Below, piece after piece: positions 1 to 39,693 of a DNA stretch of 39,693 bases. The stretch comes from Peptococcaceae bacterium. Lineage in GTDB: Bacteria > Bacillota > Desulfitobacteriia > Desulfitobacteriales > Syntrophobotulaceae. Where the stretch lies: the NCBI GenBank assembly GCA_012839895.1, contig DUML01000071.1, positions 1 through 39,693 of the forward strand, in the 5' to 3' direction. The notes beneath the pieces are model-generated. The model saw only the letters and a program-made list of their open reading frames with translations. It was not told the origin of the DNA and searched no databases. Numbering within the stretch: position 1 is the stretch's first letter; each line of letters starts with the position of its first letter. Both the position numbers and the translations under genes were made by a program.

Positions 1-74
1 AAAAATATGGTTCCAGAGTACATAAAGGTTTTGCATTAGTTCAGGCCGAACTAAATGAATTGTTTGAAAACTAA
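1..74 (+). CDS. 3' end of an unidentified gene (partial)
   Basis: The frame read from base 3 is open for 23 codons and stops with TAA at 72-74. The visible peptide ends in SRVHKGFALVQAELNEL. The VHKGF string resembles the short motif found before the nucleophile region of class 3 lipases, but here the protein ends about 15 residues later, so it would be a truncated copy if that is what it is. Too little is present to name it. It runs in the same direction as the flavoprotein gene that follows. Confidence 0.35.
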   Translation, partial: KYGSRVHKGFALVQAELNELFEN

Positions 75-191
75 CTTATACATACAAGAAGTAGTTTACA
101 CAAACTTCTTGACACTATCAATTACCCTAAATAGTGGTATTATTTATCCACAGGAATAATCTAATGTTAAATTACAATTGAGGTGTTTAAA

Positions 192-821
192 TTGAAAGTA
201 TTGCTTATTAACGGGAGCCCTAACGCCAAAGGCTGTACCTATACGGCTTTGTGCGAAGTTGCCAAAGAATTAGAAAGCGAAAACATAGAAACAGAAATCT
301 TCCAGGTCGGGAAAGAACCTATCCGTGGCTGCACAGCCTGTCGAACTTGCGTAAGGACTAAATCCGGTAAGTGTACCTTTAACGATGATCCTGTAAACAC
401 CGCCATAGAAAAAGCTGCAGAAGCCGACGGTTTTGTCTTTGGTTCTCCGGTTCATTATGCCGGGGCATCCGGCCAGATCACGTCCTTTTTAGATAGGGTC
501 TTTTACGCCGCCGGAAAAAACTTTGCTTATAAACCAGGTGCGGCAATAGTAAGCTGCCGTCGTGGAGGGGCTACAGCGGCTTTTGATCAGCTGAACAAAT
601 ACTTCACTATCTCCAATATGCCTATAGTATCTTCTCAGTATTGGAATATGGTTCATGGGAATACCCCGGAAGAAGTTAAGCAAGACTTGGAAGGAATGCA
701 AACCATGCGTACCCTCGGCAAGAATATGGCCTGGCTTTTAAAATGTATCCAGGCCGGTAAAATGGCGGGGGTTAGTTTACCTGTTTGCGAACCTAGAGTT
801 GTAACTAACTTTATTCGTTAA
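192..821 (+). CDS. NADPH-dependent FMN reductase / iron-sulfur-flavoprotein-like protein
   Basis: A flavodoxin-fold reductase that probably binds FMN and moves electrons in the cytoplasm. The N-terminus has the phosphate-binding loop of the family (LLINGSPNAKGCTYTAL). Residues about 45-65 contain clustered cysteines (GCTACRTC ... GKC), as in iron-sulfur flavoproteins and in single-domain reductases that lost the cluster. GSPVHYAGASGQ is the second flavin-contacting loop. The length of 209 residues is normal. I chose TTG at 192 because GAGGTG at 180-185 lies 6 nt before it; the in-frame GTG at 183 is inside that ribosome-binding site. The partner and substrate are unknown. A strong terminator follows, so it is probably a single-gene unit. 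Confidence 0.85.
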   Translation: MKVLLINGSPNAKGCTYTALCEVAKELESENIETEIFQVGKEPIRGCTACRTCVRTKSGKCTFNDDPVNTAIEKAAEADGFVFGSPVHYAGASGQITSFLDRVFYAAGKNFAYKPGAAIVSCRRGGATAAFDQLNKYFTISNMPIVSSQYWNMVHGNTPEEVKQDLEGMQTMRTLGKNMAWLLKCIQAGKMAGVSLPVCEPRVVTNFIR

Positions 822-882
822 AATAATATTGAATATTCTTCATTGTCTTATTCACGTGAACTGCTTGATAGTTATGTAATAC

Positions 883-926
883 AAAAGACGATAACTAGGA
901 TTTATTTCTGTCATCGTCTTTTTTTT
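883..926 (+). terminator. Rho-independent terminator after the flavoprotein gene
   Basis: AAAAGACGAT at 883-892 pairs with ATCGTCTTTT at 913-922 around a 20-nt loop and runs into a T-tract. It lies about 60 nt after the stop codon of the flavoprotein gene. Confidence 0.75.
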
Positions 927-1011
927 AATTTTTGTCATCGCCTTCTTTTATAGTCAATATTTAGAGTAATTTACGTTGGGTATTTCGCTCTCCAGTCTGA
1001 GGAAAGCCGAT

Positions 1012-1746
1012 TCAAACGTCAGCAAAAATATCGGCCAAAGCTATCCTTAAATCCGGAAAAACCGTAGACTGAATTGTATCTCCGTGCAAGTAGTTTTGCG
1101 GGTAGTTAGGTTCCCTTTCTTCAGTGAAGGAATATTGAATTATGCTTTTTGTTTCCGGGTTGACGATCCAGTATTCTTTAATACCGCTTTTCATATAGAG
1201 GTTCAGTTTGGCAACCATATCTTTGGCTTTGGTAGACGGTGACAAGACTTCCACCACCAGGGTTGGAATGCCTTCATATTTACCCTTCTCATTAACCTTG
1301 TCGTGATCGCAGATCACGACTACATCCGGCTGGACAACATTTGGATCTTCTTCAAACTTGGTGGCATAACCGAAAAGCCGTATATCCAAAGGGGCAGTTA
1401 AAGATCGGCAGGCCTTTCCGCGAAAATAGCTATTAAAATGCCATGCTATTTCGCTGACAACCACTTGATGGGTGAAAGAAGGCGAAGCTAACAAATAAAT
1501 CTCACCGTCGATCAATTCATACCTTTGATCAGAGGATTCAACCAGCTCCATATATTCTTCATAGCTTATTTTTTTGGTCGTTTGGTATTTTGGGGTTTCT
1601 TCGTGCACCAAATAGTACTCCGGTTCGTTATAGCGGATGAGTTTGGCAACACTCTTGCCGTTCTTGGTAATAATAATATCTTCCTTATCTACGAGAGCAA
1701 GATATTTGCCAAAAGCATTTTGTAAATCGGTGGTGTTAACACGCAT
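1012..1746 (-). CDS. Phd/YefM-like antitoxin domain fused to Uma2-family PD-(D/E)XK nuclease
   Basis: Two domains are visible. Residues 1-40 look like a Phd/YefM antitoxin DNA-binding domain (VNTTDLQNAFGKYLALVDKE, then IIITKNGKSVAKLI). Residues about 58-244 are a Uma2-family (DUF820) nuclease-like domain: YELIDGEI near 76-83, QPDVVVI with Asp141, LVVEVLSPSTKAKD with Glu166, and the YMKSGIKEYWIVNPE block. The PD...E core appears intact. Uma2 proteins are usually about 185-200 residues and lack the N-terminal domain, so the extra segment is a real addition. The gene lies 153 nt downstream of a mazEF-like pair in the same direction, behind a set of 22-nt-spaced repeats that could be its operator. 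The biological role of Uma2 proteins is not established. The Phd domain suggests DNA binding and autoregulation, which is inference. Confidence 0.85.
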   Translation of the reverse strand: MRVNTTDLQNAFGKYLALVDKEDIIITKNGKSVAKLIRYNEPEYYLVHEETPKYQTTKKISYEEYMELVESSDQRYELIDGEIYLLASPSFTHQVVVSEIAWHFNSYFRGKACRSLTAPLDIRLFGYATKFEEDPNVVQPDVVVICDHDKVNEKGKYEGIPTLVVEVLSPSTKAKDMVAKLNLYMKSGIKEYWIVNPETKSIIQYSFTEEREPNYPQNYLHGDTIQSTVFPDLRIALADIFADV

Positions 1747-1771
1747 AAGGTCACCTTCATTTTACAATCTT

Positions 1772-1892
1772 ATTTAGCTATTATTTTAAATATGTATAGC
1801 TATAATGTCAAATATTTATAGCTATTATAAAGCAATATTATATCCATTTTTTAATTCAATTGCAGCTATTATTTTAATCAAATTATAGACAT
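1772..1892. repeat. 22-nt-periodic AGCTAT(T/A)AT repeat array in promoter region
   Basis: AGCTAT occurs at 1776, 1798, 1820 and 1864, that is at exact 22, 22 and 44-nt steps. The position expected at 1842 holds a degenerate unit, and a related AGACAT is at 1887. The 14-mer AGCTATTATTTTAA is identical at 1776-1789 and 1864-1877. The core is palindromic (TATAGCTATA at 1795-1804). The array fills the gap between the mazF stop and the start of the Phd-Uma2 gene, so it covers that gene's expected promoter. A spacing of about two helical turns suggests a protein bound on one face of the DNA. Function is inferred from position only. Confidence 0.65.
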
Positions 1893-1899
1893 TATTAGA

Positions 1900-2247
1900 T
1901 TATAAATCGAGATATGTCCTTATTGCTGTTTTAACCTTTTCTTTGAGTTCATCGGAATTAAGGTAGCCGACCTTATCCTTTAACCTTTCCTTAGATATTG
2001 CTCTTATTTGGTGGGCCATAGCTATGGAGTCTTGAGGTAAGCCCGTTGCCTCCGAACTTAGTAATACTTCAATCGGATAGATTTTTCGGCCTTTTTTTAA
2101 TGAAGTCAGGGCCAGTATCGATACAATAGGCAATGCTTCATTCATTATTTCCGAAGAAACAACCAAGACCGGCCTAACACCTGCCTGCTCTGACCCTTTT
2201 GTTGGCTCCAGATCAGCCCAGAATATTCCCCACTGGTATTCTACCAT
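1900..2247 (-). CDS. mazF: MazF/PemK-family mRNA interferase toxin
   Basis: A 115-residue protein with the MazF/PemK fold markers: an N-terminal GIFWADLEPTKGSEQAGVRPVLVVSS block (seen in pieces: WADLEPTKGSEQ, then RPVLVVSS), ALTSLKK in the middle, and AMAHQIRAISKERL with the conserved QIRAI segment. The GSEQ-x-G-x-RP motif carries the catalytic Arg region. Members cut single-stranded RNA at short sequences and are neutralised by the partner antitoxin. Its start overlaps the end of the upstream antitoxin gene by 7 nt, the usual translational coupling of the pair. Chromosomal Firmicute homologues (EndoA/NdoA) have the same layout. Confidence 0.92.
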   Translation of the reverse strand: MVEYQWGIFWADLEPTKGSEQAGVRPVLVVSSEIMNEALPIVSILALTSLKKGRKIYPIEVLLSSEATGLPQDSIAMAHQIRAISKERLKDKVGYLNSDELKEKVKTAIRTYLDL

Positions 2248-2513
2248 TTGTTTTGCCTCCCCGCTGCCTCTCTATCTGAAGGTTCAAAAGCCTGCATGCA
2301 TTCTTCTAAATCCTGAATAAATAAAGGATCCTGAGCTGCTATCATCATCTCTTTCCTTAACTGTTCCTTTTCAATTTTAACTGCATATTCTTCAAGGGCT
2401 TCTTTTACCGCAGCGTTTACGGAAACTATATAGTTACTTTTGGCATAATTCTTGTACTTTTCCATTAAATCTATTGGCAAGGAAAAAGTAACATTTTTTG
2501 TTTTGTTAGTCAT
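2241..2513 (-). CDS. Ribbon-helix-helix antitoxin, MazE/NdoAI-like partner of MazF
   Basis: A 90-residue protein. The N-terminus KNVTFSLPIDLMEKYKNYAK is a ribbon-helix-helix strand plus helix, followed by a charged helical C-terminus (VKIEKEQLRKEMMIAAQDPL, ECMQAFEPSDREAA) of the type that wraps the toxin. It directly precedes and overlaps mazF by 7 nt. An inverted repeat over its own promoter (2535-2570) fits autorepression by an RHH dimer. AGGGG lies about 10 nt before the ATG on the minus strand. The TA pairing is firm from context. The target repertoire of the toxin cannot be read from sequence. Confidence 0.88.
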   Translation of the reverse strand: MTNKTKNVTFSLPIDLMEKYKNYAKSNYIVSVNAAVKEALEEYAVKIEKEQLRKEMMIAAQDPLFIQDLEECMQAFEPSDREAAGRQNKW

Positions 2514-2534
2514 TGGAGAAAACCCCTTTAAAAA

Positions 2535-2579
2535 ATTATTGGCTATTATTATTGTATGCTAACCAATAATATGCTGCAA
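2535..2579 (-). promoter_or_regulatory. Promoter and inverted-repeat operator of the antitoxin-toxin operon
   Basis: On the minus strand TTGCAG (plus 2574-2579) and TACAAT (plus 2551-2556) are separated by 17 nt, a good sigma-A promoter. ATTATTGG at 2535-2542 and CCAATAAT at 2563-2570 form a perfect inverted repeat that straddles the -10 box, the expected place for an autorepressor. GCTATTATTATT at 2542-2553 resembles the repeats at 1776 and 1864. Confidence 0.65.
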
Positions 2580-2879
2580 TATTATTCATATTATCTTGCC
2601 ACAATCAAAGGAGAATACTAATTTCTTTAAAATCATTCACCAATTACAACTGTAGCTGCTTACCGTTTCGCAATTTCGCCAACTTGATCATAAATTTAAG
2701 AATTATGTATTCACAATGCCTTTTAGGACCAAATTTTGGCGATTCTTGCTACCCCTGGGCTTATGGAGTATTTTTTTATGCCAAGAAAATATATTGACTA
2801 AAAGAGCTGAATGTTATACGCTTACTTCGTAACCGAATATTTCTATTTCGTAGTATATGTTTTGAAAGGAGGTTTGGTT

Positions 2880-3311
2880 ATGTATGCGGAATTGGAATTC
2901 TTCTCCTACATATTTGGCATCAAAGAACTATTATATAAACGAATCAAAGCCCTCTTCGAAAATGAGGGACTTAATTCTACTGAGATTATGGTTATCTACC
3001 TAATCCAGCATAAATTGCAGGAATGTAAAACAAGTGATCTGGCAAAGGCTTTACATTTACCCATGAGTACCTTGACCGGAGTGATTGACAAATTGGTAGA
3101 AAAAGATATCGTTTTTCGAGAAAACGATCCGGAAGACCGCAGGGTCATTTTCGTCAAGCTAAAGCCTGAATTCAAAGCCAAAGCAGAACATTGTATGCAT
3201 ACTCTGGAGGAAACACTGCAGGAAATGACAGAAAAACTTGGTGTCGAATGGTTTACCGATTTTACCCAAAAACTGAAAACCTTTAAAGAAATACTGGAAA
3301 ATAGGGGATAA
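2880..3311 (+). CDS. MarR-family transcriptional regulator of the efflux operon
   Basis: A 143-residue winged-helix regulator. Helices around 30-75 (STEIMVIYLIQHK, TSDLAKALHLPMSTLTGVIDKLVEK) form the HTH, and the wing is FRENDPEDRRVIFVKL with the conserved D-x-R-R. I start it at 2880, where AAAGGAGG (2865-2872) lies 7 nt upstream; the open frame extends to 2811 without a ribosome-binding site. The stop codon is 2 nt before the MFS pump start, so it is the first gene of the efflux operon and probably represses it until a ligand binds. TTCGTA is repeated 21 nt apart upstream (2826 and 2847) and may be part of the operator, though this is weak. A TTGACT box at 2794 is a possible -35. Confidence 0.9.
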   Translation: MYAELEFFSYIFGIKELLYKRIKALFENEGLNSTEIMVIYLIQHKLQECKTSDLAKALHLPMSTLTGVIDKLVEKDIVFRENDPEDRRVIFVKLKPEFKAKAEHCMHTLEETLQEMTEKLGVEWFTDFTQKLKTFKEILENRG

Positions 3312-3313
3312 GA

Positions 3314-4813
3314 ATGAGTGAACAGGAAGAAATTCTCGAACTCAAAGCGCCTTTTGTAATTGTCTTAACAGTTATTCTCATAGGCGGTTTTATGTCCATG
3401 CTGGATTCCAGTATTGTCAATGTTGCTTTGGCCGCTATGATGAATGCTTTTGGCGTTGGCGCAGATGAAATTGATTGGGTCCTAACCGTTTATATGCTTG
3501 TGTTAGGTATTGCCGTGCCCACTTCAGGGTGGCTGGGAGACTATTTCGGTTTAAAAAAGTTCTATCTTATATCCCTGACTATTTTTACTGTGGGTTCCGG
3601 TCTTTGCGCCCTGGCTTGGAATGTACCGACCTTATCTTTCGCCAGAGGAATTCAAGCTCTTGGGGGCGGAATGATCATGCCCCTAACTATGGCCATGATC
3701 TTCAAGATTACACCCAGAAAAATAATCGGTAAAGCCATGGCCGGCTACGGCATGGTCTTTGTGGTTGCTCCTGCAATCGGACCGACAGTGGGTGGGTATT
3801 TGGTTGAATATGTCAACTGGCGCTGGATCTTTACAATTAACCTTCCCATTGGTATTATTGGAATCTTATTAGGATTATGGCTGATTCCTGAGATGAAAAG
3901 TGAAAAAACTGGCAAGTTTGACATCTGGGGCTCCCTTCTTTCCGCAGCGGGTATGTTTTGTATTTTATTTGTTCTCTCCGAAGGAGCAGACTGGGGCTGG
4001 ACTTCTCTCAAGAGCATTTTACTGATTTATGCCAGCTGTGTCTTTATGGGTCTATTCATCTGGTGGGAACTAAAAAATCCTGAACCACTGCTGGATCTAA
4101 GGATTTTTAAAAACTTAAATTTTACCATGGGTAATATCTCCCTGGTCTTAATAACCATTGGGATGTACGGAGTCCTATTTTATATCCCTATCTTTCTCCA
4201 GGCTGTGCGGGGGATGGGTGCTTTAGAAGTAGGACTTCTGATGCTGCCCCCGGCTCTGGTATCTGCTGTATCCATGCCAATCAGCGGAGCGCTCTATGAT
4301 CGGTTCGGTCCACGCTATCCCGCTGCCATCGGCGTTATCTTGCTGGCCTGGAGTACCTATATGTTTTCTTTCCTTGACCTTGCTACTCCTGTGTCTTTTA
4401 TCATCTTTTGGAACAGTGTCCGTTCCATTGGTATGGGGCTGGCCATGATGCCGGTCCAGACAGCATTAATGTCTGAAATTCCCAAGGCTTTAGTGGGCAG
4501 AGCCTCAGCTATGAATAATATTATTTCCAGGGTGTCAGGCTCTTTTGGAATTGCAATCCTGGCTGTGATCATGACCCAAAGGCTGGCCTATCATTCCGCA
4601 ACCAACAGTTGGGCCTTGATCTATGAAAAGATTTTTAGTATTGGCAGCAACCTGCCATTTTCAGATTTAATGTCCATGCTGGGAATAAGACTGTTCCAGA
4701 CTTCTTACGTGCAAACGATTAATGATATTTTTATCATTACCTCAATTATTACCATTCTAGCAATTTTACCCGCCATTATATTAAAAAAGGGGGTTGTAGC
4801 CGATGAAAATTGA
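3314..4813 (+). CDS. DHA2/EmrB-type 14-TM multidrug efflux MFS transporter
   Basis: A 499-residue proton-coupled drug exporter of the DHA2 (EmrB/QacA) family in the cytoplasmic membrane. It has LDSSIVNVAL in TM1 (family motif D1), GWLGDYFGLKKFYL after TM2 (motif A), RGIQALGGGMIMPLTMAMI (motif B region) and GYGMVFVVAPAIGPTVGGYL (motif C, antiporter signature). About 14 hydrophobic segments are seen, ending in a short tail. It starts 2 nt after marR and its last 11 nt overlap the first adaptor gene, so it is translated with its partners. Substrates cannot be predicted. Pairing with adaptor proteins is the EmrAB arrangement. Confidence 0.92.
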   Translation: MSEQEEILELKAPFVIVLTVILIGGFMSMLDSSIVNVALAAMMNAFGVGADEIDWVLTVYMLVLGIAVPTSGWLGDYFGLKKFYLISLTIFTVGSGLCALAWNVPTLSFARGIQALGGGMIMPLTMAMIFKITPRKIIGKAMAGYGMVFVVAPAIGPTVGGYLVEYVNWRWIFTINLPIGIIGILLGLWLIPEMKSEKTGKFDIWGSLLSAAGMFCILFVLSEGADWGWTSLKSILLIYASCVFMGLFIWWELKNPEPLLDLRIFKNLNFTMGNISLVLITIGMYGVLFYIPIFLQAVRGMGALEVGLLMLPPALVSAVSMPISGALYDRFGPRYPAAIGVILLAWSTYMFSFLDLATPVSFIIFWNSVRSIGMGLAMMPVQTALMSEIPKALVGRASAMNNIISRVSGSFGIAILAVIMTQRLAYHSATNSWALIYEKIFSIGSNLPFSDLMSMLGIRLFQTSYVQTINDIFIITSIITILAILPAIILKKGVVADEN

Positions 4814-5441
4814 TAAGAAAAAATTAGCGGCTGTACTCATTTTAATTGTTTTAGGAGCCACTGCAATTATCGCTTATTTTAAATACCAAGATAGTCATTT
4901 TGTTTCCACAATAGATGCCAGGATTGACTGTAAAAAAGTAAGCATTCTGCCAATGCAATCCGGCCGGTTGATCAGTTGGAACGGCAATGAAGGTGAGGAT
5001 GTCCTCCAAAACCAAAAGTTAGGTACCATTGAAGCCGGCAGTGCAGTTAGCAGTATTAGCGCACCTATAAACGGCAAACTGGTCCAGGTTGGTGTAACCG
5101 AAGGCCAAATGGTTTCCGCCAGCCAGACTGTGGCGATAGTTGCAGACATGGACAATGTCTATGTCACTGCGAATATTGAAGAGACAAAAATTAATAAAAT
5201 ATGCGAGGGCCAAGGTGTTGAGATACGTTTGGATGCCTTTCCGGGGAAAATATATTTCGGCAAGGTAACAAAGATCGGTGATGCAGCTACTTCCGTCTTT
5301 TCAGTTATGTCTTTATCCAATTCTAATGGTAACTACACAAAAATTACCCAGCTTATTCCTATTAAAATTGAGTTTATTGAGAATTATGATGATCCCTTTA
5401 AGTTGGGAATGAATGCAGAAATAAAGATACACTTGAAATAG
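4803..5441 (+). CDS. HlyD/EmrA-like membrane-fusion adaptor (short form)
   Basis: A 212-residue adaptor anchored by one N-terminal membrane helix (residues about 8-26, LAAVLILIVLGATAIIAY). The outside part has a split biotinyl-lipoyl-like fold: DARIDCKKVSILPMQSGRL, then SISAPINGKLVQVGVTEGQMV, then VYVTANIEETKINKICEGQ. The second lipoyl half follows the first with only a short connection, so the long coiled coil typical of EmrA is missing. The start overlaps the pump gene by 11 nt with GGGGG about 9 nt before the ATG. It is probably a subunit of the same efflux complex. A short adaptor without the alpha-hairpin fits a cell with no outer membrane to cross. Confidence 0.85.
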   Translation: MKIDKKKLAAVLILIVLGATAIIAYFKYQDSHFVSTIDARIDCKKVSILPMQSGRLISWNGNEGEDVLQNQKLGTIEAGSAVSSISAPINGKLVQVGVTEGQMVSASQTVAIVADMDNVYVTANIEETKINKICEGQGVEIRLDAFPGKIYFGKVTKIGDAATSVFSVMSLSNSNGNYTKITQLIPIKIEFIENYDDPFKLGMNAEIKIHLK

Positions 5442-5453
5442 GAGGGAGATTCC

Positions 5454-6380
5454 ATGCAAGAACAGATTCAAACGCAGGTACAGCCCCCAATAGATTTACC
5501 AAAGAAGCCAAAACCACGAAAACACTTGATATTTCTGGGCATCGGCCTGTTAATTTTACTTATCCTCGGTGCCGGTTATCGCACTTACCAAGAAACGAAA
5601 ATAAAAGAATCTCTGCAGGCTGCCTTGGCCAAGGGGCCACAAACTGCGGAAGATACCGAAGTATTCGTTATTTCCGGTATACTATCTCCAATTCACACTT
5701 ACAACATATCTACTAAGGTTTCAGGTCAAATCACTGAAGTTTCTGTGACTAAAGGAGAGCATATCAAGGCCAACACCGTGCTGGCCAGACAGGATCCTAC
5801 GGATGTCAAACTTGCTTCCGGGCAAGGCAGTACAACAGATGAACTGTTGCAAAGATTGAAAATTGCTTATGACACGGCCAAAGATACATACGAAAAAAAT
5901 AAGGAGCTTTTTGATGCAGGCGCTATCGCTCAAACTGTCCTGGACCAATCTGCGGTGCAAATGGAAAATGCCAGACTGCAATATGAAGGAACCGCAAAGT
6001 ATATTCTGGAACAAACCGGTAAAACCATTATAAAGAGTCCCGGCCAAGGAATTGTAACCTCCTTAAACATTCAAGCCGGTGATTATGCCGGGGCCGGTAC
6101 GCCCATTGCCACTATTACCGATACTTCTCAAGTTATCCTGAAAGGTAATGTTTTTGAAAGCTGGCTGAGCTACTTAAAGCCTAAAGCAAAAGTTGATGTC
6201 TACATTGACACCTTAGACAAGACTTATGAGGGCATTGTAACTTATATTAGCCCTGTGGCGGTTTCCTCCGGTCAAATGTTTCCAGTAGAAATTACCATAA
6301 ATAATGAACTGGGGGAACTGAGAGCCGGGATGACAGCTTCATGTACTTTGAGGAAAGAATCCGAAAAAACCGAAGATTGA
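5454..6380 (+). CDS. HlyD/AcrA-like membrane-fusion adaptor (coiled-coil form)
   Basis: A 308-residue adaptor with a proline-rich cytoplasmic start (QPPIDLPKKPKPRKH), one membrane helix at about 25-42, a first lipoyl half (ISTKVSGQITEVSVTKGEHI), a helical stretch at about 120-185 (LLQRLKIAYDTAKDTYEKNK, VLDQSAVQMENARLQYEG), a second lipoyl half (IIKSPGQGIVTSLNIQAGDY) and a beta-barrel (VFESWLSYLKPKAKVDVYID). GGAGGG lies 7 nt before the ATG, and the gene follows the short adaptor by 12 nt. This makes two different adaptors for one pump. It may give the pump a second configuration or serve a different exporter. The operon ends here with a strong hairpin. Confidence 0.88.
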   Translation: MQEQIQTQVQPPIDLPKKPKPRKHLIFLGIGLLILLILGAGYRTYQETKIKESLQAALAKGPQTAEDTEVFVISGILSPIHTYNISTKVSGQITEVSVTKGEHIKANTVLARQDPTDVKLASGQGSTTDELLQRLKIAYDTAKDTYEKNKELFDAGAIAQTVLDQSAVQMENARLQYEGTAKYILEQTGKTIIKSPGQGIVTSLNIQAGDYAGAGTPIATITDTSQVILKGNVFESWLSYLKPKAKVDVYIDTLDKTYEGIVTYISPVAVSSGQMFPVEITINNELGELRAGMTASCTLRKESEKTED

Positions 6381-6412
6381 ATTGAGTAGGCCTTTTCAAT
6401 TCGATTATAGAA

Positions 6413-6472
6413 AAGGTGGCAACCCTCCTAATTCAAGAATTTCTTGAAAAAGGTTTGCCACCTTCGATTTTT
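6413..6472 (+). terminator. Terminator of the MarR-EmrB-HlyD operon
   Basis: AAGGTGGCAACC near 6413 pairs with GGTTTGCCACCTT ending near 6464 (one bulge). A smaller hairpin (TTCAAGAA/TTCTTGAA) sits inside the loop, and the stem is followed by GATTTTT. It lies about 30 nt after the last adaptor stop codon. Confidence 0.7.
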
Positions 6473-6498
6473 AGGGCTTATTACCTTAAGTCTTTAAT

Positions 6499-6708
6499 TT
6501 AGCTAAAAAGTTGATCAAAGTGGCCTACAGCCATGTATTCGCCATTTATATATTGGATATTCTCCATCACGTTTGACGTTGGCAAAGGACTGCGGTTATT
6601 CCAGATTCCGCTGCCAGTCGCAGATCCGGTCTTCCCCATGGGTAATATTTCTTTCGCCGCTTCTTGGTCCAACTTTTTAAAAAAATTCAAAATCCTCCTT
6701 GCCACCAA
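6499..6708 (-). CDS. Small hypothetical protein (doubtful)
   Basis: A minus-strand frame of about 69 codons. It would start at TTG 6708 behind a strong GGGGGGAG site 6 nt upstream; an in-frame ATG at 6729 has no ribosome-binding site. The product begins MVARRILNFFKKLDQEAA, is rich in Gly/Ser/Asn in the middle (GSATGSGIWNNRSP) and has no membrane segment or motif I recognise. It is convergent with the efflux operon. The ribosome-binding site favours a real gene. The overlapping plus-strand frame has no such site. Confidence 0.35.
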   Translation of the reverse strand: MVARRILNFFKKLDQEAAKEILPMGKTGSATGSGIWNNRSPLPTSNVMENIQYINGEYMAVGHFDQLFS

Positions 6709-6761
6709 GTTAAACTCCCCCCTGTCCATTAAAATGTACGTTGTAATATGAATTTTTATGC

Positions 6762-6782
6762 GATTTCCATCACTTGGAAATC
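6762..6782. repeat. Small inverted repeat GATTTCC-N7-GGAAATC
   Basis: A perfect 7-bp dyad in the 170-nt AT-rich gap between the small minus-strand frame and the DUF2953 gene. On the minus strand it overlaps a possible -35 (TTGATT), so it could be an operator for the small gene. The rest of 6710-6880 shows no gene. Confidence 0.3.
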
Positions 6783-6880
6783 AACTTTTTAAATTAATGC
6801 CTTTGTTTAAACTTTTTCCTGTTTTTTTGAATATTTTGTATATTATATAACAATTTTCATTTGAGGAGACTAGCAAGATC

Positions 6881-7513
6881 GTGTTATCTATCCTTGGCTT
6901 TGTCCTAATCGGGCTAACAGTACTCCTGGCAGCCTTTCTCCTTATACCTTATCATTATGAGGTTTCCGGGGACAGTGAGGCAAGTCTTCAGATCCAAGGC
7001 TCCCTATCCTGGCTGTTCGGCCTTTTCAAGATTAACTTCACTAAATATGCCCGGCAAAAAAGGAAATTGACGATAGAATTGCTGGGTATCCGTAAGCAGC
7101 TAAACATTAATGCCCATAATAAAAAGCGCAAAAGCAAACGCGCAAAAGCTAAGAAAGATCCCCGAAAATATAAACTAAAGCTTAGTGCTTTTCTTAAAGG
7201 CGATGTATTAAAAAAGACATTCTTAACCCTAGGTAAAATACTGAAGCATTGCGGCCCGAGATACTTCACCGTTAATGCCAGGATTGGTTTCGCAGATCCC
7301 AAGTATACCGGTTTAATGTGTGCCTTTCTCAGCCAATTCCAGACTTATTTAAGCCGTTATGATCTTACCTTGGAACCTGTATTCGACGAGAAAGTCCTCT
7401 TAGGCAAGTTTTCAATTGGCGGAAAGATCTGGCTGCCCTATCTCCTTGTAATCATCCTCGAGTTCCTTATCACTAAGCCAATTAGAAATATAGTATTTAC
7501 TAAAAAAATATAA
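6881..7513 (+). CDS. DUF2953-family membrane-anchored protein
   Basis: A 210-residue protein with an N-terminal membrane helix (about 3-24, ILGFVLIGLTVLLAAFLLIP), then a beta-rich YHYEVSGDSEASLQIQGSLS segment, a very basic middle (KKRKSKRAKAKKDPRKYKLK), and a C-terminal hydrophobic helix (IWLPYLLVIILEFLI). FTVNARIGFADPKYTG is the typical conserved block of DUF2953. In Clostridia and Bacilli this family is commonly seen next to the spore protein gene ytfJ, but no ytfJ is in this window. The start is GTG behind GAGGAG about 11 nt upstream. Biochemical function is unknown. Confidence 0.82.
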   Translation: MLSILGFVLIGLTVLLAAFLLIPYHYEVSGDSEASLQIQGSLSWLFGLFKINFTKYARQKRKLTIELLGIRKQLNINAHNKKRKSKRAKAKKDPRKYKLKLSAFLKGDVLKKTFLTLGKILKHCGPRYFTVNARIGFADPKYTGLMCAFLSQFQTYLSRYDLTLEPVFDEKVLLGKFSIGGKIWLPYLLVIILEFLITKPIRNIVFTKKI

Positions 7514-7547
7514 AGTTAAAGAAAAAGAACAAGAATGCTACGACTTG

Positions 7548-7594
7548 AAAAAGATAAGAGACATCACAGTACCTGGTGGTGCCTTTTATCTTTT
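7548..7594. terminator. Bidirectional terminator between DUF2953 gene and murB
   Basis: AAAAGATAA at about 7549-7557 pairs with TTATCTTTT at 7586-7594, and CATCAC pairs with GTGGTG inside the stem. A-rich and T-rich flanks let it serve both convergent genes. Confidence 0.65.
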
Positions 7595-7601
7595 GCGAAG
7601 C

Positions 7602-8519
7602 TTAAAATTCCCCGACAAATCTTACTTCAGGTTCCAGCTCAACTCCGTACTTTTCTTTTACTGTTTGTTGAATATGTCTGATTAAATTAATAATATCAGC
7701 TGTTGAAGCGTCACCGGCATTAATAATAAAACCGGCGTGTTTCATTGACACTTGCGCTCCTCCGATCTGAAATCCTTTTAAGCCGGCATCTTGAATGAGT
7801 TTCCCGGTAAAATACCCCTCCGGCCTTTTAAAAATGCTGCCAGCGCTGGGATATTCCAGCGGTTGAGCTTGTTCTCTCCTGCTCTTTAATTCGGCCATTT
7901 TATTTTTTATCTCTTCTTTATTGCCTTTGACCAGGTGAAACTTGGCGCTTAAGATAATATCCCCATTACTTTGCATGATGCTCTTTCGGTAACCTAGCTC
8001 CAGTTCCTCTTTTTGCCGTGTTTTTAATTCTCCTTCTTTATTTAGGACCAGGATCTCCTCTAAAATGTCTTTGATTTCTCCGCCGTAGGCGCCAGCATTC
8101 ATAAAGACTGCGCCGCCGACTGAACCTGGGATGCCGCAGGCAAATTCCATTCCTGCCAGGCCGTTTTCTTGCGCTTTTAGACAGATATCTGAGAGTAAAG
8201 CCCCGGCTTCCGCCTTCAACATCTCTCCTTCAACTGTACACTGGCTTAAATTTCTGCTTATTTTGATTACAACTTCTCTGATGCCCCGGTCGCTGACAAT
8301 GGTATTGCTGCCCTGTCCCAAAACAAGATAGGGTATGTTTTCACTTAGGAGATATTTAAGAAGTACCTGCAGTTCCGCAATGCTCCCCGGTTCAATAAGT
8401 AGATCCGCGCTTCCCCCGGTTTTGAATGAGGTATGTTTTCTCATGTCTTCATCTATGTAGAATGCTGTTTTATTCAAATTCTTTTGTATAAAGCCGATAA
8501 CCTTCTCTCTATAGCTCAT
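7602..8519 (-). CDS. murB: UDP-N-acetylmuramate dehydrogenase MurB
   Basis: A 305-residue cytoplasmic FAD enzyme that reduces enolpyruvyl-UDP-GlcNAc to UDP-MurNAc with NADPH in peptidoglycan synthesis. FAD-binding features are SFKTGGSADLLI, LGQGSNTIVSDRG and GIPGSVGGAVFMNAGAYGGE. The catalytic set is visible: Arg178 in GYRKS, Ser228 in PSAGSIFKRP and Glu298 in EPEVRF. The short loop and SIFKRP form match the type II enzymes of Gram-positives. I start at 8519 (MSYREK) because AGGAGG lies 6 nt upstream; the frame extends 8 codons further without support. It stands alone, away from the usual mur cluster. Confidence 0.95.
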   Translation of the reverse strand: MSYREKVIGFIQKNLNKTAFYIDEDMRKHTSFKTGGSADLLIEPGSIAELQVLLKYLLSENIPYLVLGQGSNTIVSDRGIREVVIKISRNLSQCTVEGEMLKAEAGALLSDICLKAQENGLAGMEFACGIPGSVGGAVFMNAGAYGGEIKDILEEILVLNKEGELKTRQKEELELGYRKSIMQSNGDIILSAKFHLVKGNKEEIKNKMAELKSRREQAQPLEYPSAGSIFKRPEGYFTGKLIQDAGLKGFQIGGAQVSMKHAGFIINAGDASTADIINLIRHIQQTVKEKYGVELEPEVRFVGEF

Positions 8520-8675
8520 TATTATTCCTCCTGTTTCACACATAATATTCGCTTATTTATCATTATTGGCTACTTCAGAGAGTAATGATACTTCCTGTTT
8601 TACTTTATTTTATTATTTTGCTTGCCTGAAAGACAGAAAGACTGTCGCAGAACTTTCCATGACGAAACTCCTAGC

Positions 8676-10022
8676 TCATTCAATCCCGTAGGAGATATGC
8701 CGAACCGTTTTTCCCAGCGAGTTCATCCAGTTTAAAGGGATGAGTTTAGAGAGCCCCTTGCCGTATTTCCGGTAGCACAGGTTAAATAAAAGAAACGGTA
8801 TCCTTTGGTTGGGGCTTTCCGGCAGTCGTTTAAAAATGTTGGGTAGAGAATAAAATTCTTTATAAATATTGAGGTAACCTTGGTACAGTTCTTCCGCTGT
8901 CATCTTAAGCGGCCTGAAAACAACATGTGAAGTATTGTAATGGGTGGTATCAAAATCGATAATGCGGTTCTGCTCCATCAGCTTTTTATAAAGCAGAGTT
9001 CCGGGGTAAGGGGTCAGAATATGAGCCGTCATGGTTTCAATCTTATTTTTGACCAGCCAGTTTAAAGTGTCCCGGAATACATCAGGCCCGTGTTCATCAA
9101 AACCAAACACCAGGCTGGCATTGACCATAATCTCGTTTTGGTGCAATAGAGCGATTAACTCTTCATACCGGGCAACATTATTCTGGGATTTATTAACTCT
9201 TTGGACAGATTCCTGATTAATGGTCTCAAACCCGATAAATAAGCTTTGGCAGCCGGATTCCCTCATTTCCTCAATAAGCTTTGGATAATTGACCAGGTTG
9301 GCTGATACGGCAGCATGCCATTTTAACCCCATGGGTTTAATTGTCCTGATAAAATCTCTGGTCCAGGCAACATTACCGATAAAATTATCGTCAATAAACA
9401 TGACTTGTTTAGTAGGCAGTTTCTCAATTTCCTGGATTACATTTTCTATAGGTTTATGGCGAAAAAGCTTGTGTACATAATCACAACTATTGTAACAAAA
9501 TTCGCAACGGAAAGGACAACCCCTGCTGGTTAAAACGGTATTGGTATACAGGTAGTTACGCCGGTTCAAAATTTCCCATTTGGGAACAGGAGTTTTCCCT
9601 AAGTCTGTTGGGTAAGGACTGTAGTATTTCTTTTGAAGCTGTCCATTTTTTGCGTCAGCCAGGATCTTCTCCCACAAGTCTTCGGCTTCACCAATACATA
9701 CGGAATCGGCATACTGCAAAGCTTCTTCAGGGTTGGCGCTGACATGTATCCCCCCGAGAACTACCGGTATACCCTTCGCCCGGTAATATGAGGCAATCTC
9801 ATAAGCTCTTTGAGAGGTATCCACATTGACAGTGATACCAACCAAATCAGGGTGGTCGTTAAGGTTTATTTTTTTGACGTTTTCATCTTCCATCACCACC
9901 TGATGCTCGCTGGGGGTCAGTGCTGCCAGAACCAGCAAAGCAATCGAAGGCGACATAATCCGCTTGAATTTGGAATCCATTGGCCTGAGGCTCATTCTAG
10001 GTTGGATCAGCTTAATTTCCAT
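8676..10022 (-). CDS. B12-binding-domain radical SAM protein
   Basis: A 448-residue enzyme with an N-terminal cobalamin-binding Rossmann-like domain (about 1-130: LVGITVNVDTSQRAYEIASY, IPVVLGGIHVSANPEEAL, VCIGEAED) and a radical SAM barrel with Cys169, Cys173 and Cys176 in RGCPFRCEFCYNSC. VMFIDDNFIGN and GFETINQESVQRVNK are typical of the Elp3/MiaB-like SAM core, and LTPYPGTLLYKKL closes it. The DHxxG corrinoid-ligand motif is not evident, so cobalamin binding is uncertain, as in many members. Substrate is unknown; relatives modify lipids, hopanoids, tetrapyrroles and natural products. GGAG lies just before the ATG. It follows the YozG-like regulator by 52 nt in the same direction and may share its transcript. 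Confidence 0.87.
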   Translation of the reverse strand: MEIKLIQPRMSLRPMDSKFKRIMSPSIALLVLAALTPSEHQVVMEDENVKKINLNDHPDLVGITVNVDTSQRAYEIASYYRAKGIPVVLGGIHVSANPEEALQYADSVCIGEAEDLWEKILADAKNGQLQKKYYSPYPTDLGKTPVPKWEILNRRNYLYTNTVLTSRGCPFRCEFCYNSCDYVHKLFRHKPIENVIQEIEKLPTKQVMFIDDNFIGNVAWTRDFIRTIKPMGLKWHAAVSANLVNYPKLIEEMRESGCQSLFIGFETINQESVQRVNKSQNNVARYEELIALLHQNEIMVNASLVFGFDEHGPDVFRDTLNWLVKNKIETMTAHILTPYPGTLLYKKLMEQNRIIDFDTTHYNTSHVVFRPLKMTAEELYQGYLNIYKEFYSLPNIFKRLPESPNQRIPFLLFNLCYRKYGKGLSKLIPLNWMNSLGKTVRHISYGIE

Positions 10023-10074
10023 TTTTTCTCCACTGCCCCAAAGTTTAAAAATATAGAGGCTACATTCCTGTCTT

Positions 10075-10290
10075 TTAGGTATTTAGATTGCTCTTGTATT
10101 CCAAAATATCTCCCGGTTGACATTGCAAAGTCTCGCAAATCGCTTCCAAAGTTGAAAAGCGAATCGCTTTGGCCTTTCCGTTTTTTAAGATGGAAAGATT
10201 CGCCATTGTAATTCCGACTCTTTCCGAAAGCTCCGTGAGGCTCATTTTTCTTTTGGCCAGCATTACATCAAGATTTACTATAATAGCCAC
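10075..10290 (-). CDS. YozG-like Cro/C1-family HTH regulator
   Basis: A 71-residue DNA-binding protein consisting of little more than one HTH (MLAKRKMSLTELSERVGI, TMANLSILKNGKAKAIRFST, LEAICETLQCQPGDILEY), very close to the YozG-type proteins of Firmicutes. The start is GTG at 10290, with GAGGTG 6 nt upstream; the GTG at 10299 is part of that site. The stop of the upstream DUF2975 gene overlaps the ribosome-binding site, so the two are coupled. This pair is widespread, and the HTH protein is presumed to regulate its membrane partner. Confidence 0.9.
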   Translation of the reverse strand: MAIIVNLDVMLAKRKMSLTELSERVGITMANLSILKNGKAKAIRFSTLEAICETLQCQPGDILEYKSNLNT

Positions 10291-10300
10291 ACTATTCACC

Positions 10301-10768
10301 TCAGATAGTTAACTCATTTTCGGTTTTAATATCAATGGCGGTTCTTAACAATTTTTCCAGAACAGCGGCAAAGGCTGCAATCACAATCGAAGCAAAGATA
10401 ATAACCAACCCTATTACAACAACCCCGGGAGCATCGTCCGTTATTGCCAGGAGATTCACGAATGGCATGATTGCCGCATACAAACCACTGATACTGATTG
10501 CACAGTATTTGATAACCTTTAAGGCTTTGACGGATAATTCCGAGAAAGCTATGTTTTTATCAATATAGCTTAAGAGCTTCAAAGCCTGGTACAATGCAGC
10601 GAAAAAAGGCACCGCCGTAAAATACATAAAGATTAAAATAGGTTTAATCATCCAATAAGCATCTGCCGCTTTTTTAAATACAAAAGGCAGGCCAAATAAA
10701 CACAATGCGAGAATTGGGATTCCGATCAAAAGAATAACCACTTTTAAAAAAAGTGTTTCTTTTTTCAT
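10301..10768 (-). CDS. DUF2975 membrane protein
   Basis: A 155-residue protein with four hydrophobic segments (LFLKVVILLIGIPILALCLF; PILIFMYFTAVPFFAALYQA; IKYCAISISGLYAAIMPFVN; VVVIGLVIIFASIVIAAFAA) and a short charged tail, matching the DUF2975 family. GGAGG lies about 8 nt before the chosen ATG at 10768; an ATG five codons earlier overlaps that site. It is paired with the YozG-like regulator. A consensus promoter is visible upstream. The family is a putative partner or sensor of the small HTH protein, but its role is not established. Confidence 0.85.
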   Translation of the reverse strand: MKKETLFLKVVILLIGIPILALCLFGLPFVFKKAADAYWMIKPILIFMYFTAVPFFAALYQALKLLSYIDKNIAFSELSVKALKVIKYCAISISGLYAAIMPFVNLLAITDDAPGVVVIGLVIIFASIVIAAFAAVLEKLLRTAIDIKTENELTI

Positions 10769-10840
10769 TAAAAACGCCTCCATTTTAACCCAAATTTTGG
10801 ATTAAGTAGATAATGTTTAGAGGTTAAGGTTGACATAACA

Positions 10841-10869
10841 ATTTTAATATACTTTTTATCGTTTCTCAA
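10841..10869 (-). promoter_or_regulatory. Promoter of the DUF2975-YozG unit
   Basis: On the minus strand TTGAGA (plus 10864-10869) and TAAAAT (plus 10841-10846) are 17 nt apart, about 75 nt before the DUF2975 start codon. Confidence 0.55.
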
Positions 10870-10893
10870 TATGATTTTATTGTAAATCGTTAT

Positions 10894-11781
10894 TTATTTA
10901 TTGACATTCTTGAACTGCACTAAGATAATCCCAATTAGAATGAAAGCACAACCAAGGATTTGCATCCCGTTAAGCACTTCTTTAAGGAATATAAAAGCTG
11001 AAAAAGCGCCGATGACCGGCTCCAGCGTGGCGATTAAGCCGGCTTTGAAAGCGCTTAATTTTTGTAACCCTTTAAGGTATAGGCCAAAGGGGATTACCGA
11101 AGCGAAGATAGCAACATAGAGAAATTGACCTATACTATGGGGATTATTAATAAGCGGCATCCAAGGCAATTGATACAAAGTCCAAACCAGACTGCCGAAT
11201 CCAAATCCCCAAGTTAAAAGCGTCCAAGAATTGTATTTAACCAGCCCCCGTTTACCGTAAATAGAATAAAAAGCAAAAAGCACAGCGCTTAGTAAACCGG
11301 AAATAAGCCCCAAAGTACTTAAACCCAGTCCTGTTGAAGTCCCTAAAACGATAAGATAGCCTCCCAGGATCGAAGCGCCCACAGCCAGGAATTTAAGAAT
11401 GCTGGGCTTTTCAACTTTCATCATCAAGCCATAAATAAGCATCAGTGCAGGCGCCAAATATTGAAGAAAAATTGCCGTTGCCACGTTGGTCAAACTTATC
11501 GTGAAAAGATAGGCAAATTGATTAAAAGCCAATCCGAAAATGCCATAAACCATTAAATAGGGTATATCTCTAGGACTAACACGCAATAAATTCCTGTCTA
11601 TTACCGCTAAAGTCAAAACGAGAAAAAGGAAAGAAATGGTGATTCTGGCCTGGGCAAGATCAAAAGGTGAGATTTGACTGTTAAATAGATATTTGGCAAA
11701 AGTACCCGCTGTTCCCCATAATAAAGCGGCCAAAAATACTTGAACGACTCCTAGGGCTTGAGTTGATTTTTTTCTTATCAT
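10894..11781 (-). CDS. EamA/DMT-superfamily transporter
   Basis: A 295-residue, ten-helix membrane protein with two EamA repeats. The first begins VVQVFLAALLWGTAGTFAKY, with the family's conserved WGT/S motif in TM1. The second covers LGLISGLLSAVLFAFYSIYG to the end, with LKGLQKLSAFKAGLIATLEP and VIGAFSAFIFLKE as the typical ninth-helix block. Such proteins export amino acids or other metabolites; the substrate is unknown. I start at 11781, where GAGGAG lies 8 nt upstream, rather than 15 codons earlier. It is a single-gene unit. Confidence 0.9.
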   Translation of the reverse strand: MIRKKSTQALGVVQVFLAALLWGTAGTFAKYLFNSQISPFDLAQARITISFLFLVLTLAVIDRNLLRVSPRDIPYLMVYGIFGLAFNQFAYLFTISLTNVATAIFLQYLAPALMLIYGLMMKVEKPSILKFLAVGASILGGYLIVLGTSTGLGLSTLGLISGLLSAVLFAFYSIYGKRGLVKYNSWTLLTWGFGFGSLVWTLYQLPWMPLINNPHSIGQFLYVAIFASVIPFGLYLKGLQKLSAFKAGLIATLEPVIGAFSAFIFLKEVLNGMQILGCAFILIGIILVQFKNVNK

Positions 11782-11870
11782 TGCTTGTTCTCCTCGGTAT
11801 AAAAAATTATTAATATGTATCTGCATGTATCTGCTATATGTTTCCGAGTTTGTTAGTAACTGTGGTATCC

Positions 11871-11908
11871 CCGGTAGTCCGGTGTATTACCGGTAGTCAG
11901 GTGTATTA
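11871..11908. repeat. Tandem 19-bp direct repeat
   Basis: CCGGTAGTCCGGTGTATTA at 11871-11889 is followed immediately by a copy with one change (C to A at the tenth base) at 11890-11908. It lies 90 nt upstream of the DMT exporter start on its promoter side. Function unknown. Confidence 0.7.
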
Positions 11909-12000
11909 ATTAAAATAAGCCTTGCCGGCTTTTATCATCGTATTCTTTCATTGTATTCTTCTCAGTAGTAAGAAGCAAGGGTAACTAGCGAAACCAAACC

Positions 12001-12062
12001 CCAAGAACTTGCCAAGAACTTGCATAGCTATATTTTTTACAGGTTATTTGCAATTCTTGGCA
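12001..12062 (+). repeat. Tandem 11-mer and long hairpin upstream of butyrate kinase
   Basis: CCAAGAACTTG is repeated without a gap at 12001-12011 and 12012-12022. TGCCAAGAA-c-TTGC (12010-12023) pairs with GCAATTCTTGGCA (12050-12062), giving a 13-bp stem with one bulge and a 26-nt loop, followed by GGTTTTTG. It precedes the butyrate kinase promoter, so it may be a terminator or a regulatory site rather than a leader. No known riboswitch fits. Confidence 0.5.
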
Positions 12063-12103
12063 GGTTTTTGCCAGTTTTATAAACACACAAGTTTTTTGTC
12101 TCC

Positions 12104-12132
12104 TTGAATAAAAAAGTGAGGCAAGCTATAAT
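12104..12132 (+). promoter_or_regulatory. Promoter of the butyrate kinase gene
   Basis: TTGAAT at 12104-12109 and a perfect TATAAT at 12127-12132 are separated by 17 nt. The start codon is 81 nt downstream. Confidence 0.7.
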
Positions 12133-12212
12133 TAATTTTTGTGAGTATTAATTATACTACCTTCATATCTGAAATATCTTCAGAACTGAAATATTAAGAA
12201 GGAAATATAAAA

Positions 12213-13304
12213 ATGATAATTTTGGTAATTAACCCCGGGTCCACCTCCACAAAAGTCAGTCTGTTTGAAGATGATACTTTACTTTTTGAGGAAAGCGAGT
12301 TCCATGACGCCCCTGTCCTACTGCAGTACCCCTCAGTGAATGACCAGGTTCCTTTCCGTAAACAAGTGGTTTTGAACATACTACAACGGAACGGTTATAC
12401 TCCTAAGGATGTAGCTGTATTTGTGGGTCGCGGCGGAAGCGCTTACCCTCAGCGTGCAGGTGTTATGCCAATTGATTATTGGCTCTATCGTGATACATTG
12501 AATGCAGTGGGCGGCAGCGAGCACCCGGCAAAACTGGGTGTGCTTTTGGCTTATGAGCTATGTATGGAGTACGGTGGGAAAATGTTCACTGTTAACCCCA
12601 CCAATATTGATGAACTTTGTGATTATGCGCGCATGACCGGCATCGCAGGATTGTACCGGAACGCCCAGTCACATGCCTTAAATCAAAAGGCAGTAGCCCG
12701 TTACCATGCAAAAACCATGGGTAGGCGTTATGAGGAATGCCGTTTTATTGTTGCCCATATCGACGGCGGCATAACGGTAAATGCCCACGACTATGGAAAA
12801 ATGGTGGACGGCAACGTAGGCTCCGGCGGAGACGGTCCCTACTCCCCCACCCGCATCGGCAGTGTACCGGTACTTTGCTTGCTGGACTATATTGAGCGGC
12901 ATTCCCTGGAGGAGGTACGGCTCATGTGCTCCCGTGCCGGAGGCTTTGTCAGTCATTTCGGCACCTCCGATGCGGATAAGGTTCACCGCATGGTGGAAGC
13001 CGGAGACCGGAAAGCGGTTTTGGTGTGGAACGCCATGATTTATCAGATTTGCAAAGAAATCGGGGCAATGAGTGCTGTACTTTGCGGCAAAGTGGACGGC
13101 ATTTTGTTGACTGGCGGGCTTGTCCGTTTTGATGACATTGTGGAGGGCATTCGCAACCGCTGTGGCTGGATTGCCCCAATCACCGTTTACCCCGGTGAAA
13201 TGGAGCAGGAGGAAATGGCAGGAGCCGTGCTGCGAGTTTTGCGCGGAGAGGAAGAAGCCCACCCATATACCAGAGAGCCGGTCTGGAAAGGCTTTGATTT
13301 CTAA
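12213..13304 (+). CDS. buk: Butyrate kinase
   Basis: A 363-residue acetokinase-family enzyme that converts butyryl-phosphate and ADP to butyrate and ATP. It has the N-terminal phosphate loop INPGSTSTKVSLFEDD, the GRGGSAYPQRAGV block, IVAHIDGGITVNAH, a glycine-rich GSGGDGPYSPTRIGSVPV loop and ILLTGGLVRFDD, all as in Buk rather than acetate kinase. The length is normal. AAGGA lies about 9 nt before the ATG, and a consensus promoter and terminator flank it, so it is a single-gene unit. No phosphotransbutyrylase gene is adjacent, which is unusual. The gene appears noticeably more GC-rich than its neighbours in the 12.7-13.2 kb part, a possible sign of transfer. Confidence 0.93.
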   Translation: MIILVINPGSTSTKVSLFEDDTLLFEESEFHDAPVLLQYPSVNDQVPFRKQVVLNILQRNGYTPKDVAVFVGRGGSAYPQRAGVMPIDYWLYRDTLNAVGGSEHPAKLGVLLAYELCMEYGGKMFTVNPTNIDELCDYARMTGIAGLYRNAQSHALNQKAVARYHAKTMGRRYEECRFIVAHIDGGITVNAHDYGKMVDGNVGSGGDGPYSPTRIGSVPVLCLLDYIERHSLEEVRLMCSRAGGFVSHFGTSDADKVHRMVEAGDRKAVLVWNAMIYQICKEIGAMSAVLCGKVDGILLTGGLVRFDDIVEGIRNRCGWIAPITVYPGEMEQEEMAGAVLRVLRGEEEAHPYTREPVWKGFDF

Positions 13305-13378
13305 GGTCTTGTTACCCCAATATTTATTAAAGCCAATAGTATTAAAAAAGTTAAATAGACACTTCTAAATAATAAACT

Positions 13379-13420
13379 AAACGCCTATTGAGATACCCCT
13401 TGTATCAAAATAGGCGTTTT
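13379..13420. terminator. Terminator between butyrate kinase and tRNA-Ala
   Basis: AAACGCCTATT pairs with AATAGGCGTTT, and GATAC with GTATC, around CCCTT, ending in TTTT at 13417-13420. It can stop the kinase transcript and, read from the other side, the tRNA transcript. Confidence 0.7.
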
Positions 13421-13440
13421 GTTATGGTAATTTTTAGTTT

Positions 13441-13516
<76 letters not shown>

Positions 13517-13634
13517 GTATGACAATAGAAATAATAAAATAAAATATGTATGAAATCAACCACTTTCTTATATTCTCTAAATTTTCTTAGATTCCTTTCG
13601 AATAGAGTAATTTTTTAACCAAAATAATCAGACT

Positions 13635-13860
13635 TCATCGTTCATATATAACCAGCCCTTCTACTACCTGAGAATAAATCATGTTTCGCTCATTACGATA
13701 CTTTTCAAATCTCTCAGGAGTCTCAACTAGTATATCAATTTTTAAACAAGTAAGTTTTAATCACTATCCGGCTTTTTCTAGGCTTTTACTTCTGGAGCCG
13801 AAAAGGATGTTCTTTTCGGGATTGATTGTAATAATAAAACATTTTAATATCCTAAATAAA
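13635..13860 (-). pseudogene. Decayed MNT-type nucleotidyltransferase
   Basis: Reading the minus strand, one frame gives CFIITINPEKNILFGSRSKS and then LEKAG before TAG and TGA stops. The GSR motif is the start of the nucleotidyltransferase active site. A second stretch after the stops (13635-13760) gives KIDILVETPERFEKYRN and VVEGLVIYER, which is the usual C-terminus of small MNT-fold proteins. The expected D-S-D residues appear in a shifted frame just at the break, so a frameshift plus stops separate the halves. No start codon or ribosome-binding site is clear. This is a remnant of a gene of the MNT (HEPN-MNT-type) group. The rest of 13517-13946 holds no other gene. Confidence 0.6.
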
Positions 13861-13946
13861 AAAATATTTTTTTACCCGAAAGGCCTTATTTTTGTTATAA
13901 TAAAGTTTGTGCATGTGAAATGATTCTTAAATTGGGGGCCTTTAGC

Positions 13947-15428
13947 ATGACTAGAGATGTAAGAAGCTACGATGTCCTGATAATCGGGGCGGGAGTAGTA
14001 GGCTGTGCTGTAGCCAGGGAACTCTCCCGTTACAATCTGAAGATTGCCGTTCTGGAAAAAGAACTCGATGTCGGTATGGAGACCAGCGGCCGCAACTCAG
14101 GGGTGCTCCATGCCGGTTTTAATAACAAGCCCGGAACCCTGATGGCTAAATATTGTGTTGAGGGCTGCCTGGAGTTTGACCAAGTTGCCAAAGAACTTGA
14201 TATCCCCTTTAAAAGAACCGGCAAAATTGTCGTTGGCTTTACGGAAGACGATAAAAAAAAGCTCTACCAACTTAAAGAACAGGGAGAACGAAACGGCGTC
14301 CCCGGGCTGGAAATCATTGGCCGGGAAAAAATCAAAGAGCTGGCACCCTATGTAGACGGGGAATTTGCGCTCTATTCTCCGGTCACCGGAATCTTAAACC
14401 CCTTTATCTATACTATTGCCCTGGCCGAAAATGCCCGGCAAAACGGCGTGGATTTTTATTTTGCCAATGAAGTTCTGGCAATTTGCCTGGCTAACCAAGA
14501 AAATCAACCTGCCTGTTATCAACTTACAACTACCAAGGCTACTTATATTGGCCGCTGGCTGATTAATTGCGCCGGGCTTAATTCAGATAAAATTGCTCGG
14601 ATGATGGGTATTGACGATTATACCATTTATCCCTGCCGCGGGGAGTATTTTATCCTGGATAAAAAAGCCGGAGATTACTTAAAAATACCAGCTTATCCTG
14701 TTCCCAACCCCAAAGAAGGGGGCTTAGGAATTCACCTCACCCCGACTATCGACGGCAACGTCCTCATCGGCCCCAGTTCGGAATATATCGAAGAAAGAGA
14801 TAATTATGCCGCTACCCAAAAAATCATGGATTTGTTGCTTAAAGACGGCTCCCGAATTTTCCCCTATATCCGCAGGGAATTCTTCATCCGCAACTTTGCC
14901 GGAATTAGGCCTAAGCTGGTCAGCGAAGAGCAAGGAGGCTATGCCGACTTTGTGATTGAAGAAAGAACGGAAACCCCTCAAGCCATTAATCTAATAGGTA
15001 TAGAATCCCCAGGTCTGACCAGTGCTTTGCCTTTAGCCAGGAAGGTTGTGGAAATGGTCGGAGAAAAAGAACACTTAAAAGAAAAAGCGGATTTTAACCC
15101 TTACCGCCAAGGCATCTTATGCTTTAGGGAACAACCCCTGGAAAAGAAAAAAGAATTAATAGAGCAGGATCCCAATTATGGAGAAATAATATGCCGCTGT
15201 GAAACCATCACTAAAGCCGAGATTCTGCAGGCAATTCATAACCCTCTGGGAGTCGAGACCCTAGTCGGGGTTAAAAATAGGACCCGCGCAATGATGGGTC
15301 GCTGTCAGGGAGGCTACTGTCAAACCAGAATCGCGGAACTCATTATGCAGGAAAAAGGTAAAGAGCCTCCAGAGGTTATTTATGCTCGACAGGGCGGAAA
15401 CATGTTTACAGGGAGGGTTAGAGACTAA
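13947..15428 (+). CDS. GlpA/LhgO-like FAD-dependent oxidoreductase with C-terminal BFD [2Fe-2S] domain
   Basis: A 493-residue protein. The FAD-binding start is DVLIIGAGVVGCAVARELSR, then SGRNSGVLHAGFNNKPG and GIHLTPTIDGNVLIGPSSEY, as in the DAO family (glycerol-3-phosphate dehydrogenase GlpA and 2-hydroxyglutarate oxidase LhgO). The C-terminal 80 residues have Cys416, Cys418, Cys453 and Cys458 in a C-x-C ... C-x4-C pattern of the bacterioferritin-associated-ferredoxin type, binding a [2Fe-2S] cluster. The stop overlaps the start of the next FAD gene in TAATG. I start at ATG 13947 with GGGGG nearby; an ATG nine codons earlier has no site. With the two following genes it resembles the GlpABC-like sets of anaerobes, and glycerol 3-phosphate or another 2-hydroxyacid may be the substrate. 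Confidence 0.88.
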   Translation: MTRDVRSYDVLIIGAGVVGCAVARELSRYNLKIAVLEKELDVGMETSGRNSGVLHAGFNNKPGTLMAKYCVEGCLEFDQVAKELDIPFKRTGKIVVGFTEDDKKKLYQLKEQGERNGVPGLEIIGREKIKELAPYVDGEFALYSPVTGILNPFIYTIALAENARQNGVDFYFANEVLAICLANQENQPACYQLTTTKATYIGRWLINCAGLNSDKIARMMGIDDYTIYPCRGEYFILDKKAGDYLKIPAYPVPNPKEGGLGIHLTPTIDGNVLIGPSSEYIEERDNYAATQKIMDLLLKDGSRIFPYIRREFFIRNFAGIRPKLVSEEQGGYADFVIEERTETPQAINLIGIESPGLTSALPLARKVVEMVGEKEHLKEKADFNPYRQGILCFREQPLEKKKELIEQDPNYGEIICRCETITKAEILQAIHNPLGVETLVGVKNRTRAMMGRCQGGYCQTRIAELIMQEKGKEPPEVIYARQGGNMFTGRVRD

Positions 15429-16672
15429 TGGTTAAGAAAGATGTCCTTATTATCGGCGGCGGTCCGGCCGGACTGGCTGCAGCCGTTAAATTAAAAAAAC
15501 TGGGTGTAGAAAGCATTCTTATCCTGGAAAGGGAAAACCACCTGGGAGGAATCCTAAGGCAGTGTATCCATGACGGCTTTGGCCTAACCCGTTTCAAGGA
15601 AGCCTTAAGCGGGCCGGAATATGCGGCCAGATTTGTGGCCGAAGTCCAGGCCATGGATATAGCTTATGAGACGTCAACTACCGTCTTGGAGATCACTGCC
15701 GACAAAAAAGTTACCGCTGTCTCCCAAAAAGGCCTCCAGGAATACCAAGCCAAAGCAATCATTCTAACTACCGGCTGTCGGGAACGGACCAGGGGAGCCA
15801 TCAGCATTCCGGGGACCAGGCCGGCTGGGGTTTATACGGCAGGGGTAGCCCAAGCCTATGTTAATTTGAAAAATATCATGGTCGGCAAAAGAATTATCAT
15901 CCTGGGCTCAGGCGATATTGGCCTGATAATGGCCAGGAGAATGACTTTGGAAGGTGCCAAAGTAGAAGCCGTTTTGGAAATTTTGCCTTACCCCAGCGGC
16001 TTGCCACGCAACATCGAGCAATGTTTAAATGACTATAATATTCCCCTCTTTTTAAGCCACACTGTTACTGATATTAAAGGCAAAGCCCGGCTGGAAGGTG
16101 TGACCGTCAGCCAGGTAGATGAGCAGTTTAAGCCCATCCCCGGCACGGAAAGGGATTACGCATGTGATACCTTGATTTTATCCGTAGGACTAATCCCGGA
16201 AAATGAACTGGCTTTAATGGCCGGGGTTGAACTGGACAGCCGGACAAAAGGTGCCATTGTAGACGAGAATTACCAGACTAATATTGAAGGTATCTTTGCT
16301 GCCGGCAATGCTCTCCACGTCCATGATTTAGTAGATTATGTTTCCTTGGAAGCTGAGAATTTGGCTGAAGCTGTAGCCGAGTATTTGCGGCAAGGCTCCC
16401 TTCCTCCCTGCCCAATCCTGATTGAGACCGATTCTTTAATTGGCTATACTGTTCCTCAAAAAATCAGCGGCTTAAAGGACTTTCAGCTTTCCTTGCGAGT
16501 TAAAAAACCTTTCCAAAATTGCTCCATCCAAATAAGCCAAAACGGTGAACTGCTTAAAGCCAAAAAAATGCGCAAGGCTCTACCGGCAGAAATGATTCAA
16601 ATTAAAGTAATTAAAAGCGATTTCTTAACCAATGAAATCGCCAATCTCCGGATTTCGGTAGCAAATTCCTAA
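15428..16672 (+). CDS. FAD/NAD(P) pyridine-nucleotide-disulfide-type oxidoreductase
   Basis: A 414-residue two-dinucleotide-domain flavoprotein. It has DVLIIGGGPAGLAAAVKLKK for FAD, a central NAD(P) motif IIILGSGDIGLIMARRM, and GIFAAGNALHVHDLVDYV for the FAD ribose. A Cys in GGILRQCIHDGFG follows the FAD motif, and TTGCRERTRGA precedes the NAD domain. The C-terminus (about 335-414) is a separate small domain. It overlaps the GlpA-like gene by one base (TAATG), so the two are coupled, and the pair probably forms one enzyme in which this subunit passes electrons to or from NAD(P) or a ferredoxin. Similar genes are annotated as sarcosine oxidase or GlpB-like, often loosely. Confidence 0.87.
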   Translation: MVKKDVLIIGGGPAGLAAAVKLKKLGVESILILERENHLGGILRQCIHDGFGLTRFKEALSGPEYAARFVAEVQAMDIAYETSTTVLEITADKKVTAVSQKGLQEYQAKAIILTTGCRERTRGAISIPGTRPAGVYTAGVAQAYVNLKNIMVGKRIIILGSGDIGLIMARRMTLEGAKVEAVLEILPYPSGLPRNIEQCLNDYNIPLFLSHTVTDIKGKARLEGVTVSQVDEQFKPIPGTERDYACDTLILSVGLIPENELALMAGVELDSRTKGAIVDENYQTNIEGIFAAGNALHVHDLVDYVSLEAENLAEAVAEYLRQGSLPPCPILIETDSLIGYTVPQKISGLKDFQLSLRVKKPFQNCSIQISQNGELLKAKKMRKALPAEMIQIKVIKSDFLTNEIANLRISVANS

Positions 16673-16673
16673 C

Positions 16674-16782
16674 TTAACAGTGACACCAACTATTAACAGT
16701 TACATCACTTTTTTTAATGAAGCATCTCTTGATAAGGTTTATTTCAAGTGCTATAACAAGCACTCTGAAACAAGCGCTATAA
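16674..16782. repeat. Two pairs of short direct repeats in the intergenic gap
   Basis: TTAACAGTGACA (16674) and TTAACAGTTACA (16693) are near-identical 19 nt apart. CAAGTGCTATAA (16745) and CAAGCGCTATAA (16771) are near-identical 26 nt apart, and AGTGCT/AGCACT also form a small hairpin at 16747-16764. They lie in the 200-nt gap before the DUF1667 gene. Confidence 0.4.
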
Positions 16783-16876
16783 ATGTAAATATTTACTAAG
16801 ACCTTTCGCTTTTACGCTAAATTTATTTTTCTATTTATATAGAGACAACAAACAATAAAAAAGGTAGTTGGAAACC

Positions 16877-17251
16877 ATGGAGAATTTAACAAGAAACTTT
16901 ATTTGTATCCTTTGTCCTAATAGCTGTGAAATAACAGCAAGTTTTAATAACGACGGTATTCTTAGAAACATAGACGGTTTTTCCTGTCAAAAAGGTGCCG
17001 AATATGTTCAGCAGGAAATCTATAACCCCCGGAGAAATATTGCCACTTCAGTTAAAGTCACTGGCGGGGAGCTCCCTTTAGTTAGTGTCAGATTAACCAA
17101 GGCTATACCTAAAGAGAAGATTTTTGAGGTTATGACTGAAATCAAAAAAGTAACCCTCCAAGCTCCTGTCTCCCTGGGGGACGTTATTATTTCCAATGTC
17201 TTAGGATTAGGGGCAGATGTAATTGCCACTAAAGATGTCCCCAGAATATAA
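16877..17251 (+). CDS. DUF1667 protein with four-cysteine iron-sulfur-like site
   Basis: A 124-residue protein of the DUF1667 family. Cys10, Cys13, Cys17 and Cys37 follow C-x2-C-x3-C-x19-C, and CQKGAEYVQQE after the fourth cysteine resembles the [4Fe-4S] start of molybdopterin oxidoreductases (C-x-KG). A C-terminal part (PVSLGDVIISNVLGLGADVI) fills the rest. It lies 200 nt after the FAD pair in the same direction, and the three-gene set is found in many anaerobes, so it is probably the third subunit, carrying the cluster. The ATG at 16877 is preferred; TTG at 16868 is an alternative, as AAGG is 11 or 3 nt upstream. It is convergent with the permease gene, 3 nt between stops. Confidence 0.85.
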   Translation: MENLTRNFICILCPNSCEITASFNNDGILRNIDGFSCQKGAEYVQQEIYNPRRNIATSVKVTGGELPLVSVRLTKAIPKEKIFEVMTEIKKVTLQAPVSLGDVIISNVLGLGADVIATKDVPRI

Positions 17252-17254
17252 AAG

Positions 17255-18094
17255 CTAATTTCGCATCAGCTTATAGGCCAAAGTCAGCACAAAGCAAAGG
17301 CTAAGGATAAGCACAATGGTTGCCCCGGTAGCTGTTCCCCAAAAATATGAAAGGATCAGCCCGGCTAAACCGGAGAACAAAGCGAAAATCACAGAGTAAA
17401 GATGGTATTGCTGCATATTATTGGCGATGTTCCTGGAAGCGGCAGCAGGCAGCACCAGGAGGGAACTGATTATTAATATCCCCACCCATTGGATGGCTAC
17501 CGTAACCACCAAAGCCATTAAGACAGCAAAGGAATACTCATATAACCTGACCTTGATTCCCCTGCTGATAGCCAGGGATTGATTGACACTTACCAAAAGC
17601 AATTTGTTAAACATTTTTACCCAGATAAAAAGCACTACCAGGAAAATAAGCCCCAAGGCGGCGATATCTTTAGGACTGATACTTAAAAGATCTCCTACCA
17701 GATAAACGGAATATTTGCTGAATCCCCCCTGGCGGGAAAGAATTACAATACCTAAGGCTATGGCTGTTGAGGAAAAAACACCAATTATTGTATCGGTGGA
17801 TGCAGTCTGGGCATTTTTAACCAAAACGACGGCCAGGGCAAAGAGTACGGCAAAGCATAAAACAGCCCAGAGAGGGCTTTTTATACCGATAATCACTCCC
17901 AGGGCTATGCCTGTCAGGGCTGAATGGCCCAGGGAATCAGCAAAAAAAGCCATCTTGTTATTGACTATCATGGTTCCAAGCAATCCAAAAACCGGGGTGA
18001 CCAAGAGAACTGCGAGTAATGCGTTTTTCATAAAAAAATGCTTAGCCCAGGAATAAGGAAGGAGAAAATCGATAAAATTATACCAGAGTTCCAT
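17255..18094 (-). CDS. znuB: ABC-3-type metal permease (zinc/manganese)
   Basis: A 279-residue membrane protein of the ABC-3 family (ZnuB/MntB). It has about eight hydrophobic helices. FGLLGTMIVNNKMAFFADSL and GHSALTGIALGV are the typical conserved TM2-3 segment, IGVFSSTAIALGIVILS follows, and VAIQWVGILIISSLLVLPAA is the ATPase-coupling region. It sits 2 nt after the ATPase gene in the same direction. I start at ATG 18094, with GGAGG 11 nt upstream; a TTG three codons earlier is only 2 nt from it. The metal cannot be told from the permease alone. The pair has no solute-binding gene here. Confidence 0.9.
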   Translation of the reverse strand: MELWYNFIDFLLPYSWAKHFFMKNALLAVLLVTPVFGLLGTMIVNNKMAFFADSLGHSALTGIALGVIIGIKSPLWAVLCFAVLFALAVVLVKNAQTASTDTIIGVFSSTAIALGIVILSRQGGFSKYSVYLVGDLLSISPKDIAALGLIFLVVLFIWVKMFNKLLLVSVNQSLAISRGIKVRLYEYSFAVLMALVVTVAIQWVGILIISSLLVLPAAASRNIANNMQQYHLYSVIFALFSGLAGLILSYFWGTATGATIVLILSLCFVLTLAYKLMRN

Positions 18095-18096
18095 TT

Positions 18097-18900
18097 CTAA
18101 CAACTCCTCCCTCTTTTACTTCCATTTTCCAAAGCATTTTCCCAGTCCAACCCCAAAGTCTCCCTGACTTTGGGGTTATTTAATACTTCGCCGGGAAGGC
18201 CGGAGTAAGCAATGGTCTTATCTCTTAAAAATACTACCCGGTCGGAATATTTTTCAATCATCCTTAAATCATGGGATACTAGAATAATGGCCAAATCATA
18301 CTCACGGCGCAGCCTGGAAACAAGTTCATAAAAAAGCAGTAAACCACTTTGATCTATCCCGGAAACAGGCTCATCCAAAAGGAGAAGATTAGGTACAGGA
18401 TCTAAAGCCATAGCCAATAATACTCTCTGCAGCTCCCCGCCGGATAAAGCCCCCAGCCGCCTATTAAGCAGATGTTCCATTTGGACAACGGCTAAAGCAT
18501 TTTGCGCTCTCTTCTTAACCTGAGAAGAATGCCCAAACCAAACCGGCAGTTTAGCATGCGCCGTTCCAAAGAAATCCAGCACCGTCAGAGGTGAACTGGT
18601 ATCAAAGTCCAGCTTTTGTGGCACATAGCCAATTAAAGACCGGCTTGTCCTTTTCATATGGGAGTCAATAAATTCCAGTTTCCCGGTATGGGGGACCTCA
18701 CCGAGTATAGCTTTCAAAAGGGTCGTTTTCCCTGCTCCGTTTGGTCCAATTAGCGCGGTTAATTCTCCGCAATGAATATGGAGATTTATATTGCGGAGTA
18801 TTGTTTCTCGGTTACGGATTACTCCAAGGTTAATTATTTTTGTGCAACACAAGCCACTGACACATGCTCGGCAGTTTTCCTGTTGGAAGTTTTTTTTCAT
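18097..18900 (-). CDS. znuC: Metal ABC transporter ATP-binding protein (zinc/manganese)
   Basis: A 267-residue ATPase. The Walker A site is GPNGAGKTT (52-60), the Q-loop YVPQKL near 95, the signature LSGGELQRV (152-160), Walker B NLLLLDEP and the switch His in VSHDLRM. A 20-residue N-terminal extension contains Cys10, Cys13, Cys18 and Cys19 (CRACVSGLCC), which is not part of the normal ATPase fold and could bind metal. It begins the znuCB unit on the minus strand. A pair of 12-nt repeats sits directly before the start (18920-18942). Downstream of Walker B the sequence is normal. The absence of znuA in this window suggests the binding protein is encoded elsewhere. Confidence 0.92.
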   Translation of the reverse strand: MKKNFQQENCRACVSGLCCTKIINLGVIRNRETILRNINLHIHCGELTALIGPNGAGKTTLLKAILGEVPHTGKLEFIDSHMKRTSRSLIGYVPQKLDFDTSSPLTVLDFFGTAHAKLPVWFGHSSQVKKRAQNALAVVQMEHLLNRRLGALSGGELQRVLLAMALDPVPNLLLLDEPVSGIDQSGLLLFYELVSRLRREYDLAIILVSHDLRMIEKYSDRVVFLRDKTIAYSGLPGEVLNNPKVRETLGLDWENALENGSKRGRSC

Positions 18901-18919
18901 TGTTTAACGCCTCTTTTAA

Positions 18920-18948
18920 AGTCACATTCCCAGTCACATTCTATAATA
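18920..18948 (-). promoter_or_regulatory. Tandem 12-nt repeat and -10 box before znuC
   Basis: On the minus strand GAATGTGACTGG and GAATGTGACTTT follow each other without a gap (plus 18920-18942), just downstream of TATTAT (plus 18943-18948), a likely -10. Position between promoter and start codon suggests an operator. It does not match a classical Zur box. Confidence 0.4.
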
Positions 18949-19138
18949 AAAATAAATATTCAGGCCAAATCCTTAGGCAAAATAAGGAAAAGATTCCATG
19001 AAAAGAAAATTGGACACCCTTATATTTTTTAATTATACTACTTTTTTTAATGATTCAATAATTAAAGGTAAAATAGCAAGCCTTATTTTCGCTCATATAG
19101 TATAATTACTTTTTAAGAAGACCTTTGTGAGGTAAAAA

Positions 19139-20293
19139 ATGAGACGGCCCTTAAAAATACTTATGTCCATTAATTCAAATCCTTTTGCGGTCAAAGTGGT
19201 TATTACCGTAATTGCTTTTGCCGCTGTTTCCTGTTTTATTGTCATGCTGGAACTAACCAGGCACTTCCGGGAAGTAATGACTTCCTTAAATATTCCCAAG
19301 GAGATAATTGACTCCAGTATTGCAGTTTTTTCCCAGCAGTTAGTTATAACAACCGTTATCTTAACTATTATCGGAGTAAACGGGGCTTTGCTGGTAGCTT
19401 ACTTTGTCACCAAGCCGATTAGGGATCTGGCTGAGGCCAGCAAAAAAATAGCTCAAGGGGACCTTTCGGCCAGGGTTACAACCTGGGGGCATGATGAGCT
19501 CGCTAAGCTAGGGCAAACTTTTAACCAAATGGCAGACAGTATCGAAAAATTTACAGCGGAACGGGAAGCCTTAGTGAAGGAGCTAATGCGCAACGAACAA
19601 ACCCGGCAGGAGCTTTTAAAAAAAGTTATCACTGCTCAGGAAGACGAAAGAATCCGGATTTCCAGAGAACTCCATGATGAAACCGGCCAGAGCCTTACCT
19701 CGTTAATTATTGGGCTTAAACTTTTGGAGGATGAAATTAATGATCCTAAACAAGTGCAGGCCATTTCCGAATTACGCAACCTAGCCTCAACTACTCTGAA
19801 AGAAGTCCATCGCCTGGCTGTTGAACTCCGTCCCACTGTCTTGGACGATATTGGGCTCATCCCGGCCATTGAGCGCTTTAACCAGACCTATGCGCGCAAT
19901 TACAATATAGATATTGATTTTCACGTTCAACAGAAGAATAAAGAAAGACTTTCCGGAGAAGTAGAAACGGCCCTTTACCGAATTGTCCAGGAAGGCTTAA
20001 CTAATATTGTTAAATATGCCAAAGCCAAAAATGTCAGCGTTTTATTGGATATCAGAGACACTTGCGTCAAACTGATAGTTGAAGATGATGGCGTCGGTTT
20101 TGATGTGGAGAAAGTCGGATATGCTGAAGACAGGCATTTAGGCATTGCCGGGATGAAAGAACGCACTCTGCTTTTAAACGGTAGTTTTACAATTGAATCC
20201 AGCCCAGGACAAGGAACAACAATCTACGTTTGCATACCTTTACAAAGGAGTGGTATTAATGAAATCGCCAATCAAGCTCCTCCTTGTGGATGA
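19139..20293 (+). CDS. NarX/DegS-type sensor histidine kinase (HisKA_3)
   Basis: A 384-residue membrane kinase. TM1 is about 17-39 and TM2 about 68-90, with only about 28 residues outside. HAMP (91-140, TKPIRDLAEASKKIAQGD) and a helical linker follow. The phosphoacceptor is His179 in RELHDETGQSL, and the ATPase domain has N289 in QEGLTNIVKYAKA, DDGVGF (316-321) and GIAGMKER. This is the HPK7 class that pairs with LuxR-type regulators. The short loop leaves no room for a large sensor domain, so the stimulus may be membrane or redox related. GAGGT lies 6 nt before the ATG. The response regulator gene starts inside its last 35 nt. Confidence 0.93.
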   Translation: MRRPLKILMSINSNPFAVKVVITVIAFAAVSCFIVMLELTRHFREVMTSLNIPKEIIDSSIAVFSQQLVITTVILTIIGVNGALLVAYFVTKPIRDLAEASKKIAQGDLSARVTTWGHDELAKLGQTFNQMADSIEKFTAEREALVKELMRNEQTRQELLKKVITAQEDERIRISRELHDETGQSLTSLIIGLKLLEDEINDPKQVQAISELRNLASTTLKEVHRLAVELRPTVLDDIGLIPAIERFNQTYARNYNIDIDFHVQQKNKERLSGEVETALYRIVQEGLTNIVKYAKAKNVSVLLDIRDTCVKLIVEDDGVGFDVEKVGYAEDRHLGIAGMKERTLLLNGSFTIESSPGQGTTIYVCIPLQRSGINEIANQAPPCG

Positions 20294-20906
20294 TCATACG
20301 GTCTTAAGAAGCGGTTTGAGGATGCTTTTAAATTCTCATAAAGACATTGTAGTTGTAGGGGAAGCTGAGTCGGGGGAGGAAGCCCTGGAAAAGATTAAAG
20401 AACTTAAGCCCGATATTGTTCTCCTAGATATTTCCATGCCCGGCATGGGGGGAATGACTGCCTTGCAAAAAATTAAAGAGATTTCCGAGGCTAAAGTATT
20501 AATGCTCACCATGCATGCCGACGAGGAATACTTGAAAGAAGCTCTGGAATTCGGGGTAAGCGGTTATGTCCTTAAACAAGCTGCCGACACGGAGCTTATC
20601 CAGGCTATTAAAGAAGTGGCTAACGGTCAAGTCCATGTGGACTCCGGCCTGGCCCAGAACCTGGTAAAATCTATGTATCATCCCTCTAAACAAAAGAATG
20701 ATTCCGATTCTAACTTAACCGACCGGGAAAAAGAGGTCTTGAAGCTTATCGCTCTAGGCCATACCAATAAAGAGATCGCTGAAACTTTAATGATCAGCGT
20801 TAAAACCGTAGAAAGCCACAAAACCAGGATTATGGAAAAAATCAACTGCCAGAAAAGATCAGAAATGGTGCGTTATGCTCTGGAGAATGGTTATATTAAC
20901 ACCTAA
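20259..20906 (+). CDS. NarL/LuxR-family response regulator
   Basis: A 215-residue regulator. The receiver domain has Asp11/Asp12 and phosphoacceptor Asp57 in PDIVLLDISMPGMGG, then the Thr in LMLTMHAD and Lys in YVLKQA. The LuxR-type HTH is LTDREKEVLKLIALGHTNKE followed by MISVKTVESHKTRIMEKI. I start at ATG 20259 behind AAAGGAG (8 nt), so it overlaps the kinase gene by 35 nt. The frame extends 22 codons further upstream without support. It is located just before the nuo operon, whose putative promoter has a dyad that could be a target. A terminator follows, so regulation of nuo, if real, is by binding, not read-through. Confidence 0.93.
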   Translation: MKSPIKLLLVDDHTVLRSGLRMLLNSHKDIVVVGEAESGEEALEKIKELKPDIVLLDISMPGMGGMTALQKIKEISEAKVLMLTMHADEEYLKEALEFGVSGYVLKQAADTELIQAIKEVANGQVHVDSGLAQNLVKSMYHPSKQKNDSDSNLTDREKEVLKLIALGHTNKEIAETLMISVKTVESHKTRIMEKINCQKRSEMVRYALENGYINT

Positions 20907-20930
20907 TGGCAGATAAAACTAAACCTTAAG

Positions 20931-20961
20931 GAAGTAGGGGAATTCCCTTACTTCTTTTTTT
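20931..20961 (+). terminator. Terminator of the two-component operon
   Basis: GAAGTAGGGG pairs with CCCTTACTTC around AATT and is followed by a run of T. It lies about 25 nt after the response regulator stop. Confidence 0.7.
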
Positions 20962-21032
20962 ATGCTGGGAACCTCCAATTAAGGAGGAAACAGTACCTTT
21001 GCAGACGGGTTTGGATATTTGCAGCCTTTTTG

Positions 21033-21062
21033 TTGTGACGGTATAGGTAAATACCCTATATA
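21033..21062 (+). promoter_or_regulatory. Putative nuo operon promoter with dyad
   Basis: TTGTGA at 21033-21038 and TATATA at 21057-21062 are 18 nt apart. Between and across the -10 lie TATAGGTA (21042-21049) and TACCCTATA (21052-21060), a near-perfect inverted repeat with an AA centre. The nuoA start codon is about 100 nt downstream, after an AT-rich leader. Confidence 0.45.
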
Positions 21063-21165
21063 AAATCCGTATTCTCACTGATTTATTTCGATGAAACATA
21101 AGAAGATAATTATATTGTTTCTAAATTATTAAATAATTAACACAATTTACAGAGGAGTAAGAAAA

Positions 21166-21519
21166 ATGTCAGTTTGGTTAGGTATTTTATTCTTTATTCT
21201 GGCAGGTTTCGCCTTTAGCGCTATAGGCCTGGGCTTAAGCTTCCTGATTCATCCCCGCAGCAAAAACAGGTTTAAGCTGGAAACTTACGAATGCGGTCTG
21301 CCTACCATCGGCCCTACATGGGTGCAGTTTAAAACCCAGTATTTCACCTATGCCTTGATCTTTGTCATTTTTGATGTTGAGGTTCTCTACCTTTATCCCT
21401 GGGCGGTAAGCTTCACCCAACTAGGTTTTTCCGGCCTTGTGAAAATGTTTATTTTTATTTTTATTTTGGTTTTAGGCTTATGGTACGCCTGGAAGGAGGG
21501 TGCCCTGGAATGGAGGTAA
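21166..21519 (+). CDS. nuoA: NADH-quinone oxidoreductase subunit A
   Basis: A 117-residue membrane subunit of complex I with three transmembrane helices. [20 protein letters not shown] is the conserved loop between TM1 and TM2, and [15 protein letters not shown] in TM2 has the conserved acidic residues. It is the first gene of an 11-gene operon; GAGGAG lies 7 nt before the ATG. Its end overlaps nuoB by 10 nt. NuoA joins the proton-translocating arm to the hydrophilic arm near the quinone site. Confidence 0.96.
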
Positions 21520-22055
21520 AAGACGAATTCAGGGAAGAGACGACTAAGAGGCTTAAAAACTTAGGAGTTGATCCTGCCGTTATCGGCGAAGTTACCCGCC
21601 TGGTTAACGTGGGGCCTTTGGAAAAGCTCTTAAACTTAGCACGCTCCGATTCACTTTGGCCTATGGGTTTTGGTTTGGCCTGTTGTGCCATTGAGGGGCT
21701 CATGGCGTCAAATATGGCAAGATTCGACTTAGCCAGGTTCGGCTATGAAGTAATGAGAGCGTCGCCCCGGCAAGCGGATGTTATGCTGGTCTGTGGAACA
21801 GTGACCAAAAAAATAGCGCCTATTGTGGTTCGCTTATATGAACAAATGCCCGAACCGAAATACGTTATTGCTATGGGAAGCTGCGCCATTTCCGGCGGGC
21901 CTTTTGTGGATTCCTATAATGTAGTTCCTGGTGTAGATACTCTCATCCCGGTTGACGTTTATTTGCCCGGTTGTCCTCCCCGGCCGGATGCTGTAATTCA
22001 CGCTTTTATGCAGCTGAAAGCCAAAATTAATCAAGCTAAAGGTGGGAAACGATAG
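21510..22055 (+). CDS. nuoB: NADH-quinone oxidoreductase subunit B
   Basis: A 181-residue soluble subunit carrying the terminal [4Fe-4S] cluster N2, which gives electrons to quinone. Ligands Cys58 and Cys59 (LACCAIE), Cys125 (MGSCA) and Cys155 (LPGCPPRP) are all present, as is the [10 protein letters not shown] segment. I start at ATG 21510, which has GGAGG about 10 nt upstream and overlaps nuoA by 10 nt; an earlier in-frame ATG at 21480 lies inside nuoA without a site. Confidence 0.96.
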
Positions 22056-22058
22056 AAT

Positions 22059-22529
22059 ATGGATGATATTTCCAATGTATCAAAAATAACGGAACCTGTC
22101 CAAAAAAGGATTCTTGCCAAAATAGCAGCTGCTCACCCGGAAATTAATGTTTCCGAAGCCGGTCACCTCCATGTGCCTGTGGATAGTTTAACAGCTGTTA
22201 TGCGCGACCTGAAGGAAAACTTTGGTTTTGATTATCTTTCCAATGTCACGGCAGTTGATTATTTGGAATATATGAACGTTGTTTATGACCTCTGCCGGGT
22301 TGGTACCCCCTATATGCTCCATATCATCGTCAGGATTGACAGGGAAAACCCTGTAGTCCCTTCCATGGTTCCTCTTTGGGGCGGTGCTCTCTGGCAAGAG
22401 CGGGAAATTTATGATTTACTGGGTGTCATCTTTACCAAGCACCCGGATTTAAGACGAATTTTATTGGACGACACTTGGGAAGACCATCCCCTGCGCCGGG
22501 ATTATCAATGGATGAGCGGCAGGGATTAA
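22059..22529 (+). CDS. nuoC: NADH-quinone oxidoreductase subunit C
   Basis: A 156-residue soluble subunit of the connecting module. [20 protein letters not shown], and then [31 protein letters not shown] and [10 protein letters not shown] are the 30-kDa-subunit signature blocks. It is separate from nuoD, unlike the fused NuoCD of enterobacteria. It follows nuoB by 3 nt. It anchors NuoB and NuoD in the hydrophilic arm. Confidence 0.95.
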
Positions 22530-22563
22530 TCAGCATGGGTTACAAAAAGGGGTGAACTGTATA

Positions 22564-23664
22564 ATGGCTGTCAGACAAGAAGAATTTGTACTAAATATGG
22601 GGCCTCAGCACCCCAGCACCCATGGCGTATTTAGGATTGTTTTAACTCTGGATGGGGAAACAGTCGTCAAGGCTGATCCCGTGCCCGGGTATTTGCACCG
22701 TGGGATTGAGAAGCTGGCCGAAGCCAGGACGTATACCCAGGTTATCCCTTATACGGACCGTTTGGATTACCTGGCCAGCATGCTGATGAACTGGGGTTAT
22801 GTTCAGGCTGTGGAAAAATTAATGGGTATTGAAGTTCCCTTAAGAGCGGAATATATCAGGGTTATTGTCGGAGAATTGGCCAGAATAGCCAGCCATCTGG
22901 TGGCAACGGGAGCAATGGCCAGTGATCTTGGCGGTTTGACTGGATTCCTTTATACCTTTCGTGACCGGGAAGAAATCCTGGATTTGTTTGAAATGGTCTG
23001 TGGTTCGCGCTTAACTGCCAGTTATATGCGGATCGGCGGTGTAGCGAAAGATTTACCGGAGGGTTTTGTGCCGAAGGCCAAAGAGTTCCTAAAAAAATTC
23101 ACACTTAGTCTTGCCGAATATAACGGTCTGATAACCGGCAATGAAATTTTCCAGCGCCGCACTAAAAACGTTGGTATCCTTTCGGCAGAGAAGGCTGTGG
23201 ACATGAGCCTCTCCGGCCCTGTGCTGCGCGCTTCCGGCGTCGGGCATGACTTAAGAAAAGTCCGGCCTTACAGTATTTATCCTCAATTTGAGTTTGAGGT
23301 GCCCCTAAGGACCAACGGGGATTGTTTCGACCGTTATTATTTGCGGGTTTTGGAAATGGCTGAATCCGTAAAGATTATCGAGCAGGCTTTGGCTTCTCTG
23401 CCCGAAGGGCCGGTTATGGCCAAAATCCCGCGGATTATCAAGCCTCCCGCCGGCGAAGTTTACACTGAGATCGAAAGTTCCAAAGGGATTATGGGCGTTT
23501 ATATAGTAAGTGACGGCAGTCCCAAACCTTATCGCGTTCATTTCCGCCGCCCTTCATTTATTAACCTGGGCTATTTGGCCGAGATGGTTCGCGGCTGGAA
23601 AGTTGCCGATGTGGTTGCCATTCTGGGCAGCCTGGACATTGTCCTCGGTGAAGTGGATTGCTAA
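22564..23664 (+). CDS. nuoD: NADH-quinone oxidoreductase subunit D
   Basis: A 366-residue 49-kDa-type subunit that forms the quinone pocket with NuoB and is related to the large subunit of [NiFe] hydrogenases. It has [32 protein letters not shown], and [12 protein letters not shown]. The quinone-site residues His in PSTHG and Tyr in PYTDRLDYL are present. The hydrogenase nickel-cysteine pairs are absent, as expected. ATG at 22564 has AAGGGG about 9 nt upstream; the GTG four codons earlier overlaps that site. Confidence 0.96.
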
Positions 23665-23683
23665 TAGGATGGAGGAATAAGAC

Positions 23684-24727
23684 TTGCTGGAAAATATCTT
23701 TGTAAGTAGTTTGAATTGGTTGAAGAATCTAATGGCTGCAGTAGAGCTGCCCGCTCCCCTTGCGGATATGCTGATTCTTGTCATTAAATTGGCTGCGATT
23801 CTTGGCTTTATCCTGATTAATGCCCTTTGGCTGGTCTATATGGAGCGCAAAGTCAGCGCCTTCATTCAAGGCCGCATTGGACCTAACCGGGTCGGACCCT
23901 TTGGTTTATTACAAACGACTATGGATGTTTTGAAATTAATTAGTAAAGAGATTATTATTCCGGCTGCTGCCGATAAAAAACTGTTCCTTTTGGCACCCCT
24001 GATGATTTTTGTGCCTCCTCTGGCTATTTTCGCTATTGTCCCTTTCGGCAAGGGTATGGCGGCTATTGATTTGAATCTCGGGGTTTATTATTTCGTCGCT
24101 ATGGCCTCCCTTTCCACAGTTATTATCTGGATGGCCGGCTGGTCCTCTAATAATAAATACGCTCTTTTAGGTGGTATGCGAGTGGTAGCCCAAATGGTCA
24201 GCTATGAAATGCCCCTAATCCTTTCCATGATAGGGGTAATCATTTTGACCGGAACTTTAAATATGAACGGCATTATCCAAGCCCAGGAAAAGGTCTGGTT
24301 TATTTTCCTCCAGCCTGTGGCGGCCACTATCTACTTGATTGCCGCTTTAGCAGAGACCAATCGTACTCCTTTTGACCTGGTCGAAGGGGAATCCGAGATT
24401 ATCTCCGGTCCTTTTACGGAATACAGCGGGATGGGCTTTGCTTTCTTTTTCTTGGCGGAATACGCTAATGTCCTGTTGGTCTCGGTTATGGCAACCACCC
24501 TCTTTTTTGGCGGCTGGCTGGCTCCTTTCGGCTGGACCTTCCTGCCCTCCTGGTTCTGGTTTATTTTTAAGGTTTATATCATGGTTTTTATCTTTATGTG
24601 GGTACGCTGGACTTTTCCCCGGATCAGGGTCGATCAGCTCATGGGCTTTGCCTGGAAGGTCCTGGTTCCTCTTGCTATCGCCAATATCTTTTTAACCGGT
24701 TTAGGCAAATATTTATTTTTAAGTTAA
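23684..24727 (+). CDS. nuoH: NADH-quinone oxidoreductase subunit H
   Basis: A 347-residue eight-helix membrane subunit forming the quinone entry tunnel. It has YMERKVSAFIQGRIGPNRVG, the classic NuoH signature, PFDLVEGESEIISGPFTEYS with the conserved acidic residues, and KVYIMVFIFMWVRWTFPRIR near the end. The start is TTG behind GGAGG (8 nt), with no ATG nearby. A short amphipathic N-terminus precedes the first helix. Confidence 0.95.
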   Translation: MLENIFVSSLNWLKNLMAAVELPAPLADMLILVIKLAAILGFILINALWLVYMERKVSAFIQGRIGPNRVGPFGLLQTTMDVLKLISKEIIIPAAADKKLFLLAPLMIFVPPLAIFAIVPFGKGMAAIDLNLGVYYFVAMASLSTVIIWMAGWSSNNKYALLGGMRVVAQMVSYEMPLILSMIGVIILTGTLNMNGIIQAQEKVWFIFLQPVAATIYLIAALAETNRTPFDLVEGESEIISGPFTEYSGMGFAFFFLAEYANVLLVSVMATTLFFGGWLAPFGWTFLPSWFWFIFKVYIMVFIFMWVRWTFPRIRVDQLMGFAWKVLVPLAIANIFLTGLGKYLFLS

Positions 24728-24742
24728 GGTGGTGCTTTTTTA

Positions 24743-25276
24743 ATGTTCGGCAAAGGTTTGCTTAAGGGAATGAAAATAACTATGGTCAGGTTTTTTAAAC
24801 CCAAAGAAACTGTCCAATACCCGGAGGTGCGTTTGCCTCTCCCCGACCGTTTCCTGGGAAAACCTGAATTCTATTATGATAAATGCATTGCCTGCAACCA
24901 ATGTGTGGCAGCCTGTCCCAATAATGTTATTACCTTGAAAACGGAAACTGTTGAAAAGAAAAAAATTGTTACCCAATACTATTTTGACCAACAGTATTGT
25001 CTTTTCTGCGGCTTATGTGCCGAAGCCTGCCCTAAAGACGCCTTGAAGTTCACTAAAGATTTTGAGCTTACCCAATATAAACGCCAGGATATTAAACTGA
25101 AGTTTGTTAATCCGGAGCAGGTAGCTAAGAAAAAGGCTGAAGTCCTGCAGGCAGCTCTGGAAAAGCAAGCAGCTCAAGAGAAACAAGCCGCTCAGGAAAA
25201 GCAAGCAAGCGCCGATAAACAAATTGCTTCGGAAAAGCAAGCAGCCGGTAATGAAGCAGCTGCAGGGGTGTGCTGA
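24743..25276 (+). CDS. nuoI: NADH-quinone oxidoreductase subunit I with extended C-terminal tail
   Basis: A ferredoxin-type subunit with two [4Fe-4S] sites: Cys48/51/54/58 (CIACNQCVAACP) and Cys86/89/92/96 (CLFCGLCAEACP). It passes electrons to NuoB. Residues about 127-177 form an unusual tail made of KQAAQEKQ-type repeats (Lys, Gln, Ala, Glu), ending in a lone Cys (AAAGVC). Ordinary NuoI ends soon after the second cluster, so the tail is an addition. The tail's DNA is a set of near-repeats of GAAAAGCAAGCAGCT. It overlaps no gene; nuoJ starts 1 nt after its stop. The tail may bind an alternative electron donor, since nuoEFG are missing. Confidence 0.95.
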   Translation: MFGKGLLKGMKITMVRFFKPKETVQYPEVRLPLPDRFLGKPEFYYDKCIACNQCVAACPNNVITLKTETVEKKKIVTQYYFDQQYCLFCGLCAEACPKDALKFTKDFELTQYKRQDIKLKFVNPEQVAKKKAEVLQAALEKQAAQEKQAAQEKQASADKQIASEKQAAGNEAAAGVC

Positions 25277-25277
25277 C

Positions 25278-25796
25278 ATGGAAAACAGCCTGGAACTGAT
25301 TGCCTTTTTTCTTTTGGCAGGAAGCCTTTTGACCGGAGCTTTAATGGTGGTCACTTTAAAAAACCTGGTCAACAGTGTCTTAAGTCTGATTGTGGTTTTC
25401 TTCAGTTTAGCCGGGATTTTTATTCTTTTAAATGCTGATTTTTTAGCCGCTGTGCAAGTCTTGGTCTATGCCGGCGGGGTTTGCATCATGCTGGTTTTTG
25501 GCGTAATGCTGGTGCAAAGGAAAGATATGCGGGAATCTAATCCCGTTAACCGCAGGTTTCTAATTGCCGCTCCTTTGACCGGCGCTCTCTTCCTACTTAT
25601 TGGCCTTGTGGCCGCCAAATCCCCCTGGGTTAAAGAGGCCGGTGAGGTTCCGGAGAATACTATCGAGCACCTGGCACCCATTCTTCTAAGAGATTATGTT
25701 ATTCCTTTTGAAGCGGTAGCTATTCTTTTAACCGTAGCTTTAACCGGAGTCTTGTTACTCGTCAAGGAGGTGAAAGATAATGGCAGGAGCTCTTAA
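25278..25796 (+). CDS. nuoJ: NADH-quinone oxidoreductase subunit J
   Basis: A 172-residue membrane subunit with five helices. FFSLAGIFILLNADFLAAVQ and VLVYAGGVCIMLVFGVMLVQ are the conserved TM2-TM3 region including the pi-bulge helix. I start at ATG 25278, with GGGGTG 7 nt upstream; the frame runs 18 codons into nuoI, without support. The end overlaps nuoK by 17 nt. Confidence 0.94.
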   Translation: MENSLELIAFFLLAGSLLTGALMVVTLKNLVNSVLSLIVVFFSLAGIFILLNADFLAAVQVLVYAGGVCIMLVFGVMLVQRKDMRESNPVNRRFLIAAPLTGALFLLIGLVAAKSPWVKEAGEVPENTIEHLAPILLRDYVIPFEAVAILLTVALTGVLLLVKEVKDNGRSS

Positions 25797-26097
25797 CCCT
25801 TCTTACTTTGTGGTTTTAAGTGCCGCACTTTTTACCATTGGTATTTACGGAGCGCTTTCCAAGAAAAATGCCATTGCCGTTTTGATCTCCATTGAACTCA
25901 TGCTGGGAGCCGTGAACATCAACCTGGTGGCTTTTAATAAATATTTTACGCCGGAGGCTTTTAGCGGGCAGATTTTTGCCATCTTCGTTATTACGGTAGC
26001 CGCAGTCGAAGTCGGTTTAGGCCTGGCTCTCATCATCGCCCTTTGCCGGCGCCGGAATACAACCGCTTTAGATGATCTCGACTGGTTAAAATGGTAA
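25780..26097 (+). CDS. nuoK: NADH-quinone oxidoreductase subunit K
   Basis: A 105-residue three-helix subunit. AVLISIELMLGAVNINLVAF carries the conserved membrane Glu of TM2, and VITVAAVEVGLGLALIIALC the Glu of TM3. GGAGGTG lies 7-8 nt before the ATG. It overlaps the end of nuoJ by 17 nt. It is homologous to MrpC. Confidence 0.95.
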   Translation: MAGALNPSYFVVLSAALFTIGIYGALSKKNAIAVLISIELMLGAVNINLVAFNKYFTPEAFSGQIFAIFVITVAAVEVGLGLALIIALCRRRNTTALDDLDWLKW

Positions 26098-26129
26098 GAC
26101 TTTAAGCTTAAAGGTAGGTGCTTAGCCCA

Positions 26130-28064
26130 ATGATTGAATTTGCCCTGAATTATGCCTGGTTGGTTCCTCTCTTGCCGGTCTTGTCCTTTTTAACCATTGT
26201 TTTTCTTACCCGCCCCTGGGCAAGATTAAGTTCGGCAGTTGCGATCGGCGCGATGCTGGGATCATTTCTTTTGGCCTCTTCCCTGGCTTGGGGTGTTTTT
26301 ACCAACCCGGCTTTTATAGAGGAGCCTCTTCACTATTCCCTCCGCTGGTTGGGGATGGAAGGGTTTACTGTCAATGCCGGTATCTTGATAGACCCGGCCT
26401 CGGCTATGATGTTATTCATGGTTTCCCTGGTAGCTCTTTTAGTACAAATCTATTCTACCGGTTATATGAAGGGTGATCCGCACTATTCCCTGTTCTTTGC
26501 CTATCTTTCTTTGTTTGCTGCTTCCATGCTGGGCCTGGTTATCTCCAGCAATCTCCTGCAGATGTTTATCTTTTGGGAATTAGTCGGTCTTTGCTCTTAT
26601 CTCTTAATTGGCTTTTACACTTATAAGGTTTCCGCCCGGGAAGCTGCCAAGAAAGCTTTTATCACCACCCGCATCGGGGACTTCGGGATGCTCCTGGGAA
26701 TTCTCTTTTTGCAAATACAATTCAACACCTTGGATTTATTAGAATTAGCGGCTGTTATCCCTAACTTTGCCCAGTTAGGTGTCTCCTTAGGCCTCTTGAC
26801 TTTAATTGCTATCCTCTTCTTTCTGGGGCCGGTGGCTAAGTCAGGCCAATTTCCCCTGCATGTCTGGCTGCCTGATGCCATGGAAGGCCCGACTCCCGTC
26901 TCGGCCTTGATTCATGCTGCCACCATGGTGGTTGCCGGGGTCTATCTGGTAGGCCGGATGCTCTTTTTGTTTGTGGAAGTTCCCGGATCTTTGACAGTGG
27001 TAGCTTTTATCGGTGCTTTTACCGCTCTTTTCGCTGCTACCATTGCCGTTACCCAAAGGGAAATCAAGCGAATTCTGGCCTATTCCACCGTTTCTCAGCT
27101 TGGTTACATGATGCTGGCTTTGGGGGTTGGCAGTCTTTCCGCCAGTTTGTTCCACCTCTGGACGCATGCTTTCTTTAAAGCCCTGATGTTTTTAGCAGCC
27201 GGTTCGGTTCTGCATGCTTTGCACAATAAAGCCGATGTCTGGGAAATGGGCGGTTTGATCCGGAAGATGCCAATTACCGGCTGGACTTTTGTGGTTGGCG
27301 GCTTAGCAATTGCCGGTATTCCTCCCTTCGCCGGTTTTTGGTCCAAAGACGAAATTCTGCTGGTGACTTGGGAGTACGCCCGCCACGGCCACGCCCTTGG
27401 TTATCTCTTTTTCGCTTTTGCTGCCTTGACTGCCTTTTTGACCGCTTTCTATATTTGGCGGCTGATTTTTCTGGTCTTCTTTGGTCCTGAGAAAGCAAAT
27501 GACCATGTCCATGAATCTCCCTTGAGTATGACTTTGCCCCTTCTGGTTTTGGCGGTTCTTTCCGGAGTAGCCGGGCTTATCGGCACTCCTTGGACCAACC
27601 TGTGGAGCACGTGGATTCACTTCGGCGATGCCCACTCCGGGGAACCTGCCTATCTTTTAATGCTCTTATCGGTAGTTTTAGCTTTGGCCGGGATTGGCCT
27701 CGCCTTTATCCTCTATTGCAAGGATCAGGATAAACAAGCAGCCCGCAGCCTGGCTAAGAAATACCCTGCTCTTTATAACCTGTCTTACCGCAAGTACTAT
27801 ATTGACGAAGCTTACACCTGGTTTACCCGGAAAATAGTTGATGGCGGAGCAAAGGTAATCTACCTGTTTGACATTTATCTCGTCGACGGGGTGGTTAACG
27901 GCTTGGCTGCTCTGACCAAAGGCAGCGGGCAAGGCTTGAAATATTTGCAGACAGGCAAACTGCAAACCTATGCTTTAATCTTTTTCTTGGCTGTTTTAGT
28001 TCTTACCGTTGCCTTTAACCTGGATAGCGCAAATGCCCTGGCTCATTTAGGAGGTGTTAAATGA
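26130..28064 (+). CDS. nuoL: NADH-quinone oxidoreductase subunit L
   Basis: A 644-residue Mrp-antiporter-like proton channel of the membrane arm. FIFWELVGLCSYLLIGFY has the TM5 Glu, and KSGQFPLHVWLPDAMEGPTP and VSALIHAATMVVAGVYLVGR the lysine and histidine helices. AYSTVSQLGYMMLALGVG and LFHLWTHAFFKALMFLAAGS complete the fold. The C-terminus (RKIVDGGAKVIYLFDIYLVD onward) is the long lateral helix and final TM. ATG at 26130 is taken, with TAGGTG about 9 nt before; GTG 26118 is only 3 nt from AAGG. Confidence 0.95.
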   Translation: MIEFALNYAWLVPLLPVLSFLTIVFLTRPWARLSSAVAIGAMLGSFLLASSLAWGVFTNPAFIEEPLHYSLRWLGMEGFTVNAGILIDPASAMMLFMVSLVALLVQIYSTGYMKGDPHYSLFFAYLSLFAASMLGLVISSNLLQMFIFWELVGLCSYLLIGFYTYKVSAREAAKKAFITTRIGDFGMLLGILFLQIQFNTLDLLELAAVIPNFAQLGVSLGLLTLIAILFFLGPVAKSGQFPLHVWLPDAMEGPTPVSALIHAATMVVAGVYLVGRMLFLFVEVPGSLTVVAFIGAFTALFAATIAVTQREIKRILAYSTVSQLGYMMLALGVGSLSASLFHLWTHAFFKALMFLAAGSVLHALHNKADVWEMGGLIRKMPITGWTFVVGGLAIAGIPPFAGFWSKDEILLVTWEYARHGHALGYLFFAFAALTAFLTAFYIWRLIFLVFFGPEKANDHVHESPLSMTLPLLVLAVLSGVAGLIGTPWTNLWSTWIHFGDAHSGEPAYLLMLLSVVLALAGIGLAFILYCKDQDKQAARSLAKKYPALYNLSYRKYYIDEAYTWFTRKIVDGGAKVIYLFDIYLVDGVVNGLAALTKGSGQGLKYLQTGKLQTYALIFFLAVLVLTVAFNLDSANALAHLGGVK

Positions 28065-29578
28065 TGACTTTCCCGTTTTTGACCACCGCCCTCCTGGCAC
28101 CAGTAATCGCTGCTTTGATTATAGTTTTTTTACCGAAAGAAAAGGTTAAATTCTACAAAACCACAGCCGCTATAGGGACCGGTATATCCCTGTTTATAAG
28201 CCTTTATGTCTACTTTGGCTACGACCAAGCGACAGGGGGTCTGCAGTGGGTTGATTTCGGCCGGCCTATCCCCTGGATTGCCGATCTGGGCGTTACTTGG
28301 CATATGGCTGTGGACGGCCTGAGCTTACCTCTTCTTTTGCTGACCAACTTGATCGGTTTTACCGCAGTTTTCGCCTCCTGGAATGTTAGCAAACGCCCCA
28401 AAGAGTTAATGATTTTGCTCCTGCTCTTAATTACCGGTGTAATGGGTACTTTTGTTGCTCAGAATCTCTTTATTTTTCTGCTTTTTTATGAAGTAGTGGT
28501 TATTCCGATTTATATTATGGTTGTTATTTGGGGCAGCTCAAAAAGGGTCACCAAGGAATACGCCGCAATGAAACTCACTATTTACCTATTAATCGGTTCG
28601 GCTTTTCTTTTAGTAGGAGTGATTGCCCTTTTTGTCAAGTCAGTAGCCTTAAGCGGCACAGCGGATATGAGCTTTGAAGCTTTGGCGCAAATTGATTTCC
28701 CTGAACAATTCCAAATTTATATCTTTGCTTTATTGCTCGTAGGCTTTGGTTCGCTTTTGTCCATGTGGCCTTTCCATTCCTGGTCGCCGGACGGCTATGC
28801 CGGCGCACCTACGGCAGTCTCCATGATTCACGCCGGGGTCTTAAAGAAAATCGGCGGTTACGGCTTAATCCGCTTTGCGATTTATGTCCTGCCTTTAGGT
28901 GCCAATTTCTGGGCTCCCTATATTGCCGTCTTAGGGGTAATCGGAGTGGCTTATGCGGCTATGAGTGCTTTAGCCCAGAAAGATCTGAAGTACCTTGTCG
29001 GCTATTCTTCCGTTTCCCATATGGGATATGTTCTCTTAGGCCTGGCATCACTAGGAGTCATCGGAGTCAACGGCGCAGTTGCCGCCATGTTTGCCCACGG
29101 TGTAATGGCCTCCCTTTTCTTCGCTATGATCGGGTTTATTTATGAGCGCACCCATACCCGTTATATCCCCGATTTAGGTGGGCTCTCCCACTACGCCCCA
29201 AGACTTGCGGCAGGTTTCATGCTGGCCGGTATGGCTTCCCTGGGACTCCCCGGCTTAGTGACCTTCATTCCGGAATTCACCATCTTCCTGGCTAGCTTTG
29301 AAGTATTCGGCTGGCTGGCTGTGGTGGCTATCGCCGGAATTATAATTACTGCCCTCTACATCCTGCGCGCCGGGGCTAATACGCTCTTTGGCCCGGCCAA
29401 CCCTCAGTTTAAGGGATTACAGGATTTAAAAGGCCCGGAAATGGTACCTTTGGTAGTTCTGGGCAGTGTGCTGGTCATCGGCGGGATAATGCCTTCTTTG
29501 CTTTTTGATATGATTGACAGCGCTACGGCGCCCATAATGACGCAAATCAATGCTGCCCTGCAGATTGGGGGAAGATAA
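28061..29578 (+). CDS. nuoM: NADH-quinone oxidoreductase subunit M
   Basis: A 505-residue 14-helix antiporter-like subunit. FIFLLFYEVVVIPIYIMVVI has the TM5 Glu, WPFHSWSPDGYAGAPTAVSM and IHAGVLKKIGGYGLIRFA the TM7-8 lysine region, and YSSVSHMGYVLLGLASLG the next block. The start ATG overlaps the nuoL stop by four bases (ATGA) behind GGAGG. It is the middle of the three antiporter subunits. Confidence 0.95.
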   Translation: MMTFPFLTTALLAPVIAALIIVFLPKEKVKFYKTTAAIGTGISLFISLYVYFGYDQATGGLQWVDFGRPIPWIADLGVTWHMAVDGLSLPLLLLTNLIGFTAVFASWNVSKRPKELMILLLLLITGVMGTFVAQNLFIFLLFYEVVVIPIYIMVVIWGSSKRVTKEYAAMKLTIYLLIGSAFLLVGVIALFVKSVALSGTADMSFEALAQIDFPEQFQIYIFALLLVGFGSLLSMWPFHSWSPDGYAGAPTAVSMIHAGVLKKIGGYGLIRFAIYVLPLGANFWAPYIAVLGVIGVAYAAMSALAQKDLKYLVGYSSVSHMGYVLLGLASLGVIGVNGAVAAMFAHGVMASLFFAMIGFIYERTHTRYIPDLGGLSHYAPRLAAGFMLAGMASLGLPGLVTFIPEFTIFLASFEVFGWLAVVAIAGIIITALYILRAGANTLFGPANPQFKGLQDLKGPEMVPLVVLGSVLVIGGIMPSLLFDMIDSATAPIMTQINAALQIGGR

Positions 29579-29580
29579 CC

Positions 29581-31017
29581 ATGAATATAGATTTTTCTCT
29601 TCTGATAACCGAAATCTCACTGGCTATCCTAGGCTTAACCGTCTTTACCCTGGGGCTGATCCTGCCCGCCAAGTCCTCCCAAAAAGGCTTGGGCACTTTC
29701 AGTCTCTGCGGACTGCTGGTGATCTTAGCCCTCACAATAGCTTCCTGGGGTAACCAAGGAGAAACCCTCGGTGGGATGTATTTGGCCGATTATTTTACTT
29801 CCTTCTTTAAAATTCTCAGTCTTACTGCCCTTATTCTTGTTATTTTGGGTTCCAAAAACTATGTCAACTCCCAGATCGAGAACCACCTGGAATACTACTC
29901 CACGCTAATCTTTGCTACCCTGGGAATGATTATCATGTTCTCGGCCGGAGATTTTATTACGCTGTATCTCGGCCTGGAGTTAATGACCATATCCTTTATT
30001 GTCCTGACCTCTTTCCGCAGGACAAACGGCAAGTCCTTGGAAGCCGGGATGAAATATCTCCTGCTTGCCGGCCTTTCTTCGGCAGTTCTACTCTACGGTT
30101 TAAGCCTCGTCTATGGGGCTGCGGGCACTGTTTTTATCAAGGAAATCGCCGGAAATATTGCCCAGGGTTACTTTAATCCCCTGCTGATTGTAGGGTTGGC
30201 GATGCTCATTGCCGGCTTTGGCTTTAAAATATCAGCGGCACCCTTTCATATGTGGGCGCCGGATGTATATGAAGGAGCGCCAACCCCGGTAACGGCTTTC
30301 CTCGCCGTTGGCTCCAAAGCGGCTTCCTTTGCTGTTTTAATTAGGGTTTTCCTTGGCGCCTTCCTGGAAATGCAGGAACAATGGACAATGCTAATCGCCT
30401 TCTTAGCTGCCTTAAGCATGCTGATTGGTAATTTAACAGCCTTTGCCCAGACCAATATTAAAAGAATGCTTGCCTTTTCCAGTATAGCGCAAGCCGGTTA
30501 TATCCTAGTGGGTTTGGTTGCCGCTAACGAAGCCGGCATTAAAGGAGTGATGTTCTATTCCTTTATTTATGTTTTTGCTACTATAGGAGCTTTTACAGTG
30601 GTATCGGAGGTCTACAATAAAACCGGCAGCGATGACATTGCCGATTATGCGGGTTTAAGCCAGAGAGCGCCTCTGGCCGCCGTAGTGCTTTTGATCTCGA
30701 TGTTATCAATGGCCGGTATTCCTCCCCTGGCAGGCTTTACCGGAAAATATTATTTGTTTATTACCGTTGTGCAAGACTATCTTTGGCTTGTCTATCTGGG
30801 CTTAATCTTAAGCATGGTCTCAGTTTACTATTACCTCCGGGTAGTACTGGTAATGTTCCGGGATGAGCCCGCTGATCCGGCACCATTAAAGTTAGGGAGC
30901 ACCGCTTCCCTTACCCTTTGGCTTACCCTGGCGGCTACCCTGTTCTTAGGGATTTACCCCTGGCCTCTGGCCAAGCTGGCCAACACGGTCGCCATAGCCT
31001 TTTTAGCCGGTCTTTAA
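29581..31017 (+). CDS. nuoN: NADH-quinone oxidoreductase subunit N
   Basis: A 478-residue antiporter-like subunit, last gene of the operon. GDFITLYLGLELMTISFIVL has the conserved Glu, KISAAPFHMWAPDVYEGAPT and PVTAFLAVGSKAASFAVLIR the TM7-8 blocks, and AFSSIAQAGYILVGLVAA the next one. GGGGGAAG lies about 7 nt before the ATG. It starts 2 nt after the nuoM stop. No nuoE, nuoF or nuoG follows. Confidence 0.95.
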   Translation: MNIDFSLLITEISLAILGLTVFTLGLILPAKSSQKGLGTFSLCGLLVILALTIASWGNQGETLGGMYLADYFTSFFKILSLTALILVILGSKNYVNSQIENHLEYYSTLIFATLGMIIMFSAGDFITLYLGLELMTISFIVLTSFRRTNGKSLEAGMKYLLLAGLSSAVLLYGLSLVYGAAGTVFIKEIAGNIAQGYFNPLLIVGLAMLIAGFGFKISAAPFHMWAPDVYEGAPTPVTAFLAVGSKAASFAVLIRVFLGAFLEMQEQWTMLIAFLAALSMLIGNLTAFAQTNIKRMLAFSSIAQAGYILVGLVAANEAGIKGVMFYSFIYVFATIGAFTVVSEVYNKTGSDDIADYAGLSQRAPLAAVVLLISMLSMAGIPPLAGFTGKYYLFITVVQDYLWLVYLGLILSMVSVYYYLRVVLVMFRDEPADPAPLKLGSTASLTLWLTLAATLFLGIYPWPLAKLANTVAIAFLAGL

Positions 31018-31096
31018 GCAATATAAGAACGTTTTGTTTCCCAACTAACCCACTACAGGAATTTTGTTAAAAGCTTCATTAAGGGACCAAAAAGTA

Positions 31097-31130
31097 ACCT
31101 CCGACTCGTTGGGATCGGAGGTCTATTTTT
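31097..31130 (+). terminator. Terminator of the nuo operon
   Basis: ACCTCCGA at 31097-31104 pairs with TCGGAGGT at 31115-31122 around a 10-nt loop, followed by CTATTTTT. It lies 80 nt after the nuoN stop. Confidence 0.75.
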
Positions 31131-31215
31131 CCGCTAAAACCAATTAATATTATTTCCAAAAAGCAATGAACAATTAGTTGCAAGTTCCATGCAAATTCTT
31201 ATTTTAGGTTATTTC

Positions 31216-32106
31216 TCAGTTAGAGTCTTTTTGGGGATAGAGTCGCAGCACTTCACGAAAATCCTGAGGAGTCACTCCTTTTAATTTTTCTTTTAATCCC
31301 AAGCTTTCCGACCATTTCAGCCTTTGATAAGTACCGGTAGCCATAAAAGGCTCAATGTCACTTTGCTTAAGAAATTCAATAACACCGCTTACTTCATCCG
31401 CTCTACGGCCGGCATGAATGGCATCACTGGTGATATAGCGATTTACGGTTTCTTTAAAGGATTCGCGGTCAAAAGTATCAGCTAATACTTCCAGGAGCAT
31501 TTCCTGGCTGCCATAGCGACTGGCGGCATAGAAAGTCTCAACTATTAGGGCTTCAATCCCTTTCGTAAAACTGGCTCTCAACATTTTTACGGCCGAGGCG
31601 TTTCCCGGTTCCGGGCCTGTATAAGTAAGATTGAAACCAACTGTTTTCAGTTTTTCGGCAACCTCCTCGGCCTTCTCCCCTGCTACAAAAATTGGGACTT
31701 GAAAACCATAAGTGGCCATGGCGCCCATAATTGCCCCGTCCACAAAAGTACCCTTACAGCTTTTAAGGATGTGAGCTGCTTCTTTTTTGACATTAGGAGA
31801 AGCTGAGCTTAAATCACAGTAGGCTTGGCCGGCAGTAAGATACTGGGCTATGCACTGGGCGGCACTGGTTGAAGCTTTGGAAGGGACAATTCCAAGAATA
31901 ATGTCCGATATCTTTACTAAGTCTTCCACACTGTCCGTAAGTACTACTTTGGTCTCCAAAGCCCGGGCGCGAATCTGTTCACCTTTCCAACCGTCGTTTT
32001 GGCAAAGGTCATGGGCGTAAACCCGACAAACCGCGCCTTTTTCCAAAATACCTTTGGCGAAGGTATAACCAACCTCGCCAAAACCAAGAAATCCGAGTTT
32101 TAACAT
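31216..32106 (-). CDS. NAD(P)-dependent dehydrogenase with DUF1932 domain (3-hydroxyacid-dehydrogenase-like)
   Basis: A 296-residue protein. The N-terminal Rossmann fold is KLGFLGFGEVGYTFAKGILE, with YAHD after the second strand, DIILGIVPSKASTSAA and YCDLSSASPNVKKEAA (the 6-phosphogluconate/3-hydroxyisobutyrate dehydrogenase substrate loop). FVDGAIMGAMATYGFQVPIF follows, and the catalytic Lys is in NASAVKMLRASFTKGIEALI. The rest (about 190-270) is the DUF1932 helical domain. Relatives oxidise 3-hydroxy acids such as L-threonate. It lies 48 nt after the AbrB-like gene and is probably co-transcribed. The ribosome-binding site is weak. Confidence 0.87.
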   Translation of the reverse strand: MLKLGFLGFGEVGYTFAKGILEKGAVCRVYAHDLCQNDGWKGEQIRARALETKVVLTDSVEDLVKISDIILGIVPSKASTSAAQCIAQYLTAGQAYCDLSSASPNVKKEAAHILKSCKGTFVDGAIMGAMATYGFQVPIFVAGEKAEEVAEKLKTVGFNLTYTGPEPGNASAVKMLRASFTKGIEALIVETFYAASRYGSQEMLLEVLADTFDRESFKETVNRYITSDAIHAGRRADEVSGVIEFLKQSDIEPFMATGTYQRLKWSESLGLKEKLKGVTPQDFREVLRLYPQKDSN

Positions 32107-32154
32107 CCAATCACCAACTTCTTCCGGTTTTTTAATAGTTTTCGCCCCTTGGTG

Positions 32155-33189
32155 TTAAGTTATAATTAAAGCCGCTGCCAGGGGAACACTGGTCAAAATA
32201 GTTAAGACCCTTACTAACTGCAGAATACTGACTTTCAGGACATCTGCCTTCATCTCATAGGTAACTGCCACCATTTGACTTAATCCGCCCGGAGCGGAAC
32301 TTAAAAGAGCAGTGACAAGATCCCAATGATATAAATAACTTATTAGCCAACCCACAAGCAAATTGCTTATTACAATTGCCAGAGAAAAACCGATAATAGG
32401 CAGGAGCATTTGCTTGATTTCCATAATAATCTCAGGCGAAAACTCTAAGCCGATATTTATTCCAACACCCCAAAGCGCAAATCTCATTAACCGGGAAGGA
32501 AAGTTATATTTTTGGTTCGATACTATATTCGCTACGCCCAAAGCCGGCATTGAGCCGAGAATTCCTCCTCCGGGAACACCAAGTGCGATAAGCAGTAAGC
32601 CTCCCAATATGCCGATCACATACAGGCCGATTATTTGCGGGCTAAACATCGGCAGGGAAACATCAGACGGGTTTTCAACCTTAAGGTTGAGGGCATTTTT
32701 GTTTTGAAAATACTTCACCAGCAAAGGGACTATTCCAATAATTACTAAATAGCGGACTACCTGAAAAGTAGAAATAGTGGCAACATTCGCTTTGTAAGCC
32801 AAACCCAGAATAGCCATCTCGGCTATACCCCCGGGGGCTGCAGAAAACAAAGCTGTAGGTAAATCCAAAGCCATTTTCAGGAAGATCAAAGTCATAATCA
32901 AGGTGGTTACTAAAGTAAAAGCAGCTATCACCAGCGAGGGTGCCCACATTTTTTTTATATCTTCCACGTTGTCACGGTTAATACTTGTTCCAATATTGAG
33001 GCCAATAATTATTAAAAAAGTATTGCTTAGAAAAGCAGGGAGTAGCGGAAGCCCTCCCCCCAAAACTTGGTAAGTCCCTATAAATACCAGGGGGCCTAAA
33101 ATGGTTGAGGCTGGAAAACCGATCTTCTTCAGCACTCCAAAGCCCAACAAAGCCAGGACAATTATGAGACCGGCTTGTTCCAAAGTCAT
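32155..33189 (-). CDS. AbrB-family membrane protein (regulator-of-aidB-type transporter)
   Basis: A 344-residue membrane protein with about ten helices in two homologous halves. The first half contains LFSAAPGGIAEMAILGLAYK and the second LLSSAPGGLSQMVAVTYEMK, the duplicated APGG motif of the AbrB duplication family (often misnamed ammonia monooxygenase). Such proteins sit in organic-acid and tricarboxylate-like transport settings, but transport has not been settled. AAGGAG lies 9 nt before the ATG. It begins a two-gene unit with the DUF1932 dehydrogenase, so it may bring in or release that enzyme's substrate or product. Confidence 0.88.
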   Translation of the reverse strand: MTLEQAGLIIVLALLGFGVLKKIGFPASTILGPLVFIGTYQVLGGGLPLLPAFLSNTFLIIIGLNIGTSINRDNVEDIKKMWAPSLVIAAFTLVTTLIMTLIFLKMALDLPTALFSAAPGGIAEMAILGLAYKANVATISTFQVVRYLVIIGIVPLLVKYFQNKNALNLKVENPSDVSLPMFSPQIIGLYVIGILGGLLLIALGVPGGGILGSMPALGVANIVSNQKYNFPSRLMRFALWGVGINIGLEFSPEIIMEIKQMLLPIIGFSLAIVISNLLVGWLISYLYHWDLVTALLSSAPGGLSQMVAVTYEMKADVLKVSILQLVRVLTILTSVPLAAALIIT

Positions 33190-33214
33190 TCTCCCAAACT
33201 CCTTTATCGTATCG

Positions 33215-33261
33215 CATTCCTTACATTTTTTATTCTATATATCCTTTAACATTCCTTACAT
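33215..33261 (-). promoter_or_regulatory. Direct repeats around the AbrB promoter region
   Basis: On the minus strand ATGTAAGGAATG occurs twice (plus 33215-33226 and 33250-33261), 35 nt apart, flanking GGATATATAGAAT, which holds likely -10 elements. A possible operator of the AbrB-dehydrogenase unit. Confidence 0.4.
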
Positions 33262-33318
33262 CTGATAGCATCCCTTAATTATCATTTCGGCAAATCTTAA
33301 CAAAACACTGCCGCAAAG

Positions 33319-34521
33319 CTAATCAGTGCTTTGTTTATTCCTGAAAGCGGCCGAAATCAGTACTGTAAGAGGGATAGTTAAAACTAAACCGATACTTCCG
33401 GCGAAAGTCCGGATTACTTCTGAAGAAATCATATCCCAATTAATGAATTCCCCGAAGGGTATTTCATGAGCTAAAAACAGCAAAAGTAAAGGCATTGAGG
33501 CACCGGTGTAAGCCAAAATCAGGGTATTGGACATTGTCCCCATCATATCCCGTCCAACATTCATTCCCGCCTTGATCAATTCTTTAGTTGATATATCAGG
33601 CTTGACAGTAACAATTTCATTCATGGCCGAAGCGACTGATATGCCAACATCCATGACCGCCCCCAGAGCGCCAAGAATTATGCCGGCAAAAAGCAACCCC
33701 TCAAAGTCAAAACCGGCGCTTTGAGGAATAAAGGTTAGCATCTGAGCTTCTTCTTCACCCAAACCGGTAATTTTCGCTAGAGAACCGAATATAAAGGCTA
33801 TGATCCCGGCGAACATTACACCACCGGTAGTTCCTATAATTGCGGCAAACGTTTTTTTATTGACTCCGCTGATAATAAACAGGGTTAAGGCGGTAACTCC
33901 GGCACAGATAGCGACGGTTAAAGGAATTGGGCTATACCCGGCCAGTAAGCCCGGCAACAAAAGCTTGATTACTGCCAGCCCGGTTATTACTAAAGTGATG
34001 ATTGTTTTTAGGCCTTTGAAACTGCCTACAGCCAGAATCGTTATTAAGAAAAGAAGCACTAGATAGGCAAGGTATCTTTGCCGGTAAATCTCGGCTATAT
34101 AGGCATTTAAGATCTGACCCTGTTCATCTTCCTCCAGATAAACTAATACTTCATCCCCTACTTCCACATGCAGGTTATAGACCATTCTTTCATCTTCAAC
34201 ATGTTGGGCAGCGATAACTTCTCCCCGGTGCAATCCGGAGAGGATTTGGAGCTTTACCTGGTAATAAATAATGTCATAATCATCCCCCATGCCACCTGGG
34301 AATTCTTGGGCGAATCTTTGATCCTCGGTAATTTCAAGTATCTTACCCCTTACTGTTTGAGGTTCTTCCAGGGGAAGCTGCTCCTCTTCCTGAGCGCTAA
34401 GCTGCAAGGGGAAGGCGAACAAAGAGATGAGGACAGTTATTATTACCAATAGATAAATAATTGACTTTTTACTACAGGCAATATTATCGCTCCTGGAATA
34501 AAAGAGAAAGGTATGTTTCAT
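33319..34521 (-). CDS. YibE/F-family membrane protein
   Basis: A 400-residue protein. A signal-anchor helix (IIYLLVIITVLISLFAF) is followed by an exported domain of about 110 residues starting with acidic sequence (QEEEQLPLEEPQTVRGKI) and containing IIYYQVKLQILSGLHRGEVI and VGDEVLVYLEEDEQG. Then about eight helices follow, with GTTGGVMFAGIIAFIFG, ILGALGAVMDVGISVASAMN and GRDMMGTMSNTLILAYTGAS, the hallmarks of YibE/F. Function of the family is unknown. I start at 34521 with GGAG 9 nt upstream. It is transcribed alone, 130 nt upstream of the AbrB gene. Confidence 0.87.
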   Translation of the reverse strand: MKHTFLFYSRSDNIACSKKSIIYLLVIITVLISLFAFPLQLSAQEEEQLPLEEPQTVRGKILEITEDQRFAQEFPGGMGDDYDIIYYQVKLQILSGLHRGEVIAAQHVEDERMVYNLHVEVGDEVLVYLEEDEQGQILNAYIAEIYRQRYLAYLVLLFLITILAVGSFKGLKTIITLVITGLAVIKLLLPGLLAGYSPIPLTVAICAGVTALTLFIISGVNKKTFAAIIGTTGGVMFAGIIAFIFGSLAKITGLGEEEAQMLTFIPQSAGFDFEGLLFAGIILGALGAVMDVGISVASAMNEIVTVKPDISTKELIKAGMNVGRDMMGTMSNTLILAYTGASMPLLLLFLAHEIPFGEFINWDMISSEVIRTFAGSIGLVLTIPLTVLISAAFRNKQSTD

Positions 34522-34697
34522 CTTGTCTTGCTCCAATCTCAATTTTTGCTAATCCAAGAATAACTGTCTCAATCTTACCAAAGTAATTTTAATTAGACAA
34601 GAATCAGGACAAGGAATTGATAAAGCTATATGATGGAATTTAAGATATAATAAAAGTATTAAACCCTCTTATGGGGTTTTTAGGAGTAGTTTTACAT

Positions 34698-35606
34698 ATG
34701 GTAATTTTTCAGCTTGCCCTCTTTTTTCTTATGGGCTATCTATTTAAGGTTTACTTTGCTTACCCTGAACAAAACGGACAAATACTTAACAGGCTGATTC
34801 TTAATGTTACTCTGCCGGCGACAATTTTCCTAGCCAGCAGCAAAGCAAGCGAATTCTCACAAGCCTTTCTTCTGCCAATCGCATCTCTTCTGATACAACT
34901 CTCCCTGTTCGGACTTTTCTTCCTGATATCCCGTAGACTTAAACTGCCAAGTGCGACGGAATGCGTTTTTATCACCGCTCCCTTAATTACTAACACCCTT
35001 CTTTTTATGGTCCCGTTCTTTTACTTAGCCTATGGGGAAGAGGGCTTAACCAGAGTGATCCTTTACGATATCGGCAACGCCGTCACTATTTATTTTGTAG
35101 CCCACTCAATTTTCAAGTTTTCCGGATCTGACAAATTCAATTTTGGAAGCAGCATCAAAACTATCCTAACTTCTATTCCCCTGTGGGCTTTTGCCTTAGG
35201 ATTGTTTTGCGCAGGTTTGGATTTGACTGTACCTCAAACCATCCAGGAACCATTGCAGGTAATGCGGGAAGTAAATGTTTTCCTGCCTATGTTTGCCCTG
35301 GGTTTTTATTTTCGCCCTGCCTTGGCGAAAATCCGTTTAGTTATTTTTACAATTCTTGCCCGTTCCCTGTTCGGTCTCCTTATAGGTTTGGCAATTTCCT
35401 TTTTCTTCGCAAATCCCATGGACAAGCTTACGGTATTAATGGGTGCCGCAGCTCCAATCGGCATTTTAAGCCTTGTTTTTTCCTCGGAATATGCCAAAGA
35501 TACCGACTATGCTTCTAATATAGCTTCCTATTCTCTGGTCTTAAGTTTAATTGTCTTTACCGCTATTGATTATTATTTTAAATACCTGGGAATTATCACA
35601 TCCTAA
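34698..35606 (+). CDS. AEC-family (auxin efflux carrier-like) transporter
   Basis: A 302-residue, ten-helix permease. LILNVTLPATIFLASSKASE is the conserved N-terminal block, VFITAPLITNTLLFMVPFFY and LYDIGNAVTIYFVAHSIF the middle, and LMGAAAPIGILSLVFSSEYA the C-terminal one. Bacterial AEC members move malate, malonate or other organic acids; the substrate here is unknown. I prefer ATG 34698, with AGGAG 11-12 nt upstream, over ATG 34671, which has none and sits in a small AAACCC/GGGTTT hairpin. The last 11 nt overlap the end of the convergent Panacea gene. Confidence 0.87.
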   Translation: MVIFQLALFFLMGYLFKVYFAYPEQNGQILNRLILNVTLPATIFLASSKASEFSQAFLLPIASLLIQLSLFGLFFLISRRLKLPSATECVFITAPLITNTLLFMVPFFYLAYGEEGLTRVILYDIGNAVTIYFVAHSIFKFSGSDKFNFGSSIKTILTSIPLWAFALGLFCAGLDLTVPQTIQEPLQVMREVNVFLPMFALGFYFRPALAKIRLVIFTILARSLFGLLIGLAISFFFANPMDKLTVLMGAAAPIGILSLVFSSEYAKDTDYASNIASYSLVLSLIVFTAIDYYFKYLGIITS

Positions 35607-36078
35607 CTTGACCGCTGTATACAAAGCAGATGTTTTCCCGGCTAAGTTCTCTTAAGATTTTCCTGGTATTCCAGTTGACAATCTCCTCGTCCCGGTAGAC
35701 CGGACTGCCCCCGGCAGCCAAGCGTTCCCGGGCGTTTAGCCAAGGTTCTTCAGAACAAGCCAGTTCTGTTAGCTGTTCGCTGTTAAGACAACCATAAGCA
35801 TCGTAAAGTACTATTAAATATTCCTTTAGTTCTTCATCATTAATAATAACCCCTAATTTCTTATCGGACTTGGGAATTAAGCCTTGGCCGTACTCCAAGT
35901 ATTTCTTGGCAAGTTCCGGACAGACCGGGCCCTGCTCTCCGGCCTCAAACTTCTCTCTAAAAAGTCTCTCCCCATAAAAGGTAAGATACCAGGCATAGGC
36001 AAAATAACATAACTTCTGCAGCTTGTCAGTGGTCAAAGGACCAAAAGTCAGCATGGCTTCGGCAATTCTATGGATCAT
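35596..36078 (-). CDS. Panacea/SocA-like domain protein (DUF4065)
   Basis: A 160-residue protein with the Panacea signature: LTTDKLQKLCYFAYAWYLTF, then EKFEAGEQGPVCPELAKKYL (the GPV core) and LKEYLIVLYDAYGCLNSEQL, then LTELACSEEPWLNARERL. Panacea domains act as chaperone-like or antitoxin neutralising modules for many toxin types, and SocA is the prototype. No toxin gene is adjacent: the neighbours are an AEC carrier and rubrerythrin. I start at 36078 with GGGGG 8 nt upstream. It is either an orphan antitoxin or a general phage-protein-like gene. Confidence 0.85.
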   Translation of the reverse strand: MIHRIAEAMLTFGPLTTDKLQKLCYFAYAWYLTFYGERLFREKFEAGEQGPVCPELAKKYLEYGQGLIPKSDKKLGVIINDEELKEYLIVLYDAYGCLNSEQLTELACSEEPWLNARERLAAGGSPVYRDEEIVNWNTRKILRELSRENICFVYSGQVRM

Positions 36079-36189
36079 TATTTTTACCCCCATAAACTTA
36101 AGGAATTTGTTTATGCTCCCTTAATGTTTATGCAGGGATATGCGGAAAAAGTAGATGGATATTGCAAGTATCTATAACTCAACACTATT

Positions 36190-36204
36190 TAATAATAATT
36201 ATTA
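36190..36204 (+). promoter_or_regulatory. PerR-like box upstream of rubrerythrin
   Basis: TAATAATAATTATTA matches the PerR consensus TTATAATnATTATAA at 12 of 14 defined positions, with symmetric mismatches, inside the 17-bp dyad TTAATAATAATTATTAA. TTGCAT at 36238 and GATATT at 36261 form a weak promoter downstream. The area is AT-rich, so chance matches are possible. Confidence 0.45.
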
Positions 36205-36266
36205 ATAATCTAAGATAGGATTGAAATAAATTATCAATTGCATTACAATTTTTTTAGCAAGATATT

Positions 36267-36298
36267 CCTTTAGATTAATAAAAGAAAATCTCTAAAGG
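36267..36298 (+). repeat. Stem-loop in the rubrerythrin leader
   Basis: CCTTTAGA (36267-36274) pairs with TCTAAAGG (36291-36298) and an extra AT pair around an AT-rich loop, 27 nt before the start codon. Could stabilise the mRNA or affect initiation. Confidence 0.4.
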
Positions 36299-36325
36299 AA
36301 AAACGAGGAGAAAGGATGATGAATA

Positions 36326-36862
36326 ATGCCAGACATTAAGGGAACAAAAACCGAAAAGAACCTCTGGGAAGCATTCGCAGGTGAATCTCAAGCCAGGAAC
36401 AAATATACTTATTTCGCTTCAGTCGCTAAAAAAGAAGGATATGAACAGATTGCAGCCATCTTCTTAGAAACTGCCGAAAATGAAAAAGAACATGCCAAGC
36501 TTTGGTTTAAGCAACTTAAAGGTATTTGTACTACCCCGGAAAACCTGCTTGCAGCCGCTGCCGGCGAAAATGAAGAGTGGACTTCTATGTATGCCAGAAT
36601 GGCTAAGGAAGCCAGAGAAGAAGGCTTCCTGGAAATAGCCGAGCTATTTGAAGGGGTAGCCAAAATTGAAAAAGAGCATGAAGAAAGATACCGGAAACTG
36701 TTAGCTAACCTCCAAGCCAATGAGGTCTTTGCCAAAAAAGAAAGTGTCACCTGGAAATGCCGGAACTGCGGGCATACTCTGGTAGGCAACAGCGCCCCGG
36801 AAATCTGCCCGGTTTGTGCTCACCCCCAAGCATTCTTCGAAGTTGCAGCTTATAATTACTAA
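36326..36862 (+). CDS. rbr: Rubrerythrin
   Basis: A 178-residue peroxide reductase of anaerobes. The four-helix ferritin-like domain carries the di-iron ligands, Glu20 ([12 protein letters not shown]), the E53-x2-H56 pair (ENEKEH), Glu83 in ENEEW and Glu115/His118 (EKEH). The C-terminal rubredoxin-like domain has Cys145, Cys148, Cys161 and Cys164 (CRNCGH, CPVCAH). It reduces hydrogen peroxide to water with electrons from reduced rubredoxin or NADH systems. AAAGGA lies about 9 nt before the ATG. A PerR-like site lies about 120 nt upstream, which fits peroxide control. Confidence 0.96.
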
Positions 36863-36990
36863 AAACTTAAGAACGTTCTTATACAAAGCTAAATTTGTAC
36901 AAGGCTAGATAAAAATAAAAACAAAAATAAAAACAGCTTTTACCCTCCTAGTATATTTAAATCAATAGAATTTATAGTATTATGCACGGG

Positions 36991-37035
36991 AAAAGCTCTC
37001 TAACCCGTTACTACCAACGGGTTAGAGAGCTTTTT
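36991..37035. terminator. Bidirectional terminator between rubrerythrin and the CxxC-domain gene
   Basis: AAAAGCTCTCTAACCCGTT pairs perfectly with AACGGGTTAGAGAGCTTTT around ACTACC, with T-runs on both strands. A separate palindrome, TAAGAACGTTCTTA, sits at 36868-36881, just after the rubrerythrin stop. Confidence 0.8.
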
Positions 37036-37099
37036 AACCAATCTCGAAGTTCTAAATGCGAGTTACTTTTACGTTTTTAGAATTAATCGAGGCAAATAT

Positions 37100-37474
37100 T
37101 TAGTTCGTGGGTTGACGATATTTGGCTTTTATCTTGGCGGCTATCTCCGGATAAAGCTTGTCCATACACTGGGGACAGATAGTATGAGAAAACTCTAAAC
37201 CTGTATGTTCATAAAGGTAATTTTCAATAGACTGCCAATCATCATCAGATGTGTTAACGTTTTTACAATGAGAACAAATAGGAGTGAGCTTCTGAAGGGA
37301 TTCATAAGCTTGCTGCATTTTAGAGTAAATAAGGCTGTTTAGAACCGCATGTTTCATAACTGTCCTTAGAGAATCTTTAAGGTTGAGATAATTGTTTAAT
37401 TCAGCGAGCAGCCTGTTCGTTCGAATCTCCCAGTCGAGTTTTTTTAGCAATTCACTAACCAGAGCTTTCGACAT
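37100..37474 (-). CDS. Stand-alone CxxC...CPxC domain protein (sensor-kinase-tail-like)
   Basis: A 124-residue protein. After a helical N-terminus (residues 1-60) comes PICSHCKNVNTSDDDWQSIE, then LYEHTGLEFSHTICPQCMDK and LYPE. This C-x2-C ... SHxICPxC pattern is the small cysteine domain often found at the end of hybrid sensor kinases and response regulators (PICxxCKxI...W..IE.Y). Here it stands alone without a receiver or kinase domain. Four cysteines suggest metal binding or thiol redox. I start at 37474 with GGGGGT 7 nt upstream. It neighbours oxygen-defence genes. Confidence 0.6.
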   Translation of the reverse strand: MSKALVSELLKKLDWEIRTNRLLAELNNYLNLKDSLRTVMKHAVLNSLIYSKMQQAYESLQKLTPICSHCKNVNTSDDDWQSIENYLYEHTGLEFSHTICPQCMDKLYPEIAAKIKAKYRQPTN

Positions 37475-37677
37475 AAGCAATACCCCCTTCTTTTATCGTC
37501 TTCCCCTTTCGTTAATTGTTTCCTCCTTTCTGAGCTTATCTTAATAATAATACAATATAGATGAGAAAATTAGGGCATTTTGTAGCTTATCAAAATTAAT
37601 TATTACTTTAAGCTAGCATTCACTATCACATGTTATCAATAATAATTACCTAATTGAAATAACTAATAGATTTAGAT

Positions 37678-37709
37678 GCCATTGCCGGCCAAAAGATATT
37701 TTCAATGGC
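37678..37709 (+). repeat. Hairpin upstream of the desulfoferrodoxin promoter
   Basis: GCCATTG (37678-37684) pairs with CAATGGC (37703-37709), and AAAA/TTTT continue the stem inside. It lies just before the promoter at 37739. Apart from this and the promoter, 37481-37863 shows no gene. Confidence 0.35.
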
Positions 37710-37738
37710 TTTCTATTTAGTAGTTTCTCTAAATGATA

Positions 37739-37767
37739 TTGAATACTTTACTTATTTATTGTATGAT
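37739..37767 (+). promoter_or_regulatory. Promoter of the desulfoferrodoxin gene
   Basis: TTGAAT at 37739-37744 and TATGAT at 37762-37767 are 17 nt apart, about 97 nt before the start codon. Confidence 0.6.
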
Positions 37768-37863
37768 TTAAGTGCAAAATACATAGTCAAATCTTAGAAC
37801 CCAATTTTTTATAGTTTAATACTTGTGGGTTGAAGAAAACTAAATAACTGGAGGGATAAAAAT

Positions 37864-38253
37864 ATGACTAAACTTAGGGACTTATTCAAATGCAATATTT
37901 GTGGCAATGTGGTGGAAATAGTCCACCCTGGGGCACCTGCCCTGGTCTGCTGTGGCCAACCAATGGAAAAACTAATTGCCAAAACAGAAGATACCGGCGC
38001 AGAAAAACATGTTCCGGTAGTTGAAAAAACAGAAGACGGCATCAAAGTTACCGTAGGAAGTGTTGATCACCCCATGGAGGAAAAACACTATATTAAATTC
38101 ATTGAAGTGCTAACCAGTTGTAAAGTCCTCCGGGGCGAACTGGATCCCGGCAAAAAAGCTGAAGCCTTCTTTGCCGTTAAACCGGAAAAGGTTTTGGAAG
38201 TAAGAGAATACTGCAACTTGCACGGCTTATGGAAAACAGAAGTTAATGGCTAA
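37864..38253 (+). CDS. dfx: Desulfoferrodoxin (superoxide reductase, two-centre type)
   Basis: A 129-residue protein that reduces superoxide to peroxide without forming oxygen. The N-terminal desulforedoxin-type centre has Cys10, Cys13, Cys29 and Cys30. The catalytic centre has Glu47 (EKHVP), His49, His69, His75, Cys117 and His120 (EYCNLHGLW), the five-ligand set of the family. The length fits the two-iron class. GGAGGG lies about 8 nt before the ATG. Its peroxide product is the substrate of rubrerythrin, encoded 1 kb upstream. Confidence 0.97.
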   Translation: MTKLRDLFKCNICGNVVEIVHPGAPALVCCGQPMEKLIAKTEDTGAEKHVPVVEKTEDGIKVTVGSVDHPMEEKHYIKFIEVLTSCKVLRGELDPGKKAEAFFAVKPEKVLEVREYCNLHGLWKTEVNG

Positions 38254-38322
38254 TAGTTAGGTTAGTTAAGATTCCGGAGCACGTTATTGTTAGATTATTA
38301 ATCAATTTCAGGGAGGAACTCT

Positions 38323-38829
38323 ATGCTTAATAAGAAATCCAGCCAAACAATTTTTATCTTTTACCTGGCTTTGCTCACCCTGCTGCTGACTTTAAGCGGC
38401 TGCTCCGGTGTGAGCAAAGGGAGTGAGGCTCCGGACTTTACACTTACTAACATAGAAGGCAAAAGAGTATCTTTAAGCGACCTGCGTGGGAAAAATGTTT
38501 TCCTTAATTTCTGGGCTTCCTGGTGTGAGCCATGTAAAGATGAAATGCCGGATTTGGAGCAAATCTGGCAAGAATACCAAGAACGAGATTTGGTGGTACT
38601 GACAGTCAATACCGGTGAAAGCCAGGAAACTGTTAAAAAATATATAGAAGAAAACGGTTATACCTTCCAGGTCTTATTGGATTCTAACCTGACTGTGGCT
38701 CGCCTCTATAATACTTCCAATATTCCAGCATCCTTTTTTATAAATAAAGAAGGCATCGTAATCGAGAAAAAGGAAGGCTTTATGAGCGGAGCCGACATGA
38801 AAAAAGCAGTAGGGCTTTTGTATCAATAA
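38323..38829 (+). CDS. TlpA/ResA-type thioredoxin-like lipoprotein
   Basis: A 168-residue exported lipoprotein. The signal helix is followed by a lipobox, LSGC, with Cys27 as the lipid site. The thioredoxin-like fold has the active site WASWCEPCKDEMP (Cys68 and Cys71), the FLNFWASWC strand and the cis-Pro loop NIPASFFINKEG. Family members reduce disulfides outside the membrane, for example in cytochrome c maturation (ResA). It follows desulfoferrodoxin by 70 nt in the same direction, with GGAGG before the ATG. Confidence 0.92.
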   Translation: MLNKKSSQTIFIFYLALLTLLLTLSGCSGVSKGSEAPDFTLTNIEGKRVSLSDLRGKNVFLNFWASWCEPCKDEMPDLEQIWQEYQERDLVVLTVNTGESQETVKKYIEENGYTFQVLLDSNLTVARLYNTSNIPASFFINKEGIVIEKKEGFMSGADMKKAVGLLYQ

Positions 38830-38878
38830 CCGGGAATATCGTCTGGAGATTCTTCATCAAAGGGATCATTGCAAAATG

Positions 38879-38944
38879 ATACGCTCCCTTCTAAGTAGAC
38901 AAGTTAAATAATCAAAACTTGCGCTTAGAGGGAGCGTATTTTTA
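38879..38944 (+). terminator. Long hairpin after the thioredoxin gene (terminator or insertion-element leader)
   Basis: ATACGCTCCCTtCTAAG and CAAGTT on the 5' side pair with AACTTG and CTTAGAGGGAGCGTAT on the 3' side around a 10-nt loop, then TTTTT. It is longer than most terminators. The TGATACGCTCCC start and AAGTAGACA inside resemble IS3-family (IS150-like) ends, so this could be a relic. See findings. Confidence 0.6.
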
Positions 38945-39015
38945 TGTCAAAAAGAAAGATATCCGGCAAATTATTTGCTGGAATAAGGGTATATTTTACC
39001 GGCTCTAAGAAATAG
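38944..39015 (+). CDS. 23-codon short open frame (doubtful)
   Basis: ATG at 38944 is preceded by AGAGGGAG (9 nt) in the 3' arm of the hairpin. The 23 codons start MSKRKISGKLF and end TGSKK. It may be a decayed start of an IS3-family transposase orfA, or chance. No other motif is visible. Confidence 0.2.
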   Translation: MSKRKISGKLFAGIRVYFTGSKK

Positions 39016-39073
39016 TACTACTGAGAAACCAAATATAATAAAAAACTAATTAAAATATTATGTGGAGGTATTT

Positions 39074-39283
39074 ATGCATCAGTGGACAAGTTTCCCTCAA
39101 TTAGAGAGAAAATTAAGATCTTATAATTATAAGCCCTTTTATAACCCCTTAGACGAAGAAGCCATAACCAGTGAACTCTGTCCGGCCTGTCATCTGAATT
39201 TAAAATATATTGGCTATAAAAGCCCCCATCGGTATCGAGCTTTTATGTACTGTGGGAATTGCCGGTACTGGGAAGAATATTAA
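39074..39283 (+). CDS. Small protein with two CxxC pairs (hypothetical)
   Basis: A 69-residue protein. The C-terminal half has LCPACHLNL and YCGNCRYWEEY, two C-x2-C pairs 22 residues apart, like a zinc ribbon. ATG at 39074 is preceded by GGAGG with 5-6 nt between. Function unknown. It stands in line with the next small gene. Confidence 0.65.
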   Translation: MHQWTSFPQLERKLRSYNYKPFYNPLDEEAITSELCPACHLNLKYIGYKSPHRYRAFMYCGNCRYWEEY

Positions 39284-39325
39284 TCCGAGTGAAAAATTGA
39301 AAAGCCCTCCAAGGAGGTAATACCC

Positions 39326-39568
39326 ATGAATCTTAACCTTGAAGAGCTGATAGAAAAACTTGACAGTACTCGTGTCAGCCTGGAAAATGAAATCAATTAC
39401 GCCGTAATGTGGTTAAGTGAAACAATAGACTTTTTGAATAATAATAATTTGGCTATGGCTAAGTGGGCTTTTGAAAAATATTTAGAAGTACTTAACGATA
39501 TCGACATAGATTTATTCAAAAAAACCGGAGCAATCCTTAAGGAAAGGCTCCAACAGCTTAGCGATTAA
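39326..39568 (+). CDS. Small helical hypothetical protein
   Basis: An 80-residue, acidic, probably all-helical protein (NLEELIEKLDSTRVSLENE, then MAKWAFEKYLEVLNDIDIDL). AAGGAGG lies 8 nt before the ATG, a strong site. No motif is recognised. It follows the CxxC protein by 42 nt, so the two may form one unit. Confidence 0.65.
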   Translation: MNLNLEELIEKLDSTRVSLENEINYAVMWLSETIDFLNNNNLAMAKWAFEKYLEVLNDIDIDLFKKTGAILKERLQQLSD

Positions 39569-39619
39569 GGTTCTATAATAAATGTTGGGGTAACCAGCAG
39601 GAAAAAACAAAGCATAAGC

Positions 39620-39670
39620 GAAAACCTACCGGGTAAATAAACCCACCACGATCATTTACAGGAGGTTTTC
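39620..39670 (+). promoter_or_regulatory. Stem enclosing the ribosome-binding site of the last gene
   Basis: GAAAACCT at 39620-39627 is the exact reverse complement of AGGTTTTC at 39663-39670, which contains part of the AGGAGG site for the ATG at 39674. GGGT/ACCC form a smaller hairpin inside. Folding could mask the site. Confidence 0.4.
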
Positions 39671-39673
39671 CTT

Positions 39674-39693
39674 ATGCTTAACTCTAATTATAT
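39674..39693 (+). CDS. 5' end of an unidentified gene (partial)
   Basis: ATG at 39674 behind AGGAGG (8 nt). Only six codons plus two bases are in the window (MLNSNY), so the product is not known. Confidence 0.45.

Follow-up and report, generated by a model that had tools for sequence, protein, structure and literature searches.

A triad of TAGCTA palindromes interlocked with a sigma-A-type promoter precedes the gene for a Phd-Uma2 fusion protein in the window, the whole 39,693-nt stretch of Peptococcaceae DNA analysed here. The array is probably an autoregulatory operator of the fusion gene, bound by the Phd domain of its own product (probability about 0.85), because the triad is kept with the fusion, is absent before Uma2-only genes and changes its site type with the clade of the Phd domain. 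Judged from sequence, the regulation is most likely of the established YefM/Phd kind, but newly arranged, on a single gene that joins antitoxin and nuclease parts in one protein.

The fusion gene (1012-1746, minus strand) encodes 244 amino acids. Residues 3-43 (about 1618-1740, minus) form a Phd/YefM domain that matches PF02604 above the cut-off and also TIGR01552, which supports a DNA-binding domain of this type. Residues 63-237 (about 1036-1560, minus) form a Uma2 domain of the PD-(D/E)XK nuclease kind (PF05685, E 2.7e-31). Both Pfam families are matched by all 67 fusions tested, and the acidic and lysine residues D141, E166 and K180, which do not vary among 67 sequences, place the C-terminal part in the Uma2 family as a predicted nuclease. 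The predicted structure has a mean pLDDT of 84, with about 90 for the Phd part and a poorly defined, low-confidence linker at residues 41-60. Foldseek aligns the nuclease part with the DUF820 structures 1wdj, 3ot2, 6okh and 9y1l. The N-terminus superposes on two DNA-binding domains, that of P1 Phd (4zlx) and that of VapB46 (6jqy), with 39-42 residues aligned at 1.0-1.6 A; these matches have probability 1.00, and their weak E-values (0.17 or more) reflect the shortness of the domain. A profile search with the Phd part gave no clear PDB relative by sequence, but the fold search did find relatives. The Uma2 part also matches the PADLOC candidate defence models PDC-S03 (E 6.7e-61), a label on which a literature search returned nothing.

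All elements of the promoter region lie on the minus strand. A ribosome-binding site, GAAGGTGA (1751-1758), is read from the sequence upstream of the start codon, and the promoter consists of a -35 box TTGACA (1806-1811) and a -10 box TAAAAT (1783-1788) separated by a 17-nt spacer. Operator site O3 (1819-1824) is located 5′ of the -35 box, O2 (1797-1802) sits inside the spacer with its start 9 nt past that of the -35 box, and O1 (1775-1780) follows immediately 3′ of the -10 box. An earlier note on this DNA had listed AGCTAT cores at 1776, 1798, 1820 and 1864, had them cover the promoter of the fusion gene and had read them as an operator. Those positions are reproduced exactly, the true repeat unit being the palindrome TAGCTA in the orientation of the fusion gene. 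The promoter coverage and the operator reading both gain support from the interlock with the -35 and -10 boxes, from conservation and from a blind search (below). The 22-nt phase that the note described is exact in the window for 1776, 1798, 1820 and 1864 but not across orthologs, where the conserved spacing is 22-23 nt.

The array occupies a gap of 153 nt between the end of mazF at 1900 and the start of the fusion gene at 1746, both genes being on the minus strand. Equally periodic arrays are rare in shuffled sequence: among 20,000 dinucleotide-preserving shuffles of the gap, a 6-mer of any kind recurring four times at multiples of a single period occurs at 5e-5 and one recurring three times at 0.7%, and the 22-nt autocorrelation is matched in 0.04% of 5,000 shuffles when any lag is allowed, values that are not conclusive by themselves for a region chosen by eye. 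The array is therefore accepted as real because it is conserved in relatives. Chance periodicity of A+T-rich DNA might be suspected in a gap selected by eye and with an A+T content of 80%, but the shuffles together with conservation in 33 orthologs leave it a negligible probability and refute it for the three core sites.

A chance origin is possible for three weak copies further upstream, TGGATA (1841-1846) and TAGCTG (1863-1868, the 1864 core of the earlier note), both in phase, and TGTCTA (1886-1891), one nucleotide off phase, all on the minus strand. They lie at -100, -122 and -145 relative to the fusion start codon and so continue the phase of the array to within one nucleotide. When the 230-nt stretch upstream of the fusion gene is scanned with a matrix built from other genomes only, the strong sites rank first to third and the weak copies fourth to sixth among some 216 positions, with scores of 10 to 13 bits and -1 to 2.5 bits, respectively. 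Of the copies first proposed, only the three strong ones are conserved. No such extension is found in the orthologs of the window's fusion, and an array extending upstream as a general feature is rejected on this ground. The three weak phases may lengthen the array or may be remnants of decayed sites; we regard them as additional sites, weak or decayed, that are specific to the lineage of the window.

Conservation was assessed in 33 upstream regions of orthologs, including that of the window, which span 63-100% identity and several families; those at 63-83% identity come from related genomes and GTDB contigs. TAGCTA occurs 78 times upstream of the orthologs compared with 1.8 times in shuffles, and pairs at 21-23 nt are found in 32 of the 33, in line with the spacing first noted. 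A full triad, each site with at most one mismatch, is present with the promoter in 28, at a spacing of 21-23 nt that is mostly 22. In these 28 the sites keep their place on the promoter, O2 starting 9 nt past the -35 start in 27 and O1 starting 8 nt past the -10 start in 26. The array of repeated palindromes, overlapping the gene's own promoter and kept in relatives, is as expected for an autoregulated operator of the Phd/YefM type. The units 1775-1796 and 1797-1818 share 82% of their 22 nt, which would fit a local duplication, and could be taken for a structural or mobile repeat with no regulatory role, such as a tandem-repeat relic, a transposon end or an RNA hairpin. This is highly improbable, as TAGCTA and both promoter boxes are conserved across the orthologs whereas the letters between them vary, and the position of the array relative to the promoter is maintained.

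No neighbouring gene is conserved around the fusions of the orthologs, so the array travels with the fusion, and a co-transcribed partner gene is rejected. One fusion locus (L041, about 2160-2382) has some 130 extra nucleotides between an intact triad and the fusion start, containing a stretch like a ribosome-binding site and a short frame. In another genome (G412; locus L151, 2382-2954) a second Uma2 gene, 29% identical, lies directly downstream of a triad-bearing fusion.

The association also holds when the pattern is searched blindly. Three TAGCTA sites at steps of 21-23 nt occur at eight places in 398 genomes of the phylum, six of them directly upstream of a fusion; three of these six fusions were newly found and are 67-69% identical to the protein of the window. 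Of the remaining two places, one is a tandem repeat of 23 nt in the genome of the window and the other falls within a coding frame. The tandem repeat (G000:C65:35393-35444; L149, 1501-1552) begins with TAGCTA, has no fusion nearby and lies between genes of flagellar and chemotaxis type, as judged by eye from their translations. Upstream of 20 Uma2 genes without a Phd domain, a single TAGCTA is found in 5.1 kb of sequence. A search for two sites only (TAGCTA N16 TAGCTA) in 151 genomes yields 25 places, 10 at fusions; those away from fusions are no more numerous than the places that a reversed control pattern yields, and two sites alone are therefore not specific. Three of these off-target places (L124-L126) were inspected and contain neither a Phd nor an Uma2 gene.

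In a wider set of 81 fusions, the more distant members carry TAGCTA at clade-specific distances of 9, 17-18 or 30 nt, and one clade carries CGTACG-like sites. On the protein tree a branch supported at 100/100 sets the 22-nt class apart, and the spacing and site classes require 9 label changes compared with 43.9 for shuffled labels. YefM depends on Arg10 and Arg31 for operator binding (PMC4803016, a review). At the alignment position of Arg10 in E. coli YefM, 61 of 63 TAGCTA fusions have Gln and all 16 CGNNCG fusions have Lys, counts that are not independent, the Gln/Lys switch being essentially one evolutionary event; the exceptions are two Lys proteins (L031, L063) that have TAGCTA. The sister clade with CGTACG-like palindromes (L032, L034-L037, L111, L112, L114, L117-L122) has an N-terminal extension in addition to Lys, not Gln, at the Arg10 position. 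These patterns bear on whether the fusion gene could instead be controlled through the sites by a different regulator encoded elsewhere, for which a MarR-family gene at 2811-3311 in the window would be a candidate. That is unlikely, given that the same array stands before fusions in many families without common neighbours, is neither seen before Uma2-only genes nor scattered over other promoters, and varies in site type along with the Phd domain of the fusion itself.

Some genomes (G031, G034, G012, G128, G141 and G114) each contain fusions of two or more operator classes, which raises the question of cross-talk. A spacing code, in which paralogous fusions share TAGCTA and are distinguished by how far apart their sites lie (9, 17-18, 22 or 30 nt), each controlling only its own gene, is a tentative and rather doubtful idea. 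Fusions of differing spacing class found together in, for example, G031, G034, G012 and G128 would agree with it, in a family where a further clade has switched to CGTACG.

For autoregulation by the fusion protein the following scheme can be proposed. Dimers would dock on the three palindromes through the N-terminal Phd domain and exclude RNA polymerase from the strong -35/-10 promoter, so that the protein would limit its own amount by negative autoregulation, and neighbouring dimers might help each other on the operator. We infer the Phd domain as binder, repression by binding and mutual help of dimers, as well as what the nuclease domain does and what purpose the system serves in the cell. 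With only about 43 residues, followed by the low-confidence linker, the Phd part is short, which limits the operator reading. Cooperative binding on one face of the DNA is plausible, 22 nt corresponding to 2.1 turns (22/10.5). The family as a whole does not keep to same-face spacing, however: distances of 9, 17-18 or 30 nt in sister clades show that the 22-nt phase is not generally needed.

The regularity of the spacing may be due in part to the placement of one site beside each promoter box, since the O2-O1 distance follows the length of the promoter spacer: in most cases it is 21, 22 or 23 nt when the spacer is 16, 17 or 18. Carried further, and consistent with the other spacings of other clades, this would mean that the sites are bound independently and that TAGCTA is simply placed around the -35 and -10 boxes with no cooperation of dimers, a variant within autoregulation, and hence not exclusive of it, that deserves serious weight at somewhat below even odds. 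Yet O3 touches no promoter box and still lies 22 nt (18 cases) or 23 nt (9) from O2 in 27 of the 28 triad orthologs, and 21 nt in the other. This fixed distance argues for an additional constraint between the sites of the putative autoregulatory operator.

In the neighbouring mazF region on the minus strand (1900-2513), the MazF/PemK-type toxin gene (1900-2247) overlaps an upstream gene for 90 amino acids (2241-2513) that is placed where an antitoxin would be and has no Pfam or NCBIfam match. The array was also considered as an element of mazF, which is rejected; it sits downstream of mazF and accompanies the fusion in other genomes.

No paper describing the operator or the Phd-Uma2 fusion was found in the literature searched, which covered few subscription journals, so that the lack of an earlier description carries little weight. 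Uma2 proteins are abundant and have solved structures, though no established function was found for them in the same literature. A conserved self-operator would indicate that the Phd-fused branch of Uma2 is tightly controlled at its own promoter, as one would expect of a dangerous nuclease, and would give a ready assay. The natural variation between clades in site letters and spacing makes these fusions a good system for studying both DNA choice by Phd/YefM domains and the way in which operator spacing encodes specificity.

The closest known systems are the E. coli yefM-yoeB and enterococcal axe-txe modules, in which paired TGTACA palindromes 12 bp apart mediate autorepression (PMC4803016, PMC7730913); two TGTACA sites 12 bp apart were confirmed in the sequence upstream of yefM. 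In common with the fusion they have an N-terminus of the Phd/YefM family and, inside the promoter, short palindromes built on a 6-bp core (PMC4803016, PMC7730913), with core and spacing conserved. The fusion differs in its TAGCTA core and in having three sites at 22-23 bp (21-23 nt among the orthologs), and its array is a variant, not a yefM-yoeB operator. It also has no separate toxin gene, the partner being the Uma2 nuclease domain on the same chain. The phd-doc module of phage P1 has the same Phd DNA-binding fold (4zlx) and a repressor of an antitoxin family that acts on the promoter of its own gene (PMC4803016), as proposed for the fusion. In contrast to the two genes of phd-doc, with Doc as co-repressor, the fusion is one gene, with no evident part for a separate toxin in co-repression. 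It lacks the adjacent toxin gene of a two-gene type II toxin-antitoxin system, and the gene downstream of it in the window (183-821) runs toward it. The C-terminal domain is that of the Uma2/DUF820 family (COG4636), represented by PF05685 and solved DUF820 structures. Makarova et al. 2009 (PMC2701414) called this family a likely solo toxin, describing mainly cyanobacterial genes that are rarely linked to antitoxins, whereas the Uma2 domain studied here is fused to a Phd domain and stands behind a conserved, probably autoregulatory, operator.
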